Origin: Panopea generosa
Lineage: Eukaryota > Mollusca > Bivalvia > Adapedonta > Hiatellidae
Assembly (NCBI GenBank): GCA_029582155.1
Contig: CM055901.1
Location: 52,457,206 to 52,521,205, forward strand
DNA length: 64,000 bases
Direction of reading: 5' to 3'
The translations under genes and the position numbers were made by a program. The notes beneath the pieces are model-generated. The model saw nothing but the letters and a program-made list of their open reading frames with translations. It was not told the origin of the DNA and did not search any database. Positions 1 to 64,000 of this stretch are shown piece by piece; the stretch's first letter is position 1; each line of letters opens with the position of its first letter.

Positions 1-444
1 ACTTGTCAAATAGTATGTAAATAAATACTCTCACTTCTGAATGTGTCAAATAGTATGTAAGTAAATCCTCTCACTTCTGAACTTGTCAAATAGTATGTAA
101 ATAAATACTCTCACTTCTGAATGTGTCAAATAGTATATAAGTAAATACTCTCACTTCTGAACTTGTCAAATAGTATGTAAGTATAAAATAATCTCACTTC
201 TGAACTTGTCAAATAGTTTGTAAATAAACACTCTCACTTCTGAATGTGTCAAATAGTATATAAGTAAATACTCTCACTTCTGAACTTGTCAAATAGTATG
301 TAAGTATAAAATAATCTCACTTCTGAACTTGTCAAATAGTATGTAAATAAATACTCTCTTCTGAATGTGTCAGATAGTATATAAGTAAATACTCTCACTT
401 CTGAACTTGTCAAACAATTTGTAAATAAATACTCTCACTTCTGA
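1..444. repeat. 40-bp minisatellite
   Basis: About 11 tandem copies of a 40-bp unit containing GTCAAATAGTATGTAA and TCTCACTTCTGA. Units beginning ACTTG and ATGTG often alternate, giving a partial 80-bp higher-order period. Starts before the window. Lies upstream of the first visible PGM1 exon, probably in an intron. Confidence 0.95.
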
Positions 445-1314
445 ATCTGTAAATAGTCACTTTGATGTCACTATCTAGCAACAGTGTAGTTAGGTTCCAT
501 GCCAATTTATACAATGTTTGAAGAAATTATATTATGAATTTTATGTAATTTAAATGAACTTTATATAATTACGAACTTTATTTGCTGTGCTATATTTGAT
601 AGTATCAATGTTATACTTGTACACAGCAAACATGTGTGTTATGTCATAAATATGTAAGAATGGTGTGTATGGAATGTTCTGACATCATGTTGCACGACAC
701 TGATAAGTGTACAATAAACTAAATGGTTCAGCAAAATATGTTTTTTTAATGTTGTTGCATATTGTACATATCTGGCTATGAAGAATTTATCTTGCTACCA
801 TGTAAAATACAATGTTTGAATTCCTTTTCTAGCTCTACCATTCAAAGCATAAGAGGGGTTACTATCGCTTCCCATATGTTGCTGTTGACGTTTTTTAGGT
901 GTAGCTTTTAGCAATCTCATATCTCACTAACCGCTGGCAATACATCACTGATGTCAATTCTTTACTACTTGCATTCTTGGAAATATTAATCTTTAGCCTG
1001 CTGGCCATTGACAGCTGTTGTTGTGCTCTTACCGTCATTTATGGGGTAACATTTTTACAGAGGCTGCAGTGTTTCACTTACAGTTCTGATCAATGGCATC
1101 ATTCTACCAGTCCATTCCTGTCAATTTGACTGAAACAGTTCTTCTGTGTATGTAAAATTATTAATGAGTCCAATTGGGCATTTTACTACAGATAAATAAA
1201 TCACTATAAAGGTTGTATAATATACTAAAAATATATATTATTCCTTTTGTGACTCAGAACCTTCATACCACACTGTAAGAAAACAATATTTGTCAGTATG
1301 ATGATCATATAAAA
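445..1314. other. Non-coding stretch, probably PGM1 intron
   Basis: AT-rich with no exon or recognisable repeat that I can support. No match to the expected PGM1 N-terminal coding sequence is seen. Confidence 0.5.
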
Positions 1315-1319
1315 TTGTA

Positions 1320-1435
1320 CACTGTGACCTTATCCACATATGCTAAGTACTGGTTCAACCCAGGAAGAGTGTTATTTGTATAAATTTTATGAACTTGTTT
1401 CACAATCAAAGTAAATCAAATTAGTTTAAACTCGA
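1320..1435 (+). repeat. SINE family A, 3' part only
   Basis: Matches the body and tail of the tRNA-derived SINE at 55420-55615: TTATCCACATATGCTAAGTA, a TACTGGTTC motif and TTGTTTCACAATCAAAGTAA. The tRNA-like head is absent. Confidence 0.65.
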
Positions 1436-1675
1436 CAAAACTGTTTAATACAATACATATACAATGATTTTGCCTTATTATGAAACGCTGTGGTATGAAA
1501 TTTGTGTTGGATTGAAATACTAGGTCAGTCCTAGACCCTCAGTGCATTTTGGATTTACTAGTAAGAATTTCAGTAGTTAGAAAAATTCAGTCGAAATATT
1601 TATTTAGTCCCCAGTGGACATTTTTACAGTTTTGTGACTTAATAATAGGAAAAAGGTGTTTTAACACCTGGCTAA

Positions 1676-19999
<18,324 letters not shown>

Positions 20000-20314
20000 T
20001 AATTCCTTTAACCAGTTTATAGTTCATACATATTTAAACTACTAGGAGTATATTTTCAAAAACCATAACTTTATTCTCCTTTTTAGTTCTTCATTTTTGA
20101 AAAAAAGGAAAAGTTATTGCCGTGACTCTGGCAACAGCATTGTTGCGTCGTTCTATTAAAGTTTTGTTTAAAGCTCAGCATTTTCGCTGTTTCTCATTAA
20201 GCTACTTTAACATGTTTTAGTTACTGAACTTCATAAGCACATTCATATAAGAGTGTACAAATAATGAATTTATCTAAATTACTTAATGTTGCTAACAAAT
20301 CTTGTGTTTATTTG

Positions 20315-20410
20315 TTTATATATTTAGTGTAATTTTTATGCCATCGAGGGCCACTAGCCAATAATTTGACCTAAATACTTTTATATGGGATCCTGGAAGT
20401 TTAACCAATT
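20315..20410 (-). repeat. SINE family D fragment cut by gap
   Basis: AATTTTTATGCCATCGAGGG and GGATCCTGGAAGTTTAACCA match the copies at 27545 and 44070. The copy runs into the N gap, and its repetitive nature may be why the assembly broke here. Confidence 0.65.
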
Positions 20411-20910
20411 NNNNNNNNNNNNNNNNNNNNNNNNNNNNNNNNNNNNNNNNNNNNNNNNNNNNNNNNNNNNNNNNNNNNNNNNNNNNNNNNNNNNNNNNNN
20501 NNNNNNNNNNNNNNNNNNNNNNNNNNNNNNNNNNNNNNNNNNNNNNNNNNNNNNNNNNNNNNNNNNNNNNNNNNNNNNNNNNNNNNNNNNNNNNNNNNNN
20601 NNNNNNNNNNNNNNNNNNNNNNNNNNNNNNNNNNNNNNNNNNNNNNNNNNNNNNNNNNNNNNNNNNNNNNNNNNNNNNNNNNNNNNNNNNNNNNNNNNNN
20701 NNNNNNNNNNNNNNNNNNNNNNNNNNNNNNNNNNNNNNNNNNNNNNNNNNNNNNNNNNNNNNNNNNNNNNNNNNNNNNNNNNNNNNNNNNNNNNNNNNNN
20801 NNNNNNNNNNNNNNNNNNNNNNNNNNNNNNNNNNNNNNNNNNNNNNNNNNNNNNNNNNNNNNNNNNNNNNNNNNNNNNNNNNNNNNNNNNNNNNNNNNNN
20901 NNNNNNNNNN
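20411..20910. other. Assembly gap (500 N)
   Basis: Exactly 500 N, a placeholder length. The missing last PGM1 exon and 3' UTR may lie in the real sequence represented here. Confidence 0.99.
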
Positions 20911-21148
20911 TATAAGCACTATGAAGGGAAACTTAAAAACAAAAAAAAAAACCTCAAGCTATTTGTTTCCAATAGAACGATTCAGACTTCCTTGGGCCTC
21001 TTGTTTTATATGTGCTATCGACTTGCAGACTTCTGCCAAGTTAGTATTGGGTTTATAATGTTGGATATATATGTGTATGTAATGGATAGTAAACTAATTA
21101 TATACATATAAACATTGGAAATTCTGTTGTTGTGATTTCAATTATTTC

Positions 21149-21151
<3 letters not shown>

Positions 21152-21182
<31 letters not shown>
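21152..21182. repeat. TA microsatellite
   Basis: About 15 TA dinucleotides. Confidence 0.95.
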
Positions 21183-21184
<2 letters not shown>

Positions 21185-21221
21185 TTTTGGAGTAAGTGCA
21201 AGTGTCGAAAACAAACAAGCT

Positions 21222-21351
21222 TGGTGGAGCACGTGGTCCAGTGGTAGAGCACCGAACCCATGATCGGAAGGTTGTGGGTTCAATCCTACGCTATGGCTAT
21301 GTGTGGTGTCCTTGAGCAAGAAACTTTCCGCATATGCTTTGTACTGGCTGG
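21222..21351 (+). repeat. tRNA-derived SINE, family A
   Basis: Head with A box TGGTCCAGTGGTAGAGC and B box GGTTCAATCC, followed by the family body GTGTGGTGTCCTTGAGCAAG and CATATGCTTTGTACTGG. It is the best-preserved head of this family in the window. Its 3' end abuts a LINE fragment. Confidence 0.85.
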
Positions 21352-21596
21352 TTCTTAAATGCCTTGATACAAAATACAGCTAATTTATTTAAATCACTTA
21401 GTTTAGATGCATTTAGAAGGTTAATAAATTTATACATACATGGACGATGGTAAAAATATTTAGGTACATACTGAATTCTTAATAATTCATTGAAAGGACA
21501 TATTATCACAAAATAATACTCATCTTCAATGTCATTAAGGTGACAAAGTACATTTTCTTTCGGTTCTATATTGGTTTCTGTGCTTACCTGTTTCAA
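21352..21596 (-). pseudogene. Non-LTR retrotransposon reverse transcriptase, C-terminal fragment
   Basis: The minus-strand frame reads NVLCHLNDIEDEYYFVIICP, then FNELLRIQYVPKYFYHRP and KFINLLNASKLSDLNKLAVF. The pattern CxLNDIEDExHFLxxCP ... YxPKYxxxRP ... LxxF is the usual end of LINE ORF2 proteins in metazoans (family from memory). Only about 80 residues remain, so it is a 5'-truncated relic with no catalytic domain. Confidence 0.65.
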
Positions 21597-22436
21597 TATT
21601 TAATTGATGCGAAGATAACCTTAGTTTTGCGAAAGTGTTTCATAATTTGTAAGATGTCATTTTACTTGTATAATGGCTAGCGTTATGCCATTTAAAATGC
21701 TATGTTCTATCTCTCTTTTTTCTATCTATATATTTTCCTCCTTTTTTAAAATTGTAAATTTAAAATAGTTTTGAGTCGACAGTAATTTGACCGTGAGTTT
21801 GTTTTATGGGGGAACTTTTTTTTGTTATACAATGATGCTGGTAGCATTAACACTTTCTTCCGATTTTACTTTAACTTACTGTTAAAGGGCTGTATGATAT
21901 GTTAACAATGGTACCCTAGAAAAAACCTTTGTAATATACAAATCAGTCTTCCTAGATGCAGCGCCCATTATTATACGCTGCTGTATTTAAGAACTTGAAT
22001 TTATTGTAAAGATCAAATTATGCGCAGTCCGGACAAAATCAGCTTGTGTTGATGTAGTTATAATGTTACTGTTATCAAACAGTAAAACAGCAGGTGCCTT
22101 GGTATGGAACCTCAAGTTATTACTGTTTACTTCACATGTGCAGGTTACAGAAACTGTTGCTATAAATACATAACATGTGGCAAGTCTTCTCATCTTGTAC
22201 GAATTATTGCAGCTGTTGGTCTATGACAACAGGCAGTCATGGACTCAAAACTCAGTTATTTAAATCTTATCCTGAAATGACAGATTGTACAGACAATAAT
22301 TATATATTAAATTTGTACCTGACAAGATAAAATCTTGAAAATAATTTTCTTAAAGAAAATATATATAACAGTTCATGAATAAAATAATATCAGATTTTGA
22401 ATCGTAATACAAGTATTGTATTTTTGTCTTACTTTT
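21597..22436. other. Intergenic DNA, nothing recognised
   Basis: AT-rich with only short open frames. No coding or repeat signature that I can support. Confidence 0.5.
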
Positions 22437-23300
22437 TTAGCACACCTTAGCCAAAGGCTTACAGGGGAGGTTGATGTTATTAAGTCACTGGTGTGAAGCA
22501 TTCGTACATGAAGCATGTGCGTGCTTGTTTAACCCCTGGGATTAAATTTGATCCGGCCCAAGGGGCATCTCATTTTTTTTTGCATTGAAAATTTCAAAAA
22601 TGTGCTCCAAAACTGCAAGACTTATAGTTTTGATATTTTGCACATTATAAATATCATCTAATCATTTAATCTCAGTTTTGTTCAAGCCAGGACTCTCAGT
22701 TGAAAAATTGACTCCACCCTGGGGTATTTTAAAATGGTAATTTTGTTTTAAAAATCTTCTCAAGAACCAACTATCCATATTTGTTTATATTTTGAGATAA
22801 TCCCTATAGGCAGTGATTTAATTACATGCATATATGTCTCAACTATAAGTAAAGGTTTTACGTTGTTCAAATAAAGAGTCTAGGGTTCATTGGGGTTCAT
22901 TAAGGGAACTTTGATTTTCACCTATAAATAGTACAGCAAACAGGAAATTCTCTGTTTTTCATCAATTTAATTAATTATTTGAATGATCATAAAGGGATGA
23001 TATTGGCAAGTAACACAAACACTCTGTTAATCCAGACTTTTTCTGTATGCAGTGTGTACAAAATAATGCTTATGTATTGACATATAACCTTTATTAACTT
23101 GAAAGTTATCAAATTAACAGTAATTGAATATTGGCCAAAACTTTAATACGTCCCGCAATAAAGTATTACGCAATGTTTACACTGAACTCCGTCAACTTCC
23201 GGAACAAAGCCTTGAAAATGATGGGAACGAGTCTTCACGATGTTATCAGATGATCGATCGGAAACCCGAAAGCGGTTCGTTAAAACTGGAAAATGTAAAC
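22437..23300 (+). repeat. Diverged AGCTCACCTGAGCC-type dispersed repeat
   Basis: Starts TTAGCACACCTTAGCCAAAG, close to the head of the 16750-17703 element. It contains AACCCCTGGGATTAAATTTG and AAAATCTTCTCAAGAACCAA, typical of the same repeat class. The right boundary is uncertain. Confidence 0.5.
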
Positions 23301-24659
23301 AAAAACAAAAACGTGGCTTCAGAAACACGATGTTTGTGATTAAGAGGTTATGCAATTAGACACTTTAGACGTGTATATCTCTAAGTTGCAAGTGTATCTT
23401 CATGCTGGGCGTGTGTATTTAGGACGGAATTGACGGTAATATGCAAATATAATCCCTTTAAGGAGGAATATACCTTTTAAATTATTTTCGAAATCAGTGG
23501 AATATTTGGTATGTAATGAAACTAAAAGTAATTTCCAATTTGAATATGCTTTTTTATCTGCGGTTAATATAACACTTCTTTACCTATGACGTCGTAAACA
23601 TGGCCATGTTTGGTCTTTTTGACGTCCCGATTTATAGCAGCAAAATCGCGTATTTGTCGACCTCAGTCAAGTTATACCGAATGTACAGAATCGAAACACA
23701 TATCACCACGTACTCATTCAACGGATATATGAATTTACCTATGCAATAATTACGACGAACGCCAAATTCTGAAAATATTAGCGAAAAACGGAAATTATTA
23801 TTTTCTCGATTTTTTCGAAAAAAATGCTTCAAATCAAAATTACCAAAAAACAAACCGAGCGATTTTGGAATAATTTTTATTTGATTTCTAACAATATGTT
23901 TCACAGTGATTGTGAGATTTTTAGAACAATTGACAAACTAGATATTTTTTTATTTTTAATTATTTAACCCCACCCTACGTCAAAAAAGACGTCAACATAT
24001 TGCATAATTCTATACGTTTTCCATAAGATTTTTGGCAGTTGATTAAGGTTAAATTATCTTCTAAATCAGTGGTTCAATTAGTATATTATGAAACTAGAAG
24101 AAATTTCCAATGTGAATATGTATGTTTTGCATCGGTCAATAGAATATATATTTATATGTGACGTCGTAAACATGGCCATGTTCAGCCTTTTTGACGTCCC
24201 AATGTATAGCAGCAAAATCGCGTATTTTTTCGACCTCAGTTGAGTTATTCCTAATACACAGAATAGAAACATATATCACCATGTACACATTTGACGGATG
24301 TATGGATTTACAGATGCAAAAATTATGACGAAAGCCACATTTTGAAATTATAGCGAAAAACGGAAACTATTTTTTCTCTCGATGTTTTCGTAAAAACGGC
24401 TTCAAATCAAAATTATCAAAAATCAAACCAAGCGAATTTTGTATAATTTCTATATGTTTTCATACTATATATTGTACAATAGTTGTGAGATTTTATGAAA
24501 CATTGACAAACTAGATTTCTTATGATATTCAATTATTTAACCCTACCCTACGTCAAAAACGCTTTAAAGCAAACGTCAACGTCGGTATAGCGCATGAGGT
24601 ATACGTTTTCTGATAATTAAACAAGTTTGTTCTTACCATTATATTAGTATTTTGTGCAC

Positions 24660-24905
24660 ACTAGTTATATATACTTCTGCTGTTTAGTGGCAACTAATTT
24701 GTCTATAGCATTTATGATAGCGTGTCTGTTTGGTGCACGTACAAAACCGTCATTTTTTTTCACTTACAGGGAACTGGATTCCAAAACAATATTCTCATTT
24801 CTGACTAGCTCCACGACTGCTAGTGAAATGTGGACATCACGGTTGTCAGTTATTAGAACAACAGGTCTGGCCTTTCTAAAATTCGGAGCAAACTGTTACA
24901 CATAC
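24660..24905 (-). pseudogene. DDE-type transposase fragment, left arm
   Basis: Mirror copy of the fragment at 25058-25303, read on the minus strand, with substitutions (for example Val-Thr in place of Ile-Ile before DNRDVH). Too short to be functional. Confidence 0.5.
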
Positions 24906-25057
24906 ATAAAATGGATTTGAAACAATACCGTCTATGATGAGCAGTGAAAAGCCACGATCCAGGTATATTGTCATTGAACGTACGTAGGAGCATGGGGCTG
25001 GGTGCAAGGGTGGCTTTTCACTGCTATAGTGGGTATTGTTTCAAGCTCATTTTATAA

Positions 25058-25303
25058 ATGTGTACTGAACAGTTTGCTCCGAACTTTAGAAAGACCAGAC
25101 CTATTGTTCTAATAATTGACAACCGTGATGTCCACATTTCACTAGCAGTCTTGGAGCTAGTCAGAAATGAGAATATTGTTTTGGAATCCAATTCCCTGTT
25201 AAGTGAAAAAAAAAATGACGGTTTTGTACGTGCACCAAACAGACACGCTATCATAAATGCTATAGACAAATTAGTTGCCACTAAACAGCAGAAGAATATA
25301 TAA
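25058..25303 (+). pseudogene. DDE-type transposase fragment, right arm
   Basis: An 81-codon open frame. NFRKTRPIVLIIDNRDVHIS then LAVLELVRNENIVLES resembles the DDE-superfamily stretch PhLLhDGHxSHxSxxhhELARENxIhL of pogo/jerky-type transposases, where the Asp is catalytic. After this the expected LPPHxTHxxQPLD is missing, so it is a fragment. Lies next to the centre of the palindrome. Confidence 0.55.
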
Positions 25304-26514
25304 CTAGTGTGCACAAAATACTAATATAATGGTAAGAACAAACTTGTTTAATTATCACAAAACGTATACCTCATGCGCTATACCGACGTTGACGTTTGCT
25401 TTAAAGCGTTTTTTGACGTAGGGTAGGGTTAAATAATTGAATATCAAAAAAAAATAAAGTTTGTCAATTTTTCTAAAAATCTCATAATTATTGTACAATA
25501 TATAGTATGAAAACATATAAAAAAAATTAAAATTCGCTTGGTTTGATTTTTGGTAATTTTGATTTGAAGCCGTTTTTTCGAAAAAAACGGGAGAAAAAAT
25601 AGTTTCCGTTTTTCGCTTGTATTTTCAAAATGTGGCGTTCGTCATAATTTTTGCATCTGTAAATCCATACATCCGTCAAATGTGTACATGGTGATATATG
25701 TTTCTATTCTGTGTATTAGGAATAACTCAACTGAGGTCGATAAAATACGCGATTTTGCTGCTATACATTGGGACGTCAAAAAGGCTGAACATGGCCATGT
25801 TTACGACGTCACATATAAATATATATTCTATTGACCGCTGCAAAAAACACATATTCACATTGGAAATTTCTTCTTATTTTACAATATACTAATTGAACCA
25901 CTGATTTAGAAAATAATTTAACCTTAATCATCTGCCGAAAATCTTATGGAAAACATGTAGAATTATGCAATATGTTGACGTCTTTTTTGACGTAGGGTGG
26001 GGTTAAATAATTAAAAATAAAAAAAAATCTAGTTTGTCAATTGTTCTAAAAATCTCACAATCACTGTGAAGCATATTGTTAGAAATTAAATAAAAATTAT
26101 TCCAAAATCGCTCGGTTTGTTTTTTGGTAATTTTGATTTGAAGCATTTTTTTCGAAAAAATCGAGAAAATAATATTTTCCGTTTTCCGCTAATATTTTCA
26201 GAATTTGGCGTTTGTCGTAATTATTGTATATGTAAATTCATATATCCGTTGAATGTGTACGTGGTGATATGTGTTTCTATTCTGAACATTCGGTATAACT
26301 TAACTGAAGTCGACAAATACGCGATTTTGCTGCTATAAATCGGGACGTCAAAAAGACCAAACATGGCCATGTTTACGACGTCATAGGTAAAGAAGTATTA
26401 TATTAACCGCAGATAAAAAAGCATATTCAAATTAGAAATTACTTCTAGTTTCATTACATACCAAATATTCAACTGATTTCGAAAATAATTTAAAAGGTAT
26501 ATTCCTCCTTAAGA

Positions 26515-27340
26515 TCTTGAATATTGGTTACGCCTAACAGTTGAGACTGGGTCATTTAGAGGAGATTTAATATATGTATGGGTAAAAAAAAATATATATA
26601 TAGATATATATGAGTTTTCCAAAAATTCTTGTTTAGAAGGATAGGAAACTTGCCTCTTTACTAAATGTTGATAGAATATAATAGCATGTAAAGAATTAAT
26701 AAATCGCAAAATAATCATTAAAATTTCACAGGCATATGATTTCTTTTACATAAATTGTAAGTTGTATAAAACCTTATATGTTTTATACACGAAAAATAAT
26801 CTTGAATTTAAAATATTGCAGTTTGAAGTAAAACTTAAAGTACTTTCGTTAATTTTTTAGTTGCAGTATATAATGATAAATACTTCAACAGTTGTAAACA
26901 CAATTTTATAGGAATGGTCTCAGTTTGTAGAGAAATCTATTGAGCAAAAGAAAGAATTTTAATTTGTTTTTCTAAAATAATAGAAAATGAAATTTCGCAA
27001 GGTTTTGCGTGAATACACGAGAGCGTACATAACATCTCAATCAGTTGCTTTTCCTTCTCTATATAATTCCTTGTTTTAACTGGCTATATTAATTTGTTCA
27101 TATTTAGTTTAAATTATTCCTACAGTACTGATTTCAGCAACATGACAGTATGTTCCAATAAACACGCTTTTGCTCGCGTATTTTAGAAATTATTTTAATC
27201 CTTTTGAGGTCTTGGACATTATGTAGTCAAAACAGTTGAGATTTGGTTCTTAATGGGAATTTAATGTCCATAAGGGGCTAATTTAAGGTGCACCAAAAAG
27301 AGTTAAAATTATGAGATTTGAATTTTTTTCAGGAACTGAT
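26515..27340 (+). repeat. Old dispersed repeat, family H, copy 1
   Basis: Contains AGGATAGGAAACTTGCCTCT, CACAGGCATATGATTTCTTT, GTTTGAAGTAAAACTTAAAG and GTTTTGCGTGAATACACGAG. These occur in the same order and strand at 29480-29960. Starts immediately right of the palindrome. Class unknown. Confidence 0.6.
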
Positions 27341-27544
27341 AAGCCAAATTTGTTCATATTTGGTTTAGATTGTCCTTTTCAAGGTCAAGTTTTCTTAAAT
27401 AAACAGATAATGATTCATTGGGACCATGTTGGGGGCCTTACGTTTTACATACAAATTGTCAGAAAATATAAAAATCTCTCTCTCTGAACCATTCTGTTAT
27501 GACTTCATTCAACTTGATAAGTATACACAGTATTATCATAGACA

Positions 27545-27830
27545 AGTGATTGATTGATTGACTATTAAGTGTCATTTTTATGCCATCGAGGGCAAACAGA
27601 CAATCATTTAGTTAACCTAACCACTGTTTTCTGGGAGCCTGGAAGGTTAAACAGTACTCGAGCATACCCCATCTGCGCAAGTAACTGATAACTTTCCCAC
27701 TTGAATCAGCGGTGAGAGATGAATGATGATGAGACGCAATGTCATATATCAATCATCACAGAGACTGTGGCCAGACAGGGATTGGTAGTCAGACGAGCTA
27801 ACAACTGAGCTAATAGGGCCCGGCATATAG
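27545..27830 (-). repeat. tRNA-derived SINE, family D
   Basis: On the minus strand it starts GGGCCCTATTAGCTCAGTTG, a tRNA-like A-box head. It continues through the CATTGCGTCTCATC and AAGTGGGAAAGTTATCAGTT body to CCCTCGATGGCATAAAAATG and the tail. Other copies: 20315, 38125 (opposite strand), 43256, 44070 and 58960 (opposite strand). Confidence 0.75.
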
Positions 27831-28719
27831 ACAAGTGAAATTATATACCTTGTTACGGTGATACACTTCCAGGAATCTTGTAGACTTGTACCTGGGTATT
27901 TGTGGCCAGTCTACAGCAGAACTGATGAACTGCCATGTTATCTGTGATGTATCACATTACAAAGCAGCAGCAGTTTACAGACAACACAGGCATCATACAC
28001 TGTGTAAACTCTGCAGCCAGAGTACATATGGTTTCATGTAGAATATAGACTTATGATTAATACAAACCATAACAAAGGTAAGCTTTTAGTCTTTCTTCTT
28101 TTGTCAACTGATATCTCTGATACTGAAAGCTGGGTTTTGCTTTGATTTTCATGCACATCGTCAAGGACCTATTGTATATCTGCAATTATTCCTTGATTTC
28201 CTTTCACTTTCTTTGTTTACATCTAGCATAATTTATTGACAGTTTCTGCCGCAGAATGATTGATAAATTTGTTATGTTGATTATAGATATATCATTTTAG
28301 GAATAAACAAATTTTAATAAATCATGTTTTGGATTTAGATGTTTTTTTTGTTTAAATGGTGCCTACACACATGGAAACTTGCTGTACTGTCAGAGAAATA
28401 TTAACATGCATATCTATAAATCACTGATACTGCGTTGTATATTTTACCCCCAAAGACATGTATACAGTAATTCTATGTTCTATCAACATGGCCCTGCATG
28501 GGGTCATACCTGGTCCTGCCTTGGGCATGGAGATTTCAGATATCTAGAGTATATATATATTTTTAACATTGGTTAATAGAGAAGGCCTTGGCCATCTCCA
28601 CTATGTCCACTTTAAAAAGTAGGTGATTTCAGATTACATGTAAATTTGCCATTACTCAACAGTACAAAACGAAATTCAGTCTGTTTTTTTTCATGAAATT
28701 AAGAAGTGTTGCCTCTCTC
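27831..28719. other. Intergenic DNA, nothing recognised
   Basis: AT-rich with short open frames only. No gene or clear repeat. Confidence 0.5.
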
Positions 28720-29100
28720 TCCATCATTCCATCATAAAAATTGTTTGTTTGTCTGTTTGTTTGTCAGTTCGTCCAATGTCAAATTGGTTTCCGACCAATA
28801 ACTTTGGAAAGGGTTTTTATATTTATAAGTATTTTGAAACTATTATTTTATTATACAGGTCAAATTCAATAAATGTCAATGTCGATCAAATTTTACAGGA
28901 GTTATGGCCCCTTTTCAAGTTTATTTTCGATAGAATATTGCTATCCGATTGATAATCATTGAAAGGGTCAATGTATTTAATAAAAATTTGATTTATAGTT
29001 GTAAAGTTATAAAATACAGTTAAATTGAGATATTTGCTAATTATGGCCCCTTTTCAACATGTGACAGGGGCATCTGTGTCTTAGGTACACATTTCGAGTT
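28720..29100. repeat. Diverged dispersed repeat (GTTTGTTTGTCTGTTTGTTT-type)
   Basis: TTTGTTTGTCTGTTTGTTTG is followed by CCAATAACTTTGGAAAGGGT and two TATGGCCCCTTTTCAA boxes about 145 bp apart. This is a modular layout like other dispersed repeats here. Confidence 0.4.
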
Positions 29101-29199
29101 TTCAAAAGCAATACTATTTTATGATTTAAAAACACTTGTTACATATAATAATATATGAATGGTACATTTATATAATGCATCACAACATGTGATTGTGTC

Positions 29200-30655
29200 C
29201 CAATTTTCAAAGTCAGGGTCATTCTGCACATTCTGGCTTAAATGGGCTAAAATTTTAGACTGAAATAGAATTACCACTTCAATTGGAACATCAATTTTGT
29301 CATGGTTTGGTGTATTTGATATACCAAATCATTTGAATTTTATTTATGATAATGCGATGCTTTTTATCCATTTTCAAAATATTTTTAAGGCATGTATAAA
29401 GAGCATTTTATTTACTGATAAACTCCCTTTATGGTAAACTTATCACAACAGAGCACTTCATACGGGTAAGGACTTGTACAGAAGGATAGGAAACTTGCAA
29501 CCCTGACTAAATATTGATGAAATACTACATGAGGATTAATTATTTGGCAAATTATTCATTCAGAATTCACAGGCAACTGCTTTCTTGTACATAAAATTTT
29601 ATGGTAGTTGTAGGTAATCTTAGATGTTTTAATATGTTTTGATCATGCAAAATGATCATGAATTAAAGCTGTTGAGGTTTGAAGTAAAATTTCTCACACA
29701 TTTGTTGTTATTTTGGCTACGGTATACACATTTTGTAATCAAAAGTACTGCAACAATTTTAAACACAAATTGCAATTGCTTGGAATGGTATTGTTTTGAT
29801 GAGAATTTCATTCTGCAATGTAAGAATTTTAATTTGTGTTCCTAAGATGAATGGAAGTTAAGATAATTGAAAACGAGGTATTGCAAGATTTTGCGTGAAT
29901 ATGCGAGTGTTCTCAAAATCTCATTTAGTTGCATTTCCTTCTCAGTATGATTCCTTAATAGGGGTACGTCATTATCTTCAAGGTCAAGGTCACACTGAAG
30001 ATCATTCTACACACTGGGGTGTAAAGAAGGGCATATTTCATGTCCGATGTGTAATTGCTGTATACTGTCAACTAGTTGGATAGACTTTAGAAGATTACTT
30101 TGCACAAAATATCATTACAGCAAAATGTTGTGTTTATCACCTGGGTTAGTCCAGTTGAGGTAGAAAAATGGTATTGCCATTTATATGTCCATCAATGATG
30201 TCCCATTGTAAAACACTGTCTTTAATTTCAACATGCAATTTTAACATAACTTGGCTTCTGTTTTAACAATACATTTATCAGGAATTTAGAACTTTCAAAA
30301 TTGGCTAAAATTATTACAACATATTTTGTGACGTATTAAATGAGTCATGTGATTTCATTTTGATTTCAATTTGATCTGTTTCGCAGGTTTACATGTAGTA
30401 GAAAGAGTTTGAATGATAATGCGAAGGTCATCATTTTTAGTGCTGTTTATTTTTAGAATGGGGATTTCATTTCAAGTTTACCACATATGTTTAAATATCA
30501 ATTTTGTCAAGTTTTGGTGGTTTTAACATACTAAACCATTGGACTTTCATTTATTAATGATGATGAGATGCTTTTTATCCATTTAAATAATTATTTCATT
30601 TTTTAATCTATTTTATAACATTTTTTTTCTGATATACTCCCTTTAAGTATATTCT
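29200..30655 (+). repeat. Old dispersed repeat, family H, copy 2
   Basis: AAGGATAGGAAACTTGCAAC, GAATTCACAGGCAACTGCTT and GATTTTGCGTGAATATGCGA match 26515-27340 in order. Flanking modules at ~29300-29430 and ~30480-30655 are similar to each other (AGTTTTGGTGGTTTTAACAT, GATGCTTTTTATCCATTT) and end ACTCCCTTTAAG. The reverse complement of this module occurs at 56338-56560. Confidence 0.6.
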
Positions 30656-30954
30656 GAAATCTAACAACAGTAGTTTGATGATTATGATTTTAGACTGCTT
30701 CTAGTAAAATTTCATGATTTAAATTTCCTTTGTCATTGATTTTATAATAAATTTACCAGTCAAAATTGAGTTTTTAATTATTTACATTAAATGTTGATGC
30801 AATAGATGCTCAACACTGTAAATTGCCACATGCATTTATACATTTCTAGGTACATAGTACACAGGTTACTACAGCTTATACTACTGAATACCCGTCCTTT
30901 TCCACAGAGTCTGAGTGGGATTATTTTAGTTTAAACTTATTTATTTTGCTTCGA

Positions 30955-31140
30955 TTATGGATCGAATTATTACAATTCATACAAATCACACTCAAAGTCT
31001 TTCTGGGTAGAACCAGTACTAAGTATATGTGTAAAAAAGTCATGCAAAAGGAGGCCACACATTGCCATGATGGAGGACCGAACCCATGACCTTCCAACCA
31101 TGGGGCCGATGCTCTACCATTGGACCATATGCTTCACTTG
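30955..31140 (-). repeat. tRNA-derived SINE, family A
   Basis: Minus-strand head TGGTCCAATGGTAGAGCATC with GGGTTCGGTCCTCCATCATG. The body continues with TGTGTGGCCTCC and GTACTGGTTCTACCCAGAAA. Confidence 0.78.
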
Positions 31141-31520
31141 GGTCATTTTCAGAGCTTTCAGAGTTTGTGAGCTTTGAACCCCTAATAACTTAAAGAGACC
31201 TCATCTATAGCGCTGATATGTTATCGATCATAGCAGTAAATCTGCACATTTATATAAAACATCATATATTATGGATATCATGATTGTTCAATAACTGTTT
31301 TTTGTCTCTGTAGCACAAAATTCATTAATTTTGTTGACCAAATATTAAATCACGGTCTGAGTTAAAGTCTTGCATTGGCCATTATTGGTTTGTGCTAAAA
31401 CATGAAGAATAAAATGGAAAATGCCGACCTGTGTATTAACAAATTTCTCATAAATAAAATAAAGTTCAAGGGCGGAATCAGCCATTATTTTTGAATGGGA
31501 CCTTCCTCTTTGTGATTCAG
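31141..31520. other. Intergenic DNA, nothing recognised
   Basis: AT-rich. No coding or repeat signal that I can support. Confidence 0.5.
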
Positions 31521-31524
31521 TAAT

Positions 31525-31675
31525 TTTTATGCTCCCCCAAAGGTGGGAAGCAAATAGTCGCCACTTGTTCTTGTCCGGGCTATTTCTCTACAACCGCTGG
31601 TTGAAATTTTATGAAACTTGCTAAGATGCATCATAACCAAGTGCAGATGCGCATATTGTCTTTGTGTTCTGGTTT
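31525..31675 (-). repeat. Dispersed repeat, family G fragment
   Basis: TTTTTATGCTCCCCCAAAGG, ATAGTCGCCACTTGTTCTTG and AACCGCTGGTTGAAATTTTA are the reverse complement of the end of the 46985-47775 copy. The 24-bp array begins directly after it. Confidence 0.7.
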
Positions 31676-31678
31676 GAT

Positions 31679-34664
31679 ACCCATACAGTTTAAGGTTATA
31701 AAACTCATATGGTTTAAGGCCACAAAACTCACAGTTTAAGGTTATAAAACTCATACGGTTAAAGGTTACAAAACTCAAATGGTTTAAGGCCACAAAACTC
31801 ACAGTTTAAGGTTATAAAACTCATACAGTTAAAGGCTACAAAACTCATATGGTTAAAGGCCACAAAACCCATATGGTTTAAGGCTACAAAACTCATATGG
31901 TTTAAGGTTACAAAACCCATACTGTTTAAGGCTACAAATTTCATATGGTTTAAGGCTACAAAACTCATACAGTTTGAGGCCACAAAATCAATACAGTTTA
32001 AGGCTACTAAACTCATACAGATTGAGGCCACAAAACCCATACAGTTTAAGGCTACAAAACTCATACAGTATGGTTTTAGTCTACACAACTCGTACAATTT
32101 AAGGCTACAAAACTCATATGGATTTAGGCAACAAAACCCATTTGGTTTAAGGCTTATGGCTACAAAACTGATATGGTTTAAGGCTACAAAACTGATACAG
32201 TTTAAGGCAACAAAACCCATATGGTTTAAAACTTATGGCTACAAAACTGATATGGTTTAAGGCTACAAAACTCACACAGTTTAAGGCATCAAAACCAATA
32301 CAGTTTAAGGCTACAAAACTTAAATGGTTTAATGCCACAAAACCAATACAGTTTAAGGTTATAAAACTCATACAGTTTAAGGCTACAAAACTCATGGTTT
32401 AAGACCACAAAACCATACAGTTTAAGGTTATAAAGCTCATACAGTTTAAGGCCACAAAACCATACAGTTAAAGGTTATAAAGGTCATACAGTTTAAGGCT
32501 AGAAAACTCATACGGTTTAAGGCCACAAATCTTATACGGTTTAAGGTCACAAATCTTATACGGTTTAAGGTCACAAAACCCATATGGTTTAAGGCTATAA
32601 AACTGATACGGTTTATGGCTACAAAACTCATACAGTTAGAGGCCACAAAACCAATACAGTTTAAGGCTACAAAACTCATATGGATTGAGGCCACAAAACC
32701 CATACAGTTTAAGGCTACAAAACTAAAACAGTATGGTTTTAGGCTACATAACTCATACAATTTAAGGCTACAAAACTCCTGCAGTTTAAGGCCACAAAAC
32801 CCATACATTTTTGGGCTACAAAACTGATACAGTTTAAGGCAACAAAACCCATACTGTTTAAGGCTAATGCCTACAAAACTGATATGGTTTAAGGTTACAA
32901 AACTTATACAGTTTAAAGCAACAAAACCAATATGGTGTAAGGCTTATGGCTACAAAACTGATATGGTTTAAGGCTATAAAACTGATACAGTTTAAGGCAT
33001 CAAAACCCATATGGTTTAAGGCTTATGGCTACAAAACTGATACGTTTTAAGGCTACGAAACTCATACGGTTTAAGGCCAAAAAAACCCATACAGTTTAAG
33101 GTTATAAAACTCATACGGTTTAAGGCTACAAAACTCATACAGTTTAAAGCAACAAAACCTATATGGTTTAAGGCTACAAAACTCATGGTTTAAGGCTACA
33201 AAACCCTTACTGTTTAAGGCTACAAAACTCATATGGTTTAAGGCCACAAAACCCATACAGATTAAGGCTACAAAACTCATACAGTAAGGTTTTAGGCTAA
33301 ACAACTCATATGGTTTAAGGCTACAAAACCCATACAGTTTAGGGCAACAAAACTCATATTGTTTAAGGCTACAAAACTCATATGGATTATGGCCACAAAA
33401 CCCATATGGTTTAAGGCTACATAACTCGTACAGTATGGTTTTAGGCCAAACAACTCATATGGTTTAAGGCCACAAAACCAATACAGTTTAAGGTTACCAA
33501 ACCCATACAGTTAAAGGTTAAAAAACCCATACAGTTTAAGGCCACACAATTCATGGTTTAAGGCCACAAAACCAATATGGTTTAAGGCTTCATAACACAT
33601 ACAGTTAAAGACTACGTAACTCACATGGTATAAGGCTACAAAACCCATACAGTTTAAGGCCACAAAACTCATGGTTTAAGGCCACAAAACCCATATGGTT
33701 TAAGGCCACAAAACCCATACAGTTTAAGGCCACAAAACTCGTGGTTTAGTCCACAAAACCAATATGGTTTAAGGCTACATAACACATACAGTTAAAGACT
33801 ACGTAACTCATATGGTATAAGGCCACAAAACCCATACAGTTTAAGACTACATAACTGATATATTTTAAGGCCACACAACCCATACAGTTTAAGGTTACAA
33901 AACCCATACGGTTTAAGACCACAAAAACCATATGGTTTATGGCTACAAAACCCATACGGTTTAAGGCTACAAAACCCATACGGTTTAAGGCTACATAACT
34001 CAAACAGTTTAAGGCTACAAAACCCATACGGTTTAAGGCTTCAAAACCCATACAATTTAAGGCTACAAAACCCAAACAGTTTTAGGCTACATAACTCATA
34101 TGGTTTAAGGCTACATAACTTATATGGTTTAAGGCCACAAAACCCATACAATTTAAGGCTACAAAACCCAAACAGTTTAAGGCTACATAACTCATATGGT
34201 TTAAGGCCACAAAACCCATACAATTTAAGGCTACAAAACCTATACTGTTTAAGGCTACAAAACTCACAGTTTAAGGCCACAAACCCCATACAGTTCAAAG
34301 GTTACAAAACCCATACGGTTTAAGGCTACAAAATTCGTACGATTTAAGGCCAAAAAAAACCATATGGTTTAAGGCTACATAACTCATACAGTTTAAGGCT
34401 ACATAACTCATACAGTTTAAGATAATGAAACCCATACAGTTTAAGGCAACAAAACCCATACAGTTTATGGCTACAAAACCCATATGGTTCAAGGCTACAT
34501 AACTCATACAGTTTAAGGCTACAAATCCCATACGGTTTAAGGCAACAAAACCCATACAGTTAAGGGCTACAAAACTCATACAATTTAAGGCTACATAATT
34601 TATATGGTATAAGGCTACAAAACCCATTTAGTTTAAGGCTAAAAAGCCCATACGGTTTAAGGTA
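31679..34664. repeat. 24-bp minisatellite, ~3 kb
   Basis: About 120 copies of CATACAGTTTAAGGCTACAA followed by AACT, with frequent A/G and T/C variants. The unit length is a multiple of three, so the minus strand stays open for long stretches encoding an eight-residue repeat (SFVALNCM-like). No start context, splice sites or flanking domain suggests a real protein. Confidence 0.95.
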
Positions 34665-35100
34665 AGAATATGATCACTGTCAGTCTCTGGTAAGGAGTGG
34701 CAATCCTCAAAATAGTTTCCATGTCAATTTTATCATCGTTAATCACATGAGTACCACTGACTGTAGATCATGCATGACATAAGGGTGACAAATTGAGTGT
34801 TAGATATGATTTGCTGAAACTATAACATTCGACAGGTGTCAAGGTTCTAGGTTCATTCTAAATATTCATTTGCATTTATATGTAAGGTGTTTGATTTTGT
34901 ACAAGAAGAGTGAGCCTGGAATTTTCCATTCTGTTGGTGTCATATATCTATTATGTTTGTGTTTGCCATAAAACCCGATTCATTTATTCATTCAATATAA
35001 TAAATTGAACCAACTCAATTTATTCTGAAGTTATTTCAGTTAAATAGATTTTACCATTCATTGGATTTAATGTTTTCTTGCAATTTTTGTATTATTTCAG
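34665..35100. other. Upstream region/5' intron of the DUF229 gene
   Basis: AT-rich. It ends in a pyrimidine-rich acceptor TTTTTGTATTATTTCAG at 35100, so an upstream non-coding exon is likely but not identified. Confidence 0.5.
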
Positions 35101-35111
35101 AGATACCCAGA

Positions 35112-37088
35112 ATGCCTTGGATTTTGAGGAAGGTACGACGTAAGATGTTCCTAGTGGGATTCCTACTGGTAATGGCATACTTTCTGTCTGATGTCACAAT
35201 CAATATGGTGTCAAAAATCACACAGATGGTCAAGGTCAGCAACCAAAATAATTCTGCTGCTGCATTCCTGGTTGACACCCCCATGTGCAAAATTCCTAAA
35301 GTTGACCCTTATGACCCCACAATTAACCACATGGTCCTGAAAACAAAAAGTAGGGTGTGTCAATCAAATGTGTCTCTGACATTTGAGGAAGGGTTGGAGT
35401 TAAAAATAAATTGGACCGAGGTGTATCTCCTGCCGTACAATGGGAGCGTACAATACTGTACGTACACGCCACTTTACAGACCCAAGTACGTGCCGACCAA
35501 TAACAACTATCTCCGCTATTTAGAAGAAAGTGATCCATTTAATGATACTGTAACAATCCTTCATGACTTTGTCAAAGTCACTTGTTATGACTACAGTGAT
35601 AACAGTGTCTACATAAACTTCCATGCCTTTATTCAGCCAAACACAACGGCAGATTCTATTTACAAAGAGAAATTTCATAATCATGCCATGACAGACAAAG
35701 TCACAGAGCGGCTAAATGTCATGATGATCGGTATGGATTCTGTTTCCAGATTAAGTTTCCTCCGCCAAATGGTCAAGACAGAAAAATTCTTGACTGAAAC
35801 GTTGGACACTGCAGATATGTCGGGATATAATAAAGTTGCAGACAACACGTTTATAAATATCGTTCCTATGACGTTGGGTAAATTTGCTGGAGAAATGCCA
35901 TGGGATGAAAGTATGACTACACAACCATTTGATGACTTTGATTTTATCTGGAAACAATATTCGAATAAAGGTTACAGAACATTTTATGCAGAAGATGCTC
36001 CGGACATTGCAATTTTTGATTTTTTGAAAGCAGGATTCAAAACCCCACCAGCAGACTATTTCAACAGACCAATGAGTATTGCTATGGAAACAAAAGAAGA
36101 TTTATGGTCCAATAATCACCATTGTTTTCAAGGACGACTAGAGACTGAAATAGTGCTTGACTACCTCTACAATTTTGCTGATACATACAAGAATGACCCA
36201 TACTTTGCTTTCACTTTTATAACCAGACTGTCCCATGATGACGTTAACAGTGCTGGTGCAGCGGATGAGCCATATTACAATTTCTTTAATAAACTTCATG
36301 AAAATGATCTACTGCGTAATACAGTCTTGTTTTTCTTTAGTGATCATGGCATGCGGTTTGGAAAAATAAGAGAAACTTACATTGGTAAGTTGGAAGAGAG
36401 ACTACCATTTATGTATATGGTTGTTCCAAAATGGTTGAAAAAATCCTATCCATATTTGGAGAAAATATTGAAAGCAAATGAACATCGCCTCTCAACTCCA
36501 TTTGATGTTTATGAAACGTTGCAAGATATTTTGTATTTCAATGGGAAAGAAAAAGCTGCTGAAGAAAATGCAAGAGGTTCAAGTTGGTTAAGAGAGATTC
36601 CAAGTATGAGGTCATGTGATCAAGCTGGCATACTTCCTCACTGGTGTACTTGTTTGAACCATGAAAAGTTGGATGTGAAGAATGATATTGTCCTAAAGGC
36701 AAGCTTTATTTTACTGACTGAAATTTCTCATTCTCTCAATGAATACACAGACATTTGTGAGAAATTATCTCTTCATGAAATAAGAGAAGCGACGAGACTT
36801 GTGGAATCAGATGATGTGTTGAAATTTGTGAAAAGTAATAATTATGAAAGCGGTATGTCTAAAGTGTTTGGTAAGCAAACTAAACTACTTGAGGATATAC
36901 AAATTGTGATTGAGACGGTACCTGGGAATGCTCTGTTTGAGGCTACAGTGAGGCTGGATACCATACATAGTAGTTTCAAGGTAGTTGGTGATGTCAGCAG
37001 AATTAACATATATGGACACCAGTCTGACTGTATAGATATATTTAAGTTGAAGAAATATTGTCAGTGTAAAGACTTTAGACAACATTGA
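35112..37088 (+). CDS. DUF229 family (sulfatase-like) type II membrane protein
   Basis: 658 codons in one exon. I start at ATG 35112 (A at -3), just inside an exon that follows the acceptor ending at 35100; the frame is open further upstream but that part looks intronic. Residues ~12-28 (MFLVGFLLVMAYFLSDV) form a signal anchor after basic KVRRK, so the bulk should face the Golgi/ER lumen or outside. Family motifs: MMIGMDSVSRLSFLRQM near 209 (metal/nucleophile strand of the alkaline phosphatase fold), TRLSHDDVNS near 375, and FFSDHGMRFGKIRETYIG near 409 with the metal-binding Asp-His. Cys-rich ends (SDCIDIFKLKKYCQCKD) close the protein. DUF229 proteins are widespread in invertebrates; their substrate is unknown to me. 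Length and motifs look intact. Confidence 0.9.
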   Translation: MPWILRKVRRKMFLVGFLLVMAYFLSDVTINMVSKITQMVKVSNQNNSAAAFLVDTPMCKIPKVDPYDPTINHMVLKTKSRVCQSNVSLTFEEGLELKINWTEVYLLPYNGSVQYCTYTPLYRPKYVPTNNNYLRYLEESDPFNDTVTILHDFVKVTCYDYSDNSVYINFHAFIQPNTTADSIYKEKFHNHAMTDKVTERLNVMMIGMDSVSRLSFLRQMVKTEKFLTETLDTADMSGYNKVADNTFINIVPMTLGKFAGEMPWDESMTTQPFDDFDFIWKQYSNKGYRTFYAEDAPDIAIFDFLKAGFKTPPADYFNRPMSIAMETKEDLWSNNHHCFQGRLETEIVLDYLYNFADTYKNDPYFAFTFITRLSHDDVNSAGAADEPYYNFFNKLHENDLLRNTVLFFFSDHGMRFGKIRETYIGKLEERLPFMYMVVPKWLKKSYPYLEKILKANEHRLSTPFDVYETLQDILYFNGKEKAAEENARGSSWLREIPSMRSCDQAGILPHWCTCLNHEKLDVKNDIVLKASFILLTEISHSLNEYTDICEKLSLHEIREATRLVESDDVLKFVKSNNYESGMSKVFGKQTKLLEDIQIVIETVPGNALFEATVRLDTIHSSFKVVGDVSRINIYGHQSDCIDIFKLKKYCQCKDFRQH

Positions 37089-37149
37089 TTTGGTGATTGA
37101 TGGGAAACTTCCAGTGATGTGCATATTGAGAAAATTTTATACTAACATA

Positions 37150-37722
37150 CACATCTTCATTCCATTCTGCCATCTGGAATTACACAGGCTATTAACTGTT
37201 CTGTTATGCTATCATGTATATTTTTATTCCATACCACTATCTGGAATTTCATAAATAAGGTTACTCAGACTTTTAACTGTGGTACTATTATTCATATCTT
37301 CATTTAGAATATTACTTGGTTACCCAGACTATTAATTGTTGTACTACCATTCATATCTTCATTTGTAATAGTACTTGGTTACCCAGACTATTAAGTGTTG
37401 TACTACCATTTATATCTTCATTTGGAATTGCACTGGGTTAACCAGACTATTAACTGTTGTACTACCATTCATATCTTCATTTGGAATTGCACTGGGTTAA
37501 CCAGACTATTAACCATTGTACTACCATTCATATCTTCATTTGGAATTGCACTGGGTTACCCAGACTACTAACTGTTGTAGTACTATTCATATCTTCATTT
37601 GGAATTGCACTGGGTTACCCAGACTATTAACTATTGTACTACCATTCATATCTTCATTTAGAATTCCACTGGGTTACCCAAACTACTAACTGTTGCAGTA
37701 CTATTCATATCTTCATTAGCTC
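37150..37722. repeat. 59-bp minisatellite in 3' flank of DUF229 gene
   Basis: About seven good copies (from ~37259) of GGGTTACCCAGACTATTAAC then TGTTGTACTACCATTCATAT and CTTCATTTGGAATTGCACT. More decayed copies precede them. It begins within ~70-170 bp of the stop codon, so it may be transcribed in the 3' UTR. Confidence 0.88.
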
Positions 37723-37729
37723 TACTATT

Positions 37730-38115
37730 CATAGAATAGGGGAGCTATTGTACTCACCCCGGCCTTGGCGTTGGTTTTTAAGGTTAAATTTTTTTATCAG
37801 GTAAGATATCTATGCAACCACTCATTGGATATGAATGAAACTTCACATTGTGTTCAGCATCATCAATGGAACACATGGAGACAAGAATTCTGGGTTGCAT
37901 TTTGGCACAGTTATGGCCCTTTTTGGACTTAATTATTCAAGTTAAAGTTTTTTATCAGGTAAAATATCTATTCCATCACTCATTCGATATTAATGAAACA
38001 TCATATGTGTGTTCAGCATCATCAATGGAACACACAGAGACAAGAACCATATCTCTGTGTTGCATTTTGGCAGAATTATGGCCCTTATGACCAAATGTTT
38101 TAGGTGAAAGTTTTT
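37730..38115 (-). repeat. Dispersed repeat with two ~130-bp modules
   Basis: Starts GGAGCTATTGTACTCACCCC and then repeats ATGAATGAAACTTCACATTG, TGTTCAGCATCATCAATGGA and TTTTGGCACAGTTATGGCCC twice. The head resembles the complement of the ends of other mollusc repeats, such as the one at 39318-40685. Confidence 0.55.
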
Positions 38116-38124
38116 ATCGGGTAA

Positions 38125-38355
38125 GCTTTCTGTGATGATTAAGTCTCCATGATGATTAATATACAACATTGTATCTCATCATCATTCATCTCTCACTACT
38201 GATTCAAGTGGGAAAGTTACCAGTTACTTTGGGAGATGGGGTGTGCTCAAGTACTGGTTTACCTCTCAGGGTCCCAGGAAACAGTTGTTAGGTTAACTAA
38301 CCATCTGTTAGACCTCGATGGCAAAAAAAATGATGCTAAATATTCAATCAATCAA
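38125..38355 (+). repeat. SINE family D copy, opposite orientation
   Basis: CAAGTGGGAAAGTTACCAGT, GGTCCCAGGAAACAGTTGTT and CCTCGATGGCAAAAAAAATG are the complement of the 27545-27830 copy. The tRNA-like head is degraded. Confidence 0.65.
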
Positions 38356-38359
38356 TATA

Positions 38360-39317
38360 CATTATGTTGGAAATAAATGAAAAACAATAACAAAATAATT
38401 CATTTGATTTTTGTTTTATTTTATGTTCCAGTCAGATATAGATGTTCAACTTTATTTATTTACCAGATTTATGTAGAAATGCTAGTAACATGTAAATAAA
38501 AAGATAAACCCAAAATCAAAGAGTAAAAAAGAACAAAAATTAATATCATATGGTGTCACAATAAAGAATGCCAAATTTCCATAATTTCATTTTAAAAAAA
38601 TGTTTTTTAATTCTGTTTACATTGCTCCTGTTGAAAAACTAGCATGCTTTACTATTTCTAATTTTTAACAACATGCTTGTGACATACTATAACTAATAAA
38701 AATTATTATCACATAATTTACATTGTAGAGGTGTAATAAATGAATGACATTTAACTAGTGTAATATCACTCAGATTCATTGCTCTATGTTATCTCAGTTC
38801 TCATACGTAAAATGCCGAAATTACTTTTTGACTTGCCTGAATATATAAATTACATTGTTTTGTCGTGGTAGAATGAAGCTATTTTGAGATAATACATCAT
38901 ACAACTGACAGAATCTAAAATGCCAGATTTATTCTCGCTACTTATAGAAGTGATTTGTTAAATAAATGGTAAATGTACCATTTTGCTGAGTTATGTGATA
39001 AAAAGAATCTTACACTCATACTCATTTCTCATTTATTATATAATTTAACACATTGGCAAAAATGATATAATTGTCAAGTCACACAATCATAACTCATTTA
39101 ATAAGTTCAATAATAAATGAACACTCATATAAGATCCTCTATTTATCATAAGCATTAACTTGTTGAATTTATATAACAGACTTTTCCATCTTTATTTTGG
39201 ATCATTTCATTATTAGGGAGGTATTTACAAGAATTCATTGACTGAGAGCCAAGCATTGTGCACCCTGATCAGACAAAGTCCATATTTTCACAACTAGTAT
39301 TATTCCTTTAGTTTTAT
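38360..39317. other. AT-rich intergenic DNA, nothing recognised
   Basis: No open frame or repeat of note. A possible AATAAA at ~38372 is too far from the stop at 37088 to be assigned. Confidence 0.5.
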
Positions 39318-40690
39318 AAACAAGAGCTATCAGAGGAAAGAACGCTCAACTTTTAGAAGCTTGTCTAAAAAAAAAAAGCTTTCAGATGACTGAGAATGAG
39401 ATCTTTCCTACTTATAATGAGATCTTTTCTACTGAGAATGAGATCTTTCTTACTGAGAATGAGATCTTTCCTACTTAATTATCCATCTTAATTATGCCTT
39501 AAATAGTAGTAGAGCAAGTTGTGATATAAAGGATATTTGTTTGTTTCGGTGAAAAATTGAATTATATTTCATGAAGTGGTCACCAAAAGCCATACATGCT
39601 ACTCGTAAGAATATCATTTTTGGTGATCACCAGATGAAATATCCATTTGATCTTACACCAAACAATTTTTGTTTATTATATGCATTTACATAATTTTTTG
39701 TTTATTTTGACCTTAATTCGATATTATTATATAAATAAAAAATATTAAAGTATTAAAGTAATATTCAGACAAAAATTTTTTTTTTCTTTTCGTAGTTTCA
39801 CTGTTTCAAACAGTGGATTACCATAAATAATCCACTGAAAATCTCTATAATTCATCAAAAAGCATTAAATAAAATTCATTTATGTACGAGTAATAGTAGC
39901 AGAGATGAAAGCAAATTGTCTTAGTATTAGAGTATACATTTACTACCCAAGTCAAAACCAAGTTCACATGTCCCCTTTAGTCCTCTGAATGGAAGCAGTT
40001 ACATAATTATCTGAAGTATGTATGACTTATATTATTGGGACAGGATCTTACTTAAACCCTTAACTAGTTTAAAGTATAAAATTCTGCCTAGAAATTAAAA
40101 GAGTTTTATCCTACTTGTCCCTTTGAGTGCCTTCACACATGCAAAATTGTATTGATGTTAAGGTAGTAATAACTGAACTTTAACCAAATTTTTCTTAGTA
40201 TAAAAGGACTCATAATTCTGTTTTAATTGAAAATGGAGTTATCACACGTGTCCAATCGAATCCCTTTAGTGGATTGAACATACATGTGAAGTTTCATTGA
40301 TTTAAGGCTAGTAGTTACTGAGATTGGATTTTTCTGAAAAACATTTACCAAGTTTTTTTTAAAATAAAAATCTCTCTAAGATAAAAATGGAGTTATTCAC
40401 CTTGGCCCCATAAATCCCATTTATGTTAGTGAACACACACATGAAGTTTCATTGATGTGTGGATAGTTGTTTGTGAGATATATGAGCATGCCTACAAACT
40501 TTCAATTTTTTAAAAAGAGGCAATAATTCTGCCTAAAATCATCCACTTTACAGTAGTGAACACTCACATGAAGTTCCCTGTATGTATGGGTAGTAGGTAC
40601 TGAGATATGAACAAGACTAAAACTTCCAACCAAAAAAGCTATGCTGATGGTGACCAAGGACGAGTTCAATTATGAGCTCCCTTTTTTTCT
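39318..40690 (+). repeat. Degenerate dispersed repeat with ~130-150-bp modules
   Basis: Begins ACAAGAGCTATCAGAGGAAA. Diverged modules each contain ACATGTGAAGTTTCATTGAT and a GTAGTTACTGAGAT box (40280, 40440, 40565). It ends GATGGTGACCAAGGACGAGT followed by GAGCTCCC. Layout typical of bivalve interspersed repeats. Short tandem copies of GAGAATGAGATCTTTC lie at 39390-39470. Confidence 0.5.
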
Positions 40691-40737
40691 TCAAAAGTCA
40701 AACTTTTTCGAAAATTTCTAATATCTTAAATATAACT

Positions 40738-41681
40738 TTCCAGATAGTATGACTCGGGGATTAGGTGTAAAGATTGATTGAAGCGATTTCCAGATAGTAT
40801 GACTTGGGAAATAAGTGTAAAGATTGACTGAAACGATTTCTAGATAGAAAACACGGGGATTAGGTGTAAAGATTGATGAAGCGATTTTCAGATAGTATGA
40901 CTCGGGGATTAGGTGTAAAGATTGATTGAAGCATATGACTTGCGGATTAGGTGTAAAGATCGATTGAAGTGATTTTCAGATAGTATGACTCGCGGATTAG
41001 GTGTAAAGATTGTTTGAAGCCATTTCCAGATAGTATGACTCGGGGATTAGGTGTAAAGATTGATTGAAGCGATTTCCCGATAATATGACTCGGGGATTAG
41101 GTGTAAAGATTGATTGAAACGGTTTCCAGATAGTATGAGTTGAGGATTAGGTGTAAAGATTGATTGAAGCGATTTCCAGATAGTATGACAAGGGGATTAG
41201 GTGTAAAGATTGATTGAAGCGATTTCCACATAATATGACTCGGGGATTAGGTGTAAAGACTGATTGAAGCGATTTCCAGATAGTATGACTCGGTGATTAA
41301 GTGTAAAGATTAATTGAAGCGATTTCCAGATAGTATGATTTGGGAATTAGGTGTAAAGACTGATTGAAGCGATTTCCAGATAGTATGACTCGGTGATTAG
41401 GTGTAAAGATTAATTGAAGCGATTTCCAGATAGTATGACTTGGGAATTAGGTGTAAAGATTGATTGAAGCAATTTCCAGATTGTATGACTCGTAGGTTAT
41501 GTGTAAAGACTGATTGAAGCAATTTCCAGATAATATGACTCCAGGATTAGGTGTAAAGATTGATTGCAGTGATTTCCAGATAGTATGACTCGGGAATTAG
41601 GTGTAAAGATTGATTGAAGCGATTTCCAGATAGAAAGACCTGGGGATTAGGTGTAAAGATTGATTGAAGCGATTTCAACAT
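40738..41681. repeat. 50-bp minisatellite
   Basis: About 19 copies of GATTTCCAGATAGTATGACT, then CGGGGATTAGGTGTAAAGAT and TGATTGAAGC, with point variants. Confidence 0.95.
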
Positions 41682-43020
41682 TTCTATGTGTTCCTTATAG
41701 GCACTTTTTTAGGTGGGACAAAACAAACTATGTTCTTTTATTAACATAACAATATCAAACTTTTTTTTCAGTAGTGTAGTTTAATACTTGTAATCAATAC
41801 ATATATGATTTATCCTATCTAACTACGTATAAATATCAATATACAAAACATTGTACAAATTTATACACAACTTTACAATTTACATGTATATAATACATAA
41901 TATGTAACAAAAAAAAGTCACATATAAAATATGTTGTGCTAAACTTGCACACTGAACAACATGCACATCAAAAGCTATATCATGCATATAAACATTACAG
42001 AGGTACTTCCTTTATTAAGTAAAACACAATTATGTACGTTTCTCATCTGGATGTCTGGACAGAAATCATGAATACAATAATAGTTCTCATGTCTCGATGG
42101 ACCATTTTGCTAGGAATAAACAAAAATAAAATGATTTAAAAAAAACTGTATGACATAAAACACACACAAATATGTAAGCACCATTATCAAGTAACAACCA
42201 AGTGCCTACTGTTTTTATTAGTTTACAAAATGAGAAAGTTATAACCGGGGATAGCAGATGATTTTACCAAGTCGTAGAAGCTTGTGGCGTCTGGGTTTGA
42301 ATGTTTTAGGTATCAACTACTATCCATTTGAATTACATCATTAAATACAATTACAACATTTCTACGTTTCACAGCAACATTAATTATTTTGTAATCATGC
42401 ATAAAATACAAATATACTGGCACAATGGTTTAAATGTCTGTCCACACAGATTGCATGCATGTTCCAGGTCTATAACTTGCCACAGTATGGCAATAATGGA
42501 GAGGATGGTGCACAGCATGACTGCTCAGCTGGATAAAAGTTTCTCCAGAAAGTATAGGATACCAGTTCAAAACAATGACATTCCATGTAATGTCAAACTC
42601 TGGAATATTTTATAATCACAGTCACTGTGATGATAATCAAGCATGTGTTTCACAAGGAAACAGCATCATCGTATTGCCTTATGTTTCCTTACCTCATAAA
42701 TCATAACCCATTCAAAATTGATTAGGACCTTGGCAATTAATGGCCGAAACATACAACCAACAACATTAGGGATTATATACATCTTTTCTTCTCTAACAAT
42801 TAAAGTAAAACTTGTCTAACAAAGGACCAGGAAAATTCATGTATTAAAATGAAGTCTAAAAAAAAAAGAGATATATTTTAAAATGGTAATACGAACAAGA
42901 ACAAGCTAATTATGCAGAATTTGATATGCATATAAGTTGATAAAGTTGTATCAATATGTATTGTTATCCTTTTTACTAAATTTTTTATCAAACAACTGCA
43001 TGGGATAGTACGTTTTTTTT
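41682..43020. other. AT-rich intergenic DNA, nothing recognised
   Basis: Only short open frames, none with recognisable domains. A 95-codon frame at 42328-42615 has no family resemblance that I can see. Confidence 0.5.
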
Positions 43021-43024
43021 CTCA

Positions 43025-43210
43025 GTTTTTCTAGTTTTATTGGTGGAGGAAAATATTAGAATAAATCTAAGTAGAACCATCATATTTCCGCAAGTAACTG
43101 ACAAAATATCTCACATAAAGTGTTTTGAACAAGTGGGACTCAAATTTACCACCACAGTGGTGATAGGTTAAGTGATTTTGAGATGACGCTTCAGACCAGT
43201 CGGCCACAGA
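43025..43210 (-). repeat. tRNA(Leu/Ser)-like SINE, family C, copy 1
   Basis: On the minus strand, CTCTGTGGCCGACTGGTCTG is a tRNA-like A-box head, followed by a B-box-like AAATTTGAGTCCCACTTG. The body ACTTTATGTGAGATATTTTG and TACTTAGATTTATTC follow. Confidence 0.75.
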
Positions 43211-43249
43211 GAATCCCTTACTGGGATATTAAATGATTTGTTTGATTGT

Positions 43250-43490
43250 TTGTATGTTTATAAATTTGGCCTTGTTTCAAGTCTGTGCACCTAATCATTG
43301 TTCCTGGGATCCGCAAGGGAGTTAACCAGTTCACCAGACACACCTCATCTCTGCAAGTCACTGCATGCTTCCCCACATATTCAGAGGTGGGAGAATCATG
43401 GCCGCAGAACACAGTTTATTACAACTGTGCACAGGTAGGGATTCAAACTCGGATCCTAATGCTAATGATCTGTGTTATGCAGAAAATGCA
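43250..43490 (-). repeat. SINE family D, diverged copy
   Basis: CCTGGGATCCGCAAGGGAGT, ACCTCATCTCTGCAAGTCAC and AGGTAGGGATTCAAACTCGG are in the family D order. On the minus strand the last is a B-box-like GAGTTTGAATCC. Confidence 0.6.
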
Positions 43491-43554
43491 TTAACCCTAT
43501 TTTTTAAAATATTTTTTTTAATGGGGTTAAATGCCATTTTCAGCACATTTCAGG

Positions 43555-43750
43555 TTATATATGGCATATCAACTTTTATTAGTGGAGGAAGACCTCAGAC
43601 TGAGTAGAATCACTGTCCTTCCACAAGTTACTGGCAAACTTTCTCACATAAAGTTTTTGGAGCGAGTGGGACTCGAACCTATGACCTTAGAGGTGAGAGG
43701 CAAGTGATATTGACATGACGCCTTAGACCACTCAGCCACAGAGGGCCCCT
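43555..43750 (-). repeat. tRNA(Leu/Ser)-like SINE, family C, copy 2
   Basis: Minus-strand head CCCTCTGTGGCTGAGTGGTC then TAAGGCGTCATGTC, with B box GGTTCGAGTCCCACTCGC. The body AACTTTATGTGAGAAAGTTT and ACTCAGTCTGAGGTC ends near 43555. It is the best copy of the family here. Confidence 0.82.
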
Positions 43751-43799
43751 CTAATTTTGTAATCAATGTGTTAAAATTAAATGCTTCTGTAAGCGGAAA

Positions 43800-44065
43800 T
43801 TCTATCCAAAGACACTGAGAGAGACTTTCAGACTTTGAGAGACCTTCAAAACTTTAAAGTTTATCAAACAATTTAAATTTAGAATGAAAGGGACATTTTC
43901 CATTTTTATACAATTTCTACATTTCAGTTTACTTTCGAATGCTATCATACACATGCATATATGTGATATCACGTTACAACATCTGTATAAAGAACACTTC
44001 ATGCTTACCGAGTAGATGGTTCAAGCAACTTTAATGTTTTATCTGAATGGCTTTGTTTTTCTTGT
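43800..44065. other. Intergenic DNA, nothing recognised
   Basis: No supported feature. Confidence 0.45.
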
Positions 44066-44069
44066 TTGA

Positions 44070-44245
44070 ATATTTAGCATCATTTTTATGCCATCAAGGG
44101 CTAATAGGTAACCACTCTTCCTGGGATCCTGAAAGGTTAACCAGTACTTTAGCATACCCATCTCAGCCAGTAACTGATAAATTTACCACTGGAATCAGCA
44201 GTGAGAGGCCAATGGCAGCGGGACGCAATGTCACAACAGCTTAGA
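44070..44245 (-). repeat. SINE family D copy
   Basis: AGCATCATTTTTATGCCATC, GGATCCTGAAAGGTTAACCA, CAGTAACTGATAAATTTACC and GGGACGCAATGTCACAAC match 27545-27830 in order and strand. Confidence 0.72.
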
Positions 44246-44249
44246 AGAT

Positions 44250-45630
44250 TATAAAAATTATGACATTTAACAACAGTTTAAAGAAGTTCCACCATTTAAT
44301 TTTGATATAAACTATCCACACAAACTTGTGTGTATTAAAATCCTACATTTTATTGTTTTAGGTGTGTTTGTGTTTGTGTGTGTGTTAAAACTTTTCAAAT
44401 AGAAAAAGAGTTTTCATATATACAATCTTCCACAATAATTCCATTGAATCGGACACCGGTTAATTGCACTATAAAAATGATGATAATGATAATGAGAAGT
44501 AAAGACCCGTATAATCAAAGCAATGTAGTGATGATTTATCTTCTCTTTCAACTGCTAAAAACCATTAAATAATAATGCTTCAACTTCACCAAGATTAAAT
44601 GTAATAAATAAACATGACCTTGAAGGTTGAACCTGTAGTATGCCATCATTTAAAATGACAACCTGACCTCAACATTTTAGCTCGACCAGTTAACATACCA
44701 TTGCTTAAGTTGACCTTAACCTAGTTCTTTAGCAACAAATTTATTTAGTGGATTTGACCTTGGTTAACCTGAAGTTAATCTAAATAAAAAGTGGACCAGA
44801 CCTGTATAATAAAATATCTATGGGAAGTGAACAATCACTTGAGGTATGTGTAAGTGTCTAGTTGCTACGGTATTATTAAAATATTCTACTAAGCATGGGA
44901 TGAAAACTTAAACTTTTATTTAATAAAATATTGATTGCTAGACAGAAATGTAAAAATTGTTTGCAATATTGTAAATGAAAAGAAATAAACCCAAACCAAA
45001 AGCTGAAAAAACAATTTTCAAAATATTAAGTTTCTGAGAGAAATAAATGCATATTAAAGGGGCATGCGATAATCTTGATACATTTTTACATACCGAAGTG
45101 TGTATGCATACCGTTTATTTCATTCTCTTTTATCAAAGGGGCATAACTCTGATTACTGACTGAAACACATTCTAATTCACATTATATGACAAAATATGTG
45201 AACTGTATTTGAATTTCCTTTGGTATCAATCTGATATAAAAAAAATAAACCAAAGACATTATCAACATTGCCGTTTGTCCCTTTAAACTTGTCACCTTAT
45301 ACAAAGTAAATGAAAAAAGTATACTTAACTCTCCCTGTGGTATATCTATTATTTTAAAACAATAAACATTAAATACTTGTTTTTATTTGAAGATAAAACT
45401 GTGTATAAAAGACTAAAATCAGTATAAAATAATAAACAACATAAATAAATACATAAATAAATATGGAGTCCTATAGGATACATACATTGTACTTGCACAG
45501 ACAAAAACCAGATCAGTAATTACCGGTTATCACCAGTACAGTAAATATATTCAGAGTGTTTGGGGCAGGGATGAGTACCCAATGCTATCAAAAATATACA
45601 CCAAAGCACGCCAATTACCTCTATATCTTA
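44250..45630. other. AT-rich intergenic DNA, nothing recognised
   Basis: Contains a GTGT-rich patch at ~44360. No gene or clear repeat. Confidence 0.5.
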
Positions 45631-45637
45631 AATTCAT

Positions 45638-45832
45638 TTAGGCTATTATAAATTAATTGCTAGATTATCATCCCTGCCCATCCCCTAATTTTCATGCCGC
45701 TCAGTTAAAAAAACAACAAAAAAAAACATCAAAAATTTTAAAAAATGAAAATTAAAAATAAAACCCTCCCGCGCTCCCTGTTTTTAAGAATAATTTGGAT
45801 GATAATCTAGCAATTAATCTATAATGGCCTTA
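45638..45832. mobile_element. Palindromic MITE, family E, copy 2
   Basis: Left end TTAGGCTATTATAAATTAAT then TGCTAGATTATCATCC; the right end is its inverted copy, ending AATCTATAATGGCCTTA. Same internal layout as 19416-19622. Confidence 0.83.
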
Positions 45833-46557
45833 TCAAAGCCTTCTACCATGCACAGAGCCGTTGCTGATGTAAATTAATATGAAACATCTCTGATTGTGAT
45901 ACAGCAATGATTTGGTATCTGTTTACCATCAATTAGATAACGTTTATATTTATGATGGTTCTATACTTGTGACATTGGAGCAAAACTGGTCTTACTGCTT
46001 AAATATGTTATTTGCAGTTAGATCAGTTTTGCACCTAGGTGACATTATGCTACAGATGACTTTCTAAACCTGTAGTATATTTCAATTAAGGTTTAATTAT
46101 TTTAATGGTGGAAATACAAGTTTTCAATCTAGAATTTGGAAAGGGAACAAAGGACAATAATACTCTGAAATACTTGTCTTCAAAGAGTATCTACTTAAAT
46201 TAAAAGTGCATGTGAATACAGCACTTCTATTTCGCGCATATTGCTTTTTTTCTATCTCCACTGAAGAGAATAAGATGCAATATACAATGTATACTCTTCT
46301 GTTGAATCAGTATCATGTCTCATTTATATAGCTAAATTCGGATGAACCGTTGATGTTATTTCCTGTTTTGATACAGATATGCCAGCATCAGCACTGCTGC
46401 AACTTCTGATAGAATGGTAAACTATTTGTATTTCAAATGTGGGTTCCAGGCAGTTCCAGCATATTACAATTCATGATTGTATAAACTCATCTACATAAAT
46501 CATTACAATTACACAAGTACTGAAAATGTTCCAAATCTTTACACAGGAGATGTGGTT
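45833..46557. other. 3' flank/UTR side of the laminin-G gene
   Basis: Sequence beyond the stop codon of the minus-strand LamG gene. No polyadenylation signal on the minus strand could be assigned with confidence. Confidence 0.4.
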
Positions 46558-46700
46558 CTAGGAGACAGGACAGCCTGTTTTGTGTACAGCAACCGTCTGT
46601 TTTAGGTTGAACCAGTCTACAGAAGTCTGTCCTATCTTCACGTTTTTCAGACAACCTGCAAATCCTTCAGTTGTGGATGCTGCTACCTGCCTCGACAAAT
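46558..46700 (-). CDS. LamG gene last coding exon
   Basis: The acceptor TTTGTTTACAG completes Asp, then LSRQVAASTTEGFAGCLKNV, KIGQTSVDWFNLKQTVAVHK and TGCPVS-stop (TAG). GFAGCL(x)NV is the conserved closing strand of a LamG domain with its disulphide Cys. Confidence 0.83.
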
Positions 46701-49700
46701 CTGTAAACAAAACATTGATACAATGTATGAATATAAGCTCACGGAGCCATCTGTTAAAATGTATATTGGTTATTATCAACACGAGCAATCAAGAAAAAAT
46801 GAATAAATCTTATTTAAAGAGGGTATCATATCAGTTTGAAACAATTTTTCTTTGTGGACCTCTAAAGATTCTTGTACATGTTATTTACAAAATACAATAG
46901 CAAGACAAAATCAATGAGTTAAAGCAGTCGATATCCCTACATCTACTACAATAAACAAGAAAGTATCAGTGGAATAGATGGATGCTCCCCCAAGTGAGTG
47001 TTTCACTCTGTACCATATGGTAATGATATAAAATATTGAAAAATACCAAACTGCGTAGCAGGAACAATATGTGGCTCTGCACCCAACAGAACTCATTTGC
47101 AAATTATTGAACTGGAACAAAATGACAATATGTGCATATCCTAGCTAGTTTTACAAAATTGAAACCAGAGGTTGTAGCGAAATAGCGTCATGAAGACAAT
47201 ATGCACATCTCCACCCCGGCAATGATGCATCCTAGCAAGTTTCATAAAATTCCAACCAGAGGTAGAGAAATAGAGCAGAGAAGAATTTGGTCACAGACAG
47301 AATGAAAGGGCCATAACTCTGTGAAAAATCATCGAACCAGAACACAAACATAGCAAGTTTCATAAAATTCCAACCTGAGGTTGTAGAGAAATAGCATGGA
47401 TAATAATTTGGTCACAGACTCAATGAAAGGGCCATAACTTTGTGAAAAATCATTGAACCTGGACATGAAGACAATATGTGCATCTCCACTTGGTAGTGAT
47501 GTATCCTAGCAAGTTTCATAAAATTCCAACATGGGGTTGTAGAGAAATAGCGCGGACAAGAATTTGGCCACAGACAGAATCAAAGGGCCATAACTCTGTG
47601 AAAAATCATCAAACCGGAAACAAAGACAATATGCCTAGCTGTACTTGGTAATGATGCATCCTAGAAAGTTTCATAAAATTCCAACCAGAGGCTGCAGAGA
47701 AATAGCCCGAACAAGAACTTTGGGACACACGGACAGACGAAGTGGCGACTATATGCTTCCCCCTTTAGGGGAGCATAAAAATAACAACAATACAACAATC
47801 ACAGTCATGTACAGTTAATAATACACGGTAGCCGAAACCACAGAATGCAACTGCGATAAATGCAGAATGCGTTATAAATATCCCAAGGTGCACTGTGCTA
47901 AATTATTTGGCAATACTCTTTGGGATCGAAGTACCATAAACAAACAAGGTAATATGTGATAAATATGACAGACCATTGTTTTTTGGCATAAATCAATTAA
48001 AAGCGATGTTGTTTATTTTTAATGAATCCGGTTGAAAATATCAATTTGAAATTTGAGAGCCAGAGAAAAACCGCGTTAAAACAAGTTTTGCATTATATCG
48101 GAGCTTGTTATAACAGGACCCGAGTGTATGTACATAAAATTTTAAACAAGTTCCATTTCTTATATTATTATAAATGAAATACATGTATAGCTTTATTGTT
48201 TTTAAACTATATTTCATTGTTTGCTTTTTTTTTTCATTGTTCCCCAGCAATGCCTGCCTCCCAGCAAATTAATTGTTGTATCTGGGTATGTTGGTTTCAA
48301 TATGAAACAGTAAAAGTTCAACCTATGTTGTGTTCCTGCTTTTACATTTAAAACTGAAATTCGATACAGGTTCAATTTGGGATTAACATCTTGAATGTTA
48401 ATATTTACAATGGCTTTCAAAAATGAACAAAATACTGAAACTTGTCGAATGTTAAATATTTGCCAGTGGACAACTTTCCAGAAAACAAGGTCCTACATGT
48501 ATGTGTATTCATCACTAAATATCTTTGATATATTCAGATCTGAAATTTTGTGTTGGAATTGTATTTTTTCAAATTTATATACCGGTAGTTGTGCATATTT
48601 ATTGAAAAAAGTTATATCATATCAACTTTGACTGGACTCTGAACATGACAAAGTTATGGAAAGATGTTTCAACGAACATACACGAAGAGTGATTTTTTAA
48701 ATGAAAAAGAGAAGAGTTTGACATTTAAACTCTGTACACTCAGCCTCCACTATTATATAATGTGGTTCAATAAAACGCGTTTTTTTCTTTCTTCAACCAG
48801 AGTCATGAAAAATTCATGTTATAACAATTGCTTAATTGATTGAAAAAACTAAACTTGCAATTGGATCAGCTATGTTGTTTCCAACAGTGATCTCGTCTAA
48901 AGTGTGCCTCAATCACACCTTATTAATCCAGACTGACATGATGATAACTACGTATGTATGTTGTTTCCAACAGTGATCTCGTCTAAAGTGTGCTTCAATC
49001 ACACCTTATTAATCCAGACTGACATGATGATATCTACTTATGGTTATAAACAATATTTTTAATTGAATTACGTCAACAAACAACAGTTTGTCTTGTTTAT
49101 CATACATTGATTGTCTTGTCATTCAGATTGTCTTGTCATTCACGAAGCCAATACTGTTTACACATTTCTGGATATCTAGTTTGGCCAATGCCAATCGGAA
49201 GCTAAATATAGATTTCTTACTAGGCGGCTTACTAGGTAGAATCACATGTAGATCACATGATGAAAAGCTTGTAAAGATGGCCGACATAGAATACCTTTGT
49301 TTCAAAACAAAGGCACTATGTTTTGAAAGAAATGGAAAGAAAGACATTTGCATAAGAGTTCCACAGATGTTGTCTTATACCACATATGTGACTTTCCACA
49401 GCTGTCTATATTGCTGTCCAATTCTTGGCTCCTTGGAACCACATTATATTGAAACTCAAGTGTATAGTTGGAGATAGTCAGTACAATGCAAACATTATTG
49501 TTGTCTTCCCAACAGATTGTTAATTTCCTCTTTATACAGATTTAATCAAAGGCAAAGTTATATTTCTCAAACAACGTATAATTACCTGGAGTTCCACCTA
49601 TATACAGCACATCTGATGTAGCCGTGTTTCTGATATCTTTGGAACTAGCATGAGTTGTGGGTGCTGCACCATCAACTTGTAGTGTCACCACATTCTTTAT

Positions 49701-51880
49701 TACACTGGCCTTCACCTTGTGCCATGTGTTGTCACAAAGGTTGAACTGACTGCTGTATGTCGACTCAGTCATCATTTCTCCACCAGCATTGATTACAGTA
49801 AACTTCACCTAAAATAAAAAATACCATACATGAAACTTAATATTGAGGTCTAACATCGGAGTAAAATGTGTTAAGCATGAAAACAATTACTGTAAAGTAA
49901 CAAAGTACAACGGTTGATTAAAATACCATCACAGAAGCAGTAGTTATTTAGCAAGATATACAATATTTAAATAATATATAATTTGCAATGTAACCAATAT
50001 TTAACTAAAAATAATAAGCATATAATTTTTTATTATATATTAGGACGCTGCTTGCAAAAAATGACAGCTTCAAGTTTTTAAGAAGGGACAATTAAGAATC
50101 GGATAAAACGATGACCATTAACACAAGGAAAGATATCTAACTCAGCGAGTGTAAAAGTTTCCAATGACTCTTAATTTCAGATGAGTAAATACACTACCTT
50201 TTTAAGTGATCAACATTTAAGTTACACCATAGCACAATCTTTTTTAAACTGGAATCAAAGTAAGTAAAAATCTTGTATTCCATGTTTCAATACAAAAGAC
50301 ATACCTGTCCTAAATGGAGCTCCAATGTTAGTGCTTGCTTTCCATCTTGATTGCTAATAGTAACGAGTATGCCCTCCGCCTTCCTGGTACGGAACTCCAA
50401 TTCTATGTCCAATAATTGCCCAACAACAAACTTCTCCTCTGAAATATTATCAAGATGAATTGATGTTGAATGTTTCAGTATTTGAACTTTGGCCAGTGAA
50501 GGTCAATACACTAGACATCACCTTTATCTCAATTTAGAATACTATTAGGTTAATTTACCTAATGAACATTAGGTATCTATTTAAAACTCGTTTTATCAAT
50601 ACAGAGGGACAGTAGTATAGTGGATAGAGTGTTGGCTGCTCATGCCAGAGATTGCATATTTGATCCCTAGTTTGATCTGTTGCCTCTAAATAAAACAACC
50701 CTCTCAGTACTGGCTCTACCCTAAAAACTGTCTTTAGAGTGGTTCATATAAGCTCTGAGCTTCTTCGCGATCAAGCTAAAATAAATTAGAAGTAGTATAA
50801 ACTAACACAGTAACAATTTAAACAAAATTCCAATCATTCTGATAATATATGTATATTTGACCTAATTCTTACTTCATATCAATAAATACTTACCATACAC
50901 TCCGTAGGAGTCGCCAGTAAAATGTGCCCCCATTTCCACCTTGGTGAAGCACTGATCTACTCCCCTCACCATAGTTGCATCATCAAATGTCTTTCCTGGG
51001 AAGCTTTTCAGTTTATCATTCAACACCATGCTCCTGATACTACCACGGATACTGTGTTGTATCTGAGGAGTAAATTGTAAAAACAGGTTTTAGGTATAGC
51101 TGATCACCCTCAACACCAGACTCCTGATACTACCACAGATACTGTGTTGTATCTGAGGAGTAAATTGTAAAAACAGATTTTAGGTATAGCTGATCACACT
51201 CAACACCATGCTCCTGATACTACCACGGATACTGTGTTGTATCTGAGGAGTAAATTGTAAAAACAGGTTTTAGGTATAGCTGATCACACTCAACACCAGG
51301 CTCCTGATACTACCACGGATACTGTGTTGTATCTGAGGAGTAAATTGTAAAAACAGGTTTTAGGTATAGTTGATCACACTCAACACCAGGCTCCTGATAC
51401 TACCATGAATACTGTGTTGTATCTGAGGAGTTAATTAAGAAAATGAGACTATAACAGATTAGATCTCATGTGATTTTAAAGCCAATTTTCTGCTTGTTTT
51501 AAATATACAATTGAACAATGCCAGAACTCACCACTTTATCATTAAGAAGAGGTATGAAGCTTTCTGGTACTCCGCCTACAAATAGTGGAACATCCACCTT
51601 CAACACTTTGGCAATCTTCGCGCCTCGTTTACTGTTACCATCAACCAGTATAGTGACTCTCTGACGGTTCTTCTTCACCAGGACATTGTGCCAGTCTCCG
51701 TCAGTCAGACTCGACTTTGGTTGCACAGTCACCTCCTTAAATTTACGGTTACGATCAAAGGAGAGGACAATTGCCCCATTCTTTATCTGGGCAGCCACAA
51801 AGGAAGAATGGTCAAGATTTGACAAGTAGAACAGCAAACCATCAGGGAAGAAGGTACGGAAGTCAAATGTTAGTTCAAAA
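46558..51880 (-). CDS. Laminin G domain protein, C-terminal five exons (probable laminin alpha chain)
   Basis: Minus-strand exons in transcription order: 51880-51532, 51062-50894, 50438-50305, 49808-49586, 46700-46558. All have AG/GT borders with consistent phases, giving about 340 codons ending GCPVS and TAG. Two LamG domains are visible. The first has FRTFFPDGLLFYLSNLDHSS, DGDWHNVLVKKNRQRVTILV and PLFVGGVPESF. A linker with RGVDQCFT follows. The second has EFRTRKAEGILVTISNQDG, CDNTWHKVKASVIKNVVTLQ, VLYIGGTP and GFAGCLKNVKIG. Two C-terminal LG modules followed by a short tail fit LG4-LG5 of a laminin alpha chain, a secreted basement-membrane protein binding dystroglycan and heparin. Other LamG proteins (perlecan, agrin, neurexin) are less likely because no EGF modules intervene. 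Upstream exons are not seen: a 500-N gap begins 31 bases beyond. Confidence 0.82.
46795..46910 (+). repeat. Dispersed repeat fragment, related to 9740-9850
   Basis: TATTTAAAGAGGGTATCATA, CAGTTTGAAACAATTTTTCT and TATTTACAAAATACAATAGC align with 9741-9840. Lies in the last LamG intron. Confidence 0.6.
46985..47775 (+). repeat. Dispersed modular repeat, family G
   Basis: Modules of ~125 bp each contain AGCAAGTTTCATAAAATTCC, AACCAGAGGTTGTAGAGAAA, TAGCGC, AAGAATTTGGTCACAGACAG and GGGCCATAACTCTGTGAAAA. It ends GTGGCGACTATATGCTTCCC, then CCTTTAGGGGAGCATAAAAA. The start TGCTCCCCCAAGTGAGTG is complementary to that end. Fragment of the same family at 31525. In the last LamG intron. Confidence 0.7.
47776..48870. 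other. LamG intron, nothing recognised
   Basis: AT-rich with short open frames only. Confidence 0.5.
48871..49034. repeat. Tandem duplication, ~86-bp unit
   Basis: ATGTTGTTTCCAACAGTGAT through GTGTGCCTCAATCACACCTT and ATCCAGACTGACATGATGAT occurs twice in a row with nearly no differences, in the LamG intron. Confidence 0.9.
49040..49541. other. LamG intron, nothing recognised
   Basis: A 129-codon plus-strand frame (49088-49477) has no recognisable domain and is antisense within an intron, so I do not call it a gene. Confidence 0.45.
49586..49808 (-). CDS. LamG gene exon, second LG domain middle
   Basis: The acceptor TTTTATTTTAG precedes GTG AAG TTT. Encodes VKFTVINAGGEMMTESTYSS, QFNLCDNTWHKVKASVIKNV, DGAAPTTHASS and VLYIGGTP, with a split codon at donor CCAG|GTAATT. 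Confidence 0.85.
50305..50438 (-). CDS. LamG gene exon, second LG domain start
   Basis: The acceptor AATATTTCAG completes Glu, then EKFVVGQLLDIELEFRTRKA, EGILVTISNQDGKQALTLEL and HLGQ. The donor is CAG|GTATGT, phase 0. Confidence 0.85.
50603..50790 (+). repeat. tRNA-derived SINE, family B
   Basis: Head GGGACAGTAGTATAGTGGAT then AGAGTGTTGGCTGCTCATGC, and TTTGATCC as a weak B box. The body has CAGTACTGGCTCTACC. A second copy lies on the minus strand at 55795-55970. Confidence 0.75.
50894..51062 (-). CDS. LamG gene exon, interdomain
   Basis: The acceptor ATCTCCTCAG-like sequence (CTCCTCAG) precedes ATA CAA CAC. Encodes IQHSIRGSIRSMVLNDKLKS, then ATMVRGVDQCFTKVEMGAHF and GDSYGVY, ending in phase 1 at donor TATG|GTAAGT. 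Its first ~43 bases and acceptor are repeated four more times upstream (see repeat at 51024-51440). Confidence 0.85.
51024..51440 (-). repeat. Five-copy 90-bp tandem repeat spanning an intron/exon boundary
   Basis: The decamer ACTGTGTTGT recurs at 51051, 51141, 51231, 51321 and 51411, an exact 90-bp period. On the minus strand each unit carries the acceptor CTCCTCAG plus the first ~43 exon bases (ATACAACACAGTATCCGTGG and onwards). Only the copy at 51062 continues into the real exon. The four upstream copies are decoys that would hit an in-frame TAA soon after the repeated exon part (CTATACCTAA). Confidence 0.93.
51532..51880 (-). CDS. LamG gene exon, first LG domain
   Basis: The acceptor TTTATTTTCAG at 51881 opens xFELTFDFRTFFPDGLLFYL. 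Includes DGDWHNVLVKK and ends LLNDKV at donor GTG|GTGAGT. 349 bases: one base of a split codon plus 116 codons. Confidence 0.85.
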
Positions 51881-51910
51881 CTGAAAATAAAATAAAATTA
51901 TAATATAACA

Positions 51911-52410
51911 NNNNNNNNNNNNNNNNNNNNNNNNNNNNNNNNNNNNNNNNNNNNNNNNNNNNNNNNNNNNNNNNNNNNNNNNNNNNNNNNNNNNNNNNNN
52001 NNNNNNNNNNNNNNNNNNNNNNNNNNNNNNNNNNNNNNNNNNNNNNNNNNNNNNNNNNNNNNNNNNNNNNNNNNNNNNNNNNNNNNNNNNNNNNNNNNNN
52101 NNNNNNNNNNNNNNNNNNNNNNNNNNNNNNNNNNNNNNNNNNNNNNNNNNNNNNNNNNNNNNNNNNNNNNNNNNNNNNNNNNNNNNNNNNNNNNNNNNNN
52201 NNNNNNNNNNNNNNNNNNNNNNNNNNNNNNNNNNNNNNNNNNNNNNNNNNNNNNNNNNNNNNNNNNNNNNNNNNNNNNNNNNNNNNNNNNNNNNNNNNNN
52301 NNNNNNNNNNNNNNNNNNNNNNNNNNNNNNNNNNNNNNNNNNNNNNNNNNNNNNNNNNNNNNNNNNNNNNNNNNNNNNNNNNNNNNNNNNNNNNNNNNNN
52401 NNNNNNNNNN
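51911..52410. other. Assembly gap (500 N)
   Basis: Exactly 500 N between the LamG exon and a complex minisatellite. The real length is unknown and a misjoin is possible. Confidence 0.99.
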
Positions 52411-55050
52411 TAGCAGTCTGAGCATTTTCTCACTTGGGTAGTCTGTCCAAGTTAGTTGTTACCCCCCACCCTCCTCCCTCTACCCAATGGTCAAAATAAT
52501 TGTTGGGGTTAGTCCGTCCATCCATGTTTGGCTATATAACTTGTAGGGCAGTCTGAGCATTTCTCACTTGGGTAGTCCTGTCCAAAGATTAGTTGGGTAA
52601 GGTCAAATAATTATTTGGTTCATCCATCCATGTTTGGTATATAAAACTGATTCGTATTTCATGTAGCAATCTGAGCATTTCTCAGTTGGGTAGTCCATCC
52701 AAAGATTAGTTGGTTATAGGTCAAAGTAATTGTTGGGTTGTCCGTCCATCCATCTTTGGTACATTACTTGCAGCAGTCTGAGCATTTCTCAGTTGGGTAG
52801 TCTGTCCAAAAATAAGTTGGTTATAGGTCAAAGTTATTGTTGGGTTGTCCGTCCATCCATGTTTGGTACATTACTTGTAACAGTCTGATCATTTCTCAGT
52901 TGGGTAGTCTGTCCAAAGCTTTTGGTTATAGATCAAAGTTGTTGTTGGGTTGTCCGTCCATCCATGTTTGGTACATTACTTGTAGCAGTCTGAGCATTTC
53001 TCACTTGGGTAGTCTGTCCAAAGATTAGTTGGGTTAGGTCAAAATAATTATTTGGTTGTTCATCCATCCATATTTGGTATATAAGAAACTGATTCGTATT
53101 TCATGTAGCAATCTGAGCATTTCTCAGTTGGGTAGTCCATCCAAAGATTAGTTGGTTATAGGTCAAAGTAATTGTTGGGTTGTCCGTCCATCCATGTTTG
53201 GTACATTACTTGTAACAGTCTGAGCATTTCTCACTTGGGTAGTCTGTCCAAAGCTTTTGGTTATAGATCAAAGTTGTTGTTGGGTTGTCCGTCCATCCAT
53301 GTTTGGTACATTACTTGTAGCAGTCTGAGCATTTCTCACTTGGGTAGTCTGTCCAAAGATTAGTTGGGTTAGGTCAAAATAATTATTTGGTTGTTCATCC
53401 ATCCATATTTGGTATATAAGAAACTGATTCGTATTTCATGTAGCAATCTGAGCATTTCTCAGTTGGGTAGTCCATCCAAAGATTAGTTGGTTATAGGTCA
53501 AAGTAATTGTTGGGTTGTCCGTCCATCCATGTTTGGTATATTTCTTGTAGCAGTCTGAGCATTTCTCAGTTGGGTAGTCTTTCCAAAGATTAGTTGGGTA
53601 TAGATCAAAATAATTGTTTGGTTGTTCATCCATCCATATTTGGTATATAAGAAACTTATTCGTATTTCATGTAGCAATCTGAGCATTTCTCAGTTGGGTA
53701 GTCCATCCAAAGATTAGTTGGTTATAGGTCAAAGTAATTGTTGGGTTGTCCGTCCATCCATGTTTGGTACATTACTTGTAACAGTCTGAGCATTTCTCAC
53801 TTGGGTAGTCTGTCCAAAGCTTTTGGTTATAGATCAAAGTTGTTGTTGGGTTGTCCGTCCATCCATGTTTGGTACATTACTTGTAGCAGTCTGAGCATTT
53901 CTCACTTGGGTAGTCTGTCCAAAGATTAGTTGGGTTAGGTCAAAATAATTATTTGGTTGTTCATCCATCCATATTTGGTATATAAGAAACTGATTCGTAT
54001 TTCATGTAGCAATCTGAGCATTTCTCAGTTGGGTAGTCCATCCAAAGATTAGTTGGTTATAGGTCAAAGTAATTGTTGGGTTGTCCGTCCATCCATGTTT
54101 GGTATATTTCTTGTAGCAGTCTGAGCATTTCTCAGTTGGGTAGTCTTTCCAAAGATTAGTTGGGTATAGATCAAAATAATTGTTTGGTTGTTCGTCCATC
54201 CATGTTTGGTATATAAGAAACTGATTTATATTTCATGTAGCAATCAGTTGGGTAGTCTGTCCAAAGATTAGTTGGTTATAGGTCAAAGTAATTGTTGGGT
54301 TGTATGTCCATATCCTGTTTGGTATATAATTAACTGATTTATATTTCATGTAGCAGTCTGAGCATTTCTCAGGTGGGTAGTCTGTCAAAAGCTTAGTTGG
54401 TTATAGGTCAAAGTAATTGTTGGGTTGTCCATCCATCCATGTTTGGTATATTACTTGTACCAATCTGAGCTTTTCTCAGTTGGGTAGTCTGTCCAAAGAT
54501 TAGTAGGTTATAGGTCAAAGTAATTGTTGGGTTGTCCGTCCATCCATGTTTGGTATATTACTGGTAGCAATCTGAGCATTTCTCAGTTGGGTAGTCTGTC
54601 CAAAGATTAGTAGGTTATAGGTCAAAATAATTGTTTGGTTGTTCGTCCATCCACGTTTGGTATACAAGAAACTTATTCCTATTTCATGTAGCAATCTGAG
54701 CATTTCTTAGTTGGGTAGTATGTCCAAAGCTTAGTTGGTTATAGGTCAAAGTAATTGTTGGTTTGTCTGTCCATCCATGTTTGGTATATTTCTTGTAGCA
54801 GTCTGAGCATTTCAGTATTGGGTGGACTGTCCGAAGTTAAGTTGGTTATGAGTCAAATGTAACTGGTTGTCCGTCCAAACCCTGTTTGGTACATTTCTTG
54901 TAGCAATCTGAGCATTTCTATATTAGGTAGTCAGTGTAAAGCTTTGTTGGTTATAGGTCAAAGTAATTTTTGGGTTGTCCATCCATCCATATTTGGTATA
55001 TTTTATGTAGCAGTCTGAGCATTTCTTTATAGGGTAGTCTGTCCAAACTC
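52411..55050. repeat. Complex minisatellite with 566-bp higher-order repeat
   Basis: About 22 units of roughly 100-140 bp containing GTAGCAGTCTGAGCATTTCT, CAGTTGGGTAGTCTGTCCAA, GGTTATAGGTCAAAGTAATT and GTCCGTCCATCCATGTTTGG. Unit lengths vary by an optional ATATAAGAAACTGATTCGTA block. A higher-order unit of 566 bp is repeated almost exactly (for example 53172-53633 against 53738-54199), showing recent amplification. Confidence 0.92.
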
Positions 55051-55059
55051 TATCTAGTA

Positions 55060-55300
55060 TTTAAATATATTTCTGTTGAAGTGCTGTTATGTGTGAAATG
55101 TTTATTAATGTGTTCGATAATCTAGTAAAATGATAATACTGTTATATTTGTTGGGTTTTCTCTTCATACTCATTTGGTATGGACTGATAACCAAGATATG
55201 CCCAAATGTGAGAAGCCTTTTTTTCTATCCAATAATGTTTGAATTGTACCCAGCAGTAGAACCCAAGTAAGGTTTGGACAAATGACTCAATATATGCCCA
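55060..55300. other. Intergenic DNA, nothing recognised
   Basis: AT-rich flank between the minisatellite and the GTCC tract. Confidence 0.45.
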
Positions 55301-55307
55301 TATGTAG

Positions 55308-55355
55308 GTCCGTCCGTCCGTCCGTCCGTCCGTCCGTCCGTCCGTCCGTCCGTCC
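55308..55355. repeat. (GTCC)n microsatellite
   Basis: About 12 perfect GTCC tetranucleotides. Confidence 0.98.
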
Positions 55356-55419
55356 AACCATCTGCAAACAGATCATTCTGATATACTGTGTTTGGCTCCA
55401 AGTCAATTTTGATCATGTA

Positions 55420-55615
55420 GTTATCATGATGGTAAGGTATCAGACCCAGGATAGGACAGTCATGGGTTCAATCATCTGTTATGGTAATGTGTAGTGCCCT
55501 TGAGCAAGACACTTTATCCACATATGCTTAGTACAAGCTCTAGCCAGAAAGACTTTGAGTGTAATTTGTCTAAGTTGTTTCACAATCAATGTAAAATAAA
55601 TAAGTTTAGAACATT
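55420..55615 (+). repeat. tRNA-derived SINE, family A, with full tail
   Basis: B-box-like TGGGTTCAATCATC is followed by GTAGTGCCCTTGAGCAAGAC, ACTTTATCCACATATGCTTA and GAAAGACTTTGAGTGTAATT. The tail is TTGTTTCACAATCAATGTAA. The head is weaker than in the other copies. Confidence 0.75.
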
Positions 55616-55794
55616 TGATAATAGTATAACCAAAGTGCAAACATGGTGCAGTATGTCGCAGAAATTCACCAAGTTGGTGAGTATAATCAACATAAGTTTG
55701 TGTATATTTGGTTTATAAATCATCTTAAAAACTTTATGACATTTAGCTTAAAATGTGAAAAATTAAGAGTCCTTTAGTTTATATTTATTCATTT

Positions 55795-55970
55795 TTAGCT
55801 TGATTTTGAAAAAAAAGTCGGAGCCTAAATAACCTGCTTTCGAGTCGGCTTCCTGTGTAGAACCAGTACTGAGTGTTATTTTTTATAGAAAGAATTGAGC
55901 TGGGGCTCGAACCTGCAATCTTTGACATGAGCAGCCAACACTCTATCCTCTGCACTACCGCCCTGCGTAA
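55795..55970 (-). repeat. tRNA-derived SINE, family B
   Basis: On the minus strand CGCAGGGCGGTAGTGCAGAG then GATAGAGTGTTGGCTGCTCA is the head, with B box GGTTCGAGCCCCAGC. The body CACTCAGTACTGGTTCTACA matches 50603-50790. The T-rich plus-strand end corresponds to its A-rich 3' tail. Confidence 0.8.
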
Positions 55971-56018
55971 TAGTCCATTATCAACAGATATATTGTAAAC
56001 TATAAATCTATTTGACAG

Positions 56019-56302
56019 AGTTTGGATTGAGGGGTCGGACAACTCTACATTTACTACTCTAGATGGCAGTCCTGTACTCAAAGATGGTGAGCTGTATGTG
56101 ATACGCAGATCAGGAAGTTTACTCACAGAGAGAGTCGCAGGAAGGCTGTTCAAACTTGACATGCATCACCACGGACCTCTGGCTGAAATTGACTACAGCA
56201 TTTTGTTTGATTGGGAGGCATCTAGCCATCATGAACCACTGTATCGTGTGATATCAAAACACAAGAATGCCATGTTTCCATTATTTGATCACTCTTTCGA
56301 AG
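56019..56302 (+). CDS. Unrecognised gene, exon 1 of those seen
   Basis: The acceptor TATTTGACAG (AG at 56018; an alternative AG ends at 56020) precedes VWIEGSDNSTFTTLDGSPVL. Ends FPLFDHSFE with a split Gly/Glu codon at donor AAG|GTAAGA. Confidence 0.75.
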
Positions 56303-59300
56303 GTAAGATATGACTTACTGTGTCCATAATATGAGCTTGTTAAAGGGAGTATATCAGGAAAAAAAGCTAAAAATGTCGATGAAATAAAAATATTTTTAAA
56401 ATACATAAAAAGCATCTCATTGTTATAAATGAATAAAATCGGAATGGTTTAGTATATCAAATCCACCAAAACGTGACAAAATCGATGTTTCAGTTGGAGT
56501 GATAACCTGAAACAAAATCCTCATTCTAAAAATAGACAGCACTGAAATACTGCTTGACATCGTCACCTTGTCATTCAGACTTTTTCTAAGATGAAACAAA
56601 TTTTACGTGTGAAAGTGTATGGCGGTCAATTTGAAATAAAAATGTAATCACATGACTTAATTAATACGTCACAAAATATGTTGCAATTTTAAGCGGGAAA
56701 TCTATTTTAGTCTAACTTAGGTGTGTAGCCCAAGATAGGAAACCCCTTTTCAATATGTTATTTTACCAAGTTTAAATAGATATCCTTTTGGTTTTCTGGG
56801 TTCAATGAGTATATATATAAAAAATTGTTTATAGCCAATTTTTTAAATTTTGAAATCCTGATAAATTCTATTTAATGCACGGCATCTAAATTGAATATCA
56901 AAGTTGTTTTGTGTTGTTTTTCATGTTCTAAATTTGTTTGTTTTGTTTAACAGAATCACTGTCCTGGGAGAAAGATTCCAATACCCAACATTCTGCAAAT
57001 TTTGAACACGAGTTATTGAAAGTAAGACTCAACACAGAAATATCACGTGATTACTTCAAACAGAATGGCTCCCTGACACTACAGGTTAATATTTTGTATA
57101 CTGAGAAGATAAATATTGGACAAGAATATAGAGATTCTTACATGAAGGCTCCTATATTATTTAACTTTAGATTAGGCCATAATAGATTAATTCCTAGATT
57201 ATCAACACCCCCCCCCCCCACCCCCCGCCTCCTAATTTTCATAAAAAAAAAATAATTAAAAAAGAAAATTTTAAAACATCAAAATTTTAAAAATGGAAAT
57301 AAAAAATAAAATCCTCCCGCCCTCCCAGTTTTTAAGAAAAATTTGGATGATAATCTAGCAATCAATTTATAATGGCCTAAACCTTTTTTTTATATATTGT
57401 ATATATAAAAACATCAAAAATCTTAAAAATAACAAATAAAATCCTTACGCCCTCTCTCTTTTTAAGAAAAGTTGGGATTATAATCTAGCAATTAATTTAT
57501 AATGGCCTTACCGGTAATAAATATTAACATAAATAAGTGTGAAAGTGAGCTTCTATTCATTTCATTGTTTAAAAAAGTGGTTCATTTACAATTTATTTTA
57601 AAGGCCATCTCCATAAGAAATAAGAAAAAAAATGATTTTCTGGAGGCACTGTTACACTTTAATGTAAATACATGTATCGGAATACAACTATCTGCCTTTT
57701 AGTGGTCAATGGTTAAAACTATTTATCCAAGGAAAATGACTATTTGACCTAGGCTGAAAGTTATGCAATAAAAATGAACATATCTCAATGCCTCACTGCG
57801 GCCATCTTCAGCCCAAACTTGACAATGATGTTGTTATTGTTGTTGTTGCTGTATGGTATTTAACGTCGCTTTCAAAGAAATTTCAGTGATATCCTGATGA
57901 TGTCTACTTGAGACAGTATTCTGGTTACTGCCACACTGGAGTATCATGCAGTAGACACATGGTATGATACACCACCAAGTCACATTTTACTGACACCAAG
58001 CCGACCAGACCTAGAACTATCCTTTAATTGCTGAACGCCAAGTCACACATTTGAATTCTGAGACATAAGTTAAGCTGCTTTTTCTTGGCTAACCACAAGA
58101 AAATAATGAGGTGCATTTTACGGGAATATTTCAGTATATGTTCCATTAATAGTTGATCAGCAGTATTATATACTGAATGTAGTATAGAACATAAATATGA
58201 GTAATTACCTACAGTATATATAAAAAAAAAATTTCTGCTATTTTATTTTCTTATTTATTATCTTTTTGTATATGCTTTTATCTTTTTTTTAAAAATTCAT
58301 TATTGCAGTTTGGTGCAGAAAAAACTTGGAGCTACAGGAACTCATATAGTTGGAAAGATCCTTTATTTACCACAGAAATTTCAACAGACACAGTGCCGGA
58401 CAAAATATTCGTTTTTAAGTTCTCGCCAGGTGAAAAACCTGATAAACAGATAGTTGTAGAAGGATTACTGAAGAAGGTCAGTATGAAAAAGTGGGATAAC
58501 TTAAGTCAGAATTTAGCTTCTTTTCTTTCTTAAAAAAAGGCATCCCCTATGAGTCTGACATACATCCAAACCTGTCTTAAGCAGCCAATCAAGGGAAGGA
58601 GCAAAACTGGCCTTTCAACACAGATTTTTGTTTAATGCAGGTCAATTTGCTCTAAAAGCATATAAATGGGAAATAACCAATGTTGCTGCTTAAGACAAGT
58701 GGCTGCTTAATAGAGGTGACCGCTTATACAGGTTTTACTGCATTAAGAATAAAATGTAAAATAGTGAATATTATGATGCAATACTTTTTTTACTTTTCAT
58801 AATTAAAGCAATTTATAAACTTTTTGGTCTGAAGGTAAAGTTTTGTTGTGGTTTACTAAAATACCCCCCGTTCTAAAGTCTATAACAACTGCTATAGGAG
58901 TCCATTGGACCAGCCACTATGAATTTGCAAAGACATAACAACCTTCAGATTTCCTGACATACAGTCAACATTCTCATTGGTCAGGCCACCATCTCCATGA
59001 TGGTTGATATATGACATTGTATCTCATTGTCATTTGTCTCACATCCCTCAGTCAAGTGGGAAAGTTATCAGTTACTTGCAGAGATGGTTGAGTACTGGTT
59101 ACTCATCTAGGATCCCAGGATTGAATGGGTAAATTAATTGATCATCTATTAGCCCTCTAAGATAGCATAAAAATGATGCTAAATATTTAGATGAACAAAA
59201 TTCATTGGTTAAGATTAAAACTTGCTTTTTATAGACAATAACTACTTAACAACATGTTATAAGAACTTAATGAAAGAATGGTACCTGTAGATTGTTTTCA

Positions 59301-62142
59301 TAGATCACTCAAGGCCAAGGTCATAGTGGTAAAATATTATACAAAATAATGCAGACAATGAATAGGTCGTTTTTTATATAAATACATACTTCAGTACATG
59401 TACTGAAGACAATGATTGTCTTAAGTTGCTGTACTCCCCCCTAACACCCTAACTCTTGTCTTTCCCCTAATAAACATTCCCTTCCTAATAAATCTTCCTA
59501 ACACCAAAACTCCAGTCTTCCCCCTAATAAACACTCCCTCCCTAATAAATCTTCCCAACACCACAACTCCAGTCTTCCCCCTAATAAACACTCCCTCCCT
59601 AATAAATCTTCCCAACACCACAACTCCAGTCTTCCCCCTAATAAACACTCCCTCCCTAATAAATCTTCCCAACACCAAAACTCCAGTCTTCCCCCTAATA
59701 AACACTCCCTCCCTAATAAATCTTCCCAACACCACAACTCCAGTCTTCCCCCTAATAAACACTCCCTTCCTTATAAATCTTCCCAACACCCCAACTCCAG
59801 TCTTCCCCCTAATAAACACTCCCTCCCTAATAAATCTTCCCAACACCACAACTCCAGTCTTCCCCCTAATAAACACTCCCTCCCTAATAAATCTTCCCAA
59901 CACCACAACTCCAGTCTTTCCCCTAATAAACACTCCCTCCCTAATAAATCTTCCCAACACCAAAACTCCAGTCTTTCCCCTAATAAACACTCCCTCCCTA
60001 ATAAATCTTCCCAACACCAAAACTCCAGTCTTCCCCCTAATAAACACTCCCTCCCTAATAAATCTTCCCAACACCACAACTCCAGTCTTCCCCCTAATAA
60101 ACACTCCCACCCTAATAAATCTTCCCAACACCCCAACTCCAGTCTTTCCCCTAATAAACACTCCCTCCCTAATAAATCTTCCCAACACCCCAACTCCAGT
60201 CTTTCCCCTAATAAACGCTCCCTTCCTAATAAATTCCCAACACCCGAACTCTTGTCTTCCCCCAAATAAACACTCCCTCCCTAATAAATCTTCCCAACAC
60301 CACAACTCTGGTCTTCACCTAATTAACATTCCCTCCCTGATAAATCTTCCCAACACCCCAACTCCAGTCTTCCCCCTAATAAACACTCCCTTCCTAATAA
60401 ATCTTCCCAACAATCCAACTCCAGTCTTCCCCCTAATAAACGCTCCCTTCCTGATAAATCTTCCCAACAATCCAACTCCAGTCTTCCCTCTAATAAACGC
60501 TCCTTTCCTAATAAATCTTCCCAACAATCCAACTCCAGTCTTCCCTCTAATAAACACTCCCTCCCTGATAAATCTTCCCAACACCCCAACTCTTGTCTTC
60601 CCCCTAATAAACACTCCCTTCCTAATAAATCTTCCCAACAATCCAACTCCAGTCTTCCCCCTAATAAACGCTCCCTTCCTGATAAATCTTCCCAACAATC
60701 CAACTCCAGTCTTTCCCTTAATAAACACTCCCTCCCTAATAAATCTTTTCATCACTACAACTCCAGTCTTCCCCCTAATAAACACTCCCTCCCTGATAAA
60801 TCTTCCCAACACCCCAACTCTTGTCTTCCCCCTAATAAACACTCCCTTCCTAATAAATCTTCCCAACACAACAACTCCAGTCTTCCCCCTAATAAACACT
60901 CCCACCCTAATAAATCTTCCCAACACCCCAACTCTTGTCTTCCCCCTAATAAACGCTCCCTCCCTAATAAATCTTCCCGACACCCCAACTCTTGTCTTCC
61001 CCCTAATAAACACTCGCTCCTTAATAAATCTTCCCAACACCACAACTCTTGTCTTCCCCCTAATAAACACTCCCTTCCTAATAAATCTTCCCAACACCAC
61101 AACTCCAGTCTTCCCCCTAATAAACACTCCCACCCTAATAAATCTTCCCAACACCACAACTCCAGTCTTCCCCCTAATAAACACTCCCTTCCTAATAAAT
61201 CTTCCCAACACCCCAACTCTGGTCCACCCAATTTGATGGAAAACAAAATGGCTTATTAATAACCATTCAGAAAGTTGATCTTTTACCCATATATATACAT
61301 GAACTGCATGTGGTTTCTATTCAAGTTGTAAATGAATGCTTCATTTTAGGCTGCAAGGTCTTACGCACATTTCATATGCACATTTCATACAAAGTTTGGT
61401 CCAGTATGCACACTTGGACAAGATATTATGGCTTAATAGTTCTGATGTGGGCTTGGTAACTAAGCTTTTGTATCTATGTTTATTGAGACAATTTATGAAT
61501 ATTATGTATATTTCGTAGTTACATAATAACTTTTGATATGTTAGGTATATTATTAGTAAAACTGGTCATCAATTATTCCGCAAGTATAAGTTGAAATAGC
61601 TTTGTACAAAAAAAATGAAAAGTATCACATAAAAGCATAGCAGTTGACATAGGTCCTAATTCAGGCATGAAATACATCTAACATTTTTTGTCAAATAAAC
61701 AAATATAGAAAAGCCAAATTTGAACATGTTGATTGGTCAGTTGCTTCAGGGTAAGTTTAAATGATGTCACAGTTTAGTTAGCATTCAGTTGCTATGAATT
61801 GTGGGACAGGCATAGAATTCCCTGCTTTCTCGTTGGGTATTAATAGACCTGATTTGGGAAATATCAGGTTCTGGGATAGGCTATCAGGCAACTCCATTTG
61901 TAACTATTTTTCAGGCTCCAAGTACTGATGCTGAACCATTATGGAAAGCTGTTGTTGAAATAGCTGGTTCCCATATAAGACAACTAACATACACCTGGAG
62001 CCCAGCTGTAGATGTAGAAATGGAGACACAAATCAGGACCAGTTTTTTTGCAGTTTCTGGTTATCTGGATATACAAGCAGAACAAATTCGTGAAAACATG
62101 AATAAGCCATTAATGCATCAGACGTTCATGTTTACTTCTATG
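56019..62142 (+). CDS. Unrecognised protein gene, four internal exons
   Basis: Exons 56019-56302, 56954-57084, 58309-58476 and 61915-62142 have AG/GT borders and matching phases, about 270 codons. The start and end exons are not seen. Predicted protein pieces include RLFKLDMHHHGPLAEIDYSI, LFDWEASSHHEPLYRVI, FEHELLKVRLNTEISRDYF, GAEKTWSYRNSYSWKDPLF and WKAVVEIAGSHIRQLTYTWS. Alternating hydrophobic/polar residues suggest beta-sheet, and no membrane segment or cysteine pairs are visible. The feel is that of a large secreted lipid-transfer protein (apolipophorin/vitellogenin-like), but I cannot confirm this and make no functional call. The intron between the last two exons holds the 57-bp minisatellite. 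Sense is opposite to the LamG gene. Confidence 0.7.
56338..56760 (-). repeat. Dispersed repeat, family H, copy 3
   Basis: TTAAAGGGAGTATATCAGGA, AAAAGCATCTCATTGTTATA, CCACCAAAACGTGACAAAAT and CACATGACTTAATTAATACG are the complement of 30330-30655. It ends near CCCAAGATAGGAAACCCC. Lies between two exons of the unrecognised gene. Confidence 0.68.
56954..57084 (+). CDS. Unrecognised gene, exon 2 of those seen
   Basis: The acceptor TTTGTTTAACAG completes Glu, then SLSWEKDSNTQHSANFEHEL, and ends NGSLTLQ at donor CAG|GTTAAT (phase 0). Confidence 0.75.
57172..57380. mobile_element. Palindromic MITE, family E, copy 3
   Basis: Left TTAGGCCATAATAGATTAAT then a C-rich centre, right AATCTAGCAATCAATTTATA then ATGGCCTAA. 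The C tract has expanded to a CCCCCCCCCC-like run. Confidence 0.82.
57382..57510. repeat. Partial second copy of the family E MITE
   Basis: Right half only: AAAACATCAAAAATCTTAAA, ATAATCTAGCAATTAATTTA and TAATGGCCTTA. Directly adjacent to copy 3, so probably a local duplication. Confidence 0.75.
57830..58075 (+). repeat. Diverged dispersed repeat (TATTTAACGTCGCTTTCAA-type)
   Basis: A GTTGTTGTTGTTGCTG tract leads into TATGGTATTTAACGTCGCTT, TTCAGTGATATCCTGATGAT and ACACCAAGCCGACCAGACCT, ending CTGAACGCCAAGTCAC. I recall similar modules as SINE-like repeats in molluscs. This copy is decayed. Confidence 0.5.
58309..58476 (+). CDS. Unrecognised gene, exon 3 of those seen
   Basis: The acceptor CATTATTGCAG precedes FGAEKTWSYRNSYSWKDPLF. 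Ends KQIVVEGLLKK at donor AAG|GTCAGT. 56 codons, phase 0 at both ends. Confidence 0.75.
58960..59200 (+). repeat. SINE family D copy, opposite orientation
   Basis: CTCAGTCAAGTGGGAAAGTT, ATCAGTTACTTGCAGAGATG and GCATAAAAATGATGCTAAAT are the complement of 44070-44245. Confidence 0.65.
59437..61225. repeat. 57-bp minisatellite
   Basis: About 31 copies of CTTCCCAACACCACAACTCC, then AGTCTTCCCCCTAATAAACA and CTCCCTCCCTAATAAAT. Pyrimidine-rich on the plus strand. As 57 is 19 codons, the minus strand is open for 294 and 298 codons in one frame (GRFIREGVFIRGKTGVVVL-type 19-residue repeat) and also in a second frame. In an intron of the unrecognised gene. Confidence 0.95.
61226..61914. other. Intron DNA, nothing recognised
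   Basis: AT-rich intron sequence before the 61915 exon. Confidence 0.5.
61915..62142 (+). CDS. Unrecognised gene, exon 4 of those seen
   Basis: The acceptor ACTATTTTTCAG precedes APSTDAEPLWKAVVEIAGSH. Includes SGYLDIQAEQIRENMNKPLM and ends MFTSM at donor ATG|GTGAGT. 76 codons, phase 0 at both ends. It begins upstream of any long open frame of its own, so it is easy to miss. Confidence 0.75.
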
Positions 62143-62740
62143 GTGAGTATTTGCTACAAGAAATGCTGGGCCTAAATTAATCAATAATTTGAGTCTTAGA
62201 ATTGGACTCAGACTCAAAATCTTACAATTTGTAAATCCCTGTAAACATACAATTATGGGAAATACATGTGATTATCAACATTTTTTGCTTAATAATCATT
62301 AAAACTGCTTGTTTCTGCAAATAAGTGTAGTAATTTGCTGGTTTCATAGATAATATTTGAATCTTAAATTTTTGACAAATCTCAGACCCAAAATATTGAT
62401 GAATTTAGGTAAAGTTCTCAATGCAACTTTTGTGTCTCTATACTGTTGGCCTAGATAGATGGGCTAAACATAATCTTTATATACCAAAAGTCAATTAAAT
62501 GAGACCTGACGCAGGTTTCACTAAACATCTCAAGCTCAGATTTCCTCAAATAAAAAATCTCAGTTTCTCTAAATGATTATTTTAACTCATTACATATTAA
62601 ATGTCCACACAGACTGGAAGTCATAATCAGTCTTTACATGTGAGTAATAGTAACATGCAAAATAAGCAATGTAAACAAAATCAATTGAAAAATATCTCAA
62701 CATGAGATGTTTACAGTTTAGTGAATTCAGGGCCTACTGT
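62143..62740. other. Intron or flank, nothing recognised
   Basis: AT-rich sequence after the last visible exon. No further exon is found before the minisatellite. Confidence 0.5.
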
Positions 62741-62744
62741 TTGA

Positions 62745-64000
62745 ACACTTGATACCACAGTAGCTTGGTAACCAGGGCAGCAACACAACAGACACTTGAT
62801 ACCACAATAGTTTGGCATCCAGTATAGCAACACTCAAGACACTTGATACCACAGTAGCTTGGTAACCAGGGCAGCAACACTCAAGACACTTGATACCACA
62901 GTAGCTTGGCAACCAGTACAGCAACACTCAAGACACTTGATACCACAGTAGCTTGACAACAAGTGTAGCAACACAAGACACTTGATACCACAGAAGCTTG
63001 GCAACCAGTGCAAAACAATTCAAGAAATTTGATACCACACTAGCTTGACAACCATTGTAGCATCTAAAGACACCTGATACCACAGTAGCTTGGCAACCAG
63101 TGCAGCAACACTCGAGACACTTGATACCACAGAAGCTTGACAACCAGTACAGGAACACTGAAGACACTTGATACCACAGTAACTTGGCAACCAGTGCAGT
63201 AATACTCAAGACACTTGATACCACAACAGCTTGGCATCCATTGCAGCAACACTGAAGACACTTGAGACCACAGTAGCTTGGCAACCAGTGCAGCAACACT
63301 CAAAACACTTGATACCACAGCAGCTTGGCAACCATTGCAGCAACACTGAAGACACTTTATACCACAGCAGCTTGGCAACCAGTGCATCAACACTCAAGAC
63401 ACTTGATATCTCAGTAGCTTGACAACAAGTGTAGCAACTCAAGACCTTTGATACCACAGTAGCTTGGCAACCAGTGCAGCAACACACAAGACACTTGATA
63501 CCACAGAAGATTGGCAACCAGTGCAAAAACATTCAAGACACTTGATACCACAGCAGCTTGACAACCAGTGTGGCAACTCAAGACACTTGATACCACAGAA
63601 GCTTGGCAACCAGTGCAAAAACATTCAAGACACTTGATACCACAGTAGCTTGACAACCAGTGTAGCAACTCAAGACACTTGATACCACAGTAGCTTGGCA
63701 ACCAGTATAGCAACACTCAAGACACTTGATACCACAGTAGCCTGGCAACCAGTATAGCAACACTCAAAACACTTGATACCACAGCAGCTTGGCAACCAGT
63801 GCAGCAACACTCAAGACACTTGATACCACAGTAGTCTGGCAACCATTGCAGCAACACTCAAGACACTTGATACCACAGCAGTCTGGCAACCAGTGCAGCA
63901 ACACTCAAGACACTTGATACCACAGCAGCTTGGCAACAATTGCAGCAACACTGAAGACACTCGATACCACAGTAGTCTGGCAACAAGTGCAGCAACACTG
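62745..64000. repeat. 47-bp minisatellite, runs off the window
   Basis: About 27 copies of ACACTTGATACCACAGTAGC, then TTGGCAACCAGTGCAGCAAC and ACTCAAG, with alternation of GTAGCTT/GCAGCTT/GAAGCTT variants. Confidence 0.95.

Follow-up and report, generated by a model that had tools for sequence, protein, structure and literature searches.

A palindromic, non-autonomous foldback transposon at TTAA sites, probably Kolobok-like, amplified in the genome of Panopea generosa

The 64-kb stretch of Panopea generosa DNA analysed here (hereafter the window; C8:52457206-52521205 of a 1.474-Gb genome in 39 contigs) contains a palindromic element that we take, with a probability of roughly two in three, to be one copy of a multi-copy, non-autonomous, TTAA-targeting foldback transposon of Kolobok-like type. 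Members of the family insert at TTAA with a 4-bp target duplication, the palindrome of ~3.05 kb is transposed as a single piece, the family was active recently and no recognisable transposase gene lies within the element. The structure belongs to a known kind of foldback element; the TTAA target together with purine ends is the new part.

Organization of the palindrome

The element measures 3,055 bp and is made of two inverted arms of ~1.5 kb (1,498 and 1,503 bp) around a short middle, as in foldback elements (Table 1). Both ends read TTAAGGAGGAATATACCTTTTAAATTATTTTCGAAATCAG, with termini 5'-GG...CC-3' that start GGAGG, and the innermost perfect inverted pair lies at 24941-24955 and 25010-25024. 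The original prediction had announced a TTAA-bounded, near-perfect palindrome with ~1.5-kb arms and a 54-bp spacer; its limits, ends, arm length and spacer all agree with our measurements, but "near-perfect" was an overstatement, since the global alignment of the two arms gives 1,439 identities, 73 mismatches and 31 gap positions, and a blastn comparison of the element with its reverse complement reaches 93.6% over 3,078 columns (arms about 94% identical). The palindrome is nonetheless far beyond chance, as the next longest inverted pair in the 64-kb window, among the longest 25 of 44 pairs, reaches 159 nt at 86% with arms 10.4 kb apart.

Table 1. Coordinates of the palindromic element, its parts and one related unoccupied site (window positions)
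Feature	Position	Strand	Basis
Whole palindromic element, including both flanking TTAA	23458..26512	.	Inverted-repeat search, alignment, blastn
Left target-site TTAA	23458..23461	+	Read from sequence
Left terminal motif GGAGGAATATACC, 5'-RR terminus	23462..23474	+	Directly inside TTAA
Left arm, unit A	23477..23987	+	81-82% to unit B; multiple alignment
Most conserved unit block (TGACGTCGTAAACATGGCCATGTT ... TTTTTGACGTCCC ... TATAGCAGCAAAATCGCGTA)	23590..23655 (limits approximate)	+	Motif positions, multiple alignment
Left arm, unit B, same direction as A	24049..24559	+	blastn, multiple alignment
Left arm, inner part, holding inverted copy of transposase-like fragment	24560..24955	+	Inverted pair, ORFs
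Inverted copy of the open stretch at 25058..25198	24767..24895	-	Six-frame translation
54-bp spacer (loop)	24956..25009	.	Between innermost perfect inverted pair
Right arm, inner part	25010..25408	-	Inverted pair, ORFs
Open stretch reading ...VLIIDNRDVHISLAVLELVRNENIVLES...	25058..25198	+	Six-frame translation
Right arm, unit B	25409..25921	-	blastn
Right arm, unit A	25983..26493	-	blastn
Right terminal motif, inverted	26496..26508	-	Read from sequence
Right target-site TTAA	26509..26512	+	Read from sequence
Unoccupied relative of the L030 target site, not part of the element	56641..56817	-	85%, ungapped, TTAA 56661-56664

Each arm combines a terminus (TTAAGGAGGAATATACC) with two like-oriented units of ~590 bp and ~400 bp of inner sequence. 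Unit A (element positions 20-530) and unit B (592-1102) stand head to tail and are 81-82% identical by blastn, so that the arms also carry the internal tandem repeats of foldback elements. Directly 5' of unit B we read TTAAGG followed by TTAAATTAT, which is the terminus minus 13 bp; this may well be the dead inner end of a head-to-tail dimer. A 640-bp monomer with the same ends as the palindrome exists elsewhere in the genome (L057), and this monomer, units A and B and the units of two older relatives (L058 and L059) can be aligned over most of their length. A block of ~65 bp has changed little across all of them and is present four times in the window element; it is a candidate transposase-binding block.

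Within the inner part, one strand has an open stretch that contains the words DNRDVHISLAVLELVRNENIVLES, and the opposite strand has the inverted twin of this stretch. We presume that this stretch, which L058 and L059 spell DNHDVHISLAV and DNRDVHISLAV at the VLIIDNRDVHISLAVLELVRNENIVLES position, resembles the second-Asp region of a pogo/DDE_1 transposase. It found no Pfam match at E <= 1, a PDB sequence search with the short inner fragment returned none at E <= 1, and Rfam matched nothing at gathering score in window 23000-27000. The longest stop-to-stop frame of the element (101 aa) is likewise without Pfam match, and a search for a transposase gene among eight six-frame pieces gave nothing in Pfam at E <= 1 except CBF, a chance match (E 0.092) far below the cut-off. 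No outside source of the inner fragment stood out among 40 scored places (of 761 candidates), because 38 of these 40 have at least part of the inverted twin adjoining.

A high-copy family bounded by TTAA

The 17-bp end of the element (TTAA + GGAGGAATATACC) occurs exactly 913 times (472 + 441) in the 1.47-Gb genome, while the reversed control pattern does not occur at all; the following base is T in all but 17 of the 913, and a partner with another base at this 18th position was considered and rejected, as just these 17 ends would qualify. Other TTAA-bounded copies, the absence of which had been named at the outset as a refutation, are therefore abundant, in exact ends as well as in fetched copies. 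A 643-bp query matched 40 scored places, among 1,643 candidates, which correspond to the window element and 35 others (four of these found by both arms), and all 35 were fetched. The palindrome runs from end to end in 24 of them, with small internal losses in L029 and L049 and one duplicate with identical flanks (L022, of L021); six keep both ends with larger internal losses or insertions (L025, L026, L039, L040, L047 and L052) and five keep a single end (L033, L034, L036, L042 and L054). Four more copies were picked by length, and the fetched samples, which favour window-like copies, do not measure the make-up of the family. Among the 100 end places listed (C1 and C2 to 60.6 Mb, i.e., 11% of the genome), 23 pairs of ends converge, eight of them 3,052-3,067 bp apart and the other 15 from 640 bp to 10.4 kb. 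High copy number, terminal inverted repeats and target-site duplication, together with the lack of a recognised ORF, are traits of MITEs; at 3.05 kb the element is not short, and a 640-bp form exists in L057.

TTAA stands at both ends in 32 of the 33 fetched paired-end copies, four of which (L056-L059) had TTAA in the pattern that found them, and the exception, L044, has TTAT/TTAA. The flanks are AT-rich, have no further consensus and are unlike each other except in L021, L022 and L045. When the flanks of 29 insertions were joined around one TTAA and compared with the window and 35 loci, a match ran across the join for two of them, L030 and L040. The site of L030 has three relatives (window 56641-56817, window 30317-30364 and L032:216-290) that are ungapped and carry TTAA at the spot; the first reads TTAATTAA there, through substitutions and not through extra length. 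The relatives of the L040 site hold no insertion, but they have diverged and read TTTA or TAAA in register, and therefore show an empty site, not the exact target. The search for a single-TTAA empty site, which had been put forward as a further check, thus succeeded for the sister insertion L030 but not for the insertion of the window itself among the 36 sequences searched. Taken with the TTAA/TTAA ends, the unoccupied relatives of one site show the mobility with target-site duplication that is expected of a foldback element, and the idea of a mobile, non-autonomous foldback transposon that uses TTAA sites stands, on the copies, the duplication and the empty site.

Movement of the whole palindrome and history of the arms

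Probed with 100 bp around the spacer, all 23 fetched full copies that were compared matched at 90.6-100% (L049 over 90 bases), and one asymmetric spacer is common to the 24 full copies compared. Because they share this spacer, the inversion most likely happened once. The flanks of L021 and L045 are 94-96% alike and the elements themselves 95.7% alike; alike flanks point to one old insertion that was later duplicated, so that the 24 full copies (48 arms in the tree) represent 23 target sites. One may ask whether the palindrome was created by the assembler, through duplication of one arm in reverse, as long palindromes are in general prone to mis-assembly. Such an artefact is very unlikely, to the point of deserving next to no weight, because the arms of the window copy differ at 73 positions plus gaps, the same asymmetric spacer recurs in the 24 full copies and the insertions occupy many different TTAA target sites; at 30 of 40 scored places the inner 401 bp also has its complete inverted twin next to it.

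In the tree of the 48 arms, left and right arms group separately within the main subfamilies. Mean differences are 3.7% between left arms, 4.4% between right arms, 4.1% between the two arms within an element and 4.7% when opposite arms are taken from different elements. In 22 of 24 copies the left arm is less distant from the left arm of some other copy than from its partner right arm, and in 21 of 24 the right arm likewise resembles a right arm elsewhere more than its partner left arm. The most direct case is that of L050 (C9) and L055 (C3), which differ by five mismatches in 3,057 bp without a gap: two nearly identical elements on different chromosomes with unrelated flanks indicate a recent movement of the intact palindrome. 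The own two arms are each other's nearest in L046 (support 1.000), L038 (0.977) and, weakly, L032 (0.42), and in these three copies one arm may have been copied from the other. Among the 14 copies compared first, no single base distinguished every left arm from every right arm (0 fixed, 3 nearly so); this, together with the arms of L046 and L038, indicates that the family as a whole does not preserve arm identity strictly.

Arms are also lost. At the 40 places scored with the inner 401-bp query, the twin that does not adjoin in full is reduced to 77-112 bp at eight, including L025, and is absent at two. L025 and L026 both terminate in one and the same 77 bp left over from the right end; together with the eight partial twins, this shared remnant indicates that extensive loss of one arm either happens repeatedly or is inherited. 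The sequence past the breakpoints of five truncated copies revealed no shared larger element, just short or repeat-like matches.

It is tempting to propose the following history. A MITE of ~640 bp would have formed a head-to-tail dimer, the inner terminus of which then decayed; the dimer, together with a scrap of coding-like DNA, would have been inverted once around the 54-bp spacer, and the resulting palindrome would have been amplified. Later, some copies would have been stripped of a large part of one arm, and in two there are signs that one arm copied the other. The earlier idea of a tail-to-tail fusion of two copies agrees with this proposal insofar as the shared spacer points to one origin, but the units that were fused would already have been head-to-tail dimers.

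Which transposase moves the family

In the portions of the sources used here, both Kolobok and piggyBac duplicate TTAA and Kolobok is set apart by 5'-RR...YY-3' termini (PMC9587614); T2-MITE/Kolobok elements combine TTAA with an RR end, T2-MITEs starting AGGRR (PMC6004289), and the terminal motif of piggyBac is CC[C/T]T (PMC2872659). The element has two marks of Kolobok, the TTAA duplication and 5'-RR...YY-3' termini (GG...CC), and of the marks of piggyBac it has the TTAA duplication without the CC[C/T]T motif, its ends being GGAGG. The label "piggyBac-type" that had been attached to the element at the outset is consequently doubtful: Kolobok is favoured over piggyBac because of the terminal bases alone, and the transposase is probably of Kolobok type.

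The possibility that a piggyBac-type foldback element is mobilised by one of the piggyBac transposases of the genome seems unlikely, even though TTAA duplication is established and these transposases are abundant (121 matches, many with open frames of 427-563 aa, 116 of 158 candidates scored), whereas no Kolobok transposase was identified. Besides the GG...CC termini, it is opposed by the sole local piggyBac family with visible ends (L063), which has TTAA + CCCTTTCCTCCACAG with CCC ends, and by the position of the ten piggyBac match places in the 11% of the genome covered by listed ends (C1 and C2 as far as 60.6 Mb): none is enclosed by a pair of 17-bp ends, and the closest listed end is 332 kb away. 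Some piggyBac relatives elsewhere could have purine ends. In the same 11% of the genome, the count is 0 of 17 for THAP match places (nearest listed end 19 kb away; 150 of 292 candidates scored in the genome search) and 0 of 15 for DUF7869 (nearest 147 kb; 150 of 224 scored), a domain that is, at a guess, Kolobok-related. In a Kolobok element or its partner one would expect a DDD/E transposase, often with a THAP domain; none was recognised inside the palindrome.

A further alternative is that another TTAA-cutting superfamily, or an undescribed transposase, drives the family; Sola3, for instance, targets TTAA. No transposase could be linked to the ends within the 11% of the genome that has listed ends and Pfam did not recognise the inner fragment, both of which would suit such a driver, but nothing speaks positively for it and the terminal bases fit Kolobok, so that we regard it as improbable. 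The two longer relatives L058 (3.79 kb) and L059 (3.77 kb), which are 80-96% identical to the element where they match and share an extra interior at 79%, were considered as autonomous partners and rejected: their frames are broken, and ten pieces gave just four sub-cut-off Pfam matches (MlaE, Toc75, NOT2 and NOL4; E 0.034-0.58).

Returning to a Kolobok-type transposase, the enzyme would be made elsewhere in the genome and would recognise the common terminus and probably also the conserved blocks along the arms. It would excise the element at TTAA, the site would be repaired and the element would re-insert at another TTAA; interrupted repair, or slippage across the palindrome, could yield the one-arm and rearranged forms. 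We would further suggest, with somewhat less than even confidence, that the family represents a Kolobok-driven class of foldback element, a near-pure palindrome with arms made of a dimeric MITE, in which the four blocks act as a reinforced transposase-binding array and which has moved intact often enough to leave hundreds of ends despite the usual instability of long palindromes.

Two groups of transposase-like frames came to light during these searches. The many open piggyBac transposases (L060-L063; C1, C4, C9, C12, C13, C20 and C23) include ten frames of 563 aa and two of 554 and 560 aa, which have near-equal scores and look recently amplified. Twenty THAP-domain matches of equal length and near-equal score, in open frames of 131-154 aa on C7, C13, C8, C16, C18 and others, seem to represent a THAP transposon family that has multiplied recently, a candidate source of a Kolobok or P-type partner.

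Comparison with known systems

In plan, the nearest known system is Tetris, a foldback element of Drosophila virilis. The portions of its description used here present it as likewise non-autonomous, with long inverted arms containing internal tandem repeats, with rearranged forms, with a short MITE (DAIBAM) that shares its end, as L057 does here, and with no partner found; it differs by a target-site duplication of 8-10 bp, a presumed Mutator-like origin and three structurally complete copies (PMC4079207), against the TTAA target, purine ends and many more full copies of the element. Galileo, of the P superfamily, also has long arms with tandem repeats, in which the THAP domain of its transposase is reported to find several binding sites, and, unlike the element, it encodes that transposase (PMC3688188). 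By analogy, these THAP-binding repeats could serve as a model for the four conserved blocks of the element. Galileo is less of a palindrome, and its target duplication is longer and not TTAA.

The T2-MITE/Kolobok elements of Xenopus share the TTAA target, the non-autonomous state and the high copy number, and their purine-rich start (AGGRR) may be set beside GGAGG here; they are short, and the consulted part of the source describes no 3-kb palindromic form (PMC6004289). The bivalve-rich KolobokP has repeat units of ~450 or ~660 bp, to be compared with ~590-640 bp here, and shares with the element RR...YY ends and a mobile solo unit; as presented in the consulted part of its description, KolobokP has long terminal direct repeats, each with its own terminal inverted repeats, and a target-site duplication of 3-5 bp with no strong target preference, whereas the element is inverted and targets TTAA (PMC9587614). 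Membership in KolobokP was accordingly rejected, the termini being inverted, unit B lacking an intact terminus and the target being TTAA. CMITE of Acropora corals is a TTAA MITE with tandem arrays and a conserved internal block, like the element, but the section drawn upon gives it about 100 bp, piggyBac-type CC[C/T]T ends and no palindrome (PMC2872659). The literature searched, mostly by titles and the beginnings of abstracts, contained no TTAA foldback element with purine ends and no paper with GGAGGAATATACC; Repbase-type libraries, which lay outside this search, may list the family.

As far as the consulted parts of their descriptions go, Tetris and Galileo concern the Mutator and P superfamilies, and a TTAA foldback element with purine ends would extend this architecture to another type of transposase. 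Such an extension would suggest that long repetitive arms evolve repeatedly, perhaps to provide a weak-binding transposase with many sites. In addition, a single genome here offers many natural 3-kb palindromes of the family at graded ages, next to products of internal deletion, so that what becomes of long palindromes (loss of an arm, copying between arms, transposition intact) is measurable.

Other repeats and genes of the window

A second repeat, at window 30646 (-) and 56340 (+), ends in TTAAAGGGAGTATATCAG, that is, TTAA + AGGRR as in T2-MITE/Kolobok. The genome has 2,068 exact occurrences of its 18-mer, and short tandem arrays account for some of the 100 that were listed. A weak inverted end of the 56340 copy lies at 56875 (16 of 24 bases), and no convincing far end was found for the 30646 copy (best 14 of 24). 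The palindrome copy L030 is inserted within a relative of this repeat.

A further repeat, which contains GTGGTCCAGTGGTAGAGCACCGA and is presumably a tRNA-derived SINE, is present in inverted copies at 1790-1901 and 21218-21327; ARAGORN found no tRNA. The genes of the window look animal and are a DUF229 sulfatase, a phosphoglucomutase fragment and a hAT transposase. The last, at 10853-13204 (+), is an open frame of 783 codons from a called TTG start with matches to hAT dimerisation, DUF4371 (just under the cut-off) and a C17orf113 zinc finger, and is a hAT-type transposase gene or its relic. Long minisatellite arrays occupy positions 2605-4387, 4511-5720, 13552-15585, 31682-34662, 52489-55047, 59443-61219 and 62745-63999 of the 64-kb window.
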